NCBI GenBank assembly: GCA_028713895.1
Contig: JAQTNH010000001.1
Location: 245,808-309,807 of the forward strand
Reading direction: 5' to 3'
Source: Candidatus Nanoarchaeia archaeon
GTDB lineage: Archaea; Nanobdellota; Nanobdellia; CSSed11-243R1
Length of the DNA: 64,000 nt
Both the position numbers and the translations under genes were made by a program. Within the stretch, counting starts at the first letter, position 1. Each line of letters begins with the position of its first letter. The notes below the pieces were generated by a model, which ran no database searches, was not told where the DNA came from, and saw nothing but the letters and a program-made list of their open reading frames with translations. Shown here piece by piece: positions 1 through 64,000 of this stretch.

Positions 1-1
1 C

Positions 2-364
2 ACAGGTTTCAGCCAGGACATCATCCTTTCGTTCAGCATTCTGCCGAGTGTTGGCTCATTAACAGTAACACCTTCAGACATAAGCGGAACAAAAACAAGC
101 GGCTCAAATATCAGGCTTACAATCGAAAATAGCGGCAATGCAAACCTTAACAGCATTGTTTTGCAGGAAAGCAGCAGCCTGAAGGCATCATTATCAATAA
201 CACCAAGGACAGTTGCACTGATTGAGCCTGGACAGAGCTCAGAGGTCATACTGGTGATAGACGGGATAAACGGAACCAAAAACGGAAATATAGAAGTAAC
301 AGCAACAGACACGCACGGAAACACGCAGACAAAGTTCGTGACTGTCGCAATAAGCGTGACATGA
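2..364 (+). CDS. C-terminal end of a surface/CARDB-like protein (5' truncated by window)
   Basis: The reading frame is open from the window edge and ends in TGA at 362-364. The visible 120 residues alternate Thr/Ser-rich beta-strand-like segments, with phrases such as RLTIENSGNANLNSIV and IEPGQSSEVILVIDG. These are typical of NEW3/CARDB-type Ig-like repeats in archaeal surface proteins. There is no transmembrane segment at the visible C-terminus. The stop overlaps the ATG of the next gene (ATGATG at 361), so the two may be co-transcribed, although a surface protein followed by UMP kinase makes no obvious functional unit. The N-terminus, including any signal peptide, lies outside the window. 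Confidence 0.6.
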   Translation, partial: TGFSQDIILSFSILPSVGSLTVTPSDISGTKTSGSNIRLTIENSGNANLNSIVLQESSSLKASLSITPRTVALIEPGQSSEVILVIDGINGTKNGNIEVTATDTHGNTQTKFVTVAISVT

Positions 365-1026
365 TGGCAAAAAATAAAATAGTTTTTTCAATCGGAGGCT
401 CGATAGTAATACCCGAGGAGCTTGACGTGGATTTCCTCAAGAAGTTCTCAAGCCTGATTAAAAAATACAAGAACAAAACAAATTTCTCAATAGTTGTCGG
501 CGGAGGAAAGACAGCGCGAATGTTCCAGAAAAAGCGGGAAGAGCTCGGGATGGACGAATACACTGCGCATGAAATAGGGACAAAGGCAACGCAGCTGAAT
601 GCGCTGTTTGTCGCGCGGCTGGTCGGCGGAAAATTCTCAACAGAACATCCTGAAAAGATAGGCAAGAAAAAAGGAGTGCACGTCTCAGGGGGATACAAAA
701 TAGGGTGGACAACTGACACTGACGCCGCATACATTGCAAAGGGAATGAAAGCAGACTATCTTGTGAATCTCACTGATGTCAAGGGGATGTATACGAAGGA
801 CCCGCGAAAGCACAAGGACGCAAAATTCCTGCCAGCGCTGGGTTGGAAAGAATTCTTCAAGATAATGGGGCACAAAATCGTGCCTGGGGGACACTATGTG
901 TTTGACCCGATTGCCGGAAAAGTGTGCCAGAAAAACAAAATCAAGGTTGTGATAGTGAGCAAGGATTTGCGCAATCTTGAGAACTTCCTGAAAGGAAAGA
1001 GATTTATAGGCACAATAATTAGCTAA
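361..1026 (+). CDS. pyrH: UMP kinase, archaeal PyrH type
   Basis: This amino-acid-kinase-fold protein should phosphorylate UMP to UDP in cytosolic pyrimidine nucleotide synthesis. The glycine-rich phosphate loops FSIGGS (residues 9-14) and VVGGGKTAR (45-53) are present. So are TTDTDAA (117-123) and NLTDVKGMYTKDP (136-148), the nucleotide-binding segment typical of archaeal UMP kinases. Length (221 aa) fits the short archaeal subfamily. Two ATGs in tandem (361 and 364) are possible starts; the first overlaps the preceding TGA. The methyltransferase gene follows 5 nt after the stop, so transcription probably continues. Confidence 0.9.
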   Translation: MMAKNKIVFSIGGSIVIPEELDVDFLKKFSSLIKKYKNKTNFSIVVGGGKTARMFQKKREELGMDEYTAHEIGTKATQLNALFVARLVGGKFSTEHPEKIGKKKGVHVSGGYKIGWTTDTDAAYIAKGMKADYLVNLTDVKGMYTKDPRKHKDAKFLPALGWKEFFKIMGHKIVPGGHYVFDPIAGKVCQKNKIKVVIVSKDLRNLENFLKGKRFIGTIIS

Positions 1027-1031
1027 TTTTT

Positions 1032-1958
1032 ATGCACGATTTCAAGCCGGTTTATATTGAACGCTATAAGAAACTTCTCGGCGAAGAGTGGGATATTTTC
1101 AAGGAAGCGATAGTCACGCCGTTCCCCTCCTCTTTCAGGATAAACACACTCAAGGGAAAGCGGCATGAAATCCTGAAAAGGCTTGAGGACAAAGGCTGGA
1201 AAATAAAGCAGGTGCCGTTCTACAGCGAAGGATTCTGCTTCACTGAGAAGCGCGATTTTGTACTTGGCAACACGCTCGAGCACTTTCTCGGGCTGGTTTA
1301 CATACAGGAAACAGCATCAATGATTCCGCCGGCTGTGCTGGCGCCGAAACCAGGAGAACTTGTCCTGGACTTGACAGCCGCACCTGGCTCAAAGACAACG
1401 CAGATGGCTGCAATGATGGAGAACCAGGGAGGAATCGTGGCGAATGAGAAAGAAATCGGCAGGCTCGCCTCGCTGCGCATGAACCTGCAGAGATGCGGAG
1501 TCCTGAACACTGTTGTCACGCAGATGGACGGCAGGGCATTCAAGATAATTGACATGAAGTTTGACAAGGTGCTTCTGGATGCGCCGTGCACAGGCACAGG
1601 CACAATAATGAAATCCCCGCACACAATAAAGACGTGGAGCGTTAAGGCATCGCAGGTAATGAGCGGCATACAAAAACAGCTGATACAGTCTGCAGTGAAT
1701 GTTCTGAAGCCGGGAGGCACGCTGGTTTATTCCACGTGCTCGCTTGAGCCTGAAGAGGATGAGGAAAATATCGATTACGCCATCAAAAAGATGGGGCTGA
1801 AAATGGAAAAAATAAAGCTGGACGGCTTCAAGACGCGCAGCGGCATAACAAGCTGGGAAAACAAGGAGTACGACAGCGAAGCCAGCAAGAGCATACGCGT
1901 CTACCCCCAGGACAACAATACAGAAGGGTTCTTTGTCGCAAAGCTGGTGAAAGAATGA
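1032..1958 (+). CDS. RNA (cytosine-5) methyltransferase, NOL1/NOP2/sun family
   Basis: This SAM-dependent enzyme should methylate C5 of cytosine in rRNA or tRNA. The SAM-binding motif DLTAAPGSKTTQMA is at residues 113-126. The motif IV cysteine lies in DAPCTGTG (183-190, Cys186) and the motif VI catalytic cysteine in STCSLEPEE (Cys236). Both cysteines of the two-Cys mechanism are therefore intact. At 308 aa it is close to archaeal aTrm4-like proteins and lacks a C-terminal PUA domain. The next gene, overlapping by 4 nt, supplies a PUA-like domain, so a split version of an RsmF-like enzyme is likely. Whether the substrate is rRNA or tRNA cannot be told. Confidence 0.88.
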   Translation: MHDFKPVYIERYKKLLGEEWDIFKEAIVTPFPSSFRINTLKGKRHEILKRLEDKGWKIKQVPFYSEGFCFTEKRDFVLGNTLEHFLGLVYIQETASMIPPAVLAPKPGELVLDLTAAPGSKTTQMAAMMENQGGIVANEKEIGRLASLRMNLQRCGVLNTVVTQMDGRAFKIIDMKFDKVLLDAPCTGTGTIMKSPHTIKTWSVKASQVMSGIQKQLIQSAVNVLKPGGTLVYSTCSLEPEEDEENIDYAIKKMGLKMEKIKLDGFKTRSGITSWENKEYDSEASKSIRVYPQDNNTEGFFVAKLVKE

Positions 1959-2419
1959 GAATACTCAACCGCAGGGAAGTGGAGGTTTTTGAAGCAAAGA
2001 TTGAAAACATCTACGGCGCAAAAGAATCGCTCAGGGAGTTCACAGTTCTGCTCAGCGGAAAGGAAGACAAAATCTGGATTGCGAACAAGGAACTGTTCCA
2101 GATTCCGCTTGAAAAGCTGCGGGTGAACTCGGTGGGGCTTTACTTCGGCAGAATTGACGGCGGAAAACTCAGGCTGAGCGTTGAAGGCGCCGGGATAATA
2201 GGGCTGAAAGCTGAAAAAAATGTTGTTGAACTTGACGAAGCCCATCTTTGGGACTTTTTGAGGGGATTTGACATTGAGCTGAAGGAAAAAGTTCCTGAAA
2301 CAAAAGAGTATGTCCTTGTCAAGCATAAAAACGACTTTTTGGGGATAGCCAAACTGGAAGGAAACACTCTCAAAAATGCGCTGCCAAAGAGCAGGAAGAT
2401 TGTGAGTTTGACAAAATAG
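1955..2419 (+). CDS. PUA-like RNA-binding protein, partner of the m5C methyltransferase
   Basis: This 154-aa protein starts in an ATGA overlap with the methyltransferase stop, so the two are translationally coupled. Its sequence (a GLYFGRIDGGKLRLSVEG region, then FLRGFDIEL and a C-terminal KNALPKSRKIVSL) resembles the C-terminal domain of NOL1/NOP2/fmu ribosome-biogenesis proteins, a PUA-like RNA-binding module. It probably helps the upstream enzyme dock on rRNA or tRNA. No catalytic motif is visible. The family assignment is from memory of the fold pattern and is less certain than that of its neighbour. Confidence 0.65.
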   Translation: MRILNRREVEVFEAKIENIYGAKESLREFTVLLSGKEDKIWIANKELFQIPLEKLRVNSVGLYFGRIDGGKLRLSVEGAGIIGLKAEKNVVELDEAHLWDFLRGFDIELKEKVPETKEYVLVKHKNDFLGIAKLEGNTLKNALPKSRKIVSLTK

Positions 2420-2454
2420 CAAAATTTTTAGAGGGCTGTTTTCTTGGATTCTGC

Positions 2455-2931
2455 ATGGTAAACAAACTTCATTTGATAACAGGGCTGATTATTGCGATAA
2501 TCGCATTTATCGGGCTGTATTTTTATTTCGGCTACGCGCAGATAGGCGCACCAGCGAATGGGGCGCTTAATGTTGAAATCAACAAAACAAACGTTACTGG
2601 AATAAAACTCATCGGCGCATACTGGGGCACTTCAACACTGCCTGCGGATTACAATGACACCTGCAGCAATGAAACAAAAAACATCGAGGGTGGATTTTTG
2701 TTTTCTGTTGAAGCAAACAGCGGAATAGACCCGGTGAACTATGACGAGTGCTACATCGTAAACAACGGGCATAAAATTGACACTGGCATAATTGAAATGC
2801 ACGGCAGCTACATGAACCTTGAAGCAAACGCAGAAACAGACAGGCAGAACATGGTAGGAATATGCTGCGAGCTTGGAGACAGGCTTGACTGCAGCGATGC
2901 CACGACGCTGCTGCAATGCCCACTTGAATAA
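2455..2931 (+). CDS. Membrane-anchored extracellular protein, unknown function
   Basis: The 158-aa protein begins with a short basic stretch followed by one hydrophobic helix (about residues 7-28, LITGLIIAIIAFIGLYFYF), which should anchor it in the membrane with the rest outside. The exported part has six cysteines, including an adjacent CC pair near the C-terminus, which suggests disulfide bonds. I recognise no family. It stands alone between the methyltransferase pair and tRNA-Thr. Confidence 0.7.
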   Translation: MVNKLHLITGLIIAIIAFIGLYFYFGYAQIGAPANGALNVEINKTNVTGIKLIGAYWGTSTLPADYNDTCSNETKNIEGGFLFSVEANSGIDPVNYDECYIVNNGHKIDTGIIEMHGSYMNLEANAETDRQNMVGICCELGDRLDCSDATTLLQCPLE

Positions 2932-2967
2932 GCATTTAAATTATCCTTTCTTTGTTTTTATGATAAT

Positions 2968-3086
2968 GCCTCTGTAGCTCAGCCAGAAGAGCGGCAGTTT
3001 CGTAAGACCTTTTCTTGGAAAGAAAAGCTCTACCAAAAGAAGGACGGAAGAACTGTAGGTCGGGAGTGCAAATCTCCCCAGAGGCT
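2968..3086 (+). tRNA. tRNA-Thr(CGU) with 46-nt intron at 37/38
   Basis: The acceptor strands GCCTCTG (2968-2974) and CAGAGGC (3079-3085) pair perfectly, with discriminator T at 3086. D-stem GCTC/GAGC and T-stem GGGAG/CTCCC are also perfect. The anticodon stem GCAGT (2994-2998) pairs with ACTGT (3052-3056) only if about 3005-3050 is removed. This leaves a 7-nt loop with anticodon CGT at 3001-3003. A relaxed bulge-helix-bulge can be drawn (central helix TTCG/CGGA, bulges cut as TA^A and AG^A). The U discriminator fits archaeal tRNA-Thr. One oddity is a T-loop reading TGCAAAT, with G at position 55 in place of the usual T. Confidence 0.93.
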
Positions 3087-3149
3087 TTGGCTTGAATAAA
3101 TACAAATCGCTACTGCAGAATATAATTCGGAGTCCAAAAAAAGTAATCC

Positions 3150-4115
3150 TTATCTGTCACTTGGACTGTGCGTATTGTACCCCATTCCCTCTTTCAAAGT
3201 AAAATTTAGTGTTGAATAAACTTTAGCATGGTTTAATTTCGCATTTTTAACCGCTGATTCTTCTGTACTTCCGTAACCAACAATAGAACTGTTCTGTATC
3301 ACTATAACTTTATTGCGATATTCCACAGAGAATTTTTCCATATTCTGATTTATGAACCAGTCATTGTCTATCTCTTCAGGACTATGATATCTTTTGTTCT
3401 CAAGGAAATTCAGCCATTTTTCTTTGGGCTTTATCTTGTTTATTTCGGCAGAAGGCACTGACCCCATGTGTTCCCTGTTCCAGATAGAAACACTCTTTAT
3501 CTCGTCACTTTCATAAGCTTTTTTCGCGAGCTCCACTGCTAAGTCCATGTTTTCAACTTCAATAAGAATATATCCGCGTTTTTTCTTTTCAAATATTGCC
3601 TGCACTACTCGTATATCAGCTATACTTCTGGCACCCCAGACAATTTTGTTCCAGTCAATATCATAGGGGTCCTTGTCTCTCTGGCCCTTGAAGTCCTGTA
3701 TTTCTATTAACAACCTATCTTCAATTGTGGAAACGCCATCAGTGATGTGCATTGGCATCTTAATCACGGTAGGTAGGCAGTTTGTTCCGGGAAACCCCTT
3801 TTTCCCTTCAAGTGACCAGTGAGTTCCACTGAACAAAGGTTCTCCAAATGTGACGCCGTGCAGTCCTATGTCATCAACATATTTTTTTGCAAGATCCAGA
3901 CATTTTCTTGGATTTGGCACAGAATCAAAATATTTCTTTCGCAATGCGACCTGTTCTTTGTTGAGCTTAGTATAAGGATCAAGGTTTCTCTGTTCTACAT
4001 TCATTGCAGCCCGTTCGATCACATCATTAAATATGTCACGGTCAATATATTTGACAGCATCTTCCAGGGAGATACCACGATATTCTTTCTGGGGTTTATT
4101 CACTTTTTTAAGCAT
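3150..4115 (-). CDS. Hypothetical protein with C-terminal DUF5678-like segment
   Basis: The start at 4115 is chosen because AGGTGAT lies a few nt upstream; the upstream in-frame ATG at 4151 lacks such a site. The product is about 321 aa and soluble. The C-terminus (FSVEYRNKVIVIQNSSIVG, then TEESAVKNAK) resembles the DUF5678 pattern, a short beta-hairpin domain found in many archaeal and bacterial proteins. The central part, including a segment that reads like a substrate- or nucleic-acid-binding loop, matches no family I know. It begins the small-gene block flanked by the GGCGAGCGGCGAC elements. Confidence 0.7.
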   Translation of the reverse strand: MLKKVNKPQKEYRGISLEDAVKYIDRDIFNDVIERAAMNVEQRNLDPYTKLNKEQVALRKKYFDSVPNPRKCLDLAKKYVDDIGLHGVTFGEPLFSGTHWSLEGKKGFPGTNCLPTVIKMPMHITDGVSTIEDRLLIEIQDFKGQRDKDPYDIDWNKIVWGARSIADIRVVQAIFEKKKRGYILIEVENMDLAVELAKKAYESDEIKSVSIWNREHMGSVPSAEINKIKPKEKWLNFLENKRYHSPEEIDNDWFINQNMEKFSVEYRNKVIVIQNSSIVGYGSTEESAVKNAKLNHAKVYSTLNFTLKEGMGYNTHSPSDR

Positions 4116-4190
4116 AGCATCACCTGTTTTAGTACAGCAAATCCAATACAAAAATCAAATAAAAACCTATGTCACTAAATATATGTGAAG

Positions 4191-4203
4191 AACGAGCGGC
4201 GGG
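4191..4203 (+). repeat. Intergenic GGCGAGCGGCGAC element, copy 1 (divergent)
   Basis: Reads AACGAGCGGCGGG, matching 9 consecutive core bases of the element found at 5903, 6467 and 7048. It lies 77 nt upstream of the start at 4115 and a few nt past the stop of the nucleoside hydrolase gene. A TATGTCAC word lies just to its left, as at copy 4. Confidence 0.6.
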
Positions 4204-4208
4204 TAAGT

Positions 4209-5060
4209 TCAGGGAAACAATCGTTCATCAAGGAATTTCATAAATTCCTTATCTTTTGATTTTGGTTTGCTGAGATGTAATTTTGGTGTTCCTGACGACT
4301 TGTGTAAACTTCCATGTTCATCCATTGAAACAGCGGATTCATAAAAATCAACAAAATCTTTCCCCAGAGCCGCAGCAACAGTGAGGGGATCATGCATGTA
4401 TGGCCAAAATGTTTTTGCTTCATGGAACAGCTCAACATGGCGTGCAAGCATTTGATAAACAGGTTTATCGCTGGATTTCAATTTTTTATACAGGTTGTGT
4501 TGGTCATCAACCATATAAACCAGATTAAATGTTGTTTGTGCTGTTACTAAAGAAATATTAGCCCCAGACTTAGTAACATAGCGGGCAGCTTCCTTGTCAA
4601 TCTTCACATTGTGCTCAACCCACCCAGGACGTCTGGAATAGTCAACAGCGCCACCCATTTGGTATACAACCAATTTTTCGCGGCTTTCTGGAAATCGTTT
4701 AAGCAGATTGGCTAAATTGGTGAAACCTTGTATGCAGGTATAGACAACTTTATCGGAAGCATCTAAAACAGTTTTCATTGCTTCAAGATAGTTTTTATCA
4801 GCAGAATATGAGAAGTCCTGGATTAGTTCATCAACAACAAAATCATGATGCCCCAAATCTGCTCCCTGAACCACTTTTATATCTCGGCGTCCGTACATAT
4901 CCAAGACTTTTTTTGCAAAAGTAGCCCGCTTTCCATTAACTTCATCACCAGTCACGATTAGATTTAAGTCCATCTCTGGGGAATTAAGCAATAACAATAA
5001 TGCAAAGAGGTCATCAGGGTCATATCCAATATCAGTATCCAAAATTACGCTGTTCTTCAT
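4209..5060 (-). CDS. Nucleoside hydrolase (inosine/uridine-preferring family)
   Basis: The enzyme should hydrolyse the N-glycosidic bond of ribonucleosides to base plus ribose (nucleoside salvage, cytosol). The calcium- and ribose-binding signature DTDIGYDPDD is at residues 8-17. A conserved HDPLTVAAAL segment near the C-terminus carries the second Asp of the metal site. Length (283 aa) is slightly short for the family. It lies 31 nt downstream of the glutamine amidotransferase gene on the same strand, so the two probably form an operon for purine or other nucleotide metabolism. Which nucleoside is used cannot be told. Confidence 0.85.
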   Translation of the reverse strand: MKNSVILDTDIGYDPDDLFALLLLLNSPEMDLNLIVTGDEVNGKRATFAKKVLDMYGRRDIKVVQGADLGHHDFVVDELIQDFSYSADKNYLEAMKTVLDASDKVVYTCIQGFTNLANLLKRFPESREKLVVYQMGGAVDYSRRPGWVEHNVKIDKEAARYVTKSGANISLVTAQTTFNLVYMVDDQHNLYKKLKSSDKPVYQMLARHVELFHEAKTFWPYMHDPLTVAAALGKDFVDFYESAVSMDEHGSLHKSSGTPKLHLSKPKSKDKEFMKFLDERLFP

Positions 5061-5091
5061 AATATCAACAAAACATGCCTAGTTTTTGAGG

Positions 5092-5835
5092 TTATCTGAG
5101 GGATTCAACAAATTTGGTAATTGTTCGCGCCAATCCAAACTCAGCATTATCAGGCATTATCAAAGCTTTTTCGTATTCCTCTTTGCCAATAGCATCCCTG
5201 AGCCAGCCCTCGTTAACTTTTACAAGAAATGTTGCATTGTCAGGATTTGACATTTCAGGATGCGGCTGTACGCCGTATCTCATTACGCCATTCTTGCAGA
5301 TGCTATAAGCATGTATAACTCCATTCCGCGTGGCAATCACTTTGGATTCGAGCCCTTCTCGTTCAGGCAATGAAGCGACATAATCTGTGTGCAGATGCGC
5401 GCCCAAAAAGTTATCAGGCAGATGACCAAACACGGGGCTTTGCTTCCCTGCCTCAGTCAGCTGGTGTTCCAGATATCCAGCCTCTGTTTTGTCCAGTTTG
5501 CCGAGTTTCCCACCCATCACATGCGCCAGTATCTGGGCGCCAAAACAAATTCCAAACATCGGACCTTTGTAGCAGGACAGTCTTTGAACTACGTTATTTA
5601 CATCAAAATAGTCATCACCAGTAAGTTCTCCACGTTCAAGCATCCTTTGGTAATCAGTTGCAGATAATTTTGAGCCGGATAGAATCAAAGCTTCATAATT
5701 AGAATAGTCTATGTCGCCATCCCTGAATAAAATGCCGTTTACATCAATATTCGCAGGTATCAGAGAACTTATTCGTTTGATATATTGTCTTTTATCCGGA
5801 TTTTGGTCAGGATTGAAATCTATAATTCCTATCAT
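5092..5835 (-). CDS. Class I glutamine amidotransferase-like protein
   Basis: The fold is that of the glutaminase domain of GMP synthetase. The nucleophilic elbow GICFGAQ carries Cys97, and QPHPEM supplies His192 and Glu194, so the catalytic triad is complete. The protein (247 aa) is a stand-alone GATase1 with no synthetase domain. It may deliver ammonia to an unseen partner or act as a gamma-glutamyl hydrolase. The gene heads a probable two-gene operon with the nucleoside hydrolase. A TATA-like TTTATAAAT lies upstream near 5880-5888. Confidence 0.82.
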   Translation of the reverse strand: MIGIIDFNPDQNPDKRQYIKRISSLIPANIDVNGILFRDGDIDYSNYEALILSGSKLSATDYQRMLERGELTGDDYFDVNNVVQRLSCYKGPMFGICFGAQILAHVMGGKLGKLDKTEAGYLEHQLTEAGKQSPVFGHLPDNFLGAHLHTDYVASLPEREGLESKVIATRNGVIHAYSICKNGVMRYGVQPHPEMSNPDNATFLVKVNEGWLRDAIGKEEYEKALIMPDNAEFGLARTITKFVESLR

Positions 5836-5902
5836 TATTTTAACTCCAAAACCCCACCAATTAGTTCAATAATTGAAGCATTTATAAATTTACCTATCCC
5901 AA

Positions 5903-5915
5903 GGCGAGCGGCGAC
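5903..5915 (+). repeat. Intergenic GGCGAGCGGCGAC element, copy 2
   Basis: A full 13-bp copy in the divergent intergenic region between the amidotransferase gene (start 5835) and the gene starting at 5979. It is 68 nt from one start and 76 nt from the other, outside both predicted TATA boxes. Confidence 0.75.
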
Positions 5916-5978
5916 TTCTCAAACAATGTCCTGCTGTCGCAAGATAGTTTTATAATATTCAGTCTGCTAAATGATTTT

Positions 5979-6437
5979 ATGATAACCAGAAGACATGTGC
6001 TTGAAATCGCTAGAGAATATGACTCTACATCAAAATTTAATATTCCCATATTGTCTCTTTCTGCCCAAATCGCTCTTGAGGATACCCCTGTAATAGAAGG
6101 AGACCAAATTTTGATATTTTTTAACCCAAAATATATAGGGCGCGTTAAAAAGATAGTTATTACTCCAAATTTCCCGCCCCGTTATTGTGTGGGCATCCCT
6201 TGGGAAGCATATGCCTCATGCCTTAGAAAAGTTGATGAAAGTATGAAAAAGAGATATAACGGAAATGCGTTGATGTTTGATTTAGAAGAAAAATTGGGAA
6301 CCTCCCAAATTGAAGAAGGACTGGCGTATATGATGGAAAGAGTTGTATCAATGGACAATTATGCCAGCAAAGTATTTTCTGAAGAATATCAAAAAATACG
6401 CGAAAAGTATGCCTCTTTCCTTCAAACTGTCGTTTAG
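5979..6437 (+). CDS. Hypothetical protein
   Basis: The 152-aa soluble protein has a clear ATG. The sequence begins MITRRHVLEIAREYDS and includes the phrases IPILSLSAQIAL and FNPKYIGRVKKIVITPNFPP. It may be a small alpha/beta protein with a helical C-terminal half (residues ~95-152). I recognise no family and no catalytic motif. It stands alone, bounded by copies 2 and 3 of the intergenic element and by genes on the opposite strand, which suggests it was acquired independently. Confidence 0.65.
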   Translation: MITRRHVLEIAREYDSTSKFNIPILSLSAQIALEDTPVIEGDQILIFFNPKYIGRVKKIVITPNFPPRYCVGIPWEAYASCLRKVDESMKKRYNGNALMFDLEEKLGTSQIEEGLAYMMERVVSMDNYASKVFSEEYQKIREKYASFLQTVV

Positions 6438-6466
6438 CCAGAACATATAGGGATTACACTACAGAG

Positions 6467-6479
6467 GGCGAGCGGCGAC
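6467..6479 (+). repeat. Intergenic GGCGAGCGGCGAC element, copy 3
   Basis: A full 13-bp copy in the convergent gap between the stops at 6437 (+) and 6494 (-). Because the gap holds no promoter, this copy argues against a purely promoter-linked role. Confidence 0.75.
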
Positions 6480-6493
6480 CCCAGCTCACTGAA

Positions 6494-6973
6494 TCACCCT
6501 TCAGATATTACATATTCCTTTACAGGAGTTTTTATTCCAAGTTTTGCGAGCTGTTCTTTAACATAAGGAAGGTATTTTTCTCTCTTTTTTGAGTCTATTA
6601 AACCAAATCCATCAATCATACTGCTTCCTGTGTATCCTGTTTCTCCGATTTTTTTGCCTATAATTAGTTTATGGATTATCTTATCTCCGCCATCTTCAGA
6701 GATGCATATAGTATCCAGTCCCTTCGCTTCGGGAACTTTAAAACCTTCTCCAGCTTCAATAACATCCTCGATTCCATCCCTGACCTTTTCCTTGTAACTC
6801 AGGTCTGTTCCACATTTTGGGCAGAATTTACAGTTCGATACAGCAGGAATGTTGTCTTTAGGGCATGTTTCTTTGTATCCCACCTTGTATTTTGCGCCCC
6901 ATAGTTCAAAAACTTTTTTTTCGCTCAGTAAAGCTCCGATAAATACGTATGCAGATGAACCATCATTTGACAT
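6494..6973 (-). CDS. Zinc-ribbon-containing hypothetical protein
   Basis: The 159-aa protein carries a probable zinc-binding segment CPKDNIPAVSNCKFCPKCG (about residues 37-55). Four of its five cysteines could bind one Zn. The rest is soluble with mixed secondary structure and no family I recognise. The start at 6973 has GGTGAT upstream (AGGGTGATTTAA before ATG) and a TATA-like TTTATAAT further up. It is flanked by copies 3 and 4 of the intergenic element. Confidence 0.65.
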   Translation of the reverse strand: MSNDGSSAYVFIGALLSEKKVFELWGAKYKVGYKETCPKDNIPAVSNCKFCPKCGTDLSYKEKVRDGIEDVIEAGEGFKVPEAKGLDTICISEDGGDKIIHKLIIGKKIGETGYTGSSMIDGFGLIDSKKREKYLPYVKEQLAKLGIKTPVKEYVISEG

Positions 6974-7047
6974 TTAAATCACCCTGTAATGATTAATAGA
7001 ACTCAAAAATAAATTATAAATGTATGTCACGAAGAATCAGTTAACTG

Positions 7048-7060
7048 GGCGAGCGGCGAC
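7048..7060 (+). repeat. Intergenic GGCGAGCGGCGAC element, copy 4
   Basis: A full copy 75 nt upstream of the start at 6973. A TATGTCAC word lies 25 nt to its left, nearly the same arrangement as at copy 1. Confidence 0.75.
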
Positions 7061-7142
7061 CCATGAAAAACAGCTTGAAAAATCTGGTGAAGAGAGCCGC
7101 GAGCAATAAAAAAGACAATAACTCTGCGATTTCGAATCATTG

Positions 7143-7157
7143 GGCGAAGCGGTCGCC
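7143..7157 (+). repeat. Divergent copy 5 of the intergenic element, hairpin-forming
   Basis: Reads GGCGAAGCGGTCGCC, related to the other copies but able to form a 5-bp hairpin (GGCGA/TCGCC). It sits directly after the stop of the GrpB-like gene (stop at 7159-7161 on the minus strand) and could be a terminator-like stem. Confidence 0.45.
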
Positions 7158-7158
7158 G

Positions 7159-7665
7159 TTATTCCAGAGCTTTCCTCAAAATATTCTGGATAAACTCCTC
7201 TTTATGTTTTCTGTATTTTTCTCCGTCGCCAAGGGCTTTTTTCACTCCCTCTTTTTTGATTTTAACATATTGTTCAACAGCTTCGGGGTGTTTCAGTAAA
7301 TAATCGCGGAAGCCAATCATTTCTTTCCAATCTTGACCGTTGAATTTCGTTAGATGAATATGGATTCTTCTTTTTCTGTTTTTGTAAGGATAATCAATTC
7401 TGAAGAACAATCTTTCAGGATAGCTTGCTTTCTCACGAAATTCATAACCCTCTTTCTCTAATTTATTTTTGGATTCCACTATCTTTGATTTTGAAACACC
7501 CACGGCAACATCAAGAATACCTTTGCCACCAAGATTAGGAATAGCTGTTGAACCTACATGCTCGATTGTTGCTGTTGAACCAAGAGCTTTAGCTATCTTC
7601 TTCTTTTCTGAAGTGAAAAAAGCCCGATATTCAGGATTGTATTTTCTGAAAACATACTTCTGCAT
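7159..7665 (-). CDS. GrpB/UPF0157 family nucleotidyltransferase-like protein
   Basis: The signature IEHVGSTAIPNLGGKGILD (about residues 35-53) and the later RIHIHL and FRDYL segments are those of the GrpB (UPF0157) family, which has a nucleotidyltransferase beta fold. The Asp after KGIL and the downstream acidic residues could bind metal. Members occur alone or fused to CoaE or acetyltransferase domains, and their physiological role is largely unknown. Length (168 aa) is typical. It closes the small-gene block; its stop touches copy 5 of the intergenic element. Confidence 0.85.
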   Translation of the reverse strand: MQKYVFRKYNPEYRAFFTSEKKKIAKALGSTATIEHVGSTAIPNLGGKGILDVAVGVSKSKIVESKNKLEKEGYEFREKASYPERLFFRIDYPYKNRKRRIHIHLTKFNGQDWKEMIGFRDYLLKHPEAVEQYVKIKKEGVKKALGDGEKYRKHKEEFIQNILRKALE

Positions 7666-7815
7666 AATCTATGAATAGTTTGAGATTAAATAAAGTTTCC
7701 GAAAACCTATATTGAAGAAATAAAAAAGGCAGGTTATATCCCTGCCTGTCTTGCAAACTCGCTGAGAGGCTTTTGCAGTATAACATTTAAATATCGGAAA
7801 CAGTTTGGTGACTGC

Positions 7816-8349
7816 ATGGAAATGCCCAAAAAATACATTGTTATCGGCTTGATAACAGGACTGGTAATAATCCTAAGCGCATACTTCATTTTCGCGCCCA
7901 ACCAGCCAAAAGTCGTTCTTGACAACTCAACAGAGTCCCAGATAATGGCAGATGCTGTGAACAATTTCAACACAAAATACAACATTTACCTTGAGTCATA
8001 CAGCAACACATCAACATACGGGAACTCAATGGGCGCAGACTCGCAGATAACATCAGAGGAGCTGATTAGCTATGAAGCCCTGCTGCGGGAATTCATAAAT
8101 GATTCTGACAACATGATAGAATCGTGCGATAATGTCAGGACACTTATCATCCAGTATTCATACCGCTTCCAAAATGTAACCGAAACAAAAGCACAGTTCG
8201 ACGATACAGAAGGGCTTGTTGACAATGACCTGAACAACATTGTTATGTTCATAAACGTACTGCGCAGCCAGATAGGCTCGCTCAATGCAGAGCATGACAA
8301 AGCGCTTAATGACCTGAGCGTTGAACTGATTGAAATACGGGAAAGATAA
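7816..8349 (+). CDS. Membrane-anchored extracytoplasmic protein, unknown
   Basis: A single N-terminal hydrophobic helix (about residues 8-27, IVIGLITGLVIILSAYFIF) anchors the protein. The remaining ~150 residues look mainly helical, rich in Asn/Asp/Ser, with several N-glycosylation sequons (NNST-like, NVT). A long helical stretch at residues ~110-170 may form a coiled coil. There is no known family. It is convergent with hjc. Confidence 0.68.
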   Translation: MEMPKKYIVIGLITGLVIILSAYFIFAPNQPKVVLDNSTESQIMADAVNNFNTKYNIYLESYSNTSTYGNSMGADSQITSEELISYEALLREFINDSDNMIESCDNVRTLIIQYSYRFQNVTETKAQFDDTEGLVDNDLNNIVMFINVLRSQIGSLNAEHDKALNDLSVELIEIRER

Positions 8350-8411
8350 TTCTTACATTGTCTTCCTATCCTTCAGCCCTTTTGCTGATGCAAAAGCCCT
8401 GGGGGAAACGA

Positions 8412-8792
8412 CTACATTGTCTTCCTATCTTTTAGAATAAGCATGTCAAACTTGATGCCGGATTCTGGAATAACTTTGTTGCTTCCAAGAAGAGAGTGAG
8501 CTGGGATAAAATGCCACTCTGTGCGGTCAAATCTGAAAGCATACCATGGCTCTCCTCCGAACTTGTTTGCATATTCAATCGTGTCAAGAATCTCCTCGTT
8601 GTCAATGTAAATCGCAGGCTTTCCGCTTGACTTGCATTCAATCACAAGAAGCTTGCCAGGATGCCCAGCAACCAAGTCAGGGGCGCTCTCCATCTTGCCA
8701 GAGCCTGCAACACGCACACAATTCCATCCTACCCCAACGAACATCTTGAGAAGTTCTCTTTCGCTGTTTGAACCTTTACGACTTGCCGCCAT
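8412..8792 (-). CDS. hjc: Holliday junction resolvase Hjc
   Basis: Hjc cuts four-way DNA junctions during recombination and repair. The PD-(D/E)xK active site is complete: Glu11 (SERELL), Asp39 (APDLVAG), and Glu52 with Lys54 (IECK), plus the family's RVAGSG motif at 27-32. Length from ATG 8792 is 126 aa, usual for archaeal Hjc. An in-frame TTG at 8804 is the alternative start but would overlap pheT. The gene begins two nt after the pheT stop, so it is co-transcribed with pheST. Confidence 0.93.
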   Translation of the reverse strand: MAASRKGSNSERELLKMFVGVGWNCVRVAGSGKMESAPDLVAGHPGKLLVIECKSSGKPAIYIDNEEILDTIEYANKFGGEPWYAFRFDRTEWHFIPAHSLLGSNKVIPESGIKFDMLILKDRKTM

Positions 8793-8794
8793 TT

Positions 8795-10468
8795 TTACAA
8801 CCAATCAATGTGAATCTGGAATGCAACAACAGGATTTTCAAGGGTGAAATTCTGGAGAACCTGCGGGTGAACCTCTCCGATTATTCCGACTGTCTTGTTG
8901 TTGACTTCGATAATGCCGCATCTGCCCGGGATATATGAAGAGTTTTCGTGCTCTTTCACTGTAAAAGACAGGTTCATATCATGCATGAGCTTGTCAAGCA
9001 CAGCCTTGATTTCAGTGTAATTTGCCCTGGGATGGGTTATTGCTGCGCACAAAAGCCGCGTCTGCTTTGTCGCGTTCTCTGCGCTGCTGTCAGGCAGGAC
9101 AATGTCGCCCACCTCGAATATTTTCTGCGGGAACTCAACTGTCTTGTTCTGCGCAAGGAAATTAAGGTGGATGGGCAGAAGAGAATTTCGCATGACATCC
9201 CAGCTGGATGAAACTGGATTCGCAAGCTCGACAACCTCGCATTCAGGAAGGTTCATTTTTGCGAAAAGCAGGTCCTTGCTGGTCAGGACAAAGTTAAGAA
9301 TTTCCTGGAATCCCAGCCCGATTATAACGTCGCGGTACAGATTCGACTTAATTGTCAAATCGTCAAGCTTTCCTATTGTCGGAACTTTTATTTCAGCAGG
9401 AAGGATATTATTAAAACCATAACCTATAGCGATGTCCTCTGCAATGTCCACCTGGTGCATTATATCCTTTCGGTAGAATGAGGCTTCAACTTCGATAATA
9501 TCCTCCTGTGTATTTTCGTGAACAATATTATACCCCATCTTTTCAAGAATGTGCTTCATGTCGCGCAGAGATATGTCAATGCCGATGCGCTGCTTTACAT
9601 AAGAGGGATTTATTTTGAATGGCAACGGCCCAAGGTTTGGAGTGATGTCCTCTTTCCTGCCCTGCTTGTGCACAATTTTTACAGAGTAGATATCCCCGCC
9701 GCGCTCGGCAAGAGCAGATGAAACAAGGTTAAGGACATTTTTTACTGCATCCTCGCTGGTTCCGGTAACTTCTACAAGAACATTTTTTGTGGACCTGTCA
9801 ACCTTTCCAAGATGGTTTGAATTGATTACAGGAGGCATGCTGAGTATGTTGTCTTCAGAGTCTATCAGCAAAGGATACTCACTGAACTTTTTTAGGATGT
9901 CGGCGTATTCAACCCCTTTCGGGTGCTTCTCAAGAATCTCTTTCGGAGTCATAGGTGCTGTGAACCCCAGCGGGACAAATTTCTTTGAGTTGGGCTCAAC
10001 TGTTGTGTAAAGCACAGGCGGCTTTATCCTGTCATAATCGTAAATGCCAATTGACGTCTTTTTCCGCTTGCGCCCGTAGTTCTGGTCAAGCTTGTCCTGA
10101 ATCTGCATGATTGACTTTATTGCGGCATCATCAAATTCAATGTCCTTAACAACCGCACATGCGATGAACGGGCGGATTTCCTTGAGCTTGGAATCATCAA
10201 CATTGACTGTGAAATTACTCTTGTTAACCTTGTAGGATGTATAACCTTTATGAAGCCCCAGAATGTTGCGAAGCTCGCGGCCAATCCCTTCTGCGCTCCA
10301 CAAATCAGGGCGGTTTGTATCCTCAAACTTAAATGTGATTTCGTCACCATTCTCCTCTTCAATGTCTGCTTTCAGATACATCCAGATAGTCTCTGCCAAA
10401 GTTTCCCTGTCCAGGGATTTTCCTACGAATTTCTCAATCTCTTTTTTGGAAACTGTAGCTACGGGCAT
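8795..10468 (-). CDS. pheT: Phenylalanyl-tRNA synthetase beta subunit
   Basis: PheT pairs with PheS as an (alpha-beta)2 enzyme charging tRNA-Phe. The 557-aa length is that of the short archaeal/eukaryotic beta subunit. Recognisable features are the N-terminal MPVATVSKKEIEKFVG, the B3/B4 editing region with SIGIYDYDRIKPP, the B5 DNA-binding-like domain around residues 270-345, and the catalytic-like core NLGFQEI/FEVGD-type segments toward the C-terminus. It starts 5 nt after the pheS stop, with GGTGAG before the ATG, and is followed immediately by hjc. Confidence 0.94.
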   Translation of the reverse strand: MPVATVSKKEIEKFVGKSLDRETLAETIWMYLKADIEEENGDEITFKFEDTNRPDLWSAEGIGRELRNILGLHKGYTSYKVNKSNFTVNVDDSKLKEIRPFIACAVVKDIEFDDAAIKSIMQIQDKLDQNYGRKRKKTSIGIYDYDRIKPPVLYTTVEPNSKKFVPLGFTAPMTPKEILEKHPKGVEYADILKKFSEYPLLIDSEDNILSMPPVINSNHLGKVDRSTKNVLVEVTGTSEDAVKNVLNLVSSALAERGGDIYSVKIVHKQGRKEDITPNLGPLPFKINPSYVKQRIGIDISLRDMKHILEKMGYNIVHENTQEDIIEVEASFYRKDIMHQVDIAEDIAIGYGFNNILPAEIKVPTIGKLDDLTIKSNLYRDVIIGLGFQEILNFVLTSKDLLFAKMNLPECEVVELANPVSSSWDVMRNSLLPIHLNFLAQNKTVEFPQKIFEVGDIVLPDSSAENATKQTRLLCAAITHPRANYTEIKAVLDKLMHDMNLSFTVKEHENSSYIPGRCGIIEVNNKTVGIIGEVHPQVLQNFTLENPVVAFQIHIDWL

Positions 10469-10472
10469 TGTC

Positions 10473-11981
10473 TCACCACTTGAACTCCCGCAGCCATTTC
10501 AAATCGCTTGAGAAAAGCTGGCGGATGTCCATTATATTATTTTTAAGCATGAACAGGCGGTCTATTCCAAGCCCCCATGCTATTACAGGAACGTCTATAC
10601 CAAGAGGCTCAAGGACTTCGGGGCGGAACATGCCTGCGCCTCCGAGCTCAATCCATCCTTTTCCTTCCTTGTAAGCATGAAGCTCAACGCTGGGCTCTGT
10701 GAACGGGAAGTATCCAGGGACATATTTGAATTTCTTGACTCCTGCGATTTCTTCTGCAGCGAGCTTAAGGAGCCCAAGCAGTTCCCTGAATGTTATTTTT
10801 GAGTCAAGAACAATCCCCTCGAACTGATTGAATTCAATCAGATGCTTCCAGTCAATTGTGTCCACACGGAAAACTTTGTCGTATGAAAAGTATTTTCCGG
10901 GAATCTTCAAATCCGGCTTTGCCATTGTGCGCGCTGAAGCTGCGGTGGTCTGGCTGCGCAAAAGAAGTTCTGCAGCTTTCTTAGGCTCAAATTTATAGTT
11001 CCAGCCTGTTGAGCCTGTATCCCCGCCGTCTTCATGGACTTTTTTAACATTTTCAAGGAGCCCGGCATGATTTGAAAGATTTCCGTGTGACGGTGTTTTC
11101 AAATGGAACACGTCCTGAATCTCACGCGCAGGATGGTCCTGCGGCATGTAAAGAATTTCGTTATTGAAAAATGCAAGCTCAACATATGGCCCTGTCATCT
11201 CCTCAAATCCAAGACTTATCATCTTCTGCCTGACTTCATTTATGAATTTCATGTAAGGCTGCTGCTTTCCAGCAAGAATCTCAGGCGCCTGGACATTCAA
11301 ATCATATTTACGGAAAGGGGTTTGTTTCCAATCGCCGGACTTGATTATCTGGGGCGTGAGCTCGTCAATCTTTTTCTCGAACTTTATCTGCGGAAGAACT
11401 TTTTTTCCCGCGTCTGTGACTGAAACATGCTTTATCTTTTCGATTGATACTTCAACCAAATTTCTCTGTTTGAGAAGAATAAGGAACTCGTCAAGCTCAT
11501 TTGAAACCTCGTCTGCGTACTTTGATTCCCTGAGCTCGTTAAGCAGGTCTTTCTGGCGCTCAAGATGCTTGATATATGCTTTGCCGTTATTTGTTATTGA
11601 AATTTTTCCTGCGGCTATTTCGATAAGATTGTTCCGCTTGCAAAGGCCCAGCGAAACATTGAACTCGTTGTCATCAAGCCCCGCCTTCTTTTTGAGGTCT
11701 GCGATAGCAACAGGCGTTTCAGCGGTTTTAAGGAAAATGTATTCGGGCAGGCCTTTTTCAGTATATTTCAGGCCGAGCTGCGTTGTCTTGAACAGCTCCT
11801 TTTCGATTTCGTCAACGTCTATAAGCTGTTTTTCCTTCAGAAGCTCAATTGCCTTGTTTGCTGCGTCTGCGTTGATTCCTGCTTTTTCCGCAATGATATC
11901 CGAAGTGACTTTACCAAAATCCTTCAGAACCAACAAAACCTTCTTTTCAAGGTCGTGCAGTGACTCTACAACTGAGTTCAT
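10473..11981 (-). CDS. pheS: Phenylalanyl-tRNA synthetase alpha subunit
   Basis: This is the catalytic subunit of PheRS. The first ~190 residues contain repeated winged-helix-like segments, as in archaeal/eukaryal alpha subunits. The class II core follows: motif 2 region KVFRVDTIDWKHLIEFNQ, then VELHAYKEGKGWIELGGAG, and motif 3 WGLGIDRLFML near residue 477. Length (502 aa) is normal. PheS heads the pheS-pheT-hjc cluster. Confidence 0.95.
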   Translation of the reverse strand: MNSVVESLHDLEKKVLLVLKDFGKVTSDIIAEKAGINADAANKAIELLKEKQLIDVDEIEKELFKTTQLGLKYTEKGLPEYIFLKTAETPVAIADLKKKAGLDDNEFNVSLGLCKRNNLIEIAAGKISITNNGKAYIKHLERQKDLLNELRESKYADEVSNELDEFLILLKQRNLVEVSIEKIKHVSVTDAGKKVLPQIKFEKKIDELTPQIIKSGDWKQTPFRKYDLNVQAPEILAGKQQPYMKFINEVRQKMISLGFEEMTGPYVELAFFNNEILYMPQDHPAREIQDVFHLKTPSHGNLSNHAGLLENVKKVHEDGGDTGSTGWNYKFEPKKAAELLLRSQTTAASARTMAKPDLKIPGKYFSYDKVFRVDTIDWKHLIEFNQFEGIVLDSKITFRELLGLLKLAAEEIAGVKKFKYVPGYFPFTEPSVELHAYKEGKGWIELGGAGMFRPEVLEPLGIDVPVIAWGLGIDRLFMLKNNIMDIRQLFSSDLKWLREFKW

Positions 11982-12014
11982 AAGAATAACTAAAGAAATA
12001 GAGTTAATAAAATT

Positions 12015-12203
12015 TTAGTTTTCGCCCTTTTCCTTGATAAGGTGCTTTGTAAAGAATTCCTTCTCTTTTGACATGTCCAAAATTTTGCATGATATCAAAA
12101 TCTTTGGCTTGCTGGCAGATTCCATTCGGCCGCCAGTTACTTTATACCACATACCCTTAATCTCGTAGTATGTTTCCCCGTCATCTGCTGTGCATTGTTT
12201 CAT
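12015..12203 (-). CDS. Small hypothetical protein
   Basis: The 62-aa product begins MKQCTADDGETYYEIKGMWYK and has a beta-rich N-terminal half that reads like a small barrel or ribbon, followed by a charged helix. The ATG is preceded by TTGGTGATAAACC, a convincing archaeal ribosome binding site, which supports a real gene. Its 3' end abuts the pheS promoter region. No family is recognised. Confidence 0.6.
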   Translation of the reverse strand: MKQCTADDGETYYEIKGMWYKVTGGRMESASKPKILISCKILDMSKEKEFFTKHLIKEKGEN

Positions 12204-12274
12204 GGTTTATCACCAATTCTAAAAAATTTAAGCATTTAGGGATTTATTAATCTTTGTCATTAAACAAAGTGACA

Positions 12275-12856
12275 TCATCCCGAGAGGTATTTTTTTTCAA
12301 GTGCGTAAAGCTTGGCTAAAGACGCCTGTAGCGCCTCTGCCTCTGCAGATATGTTTTTCAGGGCTGTGCTGCATTTTCCGAACACTCCGTTATAGTTAAC
12401 GGGAGTCTCGCCTTTTCGAATCTTTGTCGCCACATCAGACATATTGTAGCCCCCTAAAAAGTCGCTGAGATCACCAATCATTGCCGCGGATTTTTCATCA
12501 AGCTTCTTTTTGAAAATCCTGACTTTTTTCTCGAACGCCTTGTCATCCGGGAATTTTGCGGAAAGCCTGTTTGCAAGGGCCAAAATCCTGCTGTTCTCTG
12601 TGCCAAGATTGTTTAGCCCGTTTTTTAGCTCAACCAGTTTTATCTGAAGCTTGGCCAAGTTCGCAAGTTTCCATTTGTCCACCACAGGGTCTTTGAAGCT
12701 TGAAACTGCGTCTTTCAGCAAAGCGTGAGCTTCGCTGCATTCGCTGATAACACGCGAGAACATGCTGCTGTCTGTTTTTGTCTCTTTCTCAAACCTTATC
12801 CCTTCAGATTTTGGATTGCCTGTAAATAGGGTTTTTATTGTATTTAATATGCCCAT
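12275..12856 (-). CDS. Hypothetical helical protein
   Basis: Starting at the second Met (12856), which has AAGGTGAT just upstream, the protein is ~193 aa and almost entirely helical, with heptad-like Leu/Ile/Ala spacing (for example residues 60-130). It may be coiled-coil or a helical bundle. It has no membrane segment and no signal peptide. It lies between a small hypothetical gene and glyS on the same strand. No family is recognised. Confidence 0.65.
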   Translation of the reverse strand: MGILNTIKTLFTGNPKSEGIRFEKETKTDSSMFSRVISECSEAHALLKDAVSSFKDPVVDKWKLANLAKLQIKLVELKNGLNNLGTENSRILALANRLSAKFPDDKAFEKKVRIFKKKLDEKSAAMIGDLSDFLGGYNMSDVATKIRKGETPVNYNGVFGKCSTALKNISAEAEALQASLAKLYALEKKYLSG

Positions 12857-12877
12857 TAAAATCACCTTTTTGAATTA

Positions 12878-14374
12878 TCAAGCACACAGAGTCTTATTAA
12901 TCTTTGTCACCAGCTCAGAAACCTTGACACGCTGCTGTTCAAGAGTGTCGCGGCTGCGCAGCGTTACCGTGCTGTCCTGCATGGTTTGCCCGTCAATAGT
13001 TATGCAGAAGGGAGTCCCTATTTCGTCCATGCGGCGGTAGCGGCGTCCGATTGAGCCAGAGTCGTCGTAGAATGTGGGAAAGTGCTTTTTGAGCTCCTTG
13101 TAGATTTCCTCTGCCTTTTTGTCCATGCCTTCCTTGTTGACAAGCGGGAAAACCGCTGCTTTTACAGGGGCAAGCTTTGGATTAAGCTTCAGGAAAATGC
13201 GCTTCTCTCCATTGACTTCCTCCTCGTTGTACGCATCAATAATAAAAGTAAGGAATGCGCGGTCAACGCCGACAGACGGTTCGGATACGACATGCGGCAC
13301 AACTTTTTCCCCTGTGGCTTCGTCATGGATTGCCATGTCTTTTTTTGAAACTTTGGCGTGCTGCTGAAGGTCGAAATCCGTGCGGTCAGCTATTCCCTCA
13401 AGCTCTTTCCAGCCGAACTCGTAGTTGTACTCAATATCCCATGTTGAGGCTGAATAGTGCGAGAGCTCTTTTGAAACATGCTCGCGGATGCGAAGATTTT
13501 CCTGCCTGATTCCCAAATCAAAATACCACTTCACACGTGAAGCTATCCAGTAAGCATGCCACTTTGATTTTATCAGCTTTGATTTGTAAAGCTCAGATAT
13601 GGTTTTTTTGGATAATTTGTGGGCGCCATTCTCCTGCTCTGCTGCAGTAAGAGTGTTCACAGAAACGTCCTTCACCCCGTCAAACAAATCGCACTCGTCC
13701 TTTTTCTTTGGGTGGCAGAAAAACTCCAGTTCCATCTGCTCGAACTCGCGCATGCGGAACAAAAAGTTTCGCGGTGAGATTTCGTTGCGGAACGCTTTTC
13801 CAATCTGCGCTATTCCAAACGGAAGCTTCATCCTGCTGACTTCAACAATGTTCTTGAACTGCGTGAAAATCAGCTGGGCTGTTTCAGGGCGAAGGAATGC
13901 GAACTCCTTGCCAGAAGGGCCGATGTTGGTCTTGAACATGAGATTGAATTCGCTGACTGAAGAAAGCTCGCCTTTCTTGCATTCGGTGCATCTGATTTTG
14001 TTCTTTGAAATAATCTCATCAAGCTGTTTTGAAGACAAACCCTCGGTTGGCTTCTTAAGGATTTCCTCAATAAGATGGTCTGCACGGAGCTTTGCACCGC
14101 ACTTTTTGCACTCAACAAGCAAATCAACAAAATTGTCTACGTGCCCGGATGCTTCCCAAACTTTTGAATTTGTGAGTATTGAGCCGTCCATTCCGACGAC
14201 GTTATCGTGACTGTGGACAATCGAGTTCCACCACTCTTTCTTTATATTGTTCTTCAGCTCGACTCCGACAGGGCCATAGTCAAAGATTCCTGCGACTCCG
14301 CCGTACATCTCTGAGCTTGGGAAAACAAGCCCTTTACGCTTGCAAAATGAGTTTATTTCGTCTATTGAAACCAT
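12878..14374 (-). CDS. glyS: Glycyl-tRNA synthetase, archaeal/eukaryal alpha2 type
   Basis: This class II synthetase charges tRNA-Gly. Family-specific features are the N-terminal GLVFPSSEMYGGVAGIFDYGP (shown in part), a CxxC...CxxC zinc-like insert (VECKKCGAKL, then RCTECKKGE), the motif 2 region PFGIAQIGKAFRNEISPRN, the FEQMELEFF acceptor segment, and motif 3 EPSVGVDRAFL. The C-terminal anticodon-binding domain starts near residue 400. Length (498 aa) is slightly short of the 550-600 aa typical of archaea. Confidence 0.95.
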   Translation of the reverse strand: MVSIDEINSFCKRKGLVFPSSEMYGGVAGIFDYGPVGVELKNNIKKEWWNSIVHSHDNVVGMDGSILTNSKVWEASGHVDNFVDLLVECKKCGAKLRADHLIEEILKKPTEGLSSKQLDEIISKNKIRCTECKKGELSSVSEFNLMFKTNIGPSGKEFAFLRPETAQLIFTQFKNIVEVSRMKLPFGIAQIGKAFRNEISPRNFLFRMREFEQMELEFFCHPKKKDECDLFDGVKDVSVNTLTAAEQENGAHKLSKKTISELYKSKLIKSKWHAYWIASRVKWYFDLGIRQENLRIREHVSKELSHYSASTWDIEYNYEFGWKELEGIADRTDFDLQQHAKVSKKDMAIHDEATGEKVVPHVVSEPSVGVDRAFLTFIIDAYNEEEVNGEKRIFLKLNPKLAPVKAAVFPLVNKEGMDKKAEEIYKELKKHFPTFYDDSGSIGRRYRRMDEIGTPFCITIDGQTMQDSTVTLRSRDTLEQQRVKVSELVTKINKTLCA

Positions 14375-14418
14375 GATTTAAACAAACCTATTTAAATTTA
14401 AAAAGGTGTGGGTAAATT

Positions 14419-15417
14419 ATGGCTCTTTTCAAAGTAACTCGCGAGTCAGGAATACCGCTTAGCGGATGCCTTTACTTCGGGATAATTGACAGAAGCACGA
14501 ATCTCCTGCAGGTGCGGGCATACTCAGGCTGCAACCTGAACTGTCCGTTCTGCAGCGTGGATGCAGGGCCAAACACGAAAAGCAGAGTGACTGTCTATGA
14601 GGTTGAGCTGGAATATCTTCTGGAGTGGATTAAGAGGATAATTGATTTCAAGAAGCGAGATGACATTGAGATTCATCTGGACAGCGTCGGAGAGCCGATG
14701 ATGTACCCGCACTTTGTTGAGCTGGTTAAAGAGCTGCGCAGGATTCCGCAGGTTAAAACGATTTCAATGCAGACGAACGGAACCCTGCTGGATGCTGAAA
14801 AGATAAAGGCGCTTGAGCATGCGGGACTGGACAGGATAAATCTGTCAATGGAAGCGCTGGAGCCAGAGCTTGCAAAGAAGCTGTCTGGGTGCGTCTGGTA
14901 TGACATTGAAAAAGTTAAGGAAAATGCACGCTTGACTGCGAAATCAAAGATTGATTTGCTAATTGCGCCGGTGTATCTGCCAGGACTAAATGATGCTGAG
15001 ATGCCAAAGCTGATTAATTTTGCAAAAGAAGTTGGAGCTGGCAAAAAGTGGCCTAGCCTGGGGATACAGAAGTTTTTGAAATACAAGATGGGCAGGATTC
15101 CAAAGGGGATAAAGATACAAAACTGGTGGCAATTCTACAACAAGAGCATACGAGCGTGGGAAAAAGAGTCTGGAACAAAGCTTATAATCTCGCCGAAGGA
15201 CTTTGGAATTGTTGAATGCCCTGCGCTTCCGCTCGTAATGGAAAAAGGCGAAAAGGTGAACTGCCAGATTGTCGGGCCTGGCTGGATAGCGAACGAAGTC
15301 CTAGGCGTCGCGAAAGACAGGGTGATTTCGATTCTTGAATGCAACAAGGAGAGCGGAATGCAGCGGGTAAAGATTGTAAGCAACAAGCACGGAATCTATG
15401 TCGGAGAAGCCATCTGA
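14419..15417 (+). CDS. Radical SAM protein, unknown substrate
   Basis: The [4Fe-4S]/SAM motif CNLNCPFC lies at residues 38-45 (CxxxCxxC). It is followed by the SAM-contacting HLDSVGEPMMYP (an atypical GGEP-like segment) and QTNGTLLD. The C-terminal ~60 residues may form a small beta-barrel (TRAM/OB-like). Length (332 aa) is compatible with archaeal proteins annotated only as radical SAM. The substrate is unknown; neighbours do not help because glyS is divergent and the Lon-like protease convergent. Start ATG 14419. Confidence 0.85.
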   Translation: MALFKVTRESGIPLSGCLYFGIIDRSTNLLQVRAYSGCNLNCPFCSVDAGPNTKSRVTVYEVELEYLLEWIKRIIDFKKRDDIEIHLDSVGEPMMYPHFVELVKELRRIPQVKTISMQTNGTLLDAEKIKALEHAGLDRINLSMEALEPELAKKLSGCVWYDIEKVKENARLTAKSKIDLLIAPVYLPGLNDAEMPKLINFAKEVGAGKKWPSLGIQKFLKYKMGRIPKGIKIQNWWQFYNKSIRAWEKESGTKLIISPKDFGIVECPALPLVMEKGEKVNCQIVGPGWIANEVLGVAKDRVISILECNKESGMQRVKIVSNKHGIYVGEAI

Positions 15418-15418
15418 T

Positions 15419-17293
15419 TTATTTCTTTCCGTTAATGTACATCGTAAGAATAATACCTGCAAAGACGCCTGTGATTAAAAGGATAACATCAACTGTGAAC
15501 TCCTGATTCGTTTCAAAGCGTGAAACTTCCTGATAGTATTTTTCAACAACAGGGGGATTGTTTAGCTTGAAAAGATCCCCGAATGCCGACTCGGATATCT
15601 CGTAGGATATTGTCGCCATCTCCTTTGAATAGCTCAGGTAAACAAGCGCTTCACCAGGGTCAGACTCGTAAAAGCTCTTTGCGAATTCAAGGTAGCTGAG
15701 CGCGAGTATCGGAGTAAGGCCGCGGCTCTCTGCCTTCTGGATTGAGACAAGCGCGCTCTTCTCGAGCTGGTTAATCTTCGTGTAAACAGAATCGTTTGTT
15801 GTTGTCTGGATTTCAATTGCAAGATTTGCAGTTGCCATGGCTTTGGCTGCCTCAAACAGCGCAAAAACATACTGGTGGTTGTTATAAGCCTCATCCGCAG
15901 CATCAAGCTCTTCCTGCGCCTGTTCTATAAGAATGCTGTTGGACACAACTTTTGCATAAAGGACTGACGTGCTGCTTTGCTCAATGCGTTCAAGAGCCAG
16001 CGGCTTTATTGCGGAAGGGTCAAAAACATATGTTGTGTTTCCGGTGAAATCATTAACCAAAGTGAGCCACTGGTATGCCGTGTTCTTGCGCACTTCTGCG
16101 TAAGAGCAAAGGTAAAGGGCGGTTTCGTAATCTGACTGGTTGTAAGCCTCGTATGCGCTCTCCACAGTCTTCTCTGCCTCGCGAATCCTGTCAATGACAA
16201 CAGAAAGGACCTCAACGTCGTTTATTGAATCGATTGTCCTGTTGCGCAGGAACAATATCTCAAAGTCAGCGATTGATGTCTTAACTGTGTTAAGCTCGTT
16301 TGCGACAAAGGTTGGATTCTCGTCCGCATCATAATACCTGACAAGGCGGTTGGCGTGATAAGAATTAATCATCGAACGGACTGCAAAACTGGACGCTGAA
16401 TAAAAGCTTTCATCTGCATAGCTCTCGTCTGCATTGTCAAGCTCTGTTTTTGAGTTTTCAACAAGAGTCTTAAGATACTCTTTCTTGTCAAGCGGGGCTG
16501 TGACAATATTTGAACCGGCATCAGAATGGGACTCCTCTGCCTGCGTCATAAGCCCTTCCGCCATTTTCCTGAGGACTGTAGTGAGCTGTTCTGAAACAAC
16601 ATCGCTTGATGTAATGTTCGGCTTTGATATCTGGTATCCGGTGAAATATTTGTAAGCGTCAATTATGTCCTCTGCAAAAACAACAGTGAGATTGTATTCA
16701 GTCCCCATCTCTGCAACAAAGCTTATCATATCCCCTGCAACATCTTCATCAAAATACTGCTGTTCAGACGCCAGGATGAGGATATGCCCGTTTGCTTCGG
16801 ATGCAGCCATTGCTTTTTCGCGGATTCCGCCTATTGAACCAAGGCTGCCTGCAGGATTTATTGAGGCTGATGCAAAAACATCCTGATTCATGTCAATGCC
16901 CTGAAGCGCAGCCATTGTCGCGGCAGCGAGCGCGGCTCCTGCGCTGGGTCCGCCTATTATTGCAAAATCAGAACGGATTACGTAAAGAAAATCCAAACCC
17001 GCACAGTCAACTTCGAGAGTTGTGCAGGCAACTTCCTTTGCCAGACGCGCAGATGCCTGGGTGTCAAGCTTTGTCAGGGGAAGCGTATCCAAAAACACGC
17101 GTCCGCTGCCAGGCTTCACCTCGACAGTCAGGTCTGCTATAACCCCTTTAGACTCGTTTTCATCAGTAACGCCAAGAACCTTGGTGTGGGAAATATTTGC
17201 GCCAGGGTCCATGTTGATGACTATACTTTCTGCGCCTGCTGTGGCTATTACAACCGTCAAAATTGCAAGCAGCAAAAACAGTTTTTTCATCAT
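15419..17293 (-). CDS. Exported, membrane-anchored S16 (Lon-domain) serine protease
   Basis: An N-terminal signal peptide (MKKLFLLLAILTVVIATAGA) is followed by a Lon-type proteolytic domain without the AAA+ ATPase. The catalytic Ser117 lies in GGPSAGA and Lys160 in IREKAMAA, the Ser/Lys dyad. The next ~400 residues are helical repeats resembling tetratricopeptide-like segments. The protein ends with a transmembrane helix (VDVILLITGVFAGIILTMYI), so the protease faces outside. Archaeal proteins of this design are known only from sequence. An upstream in-frame TTG (17305) is less likely than ATG 17293. Confidence 0.85.
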   Translation of the reverse strand: MMKKLFLLLAILTVVIATAGAESIVINMDPGANISHTKVLGVTDENESKGVIADLTVEVKPGSGRVFLDTLPLTKLDTQASARLAKEVACTTLEVDCAGLDFLYVIRSDFAIIGGPSAGAALAAATMAALQGIDMNQDVFASASINPAGSLGSIGGIREKAMAASEANGHILILASEQQYFDEDVAGDMISFVAEMGTEYNLTVVFAEDIIDAYKYFTGYQISKPNITSSDVVSEQLTTVLRKMAEGLMTQAEESHSDAGSNIVTAPLDKKEYLKTLVENSKTELDNADESYADESFYSASSFAVRSMINSYHANRLVRYYDADENPTFVANELNTVKTSIADFEILFLRNRTIDSINDVEVLSVVIDRIREAEKTVESAYEAYNQSDYETALYLCSYAEVRKNTAYQWLTLVNDFTGNTTYVFDPSAIKPLALERIEQSSTSVLYAKVVSNSILIEQAQEELDAADEAYNNHQYVFALFEAAKAMATANLAIEIQTTTNDSVYTKINQLEKSALVSIQKAESRGLTPILALSYLEFAKSFYESDPGEALVYLSYSKEMATISYEISESAFGDLFKLNNPPVVEKYYQEVSRFETNQEFTVDVILLITGVFAGIILTMYINGKK

Positions 17294-17326
17294 AAAAATG
17301 AACAAAGGATGATGTGCTTATAAATG

Positions 17327-17809
17327 TTACACTCGCTTATTCGCAGGATTGATTTCAAGAATCAGCGTATAGTCCTTAAAGCCAAGCTTTCTGTAAAAGT
17401 CTATTGCCCCCAAGTTCTGCGCGGATGCCTCAACTTTAATGTGTTTGTACCCCTTTTCTTTGCACCACGCCATAAAAGCTTCAACAAGCTTTCTTCCTAT
17501 GCCATGGCCGCGATATTTGTCCATAACAAGCATGTTGCTGAGCTCTGCGATATCGGTTGTTGTGCGGTAGGGGTAATTCTTAGATTTTTGGCCAACAATA
17601 TAACCTACTACTTGACCTTCAACTTCGGCAACTGCAGAAAAACCTTTTTTGATTATGCCTGAAAAATATTTTTTGCCTTCGTTTCCAAATGTCCATTCAA
17701 GGTTGAGGGTAGAATCATACTCCTTATGCTCTTTCTCAAAAAGCATCAGGTTTAGCTTTTGTATTACTTCTAATTCCTTAACAGTAGCCTTCCTAATCCT
17801 GATTTCCAT
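17327..17809 (-). CDS. GNAT family N-acetyltransferase
   Basis: This is a 160-aa GNAT-fold enzyme that should move an acetyl group from acetyl-CoA to an amine. Motif A is visible as LVMDKYRGHGIGRKLVEAF, the pyrophosphate-binding loop with Arg/Gly-rich RGHGIGR. The C-terminal IDFYRKLGFK motif B is also present. The start at ATG 17809 gives an N-terminus MEIRIRKATVKE typical of GNATs and lies 5 nt past the trpS stop, implying co-transcription. The substrate is unknown. Confidence 0.85.
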   Translation of the reverse strand: MEIRIRKATVKELEVIQKLNLMLFEKEHKEYDSTLNLEWTFGNEGKKYFSGIIKKGFSAVAEVEGQVVGYIVGQKSKNYPYRTTTDIAELSNMLVMDKYRGHGIGRKLVEAFMAWCKEKGYKHIKVEASAQNLGAIDFYRKLGFKDYTLILEINPANKRV

Positions 17810-17813
17810 AAAA

Positions 17814-18932
17814 TTATTCCTTGAAAATGAACCTGTCCAGCAGTTTCTTTGCTTCCTCGCGCTTTTTCTGGTGCGCTGCAAGAAAAGTGTTGAGCTTTTC
17901 TATGCAAATCTGCTTCATCTCGCCGGACAGCATCTTTCCGGACTTGTAGTCATCATAAATCTTTTTGAGCTTTTTGTCATCAGGCTCAAGCAGCATGCGC
18001 AAATACTGGAAGGGTACATCGATGTCAGGATTTCCGCCGAGCTTTCGGTGCTCCTCGACTGTGTCCCTGCCCCCGGAGAATGCGTTGTTGATTTTTTTCT
18101 TGGCTTCAGCAGGGGTGTCTGTTGTATATATTGCTGACATCGGGTCGCTGGCTGACATCTTGCCGCCCTCTTTCAGTCCAGCCATGAATTTTGAGTGTAG
18201 TATTGCTGGCTTGTAATAGCCGAGCTTCGGGTAAACATCACGAGCAACGCGGAAGTGGACATCCTGGTCAATTCCCAAAGGAATCAGGCAGGGAATATTT
18301 TTCTTTTTCATTGCGCTCGGCAGGATTGCGGGCGTTGCCTGCATTGCCGTGTAGAATATTGCGCCGATGTTTGTGCTATCTGTGAAGCCGAAAGACGCCT
18401 TTATTGTTGAAAATGTAATATGCTTTGCAATCCTGACTGCCTCTTTGTACATAATTCCTGCGTGCTTTGTGTCAATAAGGAAATGTGTTTTTTTGGGGTC
18501 AAAGCCAAGAGCAATCACATCAAGCATATTTTCACGGGTGTATTTTGCCGTGTCTTCAAGGCTGAGATTATCCTTTAAAAGGAACTTTTCCTCGTCAGGA
18601 AACTGGAACCACATCTCTGCCCCGAACTTGTCCTGAATCCATTTTGCAAAAACCCACGGGATAAGATGCCCGAGATGCACGGGTCCGGAAGGCGCCCTGC
18701 CTGTGTAAAGGAAAAACTTGCTGCCTTTCTCATATTCATTAAGCAGCCAGTTCATATCGCGGTGCGAGAAAAAAATATTCCGGCGGAGCATGAAATGAAT
18801 TTCGCCTGTGTGCTTCTCAATGCGCTTAAGCAGCGCTGAATCTATCTTTTCAGTGCCAAATTCCTTGACAAGCCTGTCATAGTCCACATCACCCTTGACT
18901 TCCCAGGGTGTAACAACCATTTTTTCCGCCAT
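17814..18932 (-). CDS. trpS: Tryptophanyl-tRNA synthetase
   Basis: This class I synthetase charges tRNA-Trp. The HIGH-type motif is HLGH (residues 86-89, within PSGPVHLGHLIPW) and the KMSKS-type motif is KMSAS. Length (372 aa) is typical for archaeal/eukaryal TrpRS. The start is taken at MAEKMVVTPW, preceded by AAGTGATATGC; an ATG three codons earlier is also possible. Its tRNA substrate, with three introns, is encoded about 8 kb away. Confidence 0.95.
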   Translation of the reverse strand: MAEKMVVTPWEVKGDVDYDRLVKEFGTEKIDSALLKRIEKHTGEIHFMLRRNIFFSHRDMNWLLNEYEKGSKFFLYTGRAPSGPVHLGHLIPWVFAKWIQDKFGAEMWFQFPDEEKFLLKDNLSLEDTAKYTRENMLDVIALGFDPKKTHFLIDTKHAGIMYKEAVRIAKHITFSTIKASFGFTDSTNIGAIFYTAMQATPAILPSAMKKKNIPCLIPLGIDQDVHFRVARDVYPKLGYYKPAILHSKFMAGLKEGGKMSASDPMSAIYTTDTPAEAKKKINNAFSGGRDTVEEHRKLGGNPDIDVPFQYLRMLLEPDDKKLKKIYDDYKSGKMLSGEMKQICIEKLNTFLAAHQKKREEAKKLLDRFIFKE

Positions 18933-19025
18933 GCATATCACTTAAGTACAGTTAATTTAAAGCAAATAGCTATTTAAATTAGTGACTGTTTAGTTAAGTC
19001 ATAAAAATGATATGGTCGTGAGAAA

Positions 19026-19658
19026 ATGTTGGTAAAAGACTTTCCAGAATGTTTTGGCTCATACAAAATCTATGAAATTGTGCGTGATACAATGCTGCAT
19101 TACGCAAGGGATATTGACGTGCAGAGGATGATTGACGCTATTGTTGCAGACGGCGCAACCCCAGCGGATTTCCTGCGGAAACTTGCAGTGCACAGCAAGC
19201 GCCATGTCAATGCAAGCAAGGCAAGCGAGATGATTATGGCGATAAAAGACAAGATTACCAGCCTGATAGGGGTGTATGTCGAGCCGCGCGAGGTAAGAAT
19301 AACAAAAGACGGAAGCGAAACAGTCAGAATATATGTCGAGAACAAGATGGACGCGATGTTCAAGTTCAAAGTCGGAATGCAGCAGCTTGAGAGGGAATCA
19401 ACCTCGCTTTTGCACGACAATGTAAAAAACTTTTCTTACACAAAAATGATAAAGGCAATGCCAATTGAAGCGGGAGCAACCCATGTTTTCAAATTTTTGA
19501 TAAAGCCTGATGTGTTCGGGATACAGGACATCTACGAACTGAAAAAGAACAACCAAGTCTCAATAATGCTCGGAATGCAGGTGGCGGTAGACGGGGTTGA
19601 CGGGCAGAAAACACCGCTCCACAAGATACCAGTAAACATCGTGAAAGCTAAACTTTAA
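19026..19658 (+). CDS. Hypothetical protein
   Basis: This is a 210-aa soluble protein. The N-terminal ~85 residues are helical (YEIVRDTMLHYARDIDVQR). The C-terminal part has beta-strand character (VEPREVRITKDGSETVRIYV) suggesting an Ig-like or C2-like sandwich. It lies 46 nt upstream of the OB-fold gene and the zinc-ribbon gene on the same strand, so it may be part of a three-gene unit. I recognise no family. Confidence 0.65.
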   Translation: MLVKDFPECFGSYKIYEIVRDTMLHYARDIDVQRMIDAIVADGATPADFLRKLAVHSKRHVNASKASEMIMAIKDKITSLIGVYVEPREVRITKDGSETVRIYVENKMDAMFKFKVGMQQLERESTSLLHDNVKNFSYTKMIKAMPIEAGATHVFKFLIKPDVFGIQDIYELKKNNQVSIMLGMQVAVDGVDGQKTPLHKIPVNIVKAKL

Positions 19659-19704
19659 GAATATGTTCTTAGTTACAATGAGACATTGAGAGGGGAGAAT
19701 CATC

Positions 19705-19998
19705 ATGAAAATTTCTGAAGTACAATCCGGTATGATGGGCGTGCGCCTCATAGCAAAAGTCGAGGAGATGGGCGCAATCCGCGATGTTAAAACAAAATTC
19801 GGCACGCAGACACGCGTGTGCGAGGCAACAATCTCAGACGAGAGCGGAACAATGAAGCTGACGCTTTGGGCAGAGCAGATTGACAAGGTAAAGCCAGGCG
19901 ACACTGTTGAAATAGTCAACGGCATTGCACGCGAGTGGCAGGGAGTAAAACAGCTCAGCGTTTCAGAGAAGCGCGGAGAGCTTAAGGTGAATCCGTGA
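19705..19998 (+). CDS. OB-fold single-strand nucleic-acid-binding protein (SSB/RPA-like)
   Basis: The 97-aa protein is one OB fold. It opens with MKISEVQSGMMGVRLIAKV, then has the DESGTMKLTLWAEQ strand turn and the VKPGDTVEIVNG loop that are characteristic of archaeal/SOSS-B-like single-stranded DNA binding proteins. It lacks the acidic C-terminal tail of bacterial SSB. It could act in replication or repair, or bind RNA. Its stop overlaps the GTG start of the next gene, indicating coupled translation. Confidence 0.82.
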   Translation: MKISEVQSGMMGVRLIAKVEEMGAIRDVKTKFGTQTRVCEATISDESGTMKLTLWAEQIDKVKPGDTVEIVNGIAREWQGVKQLSVSEKRGELKVNP

Positions 19999-20558
19999 AC
20001 TGCAAAAAATGCAAGCGCGAGCTGGATGAAGAGTGGAGATTCTGCCCGGCCTGCGGAGAAAGCATGAACAAGAGTTTCTTCAGATTTTTCTCAAAGCCAA
20101 AACGCGAGCTTTCTCCTGAAGAAGAAATGGAAAAAGACATGGCAAAGATGATGAAACAGGCAGAAGGCATGCTCAAGATAATGGGGTTCCCCGGCAAAAT
20201 CAACATACGCATCGGAAGAGGGCCGCAGATGATGCAGCCGCAGCAGCTTGACCAGCAAAAAGCAGTCAAGATACAGGCTGGCGGGCGTGCAGAACAGGAA
20301 GAAGTGCAGAGGGAATCAAAAGAAACGCTTGAGCCGCTGATGAAAGCGACGCGGATTGCAAAAGGCATGAGATACGTCCTTGTGCTGCCTGGAGTCATGT
20401 CTGCAAATGACATAAAAATAAGGCAGTTCCATGAATCAATCGAGATAAGGGCATATGCGAAGGACAGGGCATACTTCAAGGTGATTCCAATCGGGCAGAA
20501 CAGCCAGATAGTCGAGAAAAAATACCAGGAAGAGATGCTGAAGCTGGTTATTTCTTAG
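19995..20558 (+). CDS. Zinc-ribbon protein with C-terminal Hsp20/CS-like domain
   Basis: Translation starts at GTG 19995, overlapping the previous stop (GTGA). Cys3, Cys6, Cys17 and Cys20 form a CxxC...CxxC zinc ribbon. A Met/Gln-rich linker follows (residues ~45-95). The last ~70 residues (YVLVLPGVMSANDIKI, then SIEIRAYAKDRAYFK) follow the strand pattern of the alpha-crystallin/Hsp20 or CS fold. The combination suggests an adaptor or chaperone acting with the coupled OB-fold protein. The domain call is from pattern only. Confidence 0.65.
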   Translation: MNCKKCKRELDEEWRFCPACGESMNKSFFRFFSKPKRELSPEEEMEKDMAKMMKQAEGMLKIMGFPGKINIRIGRGPQMMQPQQLDQQKAVKIQAGGRAEQEEVQRESKETLEPLMKATRIAKGMRYVLVLPGVMSANDIKIRQFHESIEIRAYAKDRAYFKVIPIGQNSQIVEKKYQEEMLKLVIS

Positions 20559-20653
20559 ATTTGTAACTGAAAAGTAATGCTAAGGGCAGGATTAGTTTTA
20601 AAAACATAGAACTACTTAAAAATGGATATACACAGGTGGAGGTGTATCAGTAA

Positions 20654-21010
20654 ATGGCTAAAAAGAAAGCAATAAAATCATTCATTAGCGGAGCAAAACT
20701 CGGCCACTGGGTGTTTTTAGCAGGCATAATCATTGCCATCGTAACAGCATTGATTGCAGGCTTGAATACAACAGTTATCTGGGTACTCGCATTGCTTGGA
20801 TTGATCGTAGGATTAATCAACGTCACCTTGAAGGATGAAGTTCCATTCTTGGTCGCTACTACAGTATTACTTCTTGCATCAGGAAGCTTAAATGTACTTC
20901 CTTACATCGGACAGCAAGTAGGAACAATTCTTGCTTATGTGACAGTGTTTGTCGCACCAGCGGGCTTGATAGTAGCATTAAAGGCAATCTATGCGTTTGC
21001 ACGCGAGTAA
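20654..21010 (+). CDS. Small four-helix membrane protein
   Basis: The 118-aa protein has a basic N-terminus (MAKKKAIKSFISGAKLGHW) and four hydrophobic helices (about residues 20-38, 41-59, 63-82, 90-112). GGAGGTG precedes the ATG by nine nt. The codon choice is more A/T-ending than in neighbours, which may mean high expression or different ancestry. Similar tetraspan proteins are common in DPANN genomes, but I know of no assigned function. Confidence 0.7.
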   Translation: MAKKKAIKSFISGAKLGHWVFLAGIIIAIVTALIAGLNTTVIWVLALLGLIVGLINVTLKDEVPFLVATTVLLLASGSLNVLPYIGQQVGTILAYVTVFVAPAGLIVALKAIYAFARE

Positions 21011-21128
21011 ACTCGCATTTTTTTTCTTTTTTTTATTCTATTTTAAGCCTTTTAGCGAAAAGCCTTAAGGGAAAACTTTACGAAGCGGAAGCAAAACATT
21101 AATTAAAAAGAAAATGCTCCATATTCTT

Positions 21129-21635
21129 ATGAGAAAACTCTTGATATTCGGGATTTTAATTCTGGCGGTCCTTGCACTCGGTTGCACAGGACAAAACAAT
21201 TCGCAGCTGGCAAACCCCGCCTCAGCGTACTGCGAGCAGCAGGGGTATACGCTTGAGATACGGACAGACGCAAACGGCGGACAGGCTGGCTACTGCATAT
21301 TTGATAACGGCGCTGAGTGCGAGGAATGGGCGTATTACAGGGAAGAATGCTCGCCAAGCGGAATCAAACCAGGCGGAGCAAATTCGTCAATGTTTGACGT
21401 CTCAATAAAAGACTTTGCATTCAACCCAGGCACAGCAACAATCAGGACAGGAAACACTGTTGTGTGGACAAATGATGACAGCGCGCCGCACAAAATAATC
21501 GCAGATGACAACTCGTTTGAGTCGGTAAGCCTTAGCTCAGGCGACAGCTTTTCGTATACATTTTCAGAGGCAGGGACATACAGCTACCACTGCAGCATAC
21601 ATCCGAGCATGAAAGGAACAGTAGAGGTGCAGTAA
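21129..21635 (+). CDS. Cupredoxin lipoprotein with DUF333 domain
   Basis: This lipoprotein has lipobox ALGC (Cys19). Residues ~32-75 match DUF333 (NPASAYCEQQGYTLEIR, then GYCIFDNGAECEEWAY), a small cysteine-rich domain. The C-terminal ~90 residues form a plastocyanin-like cupredoxin: a His in APHKI plus YHCSIHPSM supply the Cys, His and Met of a type 1 copper site. It probably carries electrons outside the membrane. The next gene, a small membrane protein with histidines, begins immediately after the stop, so the two may act together. Confidence 0.85.
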   Translation: MRKLLIFGILILAVLALGCTGQNNSQLANPASAYCEQQGYTLEIRTDANGGQAGYCIFDNGAECEEWAYYREECSPSGIKPGGANSSMFDVSIKDFAFNPGTATIRTGNTVVWTNDDSAPHKIIADDNSFESVSLSSGDSFSYTFSEAGTYSYHCSIHPSMKGTVEVQ

Positions 21636-21866
21636 ATGCTGCAGAACATTTCTTACTTCATGATTTTCGGGAAGCCGCTGATAATGTATCTTGGAATCCT
21701 TGTACTGCTTTTGTTTCTCACAACAGCATCGCTGGGATACATGATATTCAAAGGCATAAAGCTGAATGGCGTGCCTGTAAAACTGAACTGGCACAAGGCG
21801 TTTGCAATTTCAGCGATAACGCTGGGGCTTTTGCACGCAATATTGGGAATACTTCTTTTCTTCTGA
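21636..21866 (+). CDS. Small membrane protein, possible haem-binding cytochrome b-like
   Basis: The ATG directly follows the TAA of the cupredoxin gene, so the two are almost certainly one operon. The 76-aa product has two hydrophobic helices (about 13-36 and 52-76). A His sits at the start of the second helix (NWHKAF) and another within it (LLHAIL). Paired helix histidines are how short cytochrome b561-like or DUF4405-type proteins bind haem, but the sequence alone does not prove it. A membrane electron-transfer partner of the cupredoxin is the best guess. Confidence 0.6.
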   Translation: MLQNISYFMIFGKPLIMYLGILVLLLFLTTASLGYMIFKGIKLNGVPVKLNWHKAFAISAITLGLLHAILGILLFF

Positions 21867-22079
21867 TTACTTCTGCTGTTTTTCAGAACCCTTAAGGCAG
21901 TAGTCATAGCGCTTAAAATTGGCTTTGTCATGCACAGGGCATCCGCCGCAGATGCAGCCATGGTCCTCTTTTATGCACTTGCTCCTGCCAAGAAAACAAA
22001 ACGCTACGCGTTCCCTGCATTCCCTGTAAGTCGGGCAACTTTTGCATATGCACAATTTAATAGCTTCAGTTTTTTCCAT
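21867..22079 (-). CDS. DUF2769 cysteine-rich protein
   Basis: The ~70-aa protein has ten cysteines in the pattern CICKSCPTYREC...FCFLGRSKC...CICGGCPV, which is the DUF2769 signature, probably binding metal or an Fe-S cluster. The start at 22079 overlaps the 3' end of the flavoprotein gene by 14 nt, so the pair is coupled and possibly redox-linked. It converges exactly on the previous gene, with no intergenic gap (stops at 21864-21866 and 21867-21869). Confidence 0.78.
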   Translation of the reverse strand: MEKTEAIKLCICKSCPTYRECRERVAFCFLGRSKCIKEDHGCICGGCPVHDKANFKRYDYCLKGSEKQQK

Positions 22080-22977
22080 AATCATACACCCAGTCAGTCG
22101 GCTTGATTCCGCGGGACTGCTTTACAGCAGTCATCACGTTTTTCGCCAGCAGTTCTGTTTCGCCGATGTAACATCTGGATGAAACAATCGGCTTGTCAGC
22201 ATAAGTCGGATTGCAGATTGAGGACATTGCGTATACGTGGCTGAAAGGCGGGAAAATCATGCCGAAATCATTCAGGGTCATGAACATCTGCGAGATTGCC
22301 AGAGACGCGCCTGCCTCGTGTCCAGTGACTATTACTCCGGCGACTTTTCCGAGGAATCTCCTGAGAAGCCCGCTGCCTGGAACGCTGTTGTCTGCTGTGA
22401 GCTCGATAAATTTCATGTGCTTTATGTTGAGAGCCCTGTCTTTTGGAACCTTGGAGTTTGCAGGGTGAAGGCTTCCGTCAAGGCTGATACATCGGTCAAT
22501 GAATTTAGCCATCAACGTTGAAATCTTGAAGTTATTAACAGGAGTTGCAAAGATTATCGCGTCCGCTGCAATTATTTTGTCGTAAAGAATGTTTGTCATG
22601 TCATCTGCAGTCGGCTTGCCTTTTGGATAGCAGGTGCAGTAAAAGTGGCAGTGGGTGTTTGCGGTTGAGTAGCAGGCTTTGCAGTGCTGGATATTGTATT
22701 TCCGCAGGGGAACAAGCTCGATGTCTGCGCCCATTTTTTTGCAGGACTCAAGGCACTTCCTGAGAAGCGCTTCGGAATTTGAATCCTCCTGCGCCATGTC
22801 GTTTGAATCGCGCGCTGAGCCTGAGATGCCGAGCACCTTGATTCGCTTTGTTTTAGGCTGAGCCATCTGCGCCGCCTCTTTAAGAGCGTCTTCGCGCACT
22901 TTTTTGAACATCCCGAGAGTTTTAGAGTCAATTTTAAGAAGTTTTATAATTTCCTTGTCTGAAAGTTTCGCCACCAT
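22066..22977 (-). CDS. NADPH-dependent FMN reductase-like / iron-sulfur flavoprotein
   Basis: The flavodoxin-like core starts at IKVLGISGSARDSND (phosphate loop for FMN). A cysteine cluster CKACYSTANTHCHFYCTC follows, as in archaeal iron-sulfur flavoproteins, although spacing differs from the classic CX2CX2CX5C. The AADAIIFATPV and KFIDRC segments complete the flavin site. About 40 extra N-terminal residues precede the domain. The next gene encodes a DUF2769 cysteine-rich protein that may be its electron partner. The start is ambiguous among ATG 22977, GTG 22974 and TTG 22995. Confidence 0.82.
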   Translation of the reverse strand: MVAKLSDKEIIKLLKIDSKTLGMFKKVREDALKEAAQMAQPKTKRIKVLGISGSARDSNDMAQEDSNSEALLRKCLESCKKMGADIELVPLRKYNIQHCKACYSTANTHCHFYCTCYPKGKPTADDMTNILYDKIIAADAIIFATPVNNFKISTLMAKFIDRCISLDGSLHPANSKVPKDRALNIKHMKFIELTADNSVPGSGLLRRFLGKVAGVIVTGHEAGASLAISQMFMTLNDFGMIFPPFSHVYAMSSICNPTYADKPIVSSRCYIGETELLAKNVMTAVKQSRGIKPTDWVYDYGKN

Positions 22978-23019
22978 CTCACCTGCTTTTGCCAAGGCAT
23001 GGGATGTTTAAATTTGTTG

Positions 23020-23565
23020 TTAAGGACGGGTCCAATTTACTTCATAATACGTAACATCGCTCTCGTCATCTGCGATTCCTATCAGAAGCGTTTTCCTCAC
23101 GCTGTGGGCGACACGCATCATTGCTGCAAAGCCCCTCCATGCGTAAGACTCTCCCTCGCGCACGCAGAAAAGAACCCACTTGGCATGCTCGGTGTCAGGA
23201 TTCTGTCCGCGCGGATAAACGCGGAAGTCTGCGCCGTACTTGAGCGCAGTTTTTGTGATGTAGCCGCGCTCGCGTATGTCTGAGTAGACTGCGTAGCGGA
23301 CCGGAAAGCGCTTTTCTTCCTTTGTCGCGATTTTCATGAAAGAATCATAATTCAGCTTCTTGCCTGTCATGGGCTTGATGTCAATCTTTCCCTTTTCCAT
23401 GAGATAGAGAGATTCCACTAATGACAGTTCAAGCTTTTGTTTTACAAGTTTGCCATACCAGCCTTTGTTAAAGATTCTGTTCGCATCTGGCTCGCTGGAG
23501 ATTACGACTTTATCCTTGACAAGGACGCCGATGGCTTTTTCTTCCTTTATTTCTTCATCAGCCAT
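23020..23565 (-). CDS. endA: tRNA-splicing endonuclease
   Basis: This enzyme cuts the bulge-helix-bulge of archaeal pre-tRNAs. The catalytic triad is present: Tyr117 (FRVYPRG), His127 (TEHAKWVLF) and Lys158 (RKTLLIGIAD). At 181 aa it has the length of an alpha subunit, as in the homotetrameric alpha4 type. It is not the fused ~390-aa epsilon2 form. The window encodes at least four tRNA introns it must remove, two at non-canonical sites, which alpha4 enzymes are not generally expected to process well. A separate structural subunit gene is not visible here. Confidence 0.92.
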   Translation of the reverse strand: MADEEIKEEKAIGVLVKDKVVISSEPDANRIFNKGWYGKLVKQKLELSLVESLYLMEKGKIDIKPMTGKKLNYDSFMKIATKEEKRFPVRYAVYSDIRERGYITKTALKYGADFRVYPRGQNPDTEHAKWVLFCVREGESYAWRGFAAMMRVAHSVRKTLLIGIADDESDVTYYEVNWTRP

Positions 23566-23608
23566 AGAATAGAAAAGAAAAATAGGTTATTTAAGGGTTT
23601 CTAAAAAA

Positions 23609-23857
23609 TCAAATGCTGATTGGCATTCTGTGCTCTTTGAAATACGTCACAAAAATCTCGCGCCCTGTCGGATGTTCAACAAGCTTTGGTTCGAGCGCTG
23701 GCTTTGCGTTAAGCTCTCTCAAGTATTCACCAAGTCTATCGCGCATAACCCCAGTTTGTGAAGAATGTCTTGGAATATCAGGTTTCCCCATATATTCGTT
23801 ATAATCCTGCAGACCTGTTGTTCTTTGTTCAAGTGTTACTTGGTTGTCGTCTGCCAT
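23609..23857 (-). CDS. Small hypothetical protein
   Basis: The 82-aa product begins one nt after the stop of the upstream gene (23859), so both belong to the operon that starts with the large surface protein at 26266. The sequence is charged and probably helical in the middle (RDRLGEYLRELNAKP), with no Cys and no membrane segment. No family is recognised. Coupling to its neighbour is the main evidence that it is a gene. Confidence 0.55.
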   Translation of the reverse strand: MADDNQVTLEQRTTGLQDYNEYMGKPDIPRHSSQTGVMRDRLGEYLRELNAKPALEPKLVEHPTGREIFVTYFKEHRMPISI

Positions 23858-23858
23858 T

Positions 23859-24218
23859 TTAATCCCTCTTCAGTGCAAGTTCTTTGTCAAGCGAAGGAAA
23901 TCGTGTCATCTTCGCGTTTATGTAAGTTTTCAAATCCTGCTTGTAATTGTAAGCTGTAGTTATCAGTATATCGCCTGTTTTGGTGCGCACTCCGCGATAA
24001 ACCTTTAAATTGTTAAAAACGCATAAATAATTTTGGCTGTTCTGAGACTCAGTATTCAGAGCATACCACTTTCCGCTCCTGCGTATTTCCCGCTCCAATC
24101 GCGGAACTTCCTGAGAAGCGAGCTCTTCGATATTGTCTGAATGCAAATCTATCCCTTCAAAGTTTTCACAATAATTTGCCAGTGCATCCTTTGTAAAACG
24201 TATTTTTGTTCCGGGCAT
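23859..24218 (-). CDS. Hypothetical protein
   Basis: Taking the start at MPGTKIRFTKDALANYCENF (24218, two nt after the upstream stop) gives ~119 aa. The longer frame back to 24293 overlaps the surface protein gene and is unlikely. The N-terminal half is helical with acidic EELASQEVPRLEREIRR; the C-terminal half is beta-like (GDILITTAYNYKQDL). It resembles no family I can name. It is the middle gene of a three-gene run. Confidence 0.6.
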   Translation of the reverse strand: MPGTKIRFTKDALANYCENFEGIDLHSDNIEELASQEVPRLEREIRRSGKWYALNTESQNSQNYLCVFNNLKVYRGVRTKTGDILITTAYNYKQDLKTYINAKMTRFPSLDKELALKRD

Positions 24219-24220
24219 CT

Positions 24221-26266
24221 TCAAAACCTTCTCATGAAGGAATCTTCGGGATAATCGGTTTTCGGGGACATATCCCTCTGCTCGCGAGGCCACTGGCTCA
24301 TGTACTGCTGGGCTTTCATCTGTTCAGGTGTAAGCTGCGGTTGAACTTGTGTAGCTGGTTTTGTTGCCTGTGTTGCCGGCTTCTGAGTTTCGTTGCTCTG
24401 AACAACTTTCTCTGCCTTTGCCCTTTCGTTCACTATCCTGTAGCCGATGTACCCGATTGTTATCATCCCAATAAGCGCAAGCATGTAAACCGCCGGCATC
24501 CAGGCTTTTCCCTCGAAAATTGCAAATCCTGTCAAGCCTGAGATTGTTCCCTGCTTGTTTTCAGTGTAGTTCAACTGAACTGTCTTGCTGAAGATTTCCT
24601 CTCCATTTGCAAAAACACTGAACTGCGGCTTGTAATCCTTTGCCCCGCTTGGTGTCGCTGATATTGTAACCTCTTTTGAATCCATGCTTCCAAGTGTGAA
24701 TGCTTCAGGCGCAATAGCGAACTGTATTCCAGCTGCATCCGCCTCAACATAGTACTCCTTGTCTGCTGATTCAAGGTTTGTAATTATCATTGTGTAAGCT
24801 ATTGTCTCGTTTGCCTCAAAGTAGTGGTTTGCAACCTCGTCTTTGAAAACAACGTCAGACTGCTTTGACTCAGGCTTTGTGACTGAAAGCTCAATCGTCT
24901 TTGTGCGGTGCATTCCGTCTGAGTTTACGATGTCAACAATTATAGGGTATGTATCCATATCTGCTGACTCCGGAACCTCAATTGAAAGCGGAATTGTCTT
25001 TTCTGAACCAGACACCAATGCAAGTGATTCCTGTCCGAGCTTGTAGAAGCTCCATCCGCTGACTTTTATACTGTAGCTGTCATCCTCGTTTCCCCTATTC
25101 TTGATTGTAACATCAATTGTTGAATTTTCCCCAACATTAACTGAAATGTCCTCTGCACTAAAGTATGGTGTGAAGTATTTCAATTTGTGCGAAATCATGT
25201 AAGTCTTTTCCTCAAGGTCAGTTGTTCCGCTGATTACCTTTGCTGAAAGCTTGAAAGTATCCGTGTCAGGTATTTCTATTGCAATGTCCTGCTCAGCTGT
25301 CTGCCCCGGAAGCACGTACCCGACTTCCCCCATCTTGAAGATCTGGTTGTCGTAAGTGTATTCAAACCTGTACTGTGACTCGCTTGAGCCGACATTTCGT
25401 ATGAACACTTTTCCCTCGACAACATCTCCCGGATAGAAGACGTTTGTATCAAGCTCGATATTGGATATGATTACATTGCCGTATCCGTATGACGGGTATG
25501 TGTAAACATAGCCGTTGTAATACTGGTATTCGTCTGAATCATAATTGTAATCGTATGTGTAATCGTAAGAATAGACATAATTGTTGTCCACAAGCACGTA
25601 ATCAGGTGCGCTGTAAGCGTTCTTTGAACCTGAATTTGCCTTTGCCTGGCATGCAACCATGAATTCATTGCTGCCAAAGTCCGAAGTGGAATATGCCTTT
25701 GAAACTGTCTCAGTTTCCCCTTCGTTAACATCTATTGTGAATGTCTTGGGACTATTGAAATTTTTGTCGCCCTGAAGGTAAACTGTAACCTCGTGGTCAG
25801 AATCATCTTTGTTCAAGACTTTTACGTCAAATGTTATCCTGCTGCCTGAGATTCTGTAATCAAAATCAGAAATCACAACATCGCGGTCGCTGATATCCCC
25901 AACATCAACGCTCTGTTTTGCCTCTGTTGAACCTTCAACCTTCAAAACAATATCGTAATCCCCTTCTGTATCAATGTCAATCATGCTGTAGAAATAAACT
26001 TCCCGTGCAGAATCCGCCCCGTTGAGCGCAAAAACACGCGGAGAGTAAGTATCAACCAAATGGTCGTCATCATTATAGATTTTAATCTTAATATCAGAAT
26101 CCTCAATTATGTCGCTTGAGTATACATAGCCGAAAACAAGGAAGTCCTCGCCCGGCTGTGCGATATTATTTGACGGATAAATGTCCATCTTTGCATCAAT
26201 TGCCTGTGCTGAAGCTATCACTCCAGCCATCATAACTATCAACGCCAATATCTTTAAAAATTTCAT
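24221..26266 (-). CDS. Large surface protein with CARDB/NEW3-like repeats and C-terminal anchor
   Basis: The 681-aa protein has a signal peptide (MKFLKILALIVMMAGVIASAQA) and a series of Ig-like repeats in the CARDB/NEW3 style (ISNIELDTNVFYPGDVVEG, IDVTIKNRGNEDDSYSI). A single transmembrane helix (~residues 610-632) precedes a ~50-aa Gln/Pro/Thr-rich cytoplasmic tail. Between repeats two and three, at about residues 227-262, is a stretch made almost wholly of Tyr, Asp, Asn and Ser. It likely forms part of the cell envelope or binds partner cells. It heads a run with two small genes. Confidence 0.8.
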   Translation of the reverse strand: MKFLKILALIVMMAGVIASAQAIDAKMDIYPSNNIAQPGEDFLVFGYVYSSDIIEDSDIKIKIYNDDDHLVDTYSPRVFALNGADSAREVYFYSMIDIDTEGDYDIVLKVEGSTEAKQSVDVGDISDRDVVISDFDYRISGSRITFDVKVLNKDDSDHEVTVYLQGDKNFNSPKTFTIDVNEGETETVSKAYSTSDFGSNEFMVACQAKANSGSKNAYSAPDYVLVDNNYVYSYDYTYDYNYDSDEYQYYNGYVYTYPSYGYGNVIISNIELDTNVFYPGDVVEGKVFIRNVGSSESQYRFEYTYDNQIFKMGEVGYVLPGQTAEQDIAIEIPDTDTFKLSAKVISGTTDLEEKTYMISHKLKYFTPYFSAEDISVNVGENSTIDVTIKNRGNEDDSYSIKVSGWSFYKLGQESLALVSGSEKTIPLSIEVPESADMDTYPIIVDIVNSDGMHRTKTIELSVTKPESKQSDVVFKDEVANHYFEANETIAYTMIITNLESADKEYYVEADAAGIQFAIAPEAFTLGSMDSKEVTISATPSGAKDYKPQFSVFANGEEIFSKTVQLNYTENKQGTISGLTGFAIFEGKAWMPAVYMLALIGMITIGYIGYRIVNERAKAEKVVQSNETQKPATQATKPATQVQPQLTPEQMKAQQYMSQWPREQRDMSPKTDYPEDSFMRRF

Positions 26267-26279
26267 TTTTGTTCACCCT

Positions 26280-26402
26280 TTAATTATCCTTAAATATGAT
26301 TTGCGTTCCTGTCTTGTCTGTATAAGCAGTTGTGTCCGGCTTAAACCCGTAATCTTTAACAGGCATGTACGCTATTTTTTTCAGTTCGTAAATTGGATCC
26401 AT
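26280..26402 (-). CDS. Very small protein (40 aa)
   Basis: An ORF of 40 codons begins MDPIYELKKIAYMPVKDYGF and ends in TAA at 26280-26282. AGGGGTGG sits about 6 nt before the ATG, a strong ribosome binding site for this genome. The product is soluble with no Cys. The nearest genes are the surface protein (start 26266, 14 nt downstream of this stop), so it may be a leader gene for that operon. No family is recognised. Confidence 0.5.
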   Translation of the reverse strand: MDPIYELKKIAYMPVKDYGFKPDTTAYTDKTGTQIIFKDN

Positions 26403-26475
26403 TTATACCACCCCTAACCTTTATTTGTTACTATTAAGTAGTAAATTTAGACTTATAAACCTTTTGTTTTGTACT

Positions 26476-26955
26476 TCAACGCCTGTAAAGCAGCGCTTGC
26501 AGAGCATTGTGAAGCGGTGCAATCGCACTTCTATACCGCATATACTGCGTTTCTGTGGGCTCAAACAGCAGTACCAAAGCTGAATATGCTTTCATTAATT
26601 TTTCTAACAACCTGAGCTTTTTTGAGGCATAAACAGGCGCAGACACTTTTTTTATTGGTTTTTTGAGTATTTTTTCAAAAATGTAAGAGGCACGGTCAAT
26701 ATGGTAATCCGAAGTAACAAGCACAACTCCCTGTTTAGGCTTGACATAATGCCTTGAGTAATATGCGTTTTCAAAGGTGTCGCGCGGAACTTTTGCGGTG
26801 TTCACATAATCATCTCCCTGCAATGTAGATTCCAAATCAGGCTCATTAAACCTGCAGGCAATTATCCTGTCGCCAGATTCATATATTTGGTGGCTTGCCT
26901 TCAGTCTGGGAACATCTTCGCCTTCAGGGCCGTTGATAACAATTATGTTTTTCAT
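26476..26955 (-). CDS. DUF218 / YdcF-like protein
   Basis: The segment VVLVTSDYHIDRASYIFEK (about residues 77-95) is the hallmark of DUF218 (ElyC/SanA/YdcF) proteins, with the conserved Ser/Asp/His/Arg. Bacterial relatives act on envelope lipid carriers or bind SAM, but the archaeal role is unknown. At 159 aa it is short and lacks the usual N-terminal membrane helices, so it is likely cytosolic. It is a single gene between the tiny ORF and tRNA-Trp. Confidence 0.75.
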   Translation of the reverse strand: MKNIIVINGPEGEDVPRLKASHQIYESGDRIIACRFNEPDLESTLQGDDYVNTAKVPRDTFENAYYSRHYVKPKQGVVLVTSDYHIDRASYIFEKILKKPIKKVSAPVYASKKLRLLEKLMKAYSALVLLFEPTETQYMRYRSAIAPLHNALQALLYRR

Positions 26956-27014
26956 ATTTACTACTAATCAGTGACTATATATAAATGTTTGGATGCAACT
27001 GAAAAGAAAAAATG

Positions 27015-27204
27015 TGGGGCGACAGGGATTTGAACCCTGACCCACAGGTATCTTCTACCCGTTCGTCCTCATCGGCTTGCGCCTCAGCGCTCCATGAACG
27101 TAGTTCTGGAGCCTGTCACTGCAGGCACTCCTTTTTCAAAGAGATGCATACTGCCAGGTTATACTATCGCATCAAGTAAGTTGTAGTCTCCCGCAACTTA
27201 GCCC
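27015..27204 (-). tRNA. tRNA-Trp(CCA) with three introns
   Basis: Exons at 27204-27202 (3 nt), 27170-27149 (22), 27118-27106 (13) and 27049-27015 (35) sum to 73 nt. Joined, they give acceptor GGGGCGA/TCGCCCC (7 perfect pairs), D-stem GTAT/GTAT (two G-T pairs), anticodon stem ACAGG/CCTGT (5 perfect), loop CTCCAGA with anticodon CCA, T-arm CAGGG-TTCAAAT-CCCTG, and discriminator A. Introns are 27201-27171 (31 nt, after base 3), 27148-27119 (30 nt, between 24 and 25) and 27105-27050 (56 nt, canonical 37/38). Introns 1 and 2 are bounded by clean bulge-helix-bulge motifs (central helices CAAG/CTTG and GCAG/CTGC, 3-nt bulges). A TATA box TTTTATAA lies near 27243-27250, and a T-run follows the 3' end. 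Confidence 0.95.
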
Positions 27205-27252
27205 TTGCGTGTAACCCAGCTATAAGAAAAGAAAAGGAATTGACTTATAAAA

Positions 27253-27855
27253 CTATTGCGTTTCTGCCAGAATCTTTGCAAATGCGTGGGCTGCAAAGAC
27301 TGTGGGGAAAATGAACACAATTCCTGCAAAGTAAAATAAGTACTGCCCGATGAAAAGCGCGATGACAAAAAGCGCAAGAGACGTGAAATATACCAGCAGG
27401 TATTTCCAGATGTTCCTGAATATTGTCAGCATGATTTCAGGCAGGTTGAATGCCTGGATGAAACTCTCGGTTGCTGCGTAGTATACAAGAGCCATCGGAA
27501 GAACTGCCATAACAAACAAAAACGTGATGAAAGACGCAAGTATCAAACCAAATGAAATCGTGTTGTTTGTCCCTAAAAAAGCCAAAAGAAAAGGAACTGC
27601 GAAGTAAACAGCCATAATAACAGAGTACAGGAAACCGTGCTTCAGAAGGTACAGCCAGTCAGCAAATTTGAACTTTGTCCAGTCAGGCATCTGTTTCTTT
27701 TCAATAACATTCCTGATAAGCATGACAACATAGCCGTTAACAGCCACTAAAGGAACCAGAAGATACCATATCACGTTAAGGACTGAAAGAATCAAGAAAC
27801 TTATAATATTCTTCTTTTCAAAAGGAAATCTCAGGGAATCCAGCACATCAACCAT
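27253..27855 (-). CDS. DUF4013-like membrane protein
   Basis: The 200-aa protein has five to six hydrophobic helices. It has the DUF4013 pattern of a GYVVMLIRNVIEK segment followed by LPDW-like QMPDWTKFKFADWL before the third helix. The ATG has AAGGTGAGAACT upstream and overlaps the MFS gene stop by 8 nt, so the two are coupled. DUF4013 proteins have no assigned function. Confidence 0.75.
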   Translation of the reverse strand: MVDVLDSLRFPFEKKNIISFLILSVLNVIWYLLVPLVAVNGYVVMLIRNVIEKKQMPDWTKFKFADWLYLLKHGFLYSVIMAVYFAVPFLLAFLGTNNTISFGLILASFITFLFVMAVLPMALVYYAATESFIQAFNLPEIMLTIFRNIWKYLLVYFTSLALFVIALFIGQYLFYFAGIVFIFPTVFAAHAFAKILAETQ

Positions 27856-29080
27856 TAGTTCTCACCTTCTTATTAGCAGTTGTTTGCTGTTCAAATAAGT
27901 TTTCCTTGCTGAAAAAGAAAACCAGCGCGGTTGTAAGACAGACGGCTGCGAAAACAGCCATGGTAACCTGCACGCCTCCGAAGCTCAGCAGGATTCCTGT
28001 AAAAAAAGGGCCGGCTGCAACTCCGATGCTCATGAGGGACTTGCGCACTCCGCTCAGCAGGCCGCGGTCGTGGTCATTCGACCACTCAGACATTATGCTT
28101 GAAAATGATATAAACGCAAATGAGTTCGCAAAACCGAAAAGTATTATCAGCGGAACCAGAAGCACCATATCAATTGATATTGAGAACAGCACTGAAATCA
28201 GCCCGAACACAACAAGGCTCAGGGCCATTGATTTTGCGCGCCCAATCCTGTCAGTCAAATCGCCTATCTCAGTCTCAAGGAAGAAAACAGGCAGAATTGA
28301 AAGGGAAATCACCCCTCCTATTGTGAAATAGCTAAGCCCCTGCTGCTTAAGAAGAATCGGAAGGAAGCCTCCGACTGCTGTTATGATTGAAAACGCAACA
28401 ATGCCCATCAGGATAATCATCTTGTAGCGCTTGAAAATGTATTTCAGTATGTCAACATCTTTTTTGAAGAGATAAGCAAAGGAATCCATTTTCTGCTGTT
28501 CTATGTCAGGCAGGAAGAAAAATATCACAAGCAGCGCAACCAGACTTATCGCAGAAAAGATATAAAACGGAAGCAGGAATGAAAGCAATGCCACGAACCC
28601 CCCGATGATTGGCGCCATAGAAGAGCCCAAATCCATTGCCTTTGTTGCCACGCCAATGCCATGGCCGCGGTGGTTCGGGTCAATCTTGGAATAGATGTAT
28701 GACCACATTGCGCACCAAAGCAGGGTTGACATCAGGGAGCTGAGTATGCGCGCAACCAGCAAGCCGTTCAGAGTGGGGTACCACACGTAAATCAGCGGGG
28801 TGACAATGTAGGTTGCAGTTGAAATCATGATAATTGTTTTTAACTTGAACTTGTCAGCCAGAATCCCCATTGGGATTGAAACAAGAATCCCGACAATGCC
28901 CAGCATTGAAAGAACGATTCCTGTGAGGAACAAATTGTTGGTGATAGAATTCACGTAAATTGAGAAGATGGGGGAGATTATGCTCTCTCCGAAAATCAGC
29001 AGAAAGGTAACGAATGATATAGGGAACATTGCGCTGCTAAAAAAGCGCTTTCCAACCAGGTTCAAAAAATGATACTGCAT
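27848..29080 (-). CDS. MFS transporter
   Basis: This is a 410-aa protein with twelve predicted transmembrane helices. The MFS loop 2-3 motif appears as GILADKFKLKTIIMIS (G-x-x-x-D-K/R-x-x). The loop 8-9 equivalent is GDLTDRIGRAKSMAL. It resembles drug or metabolite exporters, but the substrate is unknown. The start is ATG 29080 with GGTGAG upstream. The following gene (DUF4013) overlaps its end, suggesting linked membrane functions. Confidence 0.9.
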   Translation of the reverse strand: MQYHFLNLVGKRFFSSAMFPISFVTFLLIFGESIISPIFSIYVNSITNNLFLTGIVLSMLGIVGILVSIPMGILADKFKLKTIIMISTATYIVTPLIYVWYPTLNGLLVARILSSLMSTLLWCAMWSYIYSKIDPNHRGHGIGVATKAMDLGSSMAPIIGGFVALLSFLLPFYIFSAISLVALLVIFFFLPDIEQQKMDSFAYLFKKDVDILKYIFKRYKMIILMGIVAFSIITAVGGFLPILLKQQGLSYFTIGGVISLSILPVFFLETEIGDLTDRIGRAKSMALSLVVFGLISVLFSISIDMVLLVPLIILFGFANSFAFISFSSIMSEWSNDHDRGLLSGVRKSLMSIGVAAGPFFTGILLSFGGVQVTMAVFAAVCLTTALVFFFSKENLFEQQTTANKKVRTNG

Positions 29081-29134
29081 CAACTCACCATTTTAACTTA
29101 AAAGAAGTAAGGTTAAATAATTTACTTAAGAAGT

Positions 29135-29208
<74 letters not shown>

Positions 29209-29273
29209 ACAAGGTTATGTAACTGGAACTTAGTTTAAAAAGTTTTATATGCCGCCCTAGTTTTGATAAAATT

Positions 29274-29642
29274 ATGTTAGACTACCTTTTCAATTTGCTG
29301 CCTTTCCCCGAGGTAAGCGGGAAACTCAAGTCCAGAATAAAAGAGGATAAGTCCCTGCGCATTAACGACTTCTATTACAGCTTTCTTGAAGGGCTGTTCC
29401 TGATAGGAGTCAAGGACAAAACAGGTAAAAAATCACACATTGAGGTACAGAGATGTTTTCCGCTGTGGGAAGTGCATATATCTGGAAATGAAAACAGCAG
29501 GGCATACCAAAGAATAGACGAAATTGTAGACACTGTGTGCGCAGGCAGGGCATGTTTTCAAGTTTACAAGAATGGCATATACTGCGGGGCAATACCGTAC
29601 AGCCAAAAAGAAATCCGAAAACCATCGAAGTATACAGCATAA
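29274..29642 (+). CDS. Hypothetical protein
   Basis: The 122-aa soluble protein starts at ATG 29274, about 25-30 nt after a TATA-like TTTTATATG, so it may be leaderless. It has two Cys near the C-terminal third (TVCAGRACFQV) and the aromatic phrase LWEVHISGNENSRAY. No family is recognised. It is upstream of leuS on the same strand with a 32-nt gap, but has no evident link with tRNA charging. Confidence 0.65.
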   Translation: MLDYLFNLLPFPEVSGKLKSRIKEDKSLRINDFYYSFLEGLFLIGVKDKTGKKSHIEVQRCFPLWEVHISGNENSRAYQRIDEIVDTVCAGRACFQVYKNGIYCGAIPYSQKEIRKPSKYTA

Positions 29643-29674
29643 TCTTTAAATGCCCCTTTCTTCTGAATTAATGC

Positions 29675-32524
29675 ATGGCAGACCTGCTCGCAATAGAACA
29701 AAAATGGCAGAAAAAATGGCTTGATGAAAAAATCTTTGAGCCGAATGTCGACAAGAAGAAGAAAAAGTATTTTGTCGCAATCCCGTATCCTTATACCAAT
29801 GCACCGTTCCACATAGGGCACGGAAGAACGTATGCAACCTCGGATATTTTCGCGCGATACCGCAGGATGTCTGGGCTAAACGTAATCTGGCCAATGGCGT
29901 ACCATGTGACAGGCACTCCGGTGCTTGCAACCTCTGCAAAAATCGAATCGGGGGACGAGGACACCAAAAAACTGTTCAGGGAATACATAAAGCTGCACAC
30001 AAAGAACGACAAGAAAGTCGAGGAAATCCTGAAGAGCTTTGTGAACCCAGAGGCTGTGATGAGTTATTTCTCAAAAACATTCTATGCCGACTTTAACTCT
30101 CTCGGCTGCTCAATTGACTGGCGCAGGCAGTTCACAACAAATGACAAGGACTACAACAAGTTCATTGAATGGCAGTTCAAGACGCTGCACAAGATGGGAT
30201 ACATAAAAAAGGGCGAGTTCCCGGTGCTGTTCTGCCAGAGATGCGGAAATGCGGTCGGCGTTGATGACATAAAGAACGGCGACCAGATAAAGCCAGAAGT
30301 GCAGGAATGGTATCTGTGGAAGTTCCCGTATGAAGACGGATTCATAGTGTGCGCAACACTGCGGCCGGAAACAATCTACGGAGTTACTAATCTTTGGATA
30401 AACCCGGACGGCAACTATGCAAAGGTGCAGGTTGACAATGAAATCTGGTACATCGGGCAGAAAGCAGCAGAAAAACTGCGCACGCAAAAAGCAAAAGTCT
30501 TTGTAAAGGATGTTTTCCTTGGCAAGGAAATTGTTGGCGAGAACTGCAAGAGCCCTGTAACCGGCAAAAAAATCCCGATATTTGTCGGGACTTTTGTGGA
30601 GCCGCAGGCTGGAAGCGGAATTGTTTACTCTGTGCCAGCGCATGCGCCATTTGACTATGCCGCGCTGAAGGATGTCCAGAGAAAAGGAATCGCAGCAGAC
30701 ATTGAGCCGATTGTCATAATCAAGGTAGAAGGGTATTCAGAAGCGCCCGCAGTTGAGGCATACAACAAATACGGAATAAAGAGCCAGAATGAGCTGGAAA
30801 AACTCAACAAGGCAACCGAAGAAGTATACAAGGCAGAATTCTACAGCGGAACCCTCAATGAGCGCTGCGGAAAATTCGCTGGAAAGAAAATCCTGGAAGT
30901 CAAGGACGCAGTAGTTGAGCACTTTGTAAAAGAAAAAGTTCTTGACAAGCTCTACGAAGTAAATGCGCTGGAAAAGCCTGTGAAGTGCAGGTGCGGGGAA
31001 GAAGTCACAGTCTCAGTCCTCAAGGACCAGTGGTTCATTGACTACGGCAACAAGGAATGGAAAGAGAAAGCGCGCAAGTGCCTCAGGCAGATGGAAATTG
31101 TTCCGGAAAGCTCGCGAAAGCTTTTTGAGGACACAATTGAGTGGCTGCACGAAAAACCAGTTGCGCGAAAACGGGGGCTCGGTACAAAGCTGCCGATGGA
31201 CCCGAGCTGGATAATTGAATCACTATCAGACTCAACAATCTACATGGCGTTCTACACTGTTGTAAATCACATACGAAACAACGGGCTGAAGCCAGAGCAG
31301 CTGACTGAAAACTTCTGGAACTATGTGCTGCTGAGCAAAGGGAAAGAGACTGATGTTGAAAAAGAGACAGGAATACCCAAGAAACTGCTTCTGAAAATGA
31401 AAGAGGAGTTCGAATACTGGTATCCTGTTGATTTGAGGCACACAGGAAATGCGCACCTGAGCAACCACCTGACATTTTACATATTCAACCACGCGGCAAT
31501 ATTCCCTGAAAAGCACTGGCCGCGAACAATCTCAATGCTGGATATGCTGATTAAAGACGGAAAAAAGATGAGCAAGAGCCTTGGAAATGTAATACCCCTT
31601 GCAGAGGTTCCGCAGAGATACACAACCGACTTGTTCAGGCTGTATATTGCATATGGCGCGGATTTGTCAAGCGTGATGGATTTCAAGGAAGCAGACGTGC
31701 TTGCACTCAAATCAAAGATTCACCAGTTCTTCAACCTTGTAATAAGCGCGAAGAAAGGAAAAACAGTGAAGCCATGCAGCATCAATAAATGGATTGTTTC
31801 GCGCTTCAACACAAACGTGCTTGAGGCGACAAAAGCAATTGAAAGCTACAACCCGCGCCTGTATGTCCAGCACGCGTTCTTCAATGTACTTAATGATGTC
31901 CTGTACTACCAGAGAAGGCACACAGACGAAACTCTGCTTGTGAAGGAAATATTCCCAGAGTGGGTGAAACTTCTTGCGCCAGTCATGCCCCACCTTTCAG
32001 AGGAGCTTTGGGAGCATCTTGGCGGGAAAGGATTCGTATCACTTGCAAGCTGGCCAAAATCTGACAAAAAGAGAATTGACAGCACAATCGAGGCGAGCGA
32101 AGAGCTGGTATCAAACACAACAGCAGACATCTCGGAAATAATCAAGCTTGTCGGGCATGCTGCGCAGAAAATCACAATCTTTGTTGCAGACGAGTGGAAA
32201 TCAAAGCTCATGGCTGTTGTCGCAGACATGGTTGAAAAAGGAAAGCGCGACTTCAGGGAAATCATGACAGAGCTGATGAAGGACGAGGCAATGAAAAAGC
32301 ACGCAGAGGACATAGCAAAGATAATCCCGCGCCTGCTCAGGGATGTCAAGAAAATAAATGCAAACGCCATGGGCGCAAAGAAGGAGAAGGAACTGCTCGA
32401 GGAAGCCAAAGAATTCCTCAAGGAGGAGTTCAAGGCAAAGATAGAAATAGCTGCAGAGCATGAGAGCAGGGAGCAGAAAGCCAGGCAGGCAATGCCAGGA
32501 AAGCCGGCATTATTAATATCATAA
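29675..32524 (+). CDS. leuS: Leucyl-tRNA synthetase, archaeal/eukaryal type
   Basis: This class I synthetase charges tRNA-Leu. HIGH is at residues 46-49 (APFHIGHGRTYATSDI). The CP1 editing domain follows (LRPETIYGVTNLW, VYSVPAHAPFDYAAL). KMSKS lies near residue 631-635 (KDGKKMSKSLGN). The C-terminal anticodon-binding and tail domains occupy the last ~250 residues. Length (949 aa) is typical of archaea. It is the longest housekeeping gene in the window. Start ATG 29675. Confidence 0.97.
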   Translation: MADLLAIEQKWQKKWLDEKIFEPNVDKKKKKYFVAIPYPYTNAPFHIGHGRTYATSDIFARYRRMSGLNVIWPMAYHVTGTPVLATSAKIESGDEDTKKLFREYIKLHTKNDKKVEEILKSFVNPEAVMSYFSKTFYADFNSLGCSIDWRRQFTTNDKDYNKFIEWQFKTLHKMGYIKKGEFPVLFCQRCGNAVGVDDIKNGDQIKPEVQEWYLWKFPYEDGFIVCATLRPETIYGVTNLWINPDGNYAKVQVDNEIWYIGQKAAEKLRTQKAKVFVKDVFLGKEIVGENCKSPVTGKKIPIFVGTFVEPQAGSGIVYSVPAHAPFDYAALKDVQRKGIAADIEPIVIIKVEGYSEAPAVEAYNKYGIKSQNELEKLNKATEEVYKAEFYSGTLNERCGKFAGKKILEVKDAVVEHFVKEKVLDKLYEVNALEKPVKCRCGEEVTVSVLKDQWFIDYGNKEWKEKARKCLRQMEIVPESSRKLFEDTIEWLHEKPVARKRGLGTKLPMDPSWIIESLSDSTIYMAFYTVVNHIRNNGLKPEQLTENFWNYVLLSKGKETDVEKETGIPKKLLLKMKEEFEYWYPVDLRHTGNAHLSNHLTFYIFNHAAIFPEKHWPRTISMLDMLIKDGKKMSKSLGNVIPLAEVPQRYTTDLFRLYIAYGADLSSVMDFKEADVLALKSKIHQFFNLVISAKKGKTVKPCSINKWIVSRFNTNVLEATKAIESYNPRLYVQHAFFNVLNDVLYYQRRHTDETLLVKEIFPEWVKLLAPVMPHLSEELWEHLGGKGFVSLASWPKSDKKRIDSTIEASEELVSNTTADISEIIKLVGHAAQKITIFVADEWKSKLMAVVADMVEKGKRDFREIMTELMKDEAMKKHAEDIAKIIPRLLRDVKKINANAMGAKKEKELLEEAKEFLKEEFKAKIEIAAEHESREQKARQAMPGKPALLIS

Positions 32525-32588
32525 CTGCCTTCTTTAAAAAGAAGGTAAGCTGCCAAGAAATCATAATAATATTAAGGAGTTGATAATA

Positions 32589-32705
32589 ATGGGCTGGAGT
32601 TGCAGAAAATGCGGGTATCAAACACCATATCAGAGGCCGCCGGACATACCGCCAAGGGAATGCCCGAAGTGCGGAGCAGTCAGGAGCTTTGACAAAGGCT
32701 CTTAG
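32589..32705 (+). CDS. Tiny zinc-ribbon protein (38 aa)
   Basis: An ORF of 38 codons starts MGWSCRKCGYQTPYQRPPD and continues with ECPKCGAVRSF, giving two CxxC pairs that make a rubredoxin-like zinc knuckle. AAGGAGTTGATAATA before the ATG is a strong ribosome binding site. Tiny zinc ribbons of this type are frequent in archaea and may bind nucleic acid or act as subunits of larger complexes. It is followed by long T-runs (32711-32740) that look like a terminator for leuS and this gene. Confidence 0.75.
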   Translation: MGWSCRKCGYQTPYQRPPDIPPRECPKCGAVRSFDKGS

Positions 32706-32786
32706 GCGTTTTCTTTTATTTTTTTAAAACTTTTTTATTTGGATGCAACCGACAATTTTATAAAATCAAAAAATAATTTCTCTTTT

Positions 32787-32875
32787 GGCTGGATAGGGCG
32801 TACCAACAAGCTAAATTGCGCTAACAGGTAATGCTGAGCTCCGGTTTAGACGAGGGTTTGAACCTTATCGGGCCA
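32787..32875 (+). ncRNA. Candidate structured transcript with tRNA-like closing stem
   Basis: A TATA box TTTTATAAAAT (32756-32766) lies about 26 nt before G32787, the archaeal spacing for a transcription start. The next 89 nt form no ORF. Their ends pair GGCTGGA/TCGGGCC (six of seven pairs) with an A after. Internal stems ATTGC/GTAAT and CTGA/TTAG can be drawn. The T-arm and D-arm are not canonical, so I do not call a tRNA. It could be a decayed tRNA, an intron-bearing tRNA that I cannot resolve, or the 5' leader of the gene at 32970. Confidence 0.3.
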
Positions 32876-32969
32876 CATTATGCTTCTGACAATTATTCAA
32901 CATTAACGATAAGTTTAGTCCCCCATGTTCTTGGAAACCCAAATAAACTTAAATTTTCTTCAGATTTAC

Positions 32970-33845
32970 ATGAAAAGCGCATATATCGTATCGGCTTTTG
33001 CTTCCCTTCTTTTAATCGGGATAATCCTCGGATGCACGTCAAATAATGACGCTGAAGTTGTTCCTTACGATGAATGGGGCTCAGCAGGCGCAGGCGAGGT
33101 CATGGACACGCAGGGAGTTTATTATGACATATCTGACTTCAATTTGCCTTTCGCAGTTGTCAATGAGCCATACAATTTTTCTTTTTGCGACCCTTTCTAT
33201 ATCTATACGCCTGACTATTACAGCCCGGTCTGGTCCTCTTCAGACATATGCCAGCCCCAGAGCACGCCATCCGGAGGCAATCCACCTTATCATTTCCAGC
33301 TGGAGTCTGGCACAGGATTCCCGCCAATGGGAATGACGCTTCATCCGAACGGCCTTCTGGACGGGACACCTACAGCAGTTGGAACAAGCACATTCAATGT
33401 CTGCGCAGTTGATGAGTCAGGAAAAAGTGAATGCAGCAATACCTCGCTGAAAGTCATGGACATTTATGCAACAATAAATTCAGTCTCATGCGTGCGAACC
33501 ACTGATTATGATGACATTGTTACTGGTTATGAAATAACTGTAAAAGGCACTGCCAAAGCGGATTATAACATGTATCTCGGCTATTCAGATGAGATATTTG
33601 AAAACATGAACAGTGATGACGGCATTGGCTATTCGGATTATGAAGAAGGAACTGATTGCGGAAGCTGGAATGACGGCGGACTGGCTACATGCTGGAACGA
33701 TGTCGGAGACAACTCTGCGATATCATGGACTTTTGTTTTCAGGAGTTTCATACATCCAGGCGTTCATGATTTGACAGCCAAGGCGGCTGTCTATTCCGGC
33801 GGGCAGATTACAAAAACAGCTGAAATGCCATTTACCTGCGACTAG
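32970..33845 (+). CDS. Lipoprotein with He_PIG/Ig-like domain and shared C-terminal domain
   Basis: The start at 32970 (MKSAYIVSAFASLLLIGIIL, then lipobox ILGC) is preferred over an earlier non-canonical start (32925). Residues ~95-160 follow the putative-Ig pattern (PPYHFQLESG, GMTLHPNGLLDGTP, TFNVCAVDESG). The C-terminal ~120 residues (SVSCVRTTDYDDIVTGYEI, KGTAKADYNMYLGY, DCGSW) are homologous to the lipoprotein encoded on the opposite strand at 33940. It is exported and anchored by lipid. Function unknown. Confidence 0.72.
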   Translation: MKSAYIVSAFASLLLIGIILGCTSNNDAEVVPYDEWGSAGAGEVMDTQGVYYDISDFNLPFAVVNEPYNFSFCDPFYIYTPDYYSPVWSSSDICQPQSTPSGGNPPYHFQLESGTGFPPMGMTLHPNGLLDGTPTAVGTSTFNVCAVDESGKSECSNTSLKVMDIYATINSVSCVRTTDYDDIVTGYEITVKGTAKADYNMYLGYSDEIFENMNSDDGIGYSDYEEGTDCGSWNDGGLATCWNDVGDNSAISWTFVFRSFIHPGVHDLTAKAAVYSGGQITKTAEMPFTCD

Positions 33846-33905
33846 CAAATCTGAATGTTCTTCCTCAATGCAGCCCCGCTGATTCCAACAACCCTCCAGC
33901 GCCCT
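33842..33905 (-). pseudogene. Fragment duplicating the 3' end of the TFB-like gene
   Basis: The minus strand reads RVVGISGAALRKNIQIC then stop, matching ARVAGISEAALRKNLAGK at the end of the TFB-like gene (34521-35273). The DNA is also alike (for example GGAATCAGCG and TGAGGAAGAAC in both). No start or upstream coding is left. Its stop interlocks with the stop of the lipoprotein gene on the plus strand. Confidence 0.75.
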
Positions 33906-33939
33906 GTAGAGTTTGATTTCTGACTGTGCAGGTTCGTAG

Positions 33940-34497
33940 CTAACCGTTGCACACAGCGCTTTTGCTGTCCCCGGTTTTAGAATATATATCGCCATCCTCA
34001 TAGAGCTCTATGCTGTATGACCTGCTGCTGTCCCAATAGCTCTTCAAAGGCGATTGTTCTTCAGTGTCAATTGTCCAGTTTGTCATTTCTGGATCTGCCG
34101 CCTCGCGCCTGCATGTGCCTCCCACTGCTATTAGCGCTCCTGCATGATATGTCCAGTCCCCACAATCAATTTTGTCAGTGGACCAGACGAGAATGGGGAG
34201 TTCAAGCCGCGCCTCAACAGGCCCCTGTGCTGTTCCTCTTGCAATGACCCTGACAATGTCCTGTACAATATTGTATTCATTAATCCTGGTTGTCCAGTCG
34301 CATGTCAAAGAAAGTATTTTAGCATCAAATATTTCCGGCGCTGTGATGCTTACGTTTTCTTCAATCGGTGTTGTGACGCTGACATTCTCTTCAGTCGGTA
34401 TTACTCCTTCTGTTTCCTCAGCTGTTTCCGAACCAGTGCATCCAAGCACCAGTATGATTGCCAAAAATAATATTCCGGATAAAGCCACTTTGTTCAT
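33940..34497 (-). CDS. Lipoprotein sharing a domain with the neighbouring lipoprotein
   Basis: The start MNKVALSGILFLAIILVLGC (34497) gives a lipobox with Cys20; a TTG four codons upstream is the alternative. A Glu/Thr/Val-rich linker (residues ~22-55) leads into a ~120-aa domain (ILSLTCDWTTRINEYNIV, VIARGTAQGPVEARL, DCGDW) that aligns with the C-terminus of the plus-strand lipoprotein at 32970. The pair therefore arose by duplication. Each domain has several Cys. The role is unknown; extracellular binding is likely. Confidence 0.72.
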   Translation of the reverse strand: MNKVALSGILFLAIILVLGCTGSETAEETEGVIPTEENVSVTTPIEENVSITAPEIFDAKILSLTCDWTTRINEYNIVQDIVRVIARGTAQGPVEARLELPILVWSTDKIDCGDWTYHAGALIAVGGTCRREAADPEMTNWTIDTEEQSPLKSYWDSSRSYSIELYEDGDIYSKTGDSKSAVCNG

Positions 34498-34520
34498 ATC
34501 AATACTCAAAAGTTCAGGAT

Positions 34521-35273
34521 TTATTTAGCTTTCCCAGCAAGGTTCTTCCTCAGCGCAGCCTCGCTGATTCCCGCGACCCGAGCCAGCTCTTTTTTCTTAA
34601 TCTTCAATCCCAATTCCCCGCCAGCAATCCACACAGCAACAGCTGCCTTCAATAGAACATGCGCTATATTTACACCAACTGCAACAGAGATTGCTTTTGT
34701 AGCCAGCTCTCCGTTGTATCCCAAATCGCTTGAAATCCTGATTATGTAACTTTCAACGCCCGCTTCAATAATTTCATTGAGTGCCAGCTTCTCCCTCAGC
34801 AGCTTCAGGCTCTTCAGCACCCTTTTCTTGCTGCAGCCATATGTCTTTTCCAAATCCCTCAACATGACAGGGATTGACTCGCGCCTGCAGAGATGGTAAA
34901 TCAAGGCGCACAGTATCTCCAGCTTTGAATAGCTCATTGTCAGCTTCAGCTCCACAGCCTTCTTTGCCAGCACAAGAACCTCAGCTTCAATGTACTTTGG
35001 CAGGGAGAACTTCTTTATCTCAGCGTAGAACACAGACATTTTCTTCTCTGTCTTGTCTTTCAGGATTCCCCTTATCACAACTGCTATCTTTTTCTCCTTA
35101 GGATTGACCATAACACGTTCAATCTTGCCGTGCGTTGCCTCAATAACAGGAATGCTGTCCATGAGCACAAAACCGCAGTCCCTGCAGAAGAACTCGGAGC
35201 GCTTCTCATTGAAACCTACTTTAGCAGAGCCGCACTCCGTGCATTTCGAGGCGTCAATGTAGAAAACTTCCAT
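34521..35273 (-). CDS. Divergent transcription factor B-like protein
   Basis: The start is taken at MEVFYIDASKCTECG (35273); the longer frame to 35489 is not coding-like. Cys11, Cys14, Cys30 and Cys33 make a TFIIB zinc ribbon (CTECGSAKVG...FFCRDCGFVLMDS). The core of two cyclin-like repeats follows in weakly conserved form, with a helix-turn-helix-like end (KKKELARVAGISEAALRKN) as in the second TFB repeat. At ~250 aa it is shorter than ordinary TFB (~300), and the B-finger/linker looks unusual. It is probably an accessory TFB paralog that directs RNA polymerase to particular promoters. Confidence 0.72.
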   Translation of the reverse strand: MEVFYIDASKCTECGSAKVGFNEKRSEFFCRDCGFVLMDSIPVIEATHGKIERVMVNPKEKKIAVVIRGILKDKTEKKMSVFYAEIKKFSLPKYIEAEVLVLAKKAVELKLTMSYSKLEILCALIYHLCRRESIPVMLRDLEKTYGCSKKRVLKSLKLLREKLALNEIIEAGVESYIIRISSDLGYNGELATKAISVAVGVNIAHVLLKAAVAVWIAGGELGLKIKKKELARVAGISEAALRKNLAGKAK

Positions 35274-35331
35274 GGCCCTATAAAGACTAATTTGATTTAT
35301 AAAGGAAGCGTTTTCTTTATATACTACTATC

Positions 35332-35571
35332 ATGATTACTGGAAATACTGGACAACACCCTAAATTTGATAAAGCTAAACTGAACAATAGTATGTTTATG
35401 CTAAAACGAAATGAGATATCTGATGCAAGACTTAAATTTGTTGATTTGTGTGTTAAAGCAATTAAAAGAAATCCTAAAAAATATTTCAAGGCGCATAAAA
35501 AATTTATAGATGACTACTATAAGGATCTTAATGCGATTTACAGGATAGTTAGCAAAACGAAATGTTTATAA
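35332..35571 (+). CDS. Small basic hypothetical protein (weak call)
   Basis: The 79-aa frame has a Lys-rich helical composition (FVDLCVKAIKRNPKKYFKA). There is no clear ribosome binding site, but a TATA-like TTTATATACT lies about 20 nt upstream. Its first codons lie inside the TGTCCAGTA-type repeat, which appears twice elsewhere without this ORF. It could be a real short gene preceding the toxin-antitoxin locus or a chance frame. Confidence 0.35.
   Translation: MITGNTGQHPKFDKAKLNNSMFMLKRNEISDARLKFVDLCVKAIKRNPKKYFKAHKKFIDDYYKDLNAIYRIVSKTKCL
35335..35362 (-). repeat. TGTCCAGTA tandem motif, copy A (minus strand)
   Basis: The minus strand reads AGGGTGTTGTCCAGTATTTCC followed by AGTAAT, matching copies B (48551) and C (51454). 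The two internal TCCAGTA words are 10 bp apart. Confidence 0.7.
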
Positions 35572-35574
35572 CTA

Positions 35575-35613
35575 ACATTTTGTTATAAAACATTATAGAT
35601 TATAACAAAATGT
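35575..35613. promoter_or_regulatory. 13-bp inverted repeat operator of toxin-antitoxin locus
   Basis: ACATTTTGTTATA (35575-35587) and its exact reverse complement TATAACAAAATGT (35601-35613) are separated by 13 nt. They end 12 nt before the antitoxin ATG (35626). The position and symmetry fit autoregulation by the antitoxin or complex. Confidence 0.75.
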
Positions 35614-35625
35614 AAGGTGAAACTT

Positions 35626-35859
35626 ATGGTACAAGCAATTGTTAGTTTAGGCGAAAATGAAGCGAGGGTACTAAATATAATAAAAGGAAAATTCGGATTA
35701 AAGAATAAGTCCGAAGCGGTTAATCTGGTTATAGAAAAGTACGAAGAAAATTTTCTTGAGCCTGAGCTTAAACCAGAATATACAGAAAAACTGGCAAAAA
35801 TAGTCAAGGGCAAATACATTTCCAGGAACGAATTTGAAAGACGAGTGAAAGGTGTTTAA
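35626..35859 (+). CDS. Antitoxin, DUF2683-like
   Basis: From ATG 35626 (AAGGTGAAACTT before it) the product is 77 aa: MVQAIVSLGENEARVLNIIK, then FGLKNKSEAVNLVIEKYEE. The N-terminal half is a ribbon-helix-helix-like DNA-binding part. The C-terminal LAKIVKGKYISRNEFERR probably wraps the toxin. It should neutralise the RelE-like protein encoded immediately downstream and repress the locus through the inverted repeat at 35575-35613. A second copy of its C-terminal region survives at 49464. Confidence 0.78.
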   Translation: MVQAIVSLGENEARVLNIIKGKFGLKNKSEAVNLVIEKYEENFLEPELKPEYTEKLAKIVKGKYISRNEFERRVKGV

Positions 35860-36125
35860 CCACGTATACTGAACGTTATAGTGATGAATTTACGGACAAA
35901 ATGGCTAAACTTTACAAGAAGGATCATGTCAATTTTGAAAGAGTCGATAAGAAAATTAAAGAGATTATCAGCCATCCGGAATACTACAAGAATCTGTCTT
36001 ATGGCATGTCTGATTTCAAAAGAGTGCATGTAGGCCATTTTGTAATGACTTTTCGCATAGATTACAATGCTGAATTTGTTTGGTTCGATGATTTTGATCA
36101 TCATGACAATATATTCAAGAGATAA
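35852..36125 (+). pseudogene. RelE-family toxin, start region apparently frameshifted
   Basis: The frame ending at 36125 is RelE-like (SDEFTDKMAKLYKKDHVNF, ILSHPEYY-type helix, RVHVGHFVMTFRID, then FVWFDDFDHHDN). The N-terminal strand YTERYSDEF is intact but lies upstream of the first ATG in that frame (35901), and no ATG/GTG/TTG precedes it. A GTG at 35852, overlapping the antitoxin stop, opens MFNHVY then hits TGA at 35870. The same residues VYTERY continue in the other frame. This suggests a one-base frameshift near 35866-35870 or recoding. Confidence 0.65.
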
Positions 36126-36203
36126 AACATGACTAAACTTAGTTTTTATATTCATTCTTAATCATTGCGCTCTGTTTTTATAGTGAATCCTGCTTTCCAG
36201 ATA

Positions 36204-36638
36204 ATGCTGGGTTTTACGCATGCCTTGATTGGAATGGCCCTGTGCAAACTGCTCCACCTGTCCAATAATTTCTTGGAGATTGGGCTCGCAGCAGCATTTG
36301 CAGTGCTTCCTGACATAGACCATCCCAGCTCCCTTTTCGGCACCCTGCTCCATCCTGTCTCAGCAGCGCTCTACAGCAGAGTCGGGCACCGTGCATTCAC
36401 CCACTCAGCAGTCTTCATGGCAATAGTGCTGACTCCCATGCTCTTCACCCCGTACTTCCTGCTAGCATTCACAGCCATTGCCAGCCATCTGCTCAGCGAT
36501 GCAATAACATTCACAGGAATACCGCTGCTCTGGCCCTTCAACCGCAACTTCACAGTCCTCGGCGGAATAATCAAGACAGGCAGCTGGACAGAGTATGCGA
36601 TTTCAATAATTTGTCTGGGGGGGGTTTTAATATGCTAA
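36204..36638 (+). CDS. DUF457 / YdjM-like membrane metal-dependent hydrolase
   Basis: Starting at ATG 36204 (MLGFTHALIGMAL) the protein is ~144 aa with several membrane helices. The metal-ligand motifs of DUF457 are visible: early His (FTHALIG), LPDIDHPSS, HRAFTHSAV and HLLSDAITFTGIPLLWPF. The bacterial relative YdjM is a LexA-controlled inner-membrane protein. The substrate is unknown. Its end overlaps the start of the ATPase gene by 7 nt, so the two are coupled. Confidence 0.8.
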   Translation: MLGFTHALIGMALCKLLHLSNNFLEIGLAAAFAVLPDIDHPSSLFGTLLHPVSAALYSRVGHRAFTHSAVFMAIVLTPMLFTPYFLLAFTAIASHLLSDAITFTGIPLLWPFNRNFTVLGGIIKTGSWTEYAISIICLGGVLIC

Positions 36639-37432
36639 GAACAAACGAACTCGAAGAAATAAAAGAGCACCTGAAGCGCAAGAAATCAGCAATAATACTG
36701 GGGAGGCGGGGAGTCGGGAAGACCTGGCTTCTCCTGCACACAAAGGGGATTTACGTTGAATATCCAGGAATGAAGCTGATTCTCGCAGCAATAGTCCGGT
36801 CAAAAGACATCTACACAGAGCGCGACCCGCGATATCTTACAACAGCTGAGCTTCTTGATGCTGTCAGGCCAAAGCTGCATTCAGTTGTGCTGCTTTTGGA
36901 TGAATTTGATGATGCCAGGAAGCCGGTAATAAGGCTGATTGAAAAGCTGGCAAGCGAGGGAGCCACAATCATTGCTGCAGCTGAGCGAAAGCCCTGGTCC
37001 TCCTGCTTCCGCGAAACAATAGAGCTCAGGCCCTTTACCCGCGCAGAGGCAGCTTCTCTTGTCTGCGCAACAATAACCGAGACTGATCCCCTGGCTGTTG
37101 ACATTATTGTTACAAAGAGCCTTGGCTATCCAGGAAAGATAGTTGAGCTCTCAAAAGCATACAAGATTGCCCTGGAAAACCGCGATGTCAATCCAACAAA
37201 GCCGAACAGCATCCTGAAGTTCTTCCTTGAGCTGCGGCCGGAGTTCCCTGACAAGATTGACATCCTTCCGGTCTGGGCTCTTTTCGTCATAGGCTTTGGA
37301 GCTCTCGCAGTAAAGGTCTTCCTGTTCGACAAGGGCGACTGGCATGATGCGTATCTTTTCGCGGCAATCGGGTATGCTTCGCTGATTGTGTACAAGATGG
37401 TTAGCGAGGGGAGAAAAAGGAAGAGAGATTAA
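36632..37432 (+). CDS. Membrane-anchored archaeal P-loop ATPase
   Basis: Starting at MLRTNELEEIK (36632), Walker A GRRGVGKT is at residues 24-31 and Walker B VVLLLDEFDD near 88-97. A winged-helix-like segment follows (residues ~150-190, SLGYPGKIVELSKAYKI). The C-terminus has two transmembrane helices (WALFVIGFGALAVKVFLF and AYLFAAIGYASLIVYKM) and a basic tail. This is the archaeal-ATPase group related to Orc1/MalT-type STAND NTPases, whose roles are mostly unknown. It is coupled to the DUF457 gene and may form a membrane sensor or defence unit. Confidence 0.75.
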   Translation: MLRTNELEEIKEHLKRKKSAIILGRRGVGKTWLLLHTKGIYVEYPGMKLILAAIVRSKDIYTERDPRYLTTAELLDAVRPKLHSVVLLLDEFDDARKPVIRLIEKLASEGATIIAAAERKPWSSCFRETIELRPFTRAEAASLVCATITETDPLAVDIIVTKSLGYPGKIVELSKAYKIALENRDVNPTKPNSILKFFLELRPEFPDKIDILPVWALFVIGFGALAVKVFLFDKGDWHDAYLFAAIGYASLIVYKMVSEGRKRKRD

Positions 37433-37524
37433 GCTTTGTTTTATTTTGTTTCAATTCTAAAAATAAGTTATGTAAGTTGTTCAGTAAACTGGTAAAGAAT
37501 AAATTTATATGCACTACACTTTTT

Positions 37525-38181
37525 ATGATGTTTATGTCAGAGGATAATAAAGATTTGTTGTTAGAAATAAACAAAACATTGAAAACACTAGTTTCTCAGT
37601 TTTACTATCGTCCGCATATCTTTTTTAAGGAAAGTGAATTTCAGCATTATTTTTATTCTGTTTTTTACAAGAATCTTGGCGCTCAATTGTTTACAACAAA
37701 GGATGGAAAACAAGTTAATTTGGTTCACCCTGAATATGAAGGCGCAAGAAAGATTCCTGGAAAATGGCGACCCTGCTATGATATGGTGATACTGAATCCT
37801 AAATTTATAGAACGCAATTTATACGAACGTGTGACTAGCAAGGATATAAGCAAAATTAATGACATAGAAAAAGACGATCTTCTAGCAATATTTGAGTTAA
37901 AGTTCATTCCTAAAAATACAACTGCATTCGTAAAACAGTTAGAAAAAGATTATGTTTCTATTAGCAATGCCAGGGAGGGTCTGCATCGTTATATGGTTGT
38001 ATTCTCGCTTGTACAAGATGATAAGGATGTTCTAGAATTTTTGTCAAAGAAAGAATGGGATGAACGCGTGCATCTAGTTTACACCAAAGTTAGCTTTGAC
38101 AAGAAAAATAAAAAGAGGGTAGAAGTCTTAATCAAACCTGATAACTTTCTGAATCTTCCTTCCAAATGGTTGAAAAAATAA
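37525..38181 (+). CDS. PD-(D/E)xK-like nuclease (restriction endonuclease-like)
   Basis: A TATA-like AATTTATATG ends about 18-20 nt upstream of ATG 37525, so translation is probably leaderless (ATG 37525 or 37534). In the 218-aa product the nuclease signature is Asp86 (CYDMVIL) with Glu124-x-Lys126 (FELKF), spaced as in restriction-like folds. An upstream Glu in KESEFQ may be the helix 1 acid. The C-terminal half is basic. Base composition is AT-rich, unlike the housekeeping genes. It is a stand-alone putative defence or mobile-element nuclease. Confidence 0.62.
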   Translation: MMFMSEDNKDLLLEINKTLKTLVSQFYYRPHIFFKESEFQHYFYSVFYKNLGAQLFTTKDGKQVNLVHPEYEGARKIPGKWRPCYDMVILNPKFIERNLYERVTSKDISKINDIEKDDLLAIFELKFIPKNTTAFVKQLEKDYVSISNAREGLHRYMVVFSLVQDDKDVLEFLSKKEWDERVHLVYTKVSFDKKNKKRVEVLIKPDNFLNLPSKWLKK

Positions 38182-38198
38182 AGAAAAATAACAAGCGT

Positions 38199-38729
38199 TT
38201 AGTCCTTAAACTTCAGAATCACCAGCTTGCAGCTGTCCTCGCCGAATTCTGCATCGCCTGTCCAGAAGCTCCAGAATGCAGGCTTCAGGCTGACTGTTCC
38301 TGTGACCCCTGCTGTGCTGTTAAGGCTTGCTGAGACTGCATCGTCTGACAGGCTGATGTCTTCCATCCAGTAAGTGCCGTTGTTCAGGTTAAAGTAGCCG
38401 AATGTCTCGTAGTAGTCATTCTCTGCAATTACGCTGAGCACATGGTTGTAGACTTCTGTCCAGGTCGAGGCGCCCGAGTCAAATGCATCCTTGAAAACAG
38501 CTGTCCAGTCCTCTTCAGGAAGGCTCTTTCGCGTGTAGATATAGACGCTTGCTGACAAGTCCTCGCTTCCAATGCAGGCGCCATAACCTGCGAACTCTTT
38601 TTCGCTCATATTCTTCAGGCCTTCCTTGAAGTATGCCTTTTCCTCAGCAGTTGGCGGGTCAAGCCAGGCAAATGCTGTTCCCAAAGCAGCCACCACAACC
38701 AAAGCCAGTGCAAGATATTTCCAGTTCAT
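38199..38729 (-). CDS. Secreted protein, unknown
   Basis: The signal peptide MNWKYLALALVVVAALGTAFA is followed by ~155 soluble residues with two widely spaced Cys (GACIG and DSCKL) that could pair. A GGAGGTGA site precedes the ATG. The end of the mature part (SCKLVILKFKD) is beta-like. There are no repeats or anchor, so it is probably released or bound to the envelope by other proteins. No family recognised. Confidence 0.68.
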   Translation of the reverse strand: MNWKYLALALVVVAALGTAFAWLDPPTAEEKAYFKEGLKNMSEKEFAGYGACIGSEDLSASVYIYTRKSLPEEDWTAVFKDAFDSGASTWTEVYNHVLSVIAENDYYETFGYFNLNNGTYWMEDISLSDDAVSASLNSTAGVTGTVSLKPAFWSFWTGDAEFGEDSCKLVILKFKD

Positions 38730-38889
38730 GGGGATTCACCTCCGGAAAGAAGAGCGAGAATCGGTTTATTAAGGGAATTTTTGAGAAGTATGTCACAAAC
38801 TTCTATTTTTAAATCAAACTATAACTCACAATGTATAGTTCAAAAGCAATAAAACATTATATACGCTGAATGAATTTCAAATTCTAAAG

Positions 38890-39255
38890 GTGATTCCTAT
38901 CAGAACCAACACTTTAGATATAGATGGCGTGATTTCAAGACTTGCAAAATCTGAAGCTCCTGCGGGCTGCAGAACAAATCTCCAGACTCCATTCAGCGAG
39001 ATCATGGAGATAATAAAAAGAGTTAGCGACAAGACGCTTCCCGAGGAGTACGAAGAAACAATAACAAATATGGCCAATCAGCTAGACACTGTCCTTGTAG
39101 AGAACTCAATAGAACTGAAAAGGGCGGACATAACAGAAATTCTGCAGAGAAAGTTTCCATATAAAAAATACAAGGAAATACTTACAGACTCATTGAAGCA
39201 ACTTGCAAGAAATACAAAAAAGATGAAAGTATTGGAAAAGAAGTATGAGGAATAA
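38890..39255 (+). CDS. Hypothetical helical protein
   Basis: The 121-aa frame begins at GTG 38890. A TATA-like ATTATATACG lies ~30 nt upstream, consistent with a leaderless GTG start. The sequence is highly helical and charged from residue ~35 onward (SEIMEIIKRVSDKTLPEEYEE, then LKQLARNTKKMKVLEKKYEE), suggesting a coiled coil. It converges on the gamma-glutamylcyclotransferase-like gene. The start and reality of the gene are moderately supported. Confidence 0.5.
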   Translation: MIPIRTNTLDIDGVISRLAKSEAPAGCRTNLQTPFSEIMEIIKRVSDKTLPEEYEETITNMANQLDTVLVENSIELKRADITEILQRKFPYKKYKEILTDSLKQLARNTKKMKVLEKKYEE

Positions 39256-39273
39256 GGATAAAAAATATTTTTT

Positions 39274-39723
39274 TTAGTCTATTGTTTTCACATTTGAAAG
39301 TATTTTATGATACTCTACTGAAAGATAAAATTTGCCTTTTAGTAGATGTGCTAGATACTCTTTCCTGGGTTTTAAACCTTCTTTTGTCATCAGGATATTT
39401 GCAACATAAACAATACATTCTATTTCATTGTCATTTTTATCTTTAACTTTTAAATTAATTTTTTCGTAATGTTTGGGAACTCCTTCAAATTTATTCAGCT
39501 TTTCGATTGACTTTGAATCAGTTTCGTAAATAACTCCTTCTACATGATCTTTAAAAGATTTTATTATATTAGCATAACCAGCGCCGTTTAGAGTTTCATC
39601 GATCTTATTAAAAACCAACTTCCAACCACGCAAAATTCCAGAATAAACATTTGTGTAATAAATGTTTCTTATCCTCATTCTTGCTTCGTCCATATTTGAA
39701 CCATACGCAAAATAAAATACCAT
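39274..39723 (-). CDS. Gamma-glutamylcyclotransferase-like protein (GGCT/AIG2 fold)
   Basis: The fold signature FAYGSNMDEARM (residues 5-16) and the catalytic acid segment LNKFEGVPKHY (Glu79-80 region) mark the GGCT/AIG2 family. These enzymes release 5-oxoproline from gamma-glutamyl peptides or amines. The 149-aa length is typical. It is the last gene of the long minus-strand defence-like cluster, 21 nt downstream of the 297-aa protein, so it may have been recruited to act on a nucleotide- or lysine-linked gamma-glutamyl group, or may be unrelated. Confidence 0.78.
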   Translation of the reverse strand: MVFYFAYGSNMDEARMRIRNIYYTNVYSGILRGWKLVFNKIDETLNGAGYANIIKSFKDHVEGVIYETDSKSIEKLNKFEGVPKHYEKINLKVKDKNDNEIECIVYVANILMTKEGLKPRKEYLAHLLKGKFYLSVEYHKILSNVKTID

Positions 39724-39744
39724 ATGTTAAACCTATTATTAGTT

Positions 39745-40632
39745 TTAGATATAAAATAAAGCTTCTTTTATCATATCATCGTATTTGGGTTCTGAAAATT
39801 TGTGACTTACAGTATTAAAAATTAGATAGTCTTTTTTAGAGATTTCATTACAAAATTTATATAATTCTTCTCTTTCTTTAAGGGATAAGCTGTAGTCATC
39901 AAATACTCGTTTGAAAATAAAACTTAATTCTTCAGTAAAGATTTTCTGGTCTTTGTCTAATTCTACATAATATTTTTGATTGCCTGGTGTTTTAAATAAA
40001 CCTTTTATTTTCTTGGGTAGCACATTACAACGTCTTAACAAAGCACTAACAGGTGATTCACTACCAGATTTTCCGGGCTTGCCATATAAGTCATCTAGTT
40101 CTAATTTGGATATTAATTTCAATTTTTTAAGCATGTTAAATGATGCATCAATTATATCTTTCCATGCATCTGTAGTTAGTTTACTTCTTGCTAGATCCAT
40201 TGGTGACTCAATAGAAAATGATCTTGCAGCAACCATAGCCAAGATAACGATTTTCTCTTTTTCGGTTAACTCTTTTTCAGATTTTTCACCAAATTCATTA
40301 AAAAATTCTTCATCCAATCTATCTATAATTTTTGATTCACTAAGCAGGCCTAATATTTTTTCTTCTTCATATATACCTCTAGCTGTTAATGTATACTCAC
40401 TCCAAACATCTGTATTTCGTATTAATCCTCTCTGTGAAAGATCTTTAATAACTGTCTCAGGTATATGCATACTTTGTATTGCAGAATTTTTTAGAAATCT
40501 AAATCTAACGTTGGAGTTTATGCTTAAAAATGATGCGATAACTGTATCCTTTTTAAATTTTTTATTTAGTTTAAGTGTATTTACAAGATTGCTATACAAC
40601 TTTTTTAAAAGAGATTCTGCATCTGGGTACAT
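39745..40632 (-). CDS. Winged-helix-like protein of the HerA-NurA-SMC cluster
   Basis: This is a ~295-aa soluble protein. It starts at ATG 40632, a few nt after the SMC stop, or at TTG 40641 overlapping it; either way it is tightly coupled. Residues ~62-95 (VIKDLSQRGLIRNTDVWSEY, then LTARGIYEEE) read as a winged helix. The rest is helical with a basic middle (ALLRRCNVLPKKIKG). By position it could be the kleisin-like or DNA-binding partner of the SMC-like ATPase. No sequence family is recognised. Confidence 0.65.
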   Translation of the reverse strand: MYPDAESLLKKLYSNLVNTLKLNKKFKKDTVIASFLSINSNVRFRFLKNSAIQSMHIPETVIKDLSQRGLIRNTDVWSEYTLTARGIYEEEKILGLLSESKIIDRLDEEFFNEFGEKSEKELTEKEKIVILAMVAARSFSIESPMDLARSKLTTDAWKDIIDASFNMLKKLKLISKLELDDLYGKPGKSGSESPVSALLRRCNVLPKKIKGLFKTPGNQKYYVELDKDQKIFTEELSFIFKRVFDDYSLSLKEREELYKFCNEISKKDYLIFNTVSHKFSEPKYDDMIKEALFYI

Positions 40633-40637
40633 CTTAA

Positions 40638-42743
40638 TCAAAACTCTTCTATTTTTAGTTCATCATTATACTTTATTATTATACCAGCTAACAAACGTTT
40701 TTCCTTATGTAACTCTTTGATTCTATCCAAAATTGGTTGAAGTGACTTTTTGTCCATCATTGCTACTTCGTCAAAAAGAGCTATTATCTTTCTTTTATCT
40801 GATCTGGGTACACTAAGCTTATTTTTAAAATAAGCAGACTGACTTTGTCCAGTACCCATATCACTAAAACTTATTTCTTTGCCTTCCTTAGTTATTATGA
40901 CTTCATTTATTAAATCGACTTTTTTAACTTTATAATCTTTGTTTATATGTGTAACAATATCTATCCTTTTACCAATATAATCGAATATTTCATCATAGTA
41001 TCTTTTTTCTTTTGCGGATACCTTAGCTATGTTAACTGAACCTGAATTCAATTTGTAGATATAGTCAGAAAATTCGCTTAGTAGTCTAGACTGTAGTGTT
41101 TTTGTTACCTGTTCAATATTAAGTAATTTATCTAAATATTCATAATATTTGTGGGGTTTTGCTTCATTCATTCGTTTTAGATTTTCCTTTTCTTTTTTAA
41201 GAAGTTCATCAGTATAGCTTTGGCTTCTAGTTTTTTGGGATATACTAGTGGTTAATCTGTTAATTTCTTCATCTAATTCGTCTTCCGAATAACTTTTATA
41301 ACAACTTAAAACTCCCTGTATAAGACTAATAGCTTCTTCAGTATTAGGTTTTCCGAGAAGTGTATATTCGGACTTGTATCGCTCCAGCTTTGCATCTATA
41401 ACTTTTTTTTCATCGACTAATTTTTTAAGTAACTCCTCATCTTCGCTATATTCCTCGGTTTTATTTCCTGGCGCCTCTCTCGATTTTCTAAGTTTTGGGA
41501 GTATACTATTAATTGCACTAACATCTTTGTCTAGGTCCTCTATAAGCGTCTTAGAGTTAGAGATGTTGTCGGCTAGAATAACAACTTTCTTATTTTGTTC
41601 GTTCATTTTTTTAAGTGCGGTTATAAACTCAGATATAGAGCTTTTTAATCCAGGTAACCGAATACTAGACTCGCTATAATCCTGTAATGTAGCAATTAGA
41701 CTTTCATATAACTTTGATTCCTTAACTTTTTCTTCATCAACTTGTTTTTTATATAATTCATCAAGAGCAACATTAAATGTACTGAGTCCATTAGCTAAAT
41801 TTTTGTCTAATATCAAAGTACGAGTTACGTCGTATATGTTAATTTTTTCGAATATCTCCAAATGGATCATATACTTTTTAATAGAAATTAAGTTTCTTAA
41901 TAACCCTGTTAATTTATCAAACCTTGCTTTGGATATGTCTAAAATCTGAGTTAATTCACTCATATCCTGCACATACTCTTTACTTCGTTTCTCAGCTCCT
42001 CTTTTAATCTTACTTTTTTGTTTTTTTAAGTCATCTACAGTTTTGTCTATCTCTTCCTGTTTAGTTTTATAATAGTTATAACGTGTAGTATAATGGTGTT
42101 TTTTAAGCAAGTCTAACCTGGTAATAAGATCTGGCAGTTCTTTATTTAGTCCATCTAAATTCTTTGTCAGTGTATCGACTTTTTCGGTTTGATCTTTTAT
42201 TGCAGCTGGATTTTTTTGGTTTCGTACTTGGGTAATCAACGTATTAACATACTCTCTTAATTGACCTACTTTATTTCCATATCTAGTCTGTGCTTCTTGT
42301 ATTTCAGTAGGCGCTTGTTTTAATCTTTCAGTTGGATCATTAGGAATATCATATATTAAATTGTATTCTTGTTCAAATCTTTCTTGAGACAAATTTTCTT
42401 TTTTGCCATTTATTTCTTGGTATACTTTTATATCCGTCGTGTTTGGATCTTCTTTTTTACAAACTAGTTTTAGATTACCATCAGTAATAGTTACGTTAAA
42501 CATTATTTTATTGCGTTCAGAATGTAACAAATGATTCATCTTTTTAATTAATGCTTTATGAACCCCTTCTTTTTTAAGTCCATAAAAACCAAGCCCTATC
42601 AGATGTAAAATTGTGCTTTTACCAATTGAATTTGGGCCTTCTATTTTAACTAAATTATTAAATTTTCTAAAAGGCGTGTCGGGGCTATAGATTTTAGTTT
42701 CATCTTTTTCGTCCCTCTTTATTTCATAGTTCAGCTCTATCAT
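40638..42743 (-). CDS. SMC/Rad50-like coiled-coil ATPase
   Basis: This is a 701-aa ABC-type ATPase with split nucleotide-binding halves. Walker A GPNSIGKST is at residues 36-44. The ABC signature-like SDMGTGQSQSAY is at 627-638, and Walker B KIIALFDEVAMMD is near 652-664. The long middle part (~160-600) is a heptad-rich coiled coil without an obvious CxxC zinc hook, so it is shorter and different from Rad50. Its ATG overlaps the stop of the small linker gene and its TGA abuts the next gene. Presumed role: DNA tethering or sensing with the adjacent HerA/NurA pair. Confidence 0.85.
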   Translation of the reverse strand: MIELNYEIKRDEKDETKIYSPDTPFRKFNNLVKIEGPNSIGKSTILHLIGLGFYGLKKEGVHKALIKKMNHLLHSERNKIMFNVTITDGNLKLVCKKEDPNTTDIKVYQEINGKKENLSQERFEQEYNLIYDIPNDPTERLKQAPTEIQEAQTRYGNKVGQLREYVNTLITQVRNQKNPAAIKDQTEKVDTLTKNLDGLNKELPDLITRLDLLKKHHYTTRYNYYKTKQEEIDKTVDDLKKQKSKIKRGAEKRSKEYVQDMSELTQILDISKARFDKLTGLLRNLISIKKYMIHLEIFEKINIYDVTRTLILDKNLANGLSTFNVALDELYKKQVDEEKVKESKLYESLIATLQDYSESSIRLPGLKSSISEFITALKKMNEQNKKVVILADNISNSKTLIEDLDKDVSAINSILPKLRKSREAPGNKTEEYSEDEELLKKLVDEKKVIDAKLERYKSEYTLLGKPNTEEAISLIQGVLSCYKSYSEDELDEEINRLTTSISQKTRSQSYTDELLKKEKENLKRMNEAKPHKYYEYLDKLLNIEQVTKTLQSRLLSEFSDYIYKLNSGSVNIAKVSAKEKRYYDEIFDYIGKRIDIVTHINKDYKVKKVDLINEVIITKEGKEISFSDMGTGQSQSAYFKNKLSVPRSDKRKIIALFDEVAMMDKKSLQPILDRIKELHKEKRLLAGIIIKYNDELKIEEF

Positions 42744-42925
42744 TTTTTATTTCGCCTATACCCTAATAAGAGTTCCACAATATCCTCGGAAGACTTGTTC
42801 TCTAATATTAACTTCATTATTTCTTTTTCATCTTTACTTTCTAGTAAGGTATCAAATAATGCAAAGATAGAATCATCATAATCCTCTTCACTCACTTTCT
42901 TCACCTTTTTCAAACACACCTGCAA
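42740..42925 (-). CDS. Small acidic linker protein between HerA and SMC genes
   Basis: The protein is 51-61 aa depending on start. ATG 42925 lies inside the HerA gene end; GTG 42895, which overlaps the HerA stop (GTGAGTGA), is equally good. It is helical and acidic (SEEDYDDSIFALFDTLLESK, then IMKLILENKSSEDIVELL). The stop overlaps the SMC ATG (ATGA). Complete coupling on both sides argues for a real subunit or adaptor of the HerA-NurA-SMC complex. Confidence 0.65.
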   Translation of the reverse strand: MQVCLKKVKKVSEEDYDDSIFALFDTLLESKDEKEIMKLILENKSSEDIVELLLGYRRNKK

Positions 42926-44456
42926 ATGCTAATGGAAACTTCAAAATTTTTAGTTGTGACAAGTCATGTATCGAAGCCACAGCATATCCTTTTTTTAAAC
43001 TTTCCATCTCTTCGGGACTGATCATTAAACCCTGTTGCTTAGCTTGTTTTGCGTCTGATTTAAAAAATATTTTTGTGTTAATCACTGTTGACAATCCAGA
43101 AGGCATGTCTTCAGGATTTTGTGAAGAGAATATAACTCCGATTCTCTGACTTCGTCCAGTACGACATATAGTATCCAAATCTCCTAAAGCTTCTCTAGCT
43201 GTCCCAGTCTCATAAAATCTATGTACTTCATCTATAACTATCAAAATAGGAACTTTTGATGTTTGTTCGCTTTTTGCTGTTACAATCCTATGTAACAAAT
43301 CTCTTAATAGAATAGAACCGAACTGAATCCCATTTTTGCCAGTAGTATCGATTACAGACATTTTACCATTTGTTAGGATATCTGTTTCATCTATAAATTT
43401 AGCGCCTGGACTGTCAAAAAAGTCTGTTGCTACATTTAAGTTTCTTAATATGTTATCGAATGTACCTCTATGTAATGTAGTTTCGGATTCTTCACCACGG
43501 ACATTCAATGTTGGGAATGTTAGCGTATCTGCACTAGATAAATAATTAACAAAGTTGATGAATTTAAAATTCTCATCGTCTTTACTTCGTTTCATATGCT
43601 CTTGCCAGTGCCTAAAAATATTTGGTAGATGTTGTGCGCCTATGTCAGATATACCTTGCAGCAACCCAGTCAAAGACTCTGGGTCTATTCTGCGAACATC
43701 TAAAGTAATAGGTTTACAAATTGCTGTAACACCTTTAGTTTTGCTTATTGTCGTATTAGCCGGATGGTAGATAACAAAATTGTCTACTTTGTGTGGTTTT
43801 TGTTTTAATACACTCCACTCATTCAGCAATTCTTTATTTTTAGTTTCTGAAGCTCTATCCATATGTAAAAGATCTACATCTTTAACATTTACTGCTAAGA
43901 CCGCTCCTTCAAATTTTTCAACAAAATACTGTGCTAAGTACTTAGTGGCCACTGTTTTACCACTTCCAGTTTTTCCGCATACTAACATTTGATGAAAAAA
44001 CATATCGTCTGGCAATCTTGCTGTTATCATTTTGTGAGAGTCATCAATTAGTATCTGGTTTTTTCCAGAATGAATCGTTGCAACAAATACTTCTGGACCT
44101 TCTTTTATATTTTCTAGTGCTACACTAATTTCTTCTTGAGTAGACCGTCTGGCAGGTAATTGCGGCTTTATAAAATCAATCAATCCGTCCTGTCTATCAG
44201 AAATATCAATAACTCTGTGGGCCCATACAATATTTTGACATCTTTGGTCTTGTTTTAACAAAGATAGATCCATATCTGCTAAGAGAGGTGACGGCGCATA
44301 GGGTTCGTCTTGTTGGGTTTTATCCACTCTTAATATAAATTTAGTTTTTCCTTCTTCAATAGTTAAATACGCGCCCTTTGGTAGCTGTCCAGAAACACCA
44401 GATTTTGAAACTAATTTGATCTTTCCGTGTTCTTCTCCAATTACTATCCAAGACAT
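42888..44456 (-). CDS. HerA-like DNA translocase
   Basis: This 522-aa HerA/FtsK-superfamily ATPase has an N-terminal HAS-like barrel (residues ~1-60 and 120-145). Walker A GKTGSGKT is at 161-168 and Walker B ILIVIDEVHRF at 404-414. An arginine-finger-like CRTGRSQRIG and sensor SSQNPEDM follow. HerA hexamers pump duplex DNA and activate NurA. The gene starts 4 nt after the NurA stop with GGTGATTAT as its ribosome site, so NurA-HerA is a typical archaeal pair. Here it sits in a methyltransferase/SMC context, unlike the usual Mre11-Rad50 locus. Confidence 0.87.
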   Translation of the reverse strand: MSWIVIGEEHGKIKLVSKSGVSGQLPKGAYLTIEEGKTKFILRVDKTQQDEPYAPSPLLADMDLSLLKQDQRCQNIVWAHRVIDISDRQDGLIDFIKPQLPARRSTQEEISVALENIKEGPEVFVATIHSGKNQILIDDSHKMITARLPDDMFFHQMLVCGKTGSGKTVATKYLAQYFVEKFEGAVLAVNVKDVDLLHMDRASETKNKELLNEWSVLKQKPHKVDNFVIYHPANTTISKTKGVTAICKPITLDVRRIDPESLTGLLQGISDIGAQHLPNIFRHWQEHMKRSKDDENFKFINFVNYLSSADTLTFPTLNVRGEESETTLHRGTFDNILRNLNVATDFFDSPGAKFIDETDILTNGKMSVIDTTGKNGIQFGSILLRDLLHRIVTAKSEQTSKVPILIVIDEVHRFYETGTAREALGDLDTICRTGRSQRIGVIFSSQNPEDMPSGLSTVINTKIFFKSDAKQAKQQGLMISPEEMESLKKGYAVASIHDLSQLKILKFPLAFAGVFEKGEESE

Positions 44457-44460
44457 ATAA

Positions 44461-45495
44461 TCACCATCCGAAGCGTTCTTGATTCATTGTTGGAGTTATA
44501 TTAAACCCCCTCATTAATTTGTCTAAATCTATCAATTTTAATGTTTCTCTAGCATACATTTCGGCTATAGCTATAGGCCTAGTTTGTGGATTTTTTAGGT
44601 CTCCTTGAGCTAATACTAAGTAACAAATTAGATCCATCATATCATTAATTTGATTTTTGTATTTATTAAATGTATCTACATGAAATTCTATACGTTGAGG
44701 GCTAATGTTAAATGTTTTTAAGTAACAAAATAATTTTGCGTTATTCGGATTGAATTTGTCTTCATATCGAAATAAACATGTTCTTTCACCGGGTTTTAAA
44801 ATGTTGTAAGACCAATGCATATCTGAATTATATCTGCCTTTTAGCTCTTTAATATTGTCTATAACGATATTGCTATTGCTGTTTTTAACAAAAAATATAG
44901 GCAAAATGTCTTTCTTTAAAAGTTCCTTATTTAATTTTATTGTATAGCTGCTAGCCTGGGCTCCTATCAAAGGGCCATCAATAAGTATTATCGAATTCTT
45001 TGGTGTATTTTGAAGGATAAATTCTGTTCTGTCTTGAACATAATCTCTTTTTGAATCTGCTTCTGGATCTTCTGAATATTTTATATAATCTGCATTTTCG
45101 CTATAGTCCTTAGATCTTGTATAAAAGTAAAAAGTTAGATAATTCGCCGGCAAATATTCTTCTCCAGGTTTCTGGATTACTAATGAATGTGATGTTAAAA
45201 AGGCGGTTCCTTCTAAGCAAGAAAATTTGTTTATTGACTCATCATAAGCAGATATTAACAAATTCTCGTTAATAAACTTGCTACCTCGTTTTGGATCTAA
45301 CTTGTAAATCTTAGAATCTTCTATTTTTGATATTAGCTCACCTTGTGTTGGATACAAAAATTGGCTGAAATCCAAGTCTTGAATAGATGGATTAGTAGGC
45401 AGTTTAATGTTCAGTTTATCCATTTCTTTAAGTGTTTTAGTAAACATAGGATGTAAAACTAGCTTGTTTACAAAACCTTCTTTTTGAGTTAGCAT
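44461..45495 (-). CDS. NurA-like nuclease
   Basis: The 344-aa protein has the NurA-domain pattern: an acidic strand AYDES (residues 83-87), IILIDGPLI (169-177), FFVKNSN (201-207), and a C-terminal helix AIAEMYARETL. NurA is a 5'-3' exonuclease and endonuclease fed by HerA. The first Asp motif is AYDES in place of the common xxDGSR, so activity must be checked. It lies 33 nt downstream of the D12 methyltransferase gene and 4 nt upstream of herA. Confidence 0.78.
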   Translation of the reverse strand: MLTQKEGFVNKLVLHPMFTKTLKEMDKLNIKLPTNPSIQDLDFSQFLYPTQGELISKIEDSKIYKLDPKRGSKFINENLLISAYDESINKFSCLEGTAFLTSHSLVIQKPGEEYLPANYLTFYFYTRSKDYSENADYIKYSEDPEADSKRDYVQDRTEFILQNTPKNSIILIDGPLIGAQASSYTIKLNKELLKKDILPIFFVKNSNSNIVIDNIKELKGRYNSDMHWSYNILKPGERTCLFRYEDKFNPNNAKLFCYLKTFNISPQRIEFHVDTFNKYKNQINDMMDLICYLVLAQGDLKNPQTRPIAIAEMYARETLKLIDLDKLMRGFNITPTMNQERFGW

Positions 45496-45527
45496 GTTAA
45501 TCTATTAACAAAAGCAGATTTGTGCTT

Positions 45528-46367
45528 TTAAACTCTTCCTTTAAGAGAGGGTAATTCATAATTAGATATAAACAATTCATTTCCTTTAGCCGCAAATTTT
45601 TTCTTGTAGTTATTCATACTATACTGCAGTTTCCATTTGTGTATATATGCAAATGAAAAAAGATCTCTTATCTCTTGTGAATCATCATAAGTAATCAACC
45701 ATTTGTGCTTACATATCTTCATATCTTCAGCAAACTTGTTATGATCAAAATTTTCATGTAGATCTCCATTTTTGCCATATAGTTTAGATTTTACATTAGA
45801 AAAATAAGGAGGGTCTAAGAATATGAAAACATGTTTACCATGTTTGTCTATCACATCTTTATAATCATAATTTGTTATTGTGGTATGGTCCAGCAACTTC
45901 GAAGTCGCTATCAAACGTTCAATAGCAGAATCTGTAAATCTCTTTTTAAATGATTCATTGGAATAACCGCCAGAGCCAGCCAAGCCAGAAAAAGTAATCC
46001 TATTAAGCACAAAGAAGTTAACTGCTCTTTTTAACTCGCTAACTTTATTTTTGTTATTCAGCTGGGTATACAAACTCTTCACATTAGTATTATCTCTTTT
46101 GACTTTTTGAATTTCTTCTGTTAAATCGATTATATCATTTTTACAGAATTTCCAAAATAAGTAAAGATCTCGGTTCAAATCGTTTATCCAGAACTTCTTT
46201 GTAGGATGTAATTGTTTCAATGTTAAAAATATAGAACCCCCTCCAACCATTGGTTCTCTAAACTCGTCAAAGTAAGGTACTAATGGCAATATCTGGTTTA
46301 ACGCTTTAGATTTTCCACCAGGGTATCTAAGTGGGCTTTTAATATGGAATCGCCTCTCTGTACACAT
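45528..46367 (-). CDS. D12-class N6-adenine DNA methyltransferase (Dam-like)
   Basis: The family features are all visible. They are SPLRYPGGKSKAL (residues 11-23), the SAM-binding FREPMVGGGSIF (36-47) with NDLN (62-65), a central target-recognition region with the AGSGGYSNESF turn (130-140), and catalytic DPPY (185-188). Length (279 aa) is typical. GGAGGTGA precedes the ATG. It should methylate adenine in a specific sequence and probably protects host DNA from the neighbouring NurA-HerA-SMC machine. No conventional restriction endonuclease is next to it. Confidence 0.88.
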   Translation of the reverse strand: MCTERRFHIKSPLRYPGGKSKALNQILPLVPYFDEFREPMVGGGSIFLTLKQLHPTKKFWINDLNRDLYLFWKFCKNDIIDLTEEIQKVKRDNTNVKSLYTQLNNKNKVSELKRAVNFFVLNRITFSGLAGSGGYSNESFKKRFTDSAIERLIATSKLLDHTTITNYDYKDVIDKHGKHVFIFLDPPYFSNVKSKLYGKNGDLHENFDHNKFAEDMKICKHKWLITYDDSQEIRDLFSFAYIHKWKLQYSMNNYKKKFAAKGNELFISNYELPSLKGRV

Positions 46368-46421
46368 CTGTTACCTCACCTCCTTTATTAAACAAGAACC
46401 TCTTTTTTAATGTTGGCCTTT

Positions 46422-46628
46422 TCATTTCCACAAAAACAGCATAACTACCTCTTTCAGCCACATTCCCCCAAATACCCCGAAACCCATTGCGCCCAGGACA
46501 TACGTCATATTCTGAGTCTTTACAGACACATAAAATGCCAAAAACCACCAGCAGAGATACCAGAGCCAAGCAGCTATACAGCCGAATTCGATGCCTTCAA
46601 GAAATTCTTTGTGTATCACATTTACCAC
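46422..46628 (-). CDS. Small two-helix membrane protein
   Basis: The 68-aa product begins MVNVIHKEFLEGIEFGCIAA and has two hydrophobic helices rich in Trp (about 17-35 and 43-64). GGGGTGGTAA before the ATG is a good ribosome site. It is transcribed divergently from the ribbon-helix-helix gene at 46694, with tandem palindromes between the two starts, so the pair is probably co-regulated, possibly a toxin-antitoxin-like unit. Function unknown. Confidence 0.55.
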   Translation of the reverse strand: MVNVIHKEFLEGIEFGCIAAWLWYLCWWFLAFYVSVKTQNMTYVLGAMGFGVFGGMWLKEVVMLFLWK

Positions 46629-46636
46629 CCCCCATT

Positions 46637-46652
46637 TACTAGTATACTAGTA
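46637..46652. promoter_or_regulatory. Tandem palindromic operator TACTAGTA x2
   Basis: TACTAGTATACTAGTA is a 16-bp perfect palindrome made of two 8-bp palindromes in tandem, followed by a further TACT. It lies between the divergent starts at 46628 and 46694. Closely spaced short palindromes are typical ribbon-helix-helix protein sites, so the 45-aa protein next to it is the likely ligand. Confidence 0.75.
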
Positions 46653-46693
46653 TACTGTTAAAGTATATAAATGTTTATGTTTTTCAGGATATA

Positions 46694-46831
46694 ATGGCAA
46701 AGAAAAAATTTGCGGCCTACTGCGATGAAAAGCTATGGAAAGAATTCTTAAAAGAGGTTGTAGAGCGAAAAAGCAAGGCTGCAGTCAGCGAGTCCTTGGA
46801 AGAAGCAATAAGATTGTGGATGAAAAAATAA
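46694..46831 (+). CDS. Ribbon-helix-helix DNA-binding protein (45 aa)
   Basis: A 45-codon ORF: MAKKKFAAYCDEKLWKEFLK, then RKSKAAVSESLEEAIRLWMK. The strand-helix-helix layout and the S-x-S-L-E-E-A-I turn match small archaeal RHH repressors or antitoxins. A TATA box AGTATATAAA lies ~25 nt before the ATG, so the mRNA is nearly leaderless. The neighbouring palindrome (46637-46652) is the likely autoregulatory operator. It is the only plus-strand gene in the 39-48 kb minus-strand run and splits the cluster. Confidence 0.7.
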   Translation: MAKKKFAAYCDEKLWKEFLKEVVERKSKAAVSESLEEAIRLWMKK

Positions 46832-46841
46832 AAGTTCTCAA

Positions 46842-47933
46842 TTAGCTCAATATTCTAAGGTTAGACGGATTATCCAAACACCAGTGTTGTGTTTTTTTAT
46901 TTAATGTACCTGTTACTTGGACTCTTGCTTTGTCTCTATACGCATTACAAGCTGAAATATGCTCTTGTTCGGTTATATACAAGTATACTTTCCTTTTCAA
47001 AGAAGGAACATCTATTGTTATTAATTTTTTCTCAGTTTGCAGGTCTTTATCCTGAGTTTCCAATTTCTTAATATTTCCTGTAATAGTTATTTCTTCAGGT
47101 TCATGAATTTTTTTGAGATATGAAGCTATCTTATTGAATTTTTGATATAAACTTCTTGCTTCAATTCTTGAGTGGTTAGGTAATTCTGTTTCTAGAGGCA
47201 AGGTATTATCCCATTTTGCAGTTATTTCAACATTAAATCCTTCTTCATTTTGTAAGATATGCGATATTGCTTCGCAAACATTCTTATTCAACTTTTTATC
47301 ATAACCCTCTCGAAAAGCTTCTTCGTCTTCGATAGATACTTGTTCGACTTCATTAATTCCTTCAATCAATCTTGCAATAGTTTTTCTGCCCAAATCTTTA
47401 AGATACTCATTATCTTCATCTATTGGTACAAGATATGTCTTTCCTAATGGAACTCTTATCGATATTACAAAGCTTCCAAATTCAGTTTGTGCAAACTCGC
47501 AATTATCAACAAGAAATTTAGCATCATCAAAAGGTTTTCTGTACTGACTTTTTGTTTGAATTTCTGAACACGCACCATACATAATCATAGTTTTAACATT
47601 ATTTATTGCACCAACAAAATCACCTAACGGAATTGTGCCCTCCTCTGTTTTTGTTGCGTCAAATCTTATTTTCATTAGATCATATCCTATATTTGCGATT
47701 TCTTCGTAAAGACTTTCAAATTCTTTATTGTCTATAACACTTAGTGATTGAATTATGTCTTTTATTCTAGAATTGTAATCTAATATATCTTCAGTATTAG
47801 GTATAATCATCTCAAGATTTTCCTCTGCTATTTGTTTATGTATCTTCAACAATTTTAAAGTATAATCTCGCGTAACCCACCCTGTAAGTCGCAAATATCT
47901 CTTTAAGCTTTCAAGTCTTAATCTAGAGACCAT
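46842..47933 (-). CDS. Unknown protein coupled to the DUF4365 gene
   Basis: The start MVSRLRLESLKRYLRLTGWV (47933) has GAGGTGATCTTA before it. The ~363-aa product has a helical N-terminal region, a central alpha/beta region with acidic loops (SFVISIRVPLGKTYLVPIDE), and a C-terminal ~100-aa part that reads as an OB-like barrel (TITGNIKKLETQDKDL, then KARVQVTGTLNK). It overlaps the upstream DUF4365 gene by 11 nt, so the two products probably act together. No family recognised. AT-rich like the rest of the island. Confidence 0.62.
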   Translation of the reverse strand: MVSRLRLESLKRYLRLTGWVTRDYTLKLLKIHKQIAEENLEMIIPNTEDILDYNSRIKDIIQSLSVIDNKEFESLYEEIANIGYDLMKIRFDATKTEEGTIPLGDFVGAINNVKTMIMYGACSEIQTKSQYRKPFDDAKFLVDNCEFAQTEFGSFVISIRVPLGKTYLVPIDEDNEYLKDLGRKTIARLIEGINEVEQVSIEDEEAFREGYDKKLNKNVCEAISHILQNEEGFNVEITAKWDNTLPLETELPNHSRIEARSLYQKFNKIASYLKKIHEPEEITITGNIKKLETQDKDLQTEKKLITIDVPSLKRKVYLYITEQEHISACNAYRDKARVQVTGTLNKKTQHWCLDNPSNLRILS

Positions 47934-48444
47934 TAAGATCACCTCTTGCTTGAATTTGCGTCATAATTCGATTTAAATTATCTACTGAGAACATATTTTG
48001 TGTTGGAATCTGAATTGTTGTAGCACTGTCCTCATTAACTTTTAGTGGCATTCCTTCTAAACATAACCAATACGCACACTTCTTTATTATGAGTGATCTA
48101 ATATCCTGCGCTAACCATTCTTGTTTGTTGGCAGGAAGAAGCAAGACTACTAAAATTCTTTTAGTTCCGCCCTCCATATTTTGAGCCAAATCGTTATAAT
48201 TTTTATTTCTCAACTGGTACTTAATATGCGTGGCATCTATTTCGTAATCAGTTGTTGCTTTTAGTTGGATATCCAAACTTAATCCAGACGGACAACATTT
48301 CCCAGAAGGTCTTTGTAAAATTCCTTTGATTGTAAAATCGAAACCATAATCTTTAGCATCAGTACTGTAATTATATCCCCCCATGCAACAGATAGCTTGA
48401 ATATAGGCTCTGCTTAATGCTTCTTTTATATCATTTTCAGTTAA
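47923..48444 (-). CDS. DUF4365 domain protein, putative nuclease-fold
   Basis: The start MLTENDIKEALSRAYIQAIC (48444) follows AAGGAGCTTCATA. Residues ~30-65 contain DYGFDFTI and LDIQLKATTDY, the core of DUF4365, which has a PD-(D/E)xK-like arrangement: Asp in the first strand, then Q-x-K in the position of E-x-K. DUF4365 proteins are common in defence islands, often next to ATPases. The Glu-to-Gln change is typical of the family. It is the first gene of the minus-strand run and coupled to the 363-aa unknown. Confidence 0.75.
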   Translation of the reverse strand, partial: LTENDIKEALSRAYIQAICCMGGYNYSTDAKDYGFDFTIKGILQRPSGKCCPSGLSLDIQLKATTDYEIDATHIKYQLRNKNYNDLAQNMEGGTKRILVVLLLPANKQEWLAQDIRSLIIKKCAYWLCLEGMPLKVNEDSATTIQIPTQNMFSVDNLNRIMTQIQARGDLNGL

Positions 48445-48550
48445 CATTATGAAGCTCCTTACAGTTATTATAAATCTAGACTGCAATTATTGACCTAAAT
48501 TTTTTATGTTCACACAACATATTTTGTAATACACAACTGTTTTTAATCTT

Positions 48551-48578
48551 TAGGGTGCTGTCCAGTATGTCCAGTAAT
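48551..48578 (+). repeat. TGTCCAGTA tandem motif, copy B
   Basis: Reads AGGGTGCTGTCCAGTATGTCC followed by AGTAAT, with two perfect head-to-tail TGTCCAGTA units. It lies in the 241-nt gap between the DUF4365 start (48444) and the Arg-rich peptide gene (48686). The rest of this gap shows only AT-rich promoter-like DNA (a TTTTATATTATATC box near 48659). Confidence 0.75.
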
Positions 48579-48685
48579 CGCCTTCAAATCTCTTGCGCAA
48601 AGAAAGCTGCAAATGAAAAAATTAGGATGAAAGAACTCACCAGAAGATAAATAAGCTCCTTTTATATTATATCTTAAGTGATAAA

Positions 48686-48784
48686 ATGCCAATAGTAAGC
48701 TTTAGGACTAGACGCGGTAGACCTGTACGTTTTAAGGCCCAACCTAGAAAACGTAGACGAAGAAAAGTATCCTGGTTGTGGTAA
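48686..48784 (+). CDS. Arginine-rich 32-aa peptide
   Basis: The ORF reads MPIVSFRTRRGRPVRFKAQP, then RKRRRRKVSWLW. AAGTGATAAA precedes the ATG, and a TATA-like TTTTATATTATATC lies ~25 nt upstream. The stop is one nt before the next ATG (48786), so the two genes are coupled. Over a third of the residues are Arg or Lys, so nucleic-acid binding is likely, as with small viral or nucleoid peptides. The function is unknown. Confidence 0.6.
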   Translation: MPIVSFRTRRGRPVRFKAQPRKRRRRKVSWLW

Positions 48785-48785
48785 C

Positions 48786-49313
48786 ATGGCATGCAGTCGG
48801 CACAAATTGCTGCGAGGTATTGTTAAAAAAATTGTTCTAGAATACAATCAGACAGGAACAGATGGAAGCTATGACCTCCTAGAACAACAAGATGTAATAA
48901 AACTGTCTGATCCAACACGACATTCTAGGCTAATGTTAGAATACGATCCTGATTCAGTTATAAAGAGAAATTTGTCGTTACATTCTTACTACTATATTGT
49001 TTTTGAAGTGATATCTAAACAAAAAGCTGATAAAACCATGGCTGATATAGCCAGAATTTTAGCACAAAGCGAAATAAAACGAGCTTTATTTTTAACAACG
49101 TCTGATGAGAAAAAAATTGAAACTGATACTATCGTTAAAACATTACAGGCTCTTTATAAAAAAAGATTCAGTAGAAGAGGGACTGATTTGATCAATATCC
49201 AAGTCTTACAGATACTGGATAGCGATGGTATAGACGAAATAAAGTCCTTGATCATAAATGAAATCAAAGATCTTTTGCCACCCAAATCAAGACAAACAAA
49301 CCATAGCTCGTAG
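48786..49313 (+). CDS. Hypothetical protein, possibly nuclease-fold
   Basis: The 175-aa protein is coupled to the Arg-rich peptide gene. The segment YYIVFEVISKQKADKTMAD (about residues 67-85) has a strand-Glu-x-x-Ser-Lys arrangement reminiscent of restriction-like folds. The following IARILAQSEIKRALFLTT fits a helix-strand pair. A preceding Asp in EYDPDSVI could complete a site, but the match is loose. It is AT-rich and at the island edge. No firm family. Confidence 0.5.
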   Translation: MACSRHKLLRGIVKKIVLEYNQTGTDGSYDLLEQQDVIKLSDPTRHSRLMLEYDPDSVIKRNLSLHSYYYIVFEVISKQKADKTMADIARILAQSEIKRALFLTTSDEKKIETDTIVKTLQALYKKRFSRRGTDLINIQVLQILDSDGIDEIKSLIINEIKDLLPPKSRQTNHSS

Positions 49314-49463
49314 TAATTTTATGTTTTAGTCTGCGTTCTATTAAAACTATTTTTTATCTTAATACTTTTGTCTAAGAATTGTTGTATCCACCACGAAACC
49401 TCTACTCATAAAAAGTTCTATTAATCATCCTTAAACGAAATTTTCAGCTATGAATTCAAAGGA

Positions 49464-49556
49464 TTATCCCTTTACTCTTTTCTCAAATTCTTTTCTGGAA
49501 ATGTATTTGCCTTTAACTATTTTGGCCAATTTTTCTTTAATTCCAGGTTTTAGTTT
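49464..49556 (-). pseudogene. Orphan C-terminal fragment of a DUF2683-like antitoxin
   Basis: Just past the stop of the RelE toxin, the minus strand reads LKPGIKEKLAKIVKGKYISR then KEFEKRVKG and stop. This matches LKPEYTEKLAKIVKGKYISRNEFERRVKG of the antitoxin at 35626. No N-terminal DNA-binding part remains. It is a recombination remnant or a tail fused by deletion. Confidence 0.75.
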
Positions 49557-49815
49557 ACTGTTCATATACATCCCTTCGATGTCCAACCTTTGTTACAAAT
49601 ATCCTTCTCTCATGGGAGTCTATATCTGCAATTGCCCTATAATCTCCGCAGCGCATCTTGTAATCAGTTCTATTTTTCAAACGTATAAAAAAATGAAATG
49701 GCTGAATTTTAGCTGCAGTTAATCTGTTTGCTATGATCTGCTGTATCTCTTTAGGCAATCCATTTAGCTGGATTACAGCGTTTTCTGAAAGGATTACAGC
49801 AAATTCTGAAATCAT
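49555..49815 (-). CDS. RelE/ParE-family toxin
   Basis: The 86-aa protein follows the family pattern: FAVILSENAVIQLNGLPKEI, then RLKNRTDYKMRCGDYRAIADI and IFVTKVGHRRDVYEQ. The basic residues expected for mRNA binding (Lys, Arg in YKMRCGDYR, His-Arg-Arg at the end) are present. RelE toxins cut mRNA in the ribosome. The ATG overlaps the antitoxin stop (ATGA at 49815-49812), the normal antitoxin-first order. Confidence 0.85.
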   Translation of the reverse strand: MISEFAVILSENAVIQLNGLPKEIQQIIANRLTAAKIQPFHFFIRLKNRTDYKMRCGDYRAIADIDSHERRIFVTKVGHRRDVYEQ

Positions 49816-50051
49816 GCAAGATCAAGCTCTTTCTTTACCTGTTCGAGCGTAGCAAATTTTCCTGCCTTTATCTGTTTTCTGGATTCCTCAATATCTCTCT
49901 TTGTTTTTGCAGTAAGTTCCATATTGTCCTCAGCAACTATGTCTATAAGTTTGGATATTACATTTTCGTAAGTTTCTCTGGTGAAGTCTTTTAGACCTTC
50001 AAGTTTGTTTTTTAGACTAGTCGAAATTTGAATCGTTGTAACATTTTCCAT
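49812..50051 (-). CDS. Antitoxin of the RelE system
   Basis: From ATG 50051 the product is 79 aa: MENVTTIQISTSLKNKLEGL, then FTRETYENVISKLIDIVAED and a charged C-terminal helix. The N-terminal half is ribbon-helix-helix-like, seen in many archaeal antitoxins. A TATA-like ACTATATACG sits close to the start, together with the short inverted repeat TATAG-TGTG-CTATA, a possible autoregulatory site. Translation is probably leaderless. Confidence 0.78.
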   Translation of the reverse strand: MENVTTIQISTSLKNKLEGLKDFTRETYENVISKLIDIVAEDNMELTAKTKRDIEESRKQIKAGKFATLEQVKKELDLA

Positions 50052-50104
50052 AGACGTATATAGTGTGCTATAGTATATAAACCTTTCTGTGCTTACCCAA
50101 GGCG

Positions 50105-50488
50105 TCATGTCAAATATTTTTCAGCTGTTTTCAAAAAGTTCTCAGCAGAGGTTATCCATTCTGTTGCCTTTAAATCATCAATTTTCTGGCCCCTGTAGTC
50201 CACCCCTGATTTGATCTGGACAGCAGGCCCAAGGACCTCATCCCTCAGTCTTTTGTCGTCATTTGAGATTATCTTTTTACGTACCAGCTCCATAAAGAGT
50301 TCTGGCGCCTCGTCATGTCTGAACGCTTTTTTCTTAAGAAATTTGGTTGTAAGCGCGTCATTTGCCCGTATCACAGCATGGACGCACATTGCAACAACAA
50401 CAGTAAACCTTTCTGCGTTCTTTAGCTCTGAATCAAATACTGCCCTGGCTCCGAGAATCCATGCTTTTGCTTCGTCTGTCTCTTTCAT
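50105..50488 (-). CDS. HEPN domain protein
   Basis: The 127-aa protein (start ATG 50488, GGTGAGTTATCC before it) is all-helical. The HEPN-like core AMCVHAVIRANDALTTKFL with RHDEAPELF (Arg/His-Asp) resembles the R-x-x-x-x-H region. HEPN proteins next to MNT nucleotidyltransferases form toxin-antitoxin pairs in which HEPN is an RNase and MNT adenylylates it. It overlaps the MNT gene by 56 nt in another frame. Confidence 0.75.
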   Translation of the reverse strand: MKETDEAKAWILGARAVFDSELKNAERFTVVVAMCVHAVIRANDALTTKFLKKKAFRHDEAPELFMELVRKKIISNDDKRLRDEVLGPAVQIKSGVDYRGQKIDDLKATEWITSAENFLKTAEKYLT

Positions 50489-51041
50489 AGGATAACTCAC
50501 CTTTTTCTACTTCTTTTTTGAATGCATTGTTTTCAGTGAATTCCTTTTCTGTTAAAACATGGGGCACAACTTGGATTTTGGATTCTTCCAGTATTCTGCC
50601 CATTATACCATGAATTTTTTCTTCAAGCTCCCTTATCTTTTTGTCAAGGATTATGACACAATCCACATCGCTTTCTGGTTTTTCTTTTCTTTCAGCTACA
50701 CTGCCGAACAGGTATACTTTGGCAACTTCCTTGATTCTTTTGATTTCGCCTAAAAATCTCTTAAACGCTGATCTCTGCGGTGAAACTGCTAATTCCAATA
50801 CCTTCTCGATTTCTGCGAGATAAGGCGATTTTTTGTTTAACATGCAGATAGTGTAATTGCCTATCTTTTTTGTAAAAATTATTCCTGTCTTGTCCAACAG
50901 CTGAACAAATCTCCAGACAGTGGCATAAGCCTGTTTTATCTCTCTTGCAAGTTCAAAAACAGTGAATTCCCGTTCTGGAAATTTCATCAGGTGCTCGATT
51001 ACATCTTTGTGCTTTATGTATTTTTGGATAGTAGTTTTCAT
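50433..51041 (-). CDS. MNT-type nucleotidyltransferase with winged-helix N-terminus
   Basis: From ATG 51041 (MKTTIQKYIKHKDV) the ~202-aa protein has a winged helix at residues ~10-65 (FTVFELAREIKQAYATVWRF). The nucleotidyltransferase core follows: GSVAERKEKPESDVDCVII, with Gly113-Ser114 and Asp125/Asp127. It should be the antitoxin (adenylyltransferase) of the downstream HEPN toxin and may also regulate transcription. A TATA box GATATATAAATG and the palindrome ATAGTACTAT (51049-51058) lie just upstream; translation is leaderless or nearly so. Confidence 0.82.
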   Translation of the reverse strand: MKTTIQKYIKHKDVIEHLMKFPEREFTVFELAREIKQAYATVWRFVQLLDKTGIIFTKKIGNYTICMLNKKSPYLAEIEKVLELAVSPQRSAFKRFLGEIKRIKEVAKVYLFGSVAERKEKPESDVDCVIILDKKIRELEEKIHGIMGRILEESKIQVVPHVLTEKEFTENNAFKKEVEKGELSYERDRRSKSMDSRSQGSI

Positions 51042-51048
51042 ATATTGA

Positions 51049-51058
51049 ATAGTACTAT
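51049..51058. promoter_or_regulatory. Palindrome ATAGTACTAT upstream of HEPN-MNT
   Basis: A 10-bp perfect palindrome between the TATA box and the ATG of the MNT gene (51041). Binding here would block transcription; the winged helix of the MNT protein is a plausible ligand. Confidence 0.5.
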
Positions 51059-51072
51059 CCACATTTATATAT

Positions 51073-51384
51073 CTATCCCTCTCTCTTCAAATTTAACCGT
51101 TTAGCCATCAAATCCCAAAACTCATGATCCTCAAGGGGTTTATCTCTTAACTTTACGTTAAGTCTTTCTGCAAGTTTGCTCAAAAGATATTCACAAAATA
51201 CCTTTTCCTTAAGCCATTTTTGTTCCCTGATTATTTCTGCAAATAGCTCTACAATTCCTGTATCTGATAGTTTTCCATAGTCACATATTCCTTCTTTTCC
51301 TTTTTCATCTTTGTATGGAAAAACATAATCGCTTGAATCTGCATCAACGTGCGAAAGAGGATATCCTGCTCTTAAATAACTCAT
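51073..51384 (-). CDS. Hypothetical protein
   Basis: The start MSYLRAGYPLSHVDADSSDY (51384) has GAGGTGTTCAAG upstream; the longer frame to 51432 is less likely. The ~103-aa product is helical from residue ~35 (ELFAEIIREQKWLKEKVFCE) and ends with LMAKRLNLKREG. No family recognised. It lies upstream of the HEPN-MNT pair on the same strand, with a 31-nt gap to the MNT start. Confidence 0.55.
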   Translation of the reverse strand: MSYLRAGYPLSHVDADSSDYVFPYKDEKGKEGICDYGKLSDTGIVELFAEIIREQKWLKEKVFCEYLLSKLAERLNVKLRDKPLEDHEFWDLMAKRLNLKREG

Positions 51385-51453
51385 CTTGAACACCTCACTT
51401 TTTTGTTTGAACCTAAACATACTATTGGACATTCCACCTTAATGGGTTTGTCG

Positions 51454-51480
51454 GGGTGCTGTCCAGTATTGTCCACTAAT
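51454..51480 (+). repeat. TGTCCAGTA tandem motif, copy C
   Basis: Reads GGGGTGCTGTCCAGTATTG followed by TCCACTAAT, the same architecture as copies A and B. A single related TTGTCCAGTAATC occurs ~75 nt further (51553-51565). Both sit in the 263-nt non-coding gap 51385-51647. Confidence 0.7.
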
Positions 51481-51647
51481 ACTCAAAATGCGTTCTTTCC
51501 GCGTATTCTTATCCCTTTTGCAGAAATTCAAGAAATCTGGTTTTGTCAACTGTTTGTCCAGTAATCTGGCTGTTTATTTGGTTTTCTTTCTTCTCTGTTT
51601 TGCTTGCGCTCTCTTAACTAATTTGTTTGCTTTTTTAGTCGTTTCAA

Positions 51648-52022
51648 TCAATTCTTTCTGATAATGTTTATAGTTTCTTCTGATATTGTCCCTTTTTCCT
51701 TGAGTTCCTTCTTTGCTGCTTTGTAAAATTTAATGAATAGCTCATAATTCTTTTTGTTCTTAACGGGATATGTTGGCATTTGAATCTTTTCACCAGTTTT
51801 GGGGGTAATCAATATTTCTTTTTTCTTTTGAGAATCTTTGTTTATTTCATAGCCCTGAAATAAATTTTTAAGCGTATCAACATCAGTTAGTTCATCAATA
51901 AAATTAAGTGCTGTGTTCAATGCGGCTTCTTCAACACTTATCTTTTTTTTGAAGATCTCAGTACTAATATCCAGACTTGGACGTGATTTCCATGATTTCA
52001 ATGAATGTGCTTTTTCAGACAT
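51648..52022 (-). CDS. Small protein overlapping the giant surface protein gene
   Basis: The 124-aa cytosolic protein begins MSEKAHSLKSWKSRPSLDIS and is acidic-helical in the middle (VEEAALNTALNFIDELTDVD) and Lys-rich later. Its ATG lies 8 nt inside the end of the 1149-aa gene, so it is translationally coupled. By position it could be an immunity or chaperone partner for the toxin-like C-terminal region of that protein. No family recognised. Confidence 0.6.
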   Translation of the reverse strand: MSEKAHSLKSWKSRPSLDISTEIFKKKISVEEAALNTALNFIDELTDVDTLKNLFQGYEINKDSQKKKEILITPKTGEKIQMPTYPVKNKKNYELFIKFYKAAKKELKEKGTISEETINIIRKN

Positions 52023-55000
52023 TTTTTACTGCCTCCATCATAACTTTTAATATTTGATCAAATTCTGCTCTGTTAGCTTCTGAAAGGTTTTGAATTATTT
52101 CATTTACCCTTCCCATAAGAACATCATCTGAGGGATTTAAAGCTTTAAGATATGCCAAATCTGGTAATATTGATCTTATCTCTGCTTCAGGTTGTGGGAA
52201 ATTATATATATTATCTATCTGCGACCTTAATTTTGATGTTTCTTCTTTCCAGCCCTGCAATAAATCGGGTCTATTCTTTAGCGCGATTTTATCTGCGATT
52301 AGTCTTTCTTCGATTATTTCGAACACTTCCTGTTTTGCGCTGGAAGATATTTGTAAACGGGCTACTCTATTTTGTATCTCAGCTTCACTTAAGATTTTTC
52401 CCGAATCCTGCAATTTGAACTTAATAAGTTCTGATGCTTCGTGTTCTAACCCCAATTTTAAAGCAGTATCACTTAGTTTTGCAACTTCGCTTGGATTTAT
52501 AAGCAGTTCTCCAGATTTGGAAACTGCAAATGGGGAATCTAAGCTGTAGTCTACTGTATACTCTGTGAATCTTGTATCTGAAACTATCAATTGTGTTCTA
52601 TACTTGGGTAATCCTGTTTCTGCTGCTTCAGATTCTAGCACTTTTGTAGCTTCGTCCTCAGGTAAAAGCTTGTTCGTCTTTGTGTCAATAACATCATATT
52701 TTGTACCATCAGATGACCTCGAAACAATATATTTTCCGCGACCTATTAGCTTTGATACTCCTTTTGCAACACCAATAGTTCCAAGTATAACAATAAGTTC
52801 TGCATCCGCTTGTATAGCTGCGTCTTTACACTGCTGTGTGTTTGAATCGTTCCAGCATGACTTGCCGACATTGTTCAAAGTCGGTGCTAGCCAGCCCACA
52901 ACAAATACAATTGTTCCTGAGATCCAAGCTACAGTTTGGGGCGCCAATATAATACCCAAGCTGGACAATATTTCAACAATAAGCACAGCAACTCCTGCTA
53001 TGGCAATTGCACCGATTATTAGCCCAATAATAATGCTTTTTAAAGTATCCAGAGACCATAGCGAGAAAAAACCTTCGCCAAGGTATTTGATAAACGCCAT
53101 AATTGTGTTATAAACGCCCTGTTCAAGATTCGAAAGGGGGATCTGACCTGTGAGCAAACCATAAATGTAATCTGCTTTGCTAACAACATCAGACCACCAC
53201 GAGCTCTGTGGCTGTTCTTCAGGTTCTGACGTTGGTATCGGCTGTGGCGGTGGTTGTGGCACAGGCGGATTTGGATTATTCGGCGGAGTGTGCTTCAGTA
53301 CAAGATAATAGTCCATCAAAATCCTTCCGTGCTTTGGGGTTAACTCTCCCTTGTGGTTTATGAAGAAAATTTCTATCTGGCGTATCTGCTCTGCAATGGT
53401 TTTGTTCTTTATGGATTTGAGAAAGTCATAAAGCAGCTTATAACTTTCGGGCTCAGAAACATGATTCTTTGAATTTCTCCTCTCGTTCTCTTCCTGCACC
53501 TTTCTGCGTTCCTCCTCAATCTCAGCAAGCGCTTTCTGGTATTCTGCATATCTTTGCGAAATCAGGTTCCAGAAAGAATTGCTGTTTTCAGTGGCTTTTG
53601 CGCCTGACATTGCATTGAGGGTGTCCATTGCATTTGAAGCCTGGCTGAGAGAGCTATCCATCTTTTTAAGCGAGAAGCCTGAACCGCTGCCTGAAACAAG
53701 ATACGCTCCTGCCAAAGCAACTGCACCGGCTGCTGCTGCGCCCAAGCCGATAAGAAGCATTGTACCCGCGCCTTTGCCGCTTTCATCAGAATTACCTGCA
53801 GTCGGGAAGAACCCATAATTTTGAGAGGGCACTAATTCACTGCTTCCAACGCCCATGTTTGAGAAAAAGACGTCTGTATCGCCATCATACATGTCCATTG
53901 CCGTGATTGTAATCTCATAAACCCCGGCAAACGGAGGTGTGTAATTTATCTCTGCTTTTGAATCAGAAGTGTTGGAAATGATTTCAGTAACAAAAGACAC
54001 AGAGTAAGGCATTCCTGTGCAAACCTCGTGTGTCCAATTGCATCTCAGGCGCGACTCACCCTTGTCTAATGCACAGAACATTCCCGGCAGCTCGCATAGG
54101 GATGGCGGGCAGACACAGTTTGTTAAGTTGTTACAACTGCCAACAGGCTCGGTTACATACTCGCAGTCCTGAACTGTGGAATCATTTTTTTGGATATCAA
54201 AAACCAAGCCCACATCAGTTTCAGGGTGTGATGCATTTGCAAATGTTATCGTGAATTTTAAAGTCTGGTTAACCTCAGGCGCCCTGTCGACGTCAACTGA
54301 GGTGATTGCAAGCTTTCCGTTTGGCCCAGTTATGCGCATGTCAAATGAATTGGCTGCTGCTTTTGGGGATTTACAGGCTATAAGATTCTGGCCCGCTGCC
54401 AGCCCTATGCTTGCTTCATATCTCCAGTAAGGTGAATTATAATTTGTGAAGTTTACCTTGTTTTCGTTCACATAACAATCAGGGAGCTTTGTGTCGGAAA
54501 CCTGCAGGGACATTGTTTTGTTCTCATCAGACCAAATCCATTTTCTCAGGTAAAGACTTGTGTCATTGTACGGCCAGATAGGCTCAAGGTGAACGCACCC
54601 AGGGCAGATTGATGTTGAATCTGTCCATTTGAAATAGCTGCCATCAGTCATTGGAAGCCTGCCCCACACCCATGCCCCGTCCCATGCATGATATTCTGAA
54701 ATAACTTTTGTGCCAACAGTATATTCTATTTCCTTAGAATAGACGCTTGCATTAGCCCTGTTAAAGTCCGAATCCCCTTTTGACCACTCCAGCCATTCCG
54801 GGCCAAGATTAAAGAAACTCATGTCAAGATATGCCCTGCCGTCATAATGTGCATGCATCTTGTCGTAGTAATACAAATAGAGATATGCAGAATCGTCAGT
54901 CCATGCCTCGCAGGCGATTACATTATTCCCTTTCTTTAGATATCTTGAAACATCAATATAAGTGTACTCGGCAGGCCAGTATCCTGCTTGTTCAGTAAGA

Positions 55001-55464
55001 TATGTGTATGGGGTTCCCCTGTAATAAACGTTATATCCCTCCGGAGTATCAAAATAATTTCCTGTGGCAGAATACTTCCCTATCGGCTGCATCTTGCCGG
55101 ACATTTCAAACACCTGATTTCCGTTCGCATAGCATTTGAAATTGTTCTCTGCCTTTACCTTAATTATACCCATTGTTGAATCTGTGAGATTTATCTCTTT
55201 CCGTGCATAGATATTATGATACCCTCCTGTCGGGCTTGAAACATAAAAATAATTTTCATTGCCGAAAGGCGCGTCTCCTGTGCTCCATCCAAGACTGCCT
55301 TCTTCCAGCCAGTCAGAAGTTTCATAATAATTGTATTCCCAGTCTGTTATATTGTCATTGTTAAAAACCGTGTAATATGCCTGCGCAGAGCTTAAACCCG
55401 CTAAAACAAGCGCGACAGCTATCGCAATACCCCACCGTATATCTAGAAATTGTTTTAGAGCCAC
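52015..55464 (-). CDS. Giant surface protein with toxin-like C-terminal region
   Basis: The GTG start (55464) lies ~25 nt after a TATA box GGTATATATCC, so the mRNA is leaderless. A signal peptide (residues ~10-29) leads to ~500 extracellular residues with galactose-binding-like repeats (NVIACEAWTDDS) and Cys-rich segments. A helix at ~565-590 is followed by coiled coil (~640-680), a Pro-rich hinge (~735-770) and two or three more hydrophobic helices (~815-885). The last ~240 residues are soluble and include LGLEHEASELIKFKL, a metallopeptidase-like HExxE. The layout resembles polymorphic toxin delivery proteins, but no toxin family is recognised. Confidence 0.65.
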   Translation of the reverse strand: MALKQFLDIRWGIAIAVALVLAGLSSAQAYYTVFNNDNITDWEYNYYETSDWLEEGSLGWSTGDAPFGNENYFYVSSPTGGYHNIYARKEINLTDSTMGIIKVKAENNFKCYANGNQVFEMSGKMQPIGKYSATGNYFDTPEGYNVYYRGTPYTYLTEQAGYWPAEYTYIDVSRYLKKGNNVIACEAWTDDSAYLYLYYYDKMHAHYDGRAYLDMSFFNLGPEWLEWSKGDSDFNRANASVYSKEIEYTVGTKVISEYHAWDGAWVWGRLPMTDGSYFKWTDSTSICPGCVHLEPIWPYNDTSLYLRKWIWSDENKTMSLQVSDTKLPDCYVNENKVNFTNYNSPYWRYEASIGLAAGQNLIACKSPKAAANSFDMRITGPNGKLAITSVDVDRAPEVNQTLKFTITFANASHPETDVGLVFDIQKNDSTVQDCEYVTEPVGSCNNLTNCVCPPSLCELPGMFCALDKGESRLRCNWTHEVCTGMPYSVSFVTEIISNTSDSKAEINYTPPFAGVYEITITAMDMYDGDTDVFFSNMGVGSSELVPSQNYGFFPTAGNSDESGKGAGTMLLIGLGAAAAGAVALAGAYLVSGSGSGFSLKKMDSSLSQASNAMDTLNAMSGAKATENSNSFWNLISQRYAEYQKALAEIEEERRKVQEENERRNSKNHVSEPESYKLLYDFLKSIKNKTIAEQIRQIEIFFINHKGELTPKHGRILMDYYLVLKHTPPNNPNPPVPQPPPQPIPTSEPEEQPQSSWWSDVVSKADYIYGLLTGQIPLSNLEQGVYNTIMAFIKYLGEGFFSLWSLDTLKSIIIGLIIGAIAIAGVAVLIVEILSSLGIILAPQTVAWISGTIVFVVGWLAPTLNNVGKSCWNDSNTQQCKDAAIQADAELIVILGTIGVAKGVSKLIGRGKYIVSRSSDGTKYDVIDTKTNKLLPEDEATKVLESEAAETGLPKYRTQLIVSDTRFTEYTVDYSLDSPFAVSKSGELLINPSEVAKLSDTALKLGLEHEASELIKFKLQDSGKILSEAEIQNRVARLQISSSAKQEVFEIIEERLIADKIALKNRPDLLQGWKEETSKLRSQIDNIYNFPQPEAEIRSILPDLAYLKALNPSDDVLMGRVNEIIQNLSEANRAEFDQILKVMMEAVKNV

Positions 55465-55572
55465 CTTACTGTATTTGATGTAATACGGGGATATATACCT
55501 TTCCCTAGTGACAAGCGAAAACCATATAAACCTCTAATGCTTTACAATATGAAGTATTAAGGGGATGGATTG

Positions 55573-57468
55573 ATGGTGTACAGAAAAGCTTGCAAGACTC
55601 AAAAGTATAATGATTCTTATATTTCTAAGAAGCAGATTAAACAGCTGAAAGATGAGCAAAAATTCAATACAAACCCCTATTTCAGCCGAGTTGCAAACAC
55701 CCTTCTAAACAGTAATGTTCCAGCCTATGTCGCAATAGGCGCAGGACTCATTATGGTTGGAGCTGGAATCGCAGGAATAGCTTATCATGAGATACATGAC
55801 AATGACAGCCATGAGCACAATCATGAGTATGCCCCTCTTGAAAAGGCAGTTGCTGAGCCTGTTCATAAAGAAATGAAAACCCGTGCAGCAGCAGAGCCGA
55901 CATACAAGGCGACGAAGATAAGCGATGAGGGAGATAGTGCAAAGAAACCAATTGTAGTAAATGAAAATAAAGTTGGTTATGTAAGCGAAAAAAGTACTGG
56001 AGGCTACGAAGTAGTTGTCAAAAACAAAGACGGAAGTGGAAAAGATGTTTTGTTACACAAAGACAGCAGCGCTTATTCTAGTACAATAGATTCGGATGGA
56101 AAATATGTTGCTTGGGTAGACATTGGACAAATAAAAGCAATAGAGTTAGATAGCAAAAAAGAAGTAGTCTTGGCTGAGGAGAGCGGAAATGCAATAGAAG
56201 GCATTGCTATATCTAATGGCAAAGTTATACATGACTCAACTAATCCAGGAATCAGCAATACCATCTATGAGAGTGATGTACAAACAAAAGAATCTAAAAT
56301 AGTAGAAAAGAATGTTACTGATTTGGACATATATTATGACGGTACTGTCCACAAAATTGTTTATGAAGGACCTGGAGAATTAGTTTATGTAAAAGATGTT
56401 GATACAGACAAGTCTAAACAAATTAATCCAGACTCTACGATGAATGAAATAGATCCACAAATCTATGGAGATTATGTTGTTTTTAAAGGAGATACTAACA
56501 TTTATCTGAAAAATTTGAAAACTGGAATATTAAAAGATTTAGGAACTGGAAGTGTTCCTGATATACACAAAAATTTGGTTACTTGGATAGACAGCGATGG
56601 CGAGATATCATTATACAATATCTTAGATGATAGGACTACTCAAATAAAACTTGATAAAATACAAAATTACCCCGCAGTTTTTGATGGTGACAAAACTGAT
56701 TATGTTGTATTCACACAACAGGAAACGTACCTTGGTACTCCTTCAGTATGGCTTGTTGATTTAACACCTCCTGCAGAAGCAAATAATGCACCCGATCTTG
56801 AACAGATTTTGAACCAGAGCGTTGCAAACGGGGCGGGCTGGAGCGCGAAGCTTGTTGCAAGCGATCCTGATGGCGACAGCCTGACAACAGCTGTCCAAGG
56901 AGACGCATTCCAGCTTAGTGGAGACACAATATCACTAAAAGATTCGTACAAAACATTGCCAGGAACTTATATGTGCAAAGCAACTGCAACAGACGAACAT
57001 GGTGCAGCAAAGAATATGTTATTCAATATTACTGTAAACGAAAATGGTGTTATTAATAATACTCCTCCGAGTGTCAGAAACTTAGAAGACATCACCATCC
57101 CCTATGGAGATAGTTCTAAAGCTTCAGGCACTCTCGAGGTTTTTGATCCTGAAGGAGACGCTGTAAGTCTTTCATTGTTCAATGGAAGCAGCACTTATTT
57201 CAACCTTATTGGCAACCAGTGGTCTTTGAAACAAGAGTATGTTACAAAACCAGGAACGTATTTACTAGAAATAGAAGCAAGCGATGGCGAGAAAATAAAC
57301 AGAACTGCTACTGCTGTAACTGTTGACGAAAAAGAACAGAAACATAGTACAGGTTCTGGCAATTTGATTAATTATATTCTAATTGGTGGCGGAGCTACAT
57401 TGGCAGTTTCTGGAGCCATAGTTGCAGCTGTTATATCAAGAAAAAAGAAGAAGAAAACGCGTGCTTAA
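55573..57468 (+). CDS. Surface protein with beta-propeller-like and cadherin-like repeats
   Basis: From ATG 55573 (AAGGGGATGG before it) the 631-aa protein has a cytosolic basic N-terminus (~48 aa). A transmembrane helix follows (~55-72), then a His-rich patch (HEIHDNDSHEHNHE). Residues ~110-410 are short repeated strands (DSDGKYVAWVD, IYGDYVVFKGD) typical of TolB/DUF5050-like propellers. Two cadherin/Ig-like repeats (ASDPDGDSLT, VFDPEGDAVS) follow. A second transmembrane helix precedes a basic KKKKK tail. Both ends are therefore cytosolic, with a large external loop. It may be an adhesion or sensor protein. Confidence 0.7.
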   Translation: MVYRKACKTQKYNDSYISKKQIKQLKDEQKFNTNPYFSRVANTLLNSNVPAYVAIGAGLIMVGAGIAGIAYHEIHDNDSHEHNHEYAPLEKAVAEPVHKEMKTRAAAEPTYKATKISDEGDSAKKPIVVNENKVGYVSEKSTGGYEVVVKNKDGSGKDVLLHKDSSAYSSTIDSDGKYVAWVDIGQIKAIELDSKKEVVLAEESGNAIEGIAISNGKVIHDSTNPGISNTIYESDVQTKESKIVEKNVTDLDIYYDGTVHKIVYEGPGELVYVKDVDTDKSKQINPDSTMNEIDPQIYGDYVVFKGDTNIYLKNLKTGILKDLGTGSVPDIHKNLVTWIDSDGEISLYNILDDRTTQIKLDKIQNYPAVFDGDKTDYVVFTQQETYLGTPSVWLVDLTPPAEANNAPDLEQILNQSVANGAGWSAKLVASDPDGDSLTTAVQGDAFQLSGDTISLKDSYKTLPGTYMCKATATDEHGAAKNMLFNITVNENGVINNTPPSVRNLEDITIPYGDSSKASGTLEVFDPEGDAVSLSLFNGSSTYFNLIGNQWSLKQEYVTKPGTYLLEIEASDGEKINRTATAVTVDEKEQKHSTGSGNLINYILIGGGATLAVSGAIVAAVISRKKKKKTRA

Positions 57469-57809
57469 GTCAGGCACGTTAATCCATTACGCACTTTTAT
57501 GCCTTCATTGTCTAATAGAGGTCCACACGTTAAAGTAGGCCCATTTTCGGATAATAAACAGCTGCCAGTGCAACTACTACAGTAGTTCTTTGCGGCCTGA
57601 TTTGATTTACAAAGCCCAAGGGGCAGATTTGCAGCATGCACAGCTTTTGCAGTCTGGCACAAAGATACGCACTGGCCCTGGTCAAAGCCCTGGGTCTTGC
57701 TTGCACCGAACTGCTGGAAAAACATTATTCCCACTCCGACAAGCACGAATAGAACTATAACGATTGTAACGATTGTTGCCATGGGCAGTTCAATAGCTTT
57801 CTTATTCAT
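57465..57809 (-). CDS. Pilin-like protein with class III signal
   Basis: The 114-aa protein starts MNKKAIELPMATIVTIVIVL: a short basic segment followed directly by a hydrophobic helix, the layout of archaeal type IV pilin-like proteins of DPANN. The exported part has eight Cys (CVSLCQ, YCSSCTGSC). The ATG has CAGGTGAGATG-type context. Its stop overlaps the convergent propeller gene by 4 nt. Confidence 0.72.
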   Translation of the reverse strand: MNKKAIELPMATIVTIVIVLFVLVGVGIMFFQQFGASKTQGFDQGQCVSLCQTAKAVHAANLPLGLCKSNQAAKNYCSSCTGSCLLSENGPTLTCGPLLDNEGIKVRNGLTCLT

Positions 57810-57843
57810 TCATCTCACCTGAAATATCTTAATGATTCAGCAT

Positions 57844-60459
57844 TTATATATTTTTGATTCCGAAGCCTTTGGCTCGCTTTGCGTCTCCGTCTACCTTGTT
57901 GCAGAACTTCTCGAGCTCTTTTGCTGCGCTCTGCTCTGACTCGGAACGCGCATAAGCAATATTCTTGCCTTTGAGGACAATAATCTGCTTGTTCAGCTTT
58001 GCTTTGCTTGCGAGAGCGATTAACAGTCCGAGCTCGTCAGTCGGTAGCGAGAGCAAAATGTGCTTCTCTCCGGATTTCACTGAAGCGTCAATGAGCTGCT
58101 GGGACAGAACTTCCTTGAGCTCCTTCAGTTCTTTTTTCTGCTCTTTCCATTCCTCAAAGAACTTGACTGCTGTTTTTTGGATTTCATTGTACGGGACATC
58201 CCACATTTTTGAAACATCATTCAAAATCTTCTCGTTTTCCTGCATTTTTTCCAGAGCCTTGTCTGCAACCATCATCTCAATCCTCACTATGCCATCCTTG
58301 ATTCTTTCGGCATTAATAATCTTAATGAACTTGATGTCTTTTGTGTTCTCAACATGAGTGCCTCCGCAGGCCTGAACATCATTGCCAACCGTCAGGATGC
58401 GCAACTGTTTTCCTGGCACTGCACCTCCCTGATAAATTGTGATGCCGTACTTGGCTTCGGCTTTTTCTCGCGGAAGAATCTCGCTGTGAACCCTGATTCC
58501 TTTTTTGACAGCGGCGTTTGCGATTGCCTCGATTTTCTGAAGCTCTGCAAAGGAGATTGGCTTGTAATGAGTGACGTCAAGGCGTCCTTTCTCTATTGTC
58601 TTCTCGCTTCCTGCCTGATGAATGTGCGGGCCAAGAACCTGGCGCGCTGCATCTCCGACAACATGGACTGCTGTGTGGGTTGCGGTAAGCTTCCTTCTGC
58701 GCTCTGCATCAATTTCGCACTTGACTTTCTCGCCTGCTTTGAAAAGATGCGGCTTCTCAAGCTCGTGCAAAAAGACTCCGTCCTTTGCCCAGACTGCCTT
58801 GAGAGGATAGCCGTTGATTGTGCCCAAGTCATAATCCTGCCCGCCTGAGCGCGGGTAAAAGTATGATTTATCCAATATAATATAGGCATCGTGCTGCCCA
58901 ACCACAGCCGCCTCGAACTTTGTTGTGCAGGCGTCCTTGCGGTACATATTTTCTGTTTTTGGGAACTCTGCAACATCAACTGTGATTTCCTGCTTCTTTG
59001 CTGCTGCGCGCTCCTTAAGCTCGTCCAGTGCTGTGTAGAAGCCTGCAGGGATTTCCAAGCCAGGAGCTATCTGGCTGAGAAGCTCGGGAGTGATTCCGTT
59101 TGATTCGTAAAGAGTAAGGAGAGTCTGGATGTCAATCTTTCCCTTGTACCTGCTGATAATTTTTTTTGCTTCCTCGCGGGTTTTTGCATAGCGCTCCTTC
59201 TCAAGGCGCAGGACATCAAAGAGAACATCTGATTCCTTCAAATCAGTGTACCATTTCCCGAATTCCTTCAGGTGCAGCTTGAAAACTTTTTCCAAGTCAA
59301 TGCCCCAATTGTATTTCTCGATAAATGAGAAGCACCTGCGCAGAAGATTGCGGAGATTATATCCGCCGCCGACATTGCTCGGAAGCTCGCCGTCATTGAG
59401 AGCCACGAGAACTGTGCGGGTGTGGTCTGCTATTGAATAAAGAGCAACAACCGGAAGGAGCTTTTCCTTGAGGACTTTCACATTTGTTTTCAGGTTCTGG
59501 GCTATGCAGCCCCAGGCTTTTTCCAAATCCTCAACCTCGTCAATGTTGAGATTTGCTGAGAACTTCGCAAACTCTTTCCAGAACTTGTCATCGCGCTTCA
59601 CTCCTGATGCCTTGTAAAGATATTTCATGACATCCGGGAAAACTGAATCATAAGATGTGAGCTCTGCTGAGCCAATCCATGCCCAGCGCTCTGCGCCTGA
59701 GCCCATGTCGATTACGCGGGTGCGGAGCTCGCGATAGCCGCCGTCTGGCAATTGTTCGTACTGCATGTAAACCTGATTTCCTAATTCAAGTCCGTAAGCA
59801 TAAAATTCAATTGAAGGGCCGAAGTTCCCCCCGCCAGCCCAGATGTCCTCGTGAAGAATCAATTCTTTTTTGTCGATTCCCATGACTTTTATGAAGAAGT
59901 TGTAGAACTGCTCAACCCCCTCGTCCTTGAAGTAAACATATTTTTCTGGAGTGTTGAAAACATGATGCCCTGTCATTATGAAGCCGGTGTAATGCCTGCC
60001 TGTTATCCCAACGTTTTCTATGTCATTGAAGCGCAGGCAGAACTGGTCCTCGAGAACTGCAGGCGCCGGAGGCGGAACTTCTCCTGCAACAACATACGGC
60101 TGGAACATATTTACTCCTGCTGCGACAAAGTAGAGCTTGTCATACCAGCGCGCAACAACAGGATAACGCTTGATAGGAACATAGCCGAACTTTTTGTAGT
60201 ATTTCACATAAGCATCATAAGCTCCCTTGTATCCCAGGTCTTTTGCAACTTTCTTGCCGATGAATGTGTAGCCGCCGACACAGAATGAATCGCCGCAGAT
60301 TTCGCGCTTTGCATCTGCTGTCCAGAAAGGCTTTCCGCATTTGACGCAGGTTTTCCTGACAAGCCCGAGCGTCTGCATTGTTTTCACAGGGTAATATTTC
60401 TCAAATTCCCTGCGGAATTCCACTATCTTCTGTTTCTTCAGTTCCTTGTCTGTAAGCAT
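57844..60459 (-). CDS. alaS: Alanyl-tRNA synthetase
   Basis: This class II synthetase charges tRNA-Ala. The N-terminal catalytic domain is of archaeal form (CVKCGKPFWTADAKREICGD zinc-like insert, FCLRFNDIENVG). The central tRNA-recognition helices follow. The editing domain carries the ATHTAVHVVGDAA HxxxH motif and CGGTHVENT zinc motif. A C-terminal coiled domain completes it. Length (871 aa) is normal. Its promoter (TTTAATAATT) faces the small membrane protein gene at 60510. Confidence 0.97.
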   Translation of the reverse strand: MLTDKELKKQKIVEFRREFEKYYPVKTMQTLGLVRKTCVKCGKPFWTADAKREICGDSFCVGGYTFIGKKVAKDLGYKGAYDAYVKYYKKFGYVPIKRYPVVARWYDKLYFVAAGVNMFQPYVVAGEVPPPAPAVLEDQFCLRFNDIENVGITGRHYTGFIMTGHHVFNTPEKYVYFKDEGVEQFYNFFIKVMGIDKKELILHEDIWAGGGNFGPSIEFYAYGLELGNQVYMQYEQLPDGGYRELRTRVIDMGSGAERWAWIGSAELTSYDSVFPDVMKYLYKASGVKRDDKFWKEFAKFSANLNIDEVEDLEKAWGCIAQNLKTNVKVLKEKLLPVVALYSIADHTRTVLVALNDGELPSNVGGGYNLRNLLRRCFSFIEKYNWGIDLEKVFKLHLKEFGKWYTDLKESDVLFDVLRLEKERYAKTREEAKKIISRYKGKIDIQTLLTLYESNGITPELLSQIAPGLEIPAGFYTALDELKERAAAKKQEITVDVAEFPKTENMYRKDACTTKFEAAVVGQHDAYIILDKSYFYPRSGGQDYDLGTINGYPLKAVWAKDGVFLHELEKPHLFKAGEKVKCEIDAERRRKLTATHTAVHVVGDAARQVLGPHIHQAGSEKTIEKGRLDVTHYKPISFAELQKIEAIANAAVKKGIRVHSEILPREKAEAKYGITIYQGGAVPGKQLRILTVGNDVQACGGTHVENTKDIKFIKIINAERIKDGIVRIEMMVADKALEKMQENEKILNDVSKMWDVPYNEIQKTAVKFFEEWKEQKKELKELKEVLSQQLIDASVKSGEKHILLSLPTDELGLLIALASKAKLNKQIIVLKGKNIAYARSESEQSAAKELEKFCNKVDGDAKRAKGFGIKNI

Positions 60460-60509
60460 ATTTTAGCAAAGGTGCAAAGTATTTTAATAATTGTTGTTTT
60501 AGTAAACAC

Positions 60510-60728
60510 ATGGCAGAACTGAATATAGTGACGATTGGAGTTGTGATACTGGCTGTGCTCATAGCAGCGCTTACAATCGCATTTGTGGTGGAAATCTACA
60601 CTGAAGGCACAAAAGCAACTGAAGGCGTCAATGCGTCTGAACTCATGGAAGAAGCTGAAGGGAATCTGGACAGCGCTGACAATGGTTTTTCTGTTGTTGA
60701 ACAACTGCACGACTACAAAGAATTCTGA
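60510..60728 (+). CDS. Small membrane protein (72 aa)
   Basis: The protein has one hydrophobic helix (~residues 6-28, IVTIGVVILAVLIAALTIAFV) followed by ~44 acidic residues. The helix and a short preceding MAELN look pilin- or signal-anchor-like, but no peptidase site is clear. It converges on the cupin gene with a 3-nt gap. Function unknown. Confidence 0.6.
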   Translation: MAELNIVTIGVVILAVLIAALTIAFVVEIYTEGTKATEGVNASELMEEAEGNLDSADNGFSVVEQLHDYKEF

Positions 60729-60731
60729 GAA

Positions 60732-61097
60732 TTATAATTTAATCTCTTTTTCTAACTTTTCTTGCCACGCAGGGTATGTTATGTGCATGCATTCCAAGGG
60801 CTGTTTTGGGTTGTGATTTTCCAGATGATACATTTCGCCAGGCTCTATGTAGATGACGTCATCTTTTTTGACATCCCTTGCGTCAAGACCAAGAACATAC
60901 AGTTTCCCTTCTCCTTCGAGAATGATGCATATCTCTTCTGACTCGCTCTTGCGCGGGTTCATATAATCAGCTATCTTAGAACGCGCGATGCTGATGGGCG
61001 CGTTGATTTTGTCTTTATCGTGGTGAACTATCTCTGTAAGGCTGAGCCTGGGAGTATCAATTACAGGTTTTATATTTTTTATACTTTTAACCCACAA
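60732..61097 (-). CDS. Cupin-fold protein
   Basis: The 121-aa protein is a single cupin barrel with motif 1 EEICIILEGEGKLYVLG and motif 2 PGEMYHLENHN. Motif 1 lacks the usual two His (Cys and Ile occupy those places), so metal binding may be weak; motif 2 retains a His. It may bind a small ligand or act as a mannose-6-phosphate isomerase-like protein. The start is a TTG (61097) with AGGGTGGATTAG upstream; no ATG lies in the plausible region. Confidence 0.72.
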   Translation of the reverse strand: MWVKSIKNIKPVIDTPRLSLTEIVHHDKDKINAPISIARSKIADYMNPRKSESEEICIILEGEGKLYVLGLDARDVKKDDVIYIEPGEMYHLENHNPKQPLECMHITYPAWQEKLEKEIKL

Positions 61098-61174
61098 ACT
61101 AATCCACCCTGAATATAAAAAATTCTAGTAAAGTCTCAATTTAAAATAAAAAAGATTTGGCAAACGCCATAAGC

Positions 61175-61477
61175 TTAACCGAAAAGTGCGCCAAGTCCTG
61201 CTGCTGCGTCTTCTTCAGATTTTTTGTCATCCTTTTCCGGTTTCTTTTCTGCTGCTGGTGCTGCGTGTGCTGTTGGTGCTGCTGCTGGTGCGGCTGCGAC
61301 TGCTGCTGCTTTTGCGATTATGTCATCAATGTTTGCGCCGTTAAGCGCTGCAACAACTGCTTTTATCCGTCCCAAATCAGGTGCTACTCCTGCAGCTTCC
61401 AGGGTCTTTTTCATTTTTTCTTCATTTATCGGCTGTTTTGCTTTGTGCAATAACAAAGCTGCATATAGATATTCCAT
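61175..61477 (-). CDS. rpl12: Ribosomal protein P1 (L12)
   Basis: This stalk protein is 100 aa. The N-terminal dimerisation domain ([20 protein letters not shown]) is followed by an Ala-rich hinge and the conserved acidic C-terminus ending GLGALFG, which recruits translation factors. It is the last gene of the L1-P0-P1 operon, a conserved archaeal order, and starts just after the P0 stop. Confidence 0.96.
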
Positions 61478-61481
61478 TTAA

Positions 61482-62351
61482 TCACCCTTTGTGTTCTGTA
61501 ATATAATTGTTCAATCCTGCTGCCTGCGCCTCTGCCTTTGCCATGAGCATCGGCAGGACTGCATCAGCCAAAATTTCCTTCCCAAGTGCAAGCGCTTTAG
61601 CATCGTTGTGCGCTTTTGAGACAAGTATCGAGATGTTTTCCTTTGTCGGATACGGCAGCCCCACTGAAAGGCTGAATGCCATGTTTGCCGCTGCGGAAAG
61701 GTTTGCGAGATACTGCTTTGCGTCAAAGTGAAGTATGTCTGCGTTGAATACGAAGCTGTTTTCCCATGCTCCGTTTAAGTCAAGCCCGACTTCCATCGGC
61801 TGGATTCCGAGCTTTACAAGTATGTCCGCGACTTCCTGCTTGATTGGCATGCCTTCTTTTGCAACAACTGATTTCTGCATGACAACTATTTTTCCCGAGT
61901 CAACCTTGACTTTCAAGCCGATTCCTGAAAGTTCTGAAATCATGGGGCCTGGCGTGAATGGCGTGGGGCCTTCGTCAATTTCAATGTTCCTCGGGGCAAT
62001 GTCCCCTGCCTTTGCAAAGGTCGGGGCCTTGTTCTCCATGAACAATTTTGAAATCTGGAACGGGCCTTCTTTTGAAAGTATGACTGCGGGCATTGAGCCC
62101 AGCTTTTCCTTCAGCTGTTCAATATTTTTTTTGTGGGTTGTAAGCTTGTCAAGAGCGTGAAGTATGATTGTCTTCCGGATGACTTTGATGTCCACATCCT
62201 TTCGCAATTTCGCGCGCAGGTTGTGGAACTGCTTTCCAGGCATCCCTTTTATGTCTACAACAGCGACAGTGGCTGCGTTCTGCATATCGTGCGCAAGCTG
62301 CTCCACCTGCCTTGATTTCCATTCAGGAAGCTTTTTTGTCCGGATTGCCAT
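61482..62351 (-). CDS. rplP0: Ribosomal protein P0 (L10)
   Basis: P0 anchors the P1 stalk dimers on 23S rRNA. The sequence starts MAIRTKKLPEWKSRQVEQLA, and KGMPGKQFHNLRAKLR is the conserved rRNA-binding part. The C-terminal helical spine (residues ~210-290) binds P1. At ~289 aa it ends without the acidic LGALF-like tail found in many archaeal P0 proteins; only NNYITEHKG is seen. This suggests a shortened stalk base. The start at 62351 follows the L1 stop by a few nt. Confidence 0.94.
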   Translation of the reverse strand: MAIRTKKLPEWKSRQVEQLAHDMQNAATVAVVDIKGMPGKQFHNLRAKLRKDVDIKVIRKTIILHALDKLTTHKKNIEQLKEKLGSMPAVILSKEGPFQISKLFMENKAPTFAKAGDIAPRNIEIDEGPTPFTPGPMISELSGIGLKVKVDSGKIVVMQKSVVAKEGMPIKQEVADILVKLGIQPMEVGLDLNGAWENSFVFNADILHFDAKQYLANLSAAANMAFSLSVGLPYPTKENISILVSKAHNDAKALALGKEILADAVLPMLMAKAEAQAAGLNNYITEHKG

Positions 62352-62356
62352 GAGTA

Positions 62357-63007
62357 TCACTTGAAGTAAACGGGCTCTCCCATTGTAGTTTTGATATAAA
62401 CTTTTCTAATCTGCTGCTCTCCGCGCGGAAGCTTGCTTACGATAAGCGCGTAGACAGCGTTAATGTTTTTAGCAAGGTCTTCGTCAGAGAACTTTTCGTT
62501 CCCAATCCTGACGCTTACGACCGGCTGCTTTTTGGTCTGAATATGAACTGTATTGTCAAGCTTGTGGCGGATTATTTTCAAATCAACCTTGGGAGGCACA
62601 ATGCATCCTGCTTTCGGGCTTGGCATCTTCCCTTTCGGGCCGAGAATCTTACCGAAAACTGTTGCTATGTCTGTCATGATGTTTGACTGCGCAACAAAGT
62701 AATCGCAATCGCGTGCGAGCGATTTAATCTCTTTTTTCTTGTTCAGCCACTCCGGGAACTCCTGCTTTACAACTGTTCTGTCAAATACCTCGCTGGACTG
62801 CGTTGAAAGATCCTTGTCAACCAGGCCGCAGATTTTTATTTTCTTTCCGTTGTTCACAGGAAGAGTGAAGAACTCATCAACCTTGTTCTCAGGGTTTTTC
62901 AAATCGAATTCCTTGAGAAGTATGGAAAAGTCTATTGACTGGGCGAAGTTACGTTTCTTGCTTTCGCGGGCTTTTTTCAAAGCCTCCAATATTTTCGTGT
63001 TTTCCAT
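62357..63007 (-). CDS. rpl1: Ribosomal protein L1
   Basis: L1 binds 23S rRNA at the L1 stalk and, in methanogens, its own mRNA leader. The signature GKILGPKGKMPSPKAG (residues ~138-153) and the KPVVSVRIG-type strand are present. The start MENTKILEALKKARESKKRN (63007) is preferred over the frame's first codon at 63019. It heads the operon with P0 and P1. The upstream region holds a TATA box near 63113-63120 and a hairpin that may mediate feedback. Confidence 0.95.
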   Translation of the reverse strand: MENTKILEALKKARESKKRNFAQSIDFSILLKEFDLKNPENKVDEFFTLPVNNGKKIKICGLVDKDLSTQSSEVFDRTVVKQEFPEWLNKKKEIKSLARDCDYFVAQSNIMTDIATVFGKILGPKGKMPSPKAGCIVPPKVDLKIIRHKLDNTVHIQTKKQPVVSVRIGNEKFSDEDLAKNINAVYALIVSKLPRGEQQIRKVYIKTTMGEPVYFK

Positions 63008-63345
63008 TTCAGCTTCCACCTAAGTGGTATGATGACAATGCACCAGAACAGAAGTATTGCCTTTTAGTCTGGCGCGGTATCATCGGGCGCTCAAATAAAA
63101 TCTTGGATTGATTGGGGGTTTATAAATCTTGCTAATCAGTGAACTGTAAAGTTAACGTCACCTAATAAAGGTTAAGCGAAGGATTTTTCAGTTTAGTAAG
63201 CAACCTCTCTCAGATTAGAGTGGGTGGTCGGGGGAAAGCTGAAGGAGATTAAACTAAGAAGTCGTGGGGGGCTTTTTTCAAACATACGCAAATAGGGGCT
63301 TGACGCCTAAACATTTATATAAAGTTAAACGGCTCTTCATCATAT
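63008..63345. other. Non-coding region with divergent promoters and structured leader
   Basis: This 338-nt gap holds the TATA box of the L1 operon (TTTATAAAC on the minus strand near 63113-63121) and a ~90-nt leader with the hairpin at 63040-63075. It then has a plus-strand stretch with possible stems (AGTTTAGT at 63191 with ACTAAG near 63255, CTCT/AGAG near 63210-63222) ending in GGGGGGCTTTTTTC (63265-63278). The TATA box TTTATATAAAG (63313-63323) of the methyltransferase follows. No ORF is convincing. The stretch 63180-63280 could be a small RNA. Confidence 0.55.
63040..63075 (-). promoter_or_regulatory. Leader hairpin of the L1-P0-P1 mRNA
   Basis: On the minus strand GCGCCAGA and TCTGGTGC pair (one G-T pair, eight pairs) around a 20-nt loop, in the 5' leader of rpl1. 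In several archaea L1 represses its own operon by binding a leader or early coding mimic of its rRNA site, so this is a candidate, but I cannot confirm the L1-specific loop. Confidence 0.45.
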
Positions 63346-64000
63346 ATGGCTGTCAATAGAGAAGAAAGAAGAACTTTTGAAAAAATTAGTAGTTTGTATG
63401 ATAGAGCAAGAATCAGTTATCCAACACAACTTATTGACGATATTGTTACTTATTCTGGAATAAGGCTTAATGGAAGAATTTTAGATGTTGGTTGTGGTAC
63501 TGGTCAGGTAACTCATCTTTTAGCTCAAAGAGGGTATCATGTTACTGGATTGGATGTAGGAAAAGAAATGATAGATGTTGCAAAAGAAAAGTGTTCCGCG
63601 TTCCCAAAAGTTAGTTTCAAAGTTGGAACTTTTGAAGATGCTACATTCTCTGACGCTTCATTAGATATCATTACTTCTGGAATGGCTTGGCACTGGATTA
63701 ATCCAGAACGCAGAGAAGAAAAAGCCTACAGAATTTTAAGAAGTGGGGGAACACTTGCTTTGTTTTGGTCATATCAACGAAAAGAAGAATCCGATTTTGT
63801 GAAAGCTGTTGGTAATGTTCTTGATAAATATGGAGGTGCAAATAGAGGACCAGCAGGATCAAAAGTTAGACAAATTTCTGATACTCTTTATAAAAAATTA
63901 AAGGGAAGTCAATCTTTTAATTCTGTCGAAATGAGGGAATATAATGAAGATTTTGAATTCAGTAAAAAGAGGTATGTTGATTTGATTGTTTCGTATGGTT
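63346..64000 (+). CDS. SAM-dependent methyltransferase (3' truncated by window)
   Basis: ATG 63346 lies about 25 nt after TATA box TTTATATAAAG, so it is leaderless. Motif I is LDVGCGTGQVTH, followed by VTGLDVGKEM and the DASLDIITSGMAWHWI segment; the last (AWHWI) is characteristic of the UbiE/trans-aconitate-type class I methyltransferases. At least 218 residues are present, and the frame is still open at the window end. Substrate unknown. Composition is AT-rich, unlike the adjacent ribosomal genes. Confidence 0.88.
   Translation, partial: MAVNREERRTFEKISSLYDRARISYPTQLIDDIVTYSGIRLNGRILDVGCGTGQVTHLLAQRGYHVTGLDVGKEMIDVAKEKCSAFPKVSFKVGTFEDATFSDASLDIITSGMAWHWINPERREEKAYRILRSGGTLALFWSYQRKEESDFVKAVGNVLDKYGGANRGPAGSKVRQISDTLYKKLKGSQSFNSVEMREYNEDFEFSKKRYVDLIVSYG

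Follow-up and report, generated by a model that had tools for sequence, protein, structure and literature searches.

The minus strand of the window (the whole 64,000-nt stretch of DNA analysed) carries, between positions 27204 and 27015, a tRNA-Trp gene with four exons (3, 22, 13 and 35 nt) and three introns, best read from the letters of the locus as lying at tRNA positions 3/4, 24/25 and 37/38. We put the probability at about 0.9 that this is a functional tRNA-Trp gene, apparently the sole copy, whose three introns would be removed by protein-catalyzed splicing at bulge-helix-bulge (BHB) motifs. The features of the locus, together with the gene for the tRNA splicing endonuclease located about 3.5 kb downstream, are collected in Table 1.

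Table 1. Layout of the tRNA-Trp locus, its intron-encoded guide and the nearby endonuclease gene
Feature	Coordinates	Strand	Evidence or remark
TATA-like box TTTATAAG	27244..27251	-	47 nt upstream of G1
5' leader (start inferred)	27205..27221	-	carries CG+CAA, i.e. the BHB-1 outer helix and 3/4 bases of the central helix 5' strand; includes GGG 27217-27215
Exon 1, positions 1-3, GGG	27202..27204	-	ARAGORN and exhaustive splicing search
Intron 1, 31 nt, 3/4, BHB	27171..27201	-	central helix 4/4, bulges 3+3, inner stem 7 bp
Exon 2, positions 4-24	27149..27170	-	ARAGORN and exhaustive splicing search
Intron 2, 30 nt, 24/25, BHB without strict outer helix	27119..27148	-	pairing check and splicing search
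Exon 3, positions 25-37; anticodon CCA 27109-27107	27106..27118	-	ARAGORN
Intron 3, 56 nt, canonical 37/38, relaxed BHB	27050..27105	-	central helix 3/4; C34 mismatch recurs in several orthologs
Guide UGGAGC within intron 3, antisense to exon G31-A36	27089..27094	-	all ten compared tRNA-Trp introns
Box D' (CUGA)	27084..27087	-	intron comparison
Box C'-like GAUGA	27069..27073	-	after GGC-GCAA-GCC hairpin 27083-27074
Exon 4, positions 38-73, CCA tail not encoded	27015..27049	-	sequence and ARAGORN
T-rich run 3' of the gene, possible terminator	27000..27014	-	sequence
tRNA splicing endonuclease EndA, 181 aa, single-gene alpha4-like	23020..23565	-	PF01974 6e-26, PF02778 6e-21

Without the three introns the gene gives a 73-nt RNA that ARAGORN calls as tRNA-Trp(cca), exactly as an earlier reading of the sequence alone had proposed, with the same boundaries. 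The spliced RNA forms 21 of 21 cloverleaf pairs: 7/7 in the acceptor stem, 4/4 in the D stem (two of them G-U), 5/5 in the anticodon stem and 5/5 in the T stem, in agreement with the 7-bp acceptor, the anticodon stem and the T-arm described in that reading. It has G1-C72, G2-C71 and A73, the anticodon CCA and a C at position 39. The complete cloverleaf is present only with the introns removed, which bears out the proposal that the acceptor stem exists only after splicing.

The first two introns are flanked by BHB motifs that match those of the sequence-only reading in having full 4/4 central helices and 3-nt bulges on both strands. BHB 1 combines the central helix CAAG/CTTG and bulges GGC/ATG with the previously noted 7-bp inner stem and a 2-bp outer helix. 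BHB 2 has GCAG/CTGC, bulges TAT/AGT and a 4-bp inner stem (one G-U); its outer helix has no pairs at the strict 3-nt register, and CCTG/CAGG pairs with a 5-nt 3' bulge. No clean motif had been claimed for intron 3, where we find a relaxed one: the central helix has 3/4 pairs (C34 is mismatched with A), the outer helix 5 bp and the inner stem none. A 38/39 junction for this intron was also tried and rejected, the central helix there having merely 2/4 pairs.

In 20,000 shuffles per intron, made with dinucleotides kept and exons fixed, a 4/4 central helix with an inner stem at least as long as that observed never arose for intron 1, and for intron 2 it did so in 0.135% of cases; the 3/4 central helix of intron 3, taken by itself, is not significant (20% of shuffles). 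An exhaustive splicing search over 563 BHB-like candidate introns and all 5' starts in range put the same three introns at the top of the 67 solutions that had 20 or more pairs. In RNAfold at 37 °C the BHB register lies 5.7, 2.5 and 10.6 kcal/mol above the local minimum for introns 1, 2 and 3, values that do not discriminate because other BHB introns assigned in this genome by the same solver lie 0 to 14 kcal/mol above the RNAfold minimum.

The enzyme expected to cut these motifs is EndA. The protein can be aligned over its whole length with M. jannaschii EndA (1a79); like 1a79, it does not have the 10-11 residue insert present in the catalytic chains from S. tokodaii and A. pernix, an insert that we read as the CSL. 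In a residue-level comparison covering S. tokodaii, A. pernix and 1a79, it appears to have neither a Crenarchaea- nor an ARMAN-specific loop and resembles the alpha4 class. Y117, H127 and K158 are invariant in an alignment of EndA proteins, and a catalytic triad of Tyr, His and Lys has been named for the endonuclease (PMC12397907). At 181 aa it also has the size, about 180 aa, of the single short subunit of that class. Taken together the protein resembles the one-gene alpha4 type of Methanocaldococcus, and would presumably form a homotetramer as that type does.

This assignment is at odds with the introns that the enzyme would have to process. According to one review, canonical BHB motifs are the only ones that alpha4 enzymes cut (PMC4033280), although Methanothermobacter appears there as one of the multi-intron archaea. 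On that description of alpha4 cleavage, the missing strict outer helix of BHB 2 and the central mismatch of BHB 3 count against our model. For this EndA a 4-bp core flanked by 3-nt bulges may be enough, or else a second subunit has been missed. We give roughly even odds to the fuller proposal that a loop-less, one-gene alpha4-like EndA handles arbitrary sites, relaxed motifs and an acceptor-stem BHB borne partly by the leader, with splicing before RNase P. It is rather unlikely, in our judgment, that the tRNA-Trp is as described but cut by an undetected broad-specificity endonuclease, such as a beta subunit or a second EndA encoded in the unassembled 10% of the genome. Non-canonical introns do usually go with loop-bearing endonucleases (PMC12397907), and one relative, G011, has a second, weak EndA match; on the other hand, a second PF01974 match is absent from the genome even at E<=10, every searched relative that is at least 90% complete has an EndA match (one each except G011), and the aligned EndA proteins are alike.

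The tRNA-Trp gene is not alone in this genome, where about seven further tRNAs have non-canonical introns and the total of such introns is about nine. The introns of Gln-CUG and Gln-UUG (L105, L109), 31 and 30 nt long, are related; both lie at 21/22 and have GGTC/GACT central helices. Ala-CGC and Gly-UCC (L108, L110) have two introns each, at 19/20 and 37/38 in the former and at 15/16 or 16/17 and 37/38 in the latter. Leu-CAA has an intron at 30/31, as does Lys-CUU (L113; G000:C1:812430-812850, minus strand; 51 nt), and 30/31 is also the site at which Nanoarchaeum equitans and Staphylothermus divide tRNA-Lys(CUU) between two genes (PMC3218864). A locus called by ARAGORN as tRNA-Glu(ctc) (L028) is probably tRNA-Ser(GCU), interrupted at 29/30 by an intron of 36 nt. 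Two ambiguous cases, Leu L106 and the second intron of Leu L107, were left out of the count. All of these other non-canonical introns have a 4/4 central helix, often with a weak outer helix; the uniformity is partly built in, since the solver favors such helices.

The BHB motif of the 3/4 intron extends into the 5' leader. Where a TATA-like box could be recognised in this genome's tRNA genes, a distance of 32-34 nt from box to tRNA start is commonest, though not universal; in the tRNA-Trp orthologs of G001 and G004 it is 33 and about 32 nt (the latter read by hand), so that the leader here, with G1 47 nt from the box, is about 14 nt longer than usual in both sets of genes. These extra 14 nt hold bases needed by BHB 1: the 5' strand of its central helix includes CAA (27207-27205), with the outer CG lying likewise upstream of G1. 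The pre-tRNA would be transcribed from the TATA-type promoter with its long leader, and BHB 1 would arise through pairing of the leader CAA and G1 with the 3'-terminal part of intron 1. In every motif EndA would cut at bulge positions 2/3, and the exons would be joined by RtcB; the 7-bp acceptor stem could form only after that, allowing RNase P to remove the leader. Intron 1 removal should precede RNase P because the acceptor stem is absent before splicing and a leader cut would destroy BHB 1. Genes for RNase P RNA, RtcB and fibrillarin are present in the genome. The splice-then-trim order implied by the 3/4 intron is the reverse of that reported for Methanopyrus kandleri, in which the 3' end, the 5' end and modification come before intron removal (PMC3695527).

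The leader also bears on where the tRNA begins. Were exon 1 the GGG at 27217-27215, the first insert would be 44 nt long (27214-27171) and the mature tRNA, as well as the 24/25 and 37/38 introns, would be the same. We consider this 5' boundary very improbable: it does place the tRNA start 34 nt past the TATA-like box, the usual distance, but it has no BHB (by hand, the upstream GCTG is unpaired with CTTG at 27176-27173), whereas the start at 27204, which the exhaustive search favors, comes with a complete 4/4 helix and an inner stem of 7 bp. With the start at 27204, the leader GGG duplicates that of exon 1 at a spacing of 10 nt (27217-27202), a possible trace of the insertion of intron 1. One may speculate, from this one locus, that an older gene took up ~44 nt directly behind its position 3.

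Intron 3 contains, in the order UGGAGC-G-CUGA-GGC-GCAA-GCC-GAUGA, a guide, box D', a hairpin and a box C'-like element. The base facing C34 is the fifth upstream of box D', and the guide should direct 2'-O-methylation of C34. Antisense pairing is found in 10/10 of the tRNA-Trp introns compared (this one included) and the guide plus box D' (CUGA or AUGA) in six of the ten; the arrangement UGGAGC-G-CUGA appeared in 10 of 200,000 composition shuffles. Euryarchaeal tRNA-Trp introns (Clouet d'Orval 2001; Singh 2004, both as cited in PMC3218864) likewise combine the 37/38 site with an antisense element and D'/C' boxes directed to C34. They differ in that position 39 here is a C, and neither a second guide (for U39) nor a terminal box C/D pair was recognised on reading intron 3. 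With these last two elements unrecognised, intron 3 would work like a tRNA-Trp box C/D guide without being a full member of the group.

Comparison with relatives sets the 3/4 and 24/25 introns apart from the one at 37/38. In G001, of the same family, the order DUF4013 - tRNA-Trp - Ig-like protein - EndA is the same as here, and its tRNA-Trp has introns at 37/38 and 53/54 with none at 3/4 or 24/25. G057 carries the 37/38 intron and another at about 22/23, and G085 has one at 53/54. G004 and G083 (L073, L035), which the solver missed and which were read by hand, have T-loop introns at 59/60 with common TTCA/TGAA central helices, plus 37/38, while several other orthologs have the 37/38 intron alone. 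In this survey the 37/38 junction was fixed by anticodon-stem pairing. EndA neighborhoods at 80 named loci yielded tRNA-Trp genes in just two, a class-wide tRNA-Trp pattern search gave mostly chance matches, and the DUF4013 protein as query had no match among the named relatives. The 3/4 and 24/25 introns are most simply explained as lineage-specific gains, given that the orthologs carry other extra introns or 37/38 alone.

Standard tools do not find this gene. Scanned for tRNAs with ARAGORN and with Rfam, the window yielded only a tRNA-Arg at 29133, ARAGORN with introns allowed placed a wrong tRNA-Gln at the tRNA-Trp locus, and an RF00005 search of the genome gave 29 tRNAs above threshold, none of them Trp. 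A looser search with inspection of T-arm sites added about eight interrupted tRNAs and no second tRNA-Trp in the assembly (89.5% complete, 13 contigs), so the intact tRNA-Trp(CCA) elsewhere that the sequence-only reading had named as a possible refutation was not found within it; the single-copy case is strong but, at this completeness, not final. The idea that the locus is a decayed pseudogene or an assembly artefact, and that the working Trp tRNA is encoded elsewhere, draws on the incomplete assembly in 13 contigs and on the gene's invisibility to ordinary finders, but deserves hardly any credence in view of the intact 21/21 pairs, BHB features flanking inserts 1 and 2, the conserved guide and box of intron 3, the promoter box, the orthologous position in G001 and the lack of a further Trp gene in the assembly.

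How much of this is new can be judged against other archaea. The earlier suggestion that the sites are unprecedented does not hold for 3/4 (Thermoproteales, PMC4090602) or 24/25 (PMC3293823) singly; a three-intron tRNA-Trp that combines them, in a DPANN-type lineage whose single EndA is loop-less, did not turn up in the openly accessible literature searched. Introns at 3/4 are reported for certain Thermoproteales tRNAs (Sugahara 2008, as cited in PMC4090602) and likewise interrupt the acceptor stem and leave a 3-nt first exon; the present case differs in being a tRNA-Trp, its host a DPANN-type archaeon and its enzyme alpha4-like. tRNA genes with three introns, the maximum reported (PMC4033280), also exist (PMC4090602), and Pyrobaculum islandicum tRNA-Pro UGG (25/26, 37/38 and 56/57) likewise has one canonical intron among its three (PMC4090602). 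These Thermoproteales pre-tRNAs differ in tRNA, sites and phylum, and reviews assign to Crenarchaeota alpha2beta2 endonucleases bearing a specificity loop, for which we found no counterpart in this genome. Caldiarchaeum subterraneum tRNA-Thr(GGU), with introns at 24/25 and 45/46, shares the 24/25 site and the presence of a second non-canonical intron, but its 24/25 intron sits inside a larger mobile-element insertion (PMC3293823). Because 3/4 introns, 24/25 introns and three-intron tRNAs are all known in other archaea, the gene is a variant rather than a new phenomenon. We report as new (i) the leader-borne BHB 1, (ii) the intron 3 guide, (iii) the lineage-specific 3/4 and 24/25 introns and (iv) the other non-canonical introns in a genome with a loop-less EndA. 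The sequence-only reading had mentioned neither the role of the leader nor the guide in intron 3, and likewise neither the loop-less EndA gene close by nor the further non-canonical introns.

If a single loop-less EndA does process all of these introns, it would break the rule that non-canonical tRNA introns need loop-bearing alpha2beta2 or epsilon2 enzymes. An organism with one such enzyme, about nine non-canonical introns and an essential tRNA with three introns offers a direct test of that rule (PMC4033280; PMC12397907). The different extra introns across orthologous tRNA-Trp genes form a comparative series for intron gain. Finally, because ordinary scanners miss such genes, the absence of tRNA-Trp from DPANN genomes may reflect a gap in annotation.
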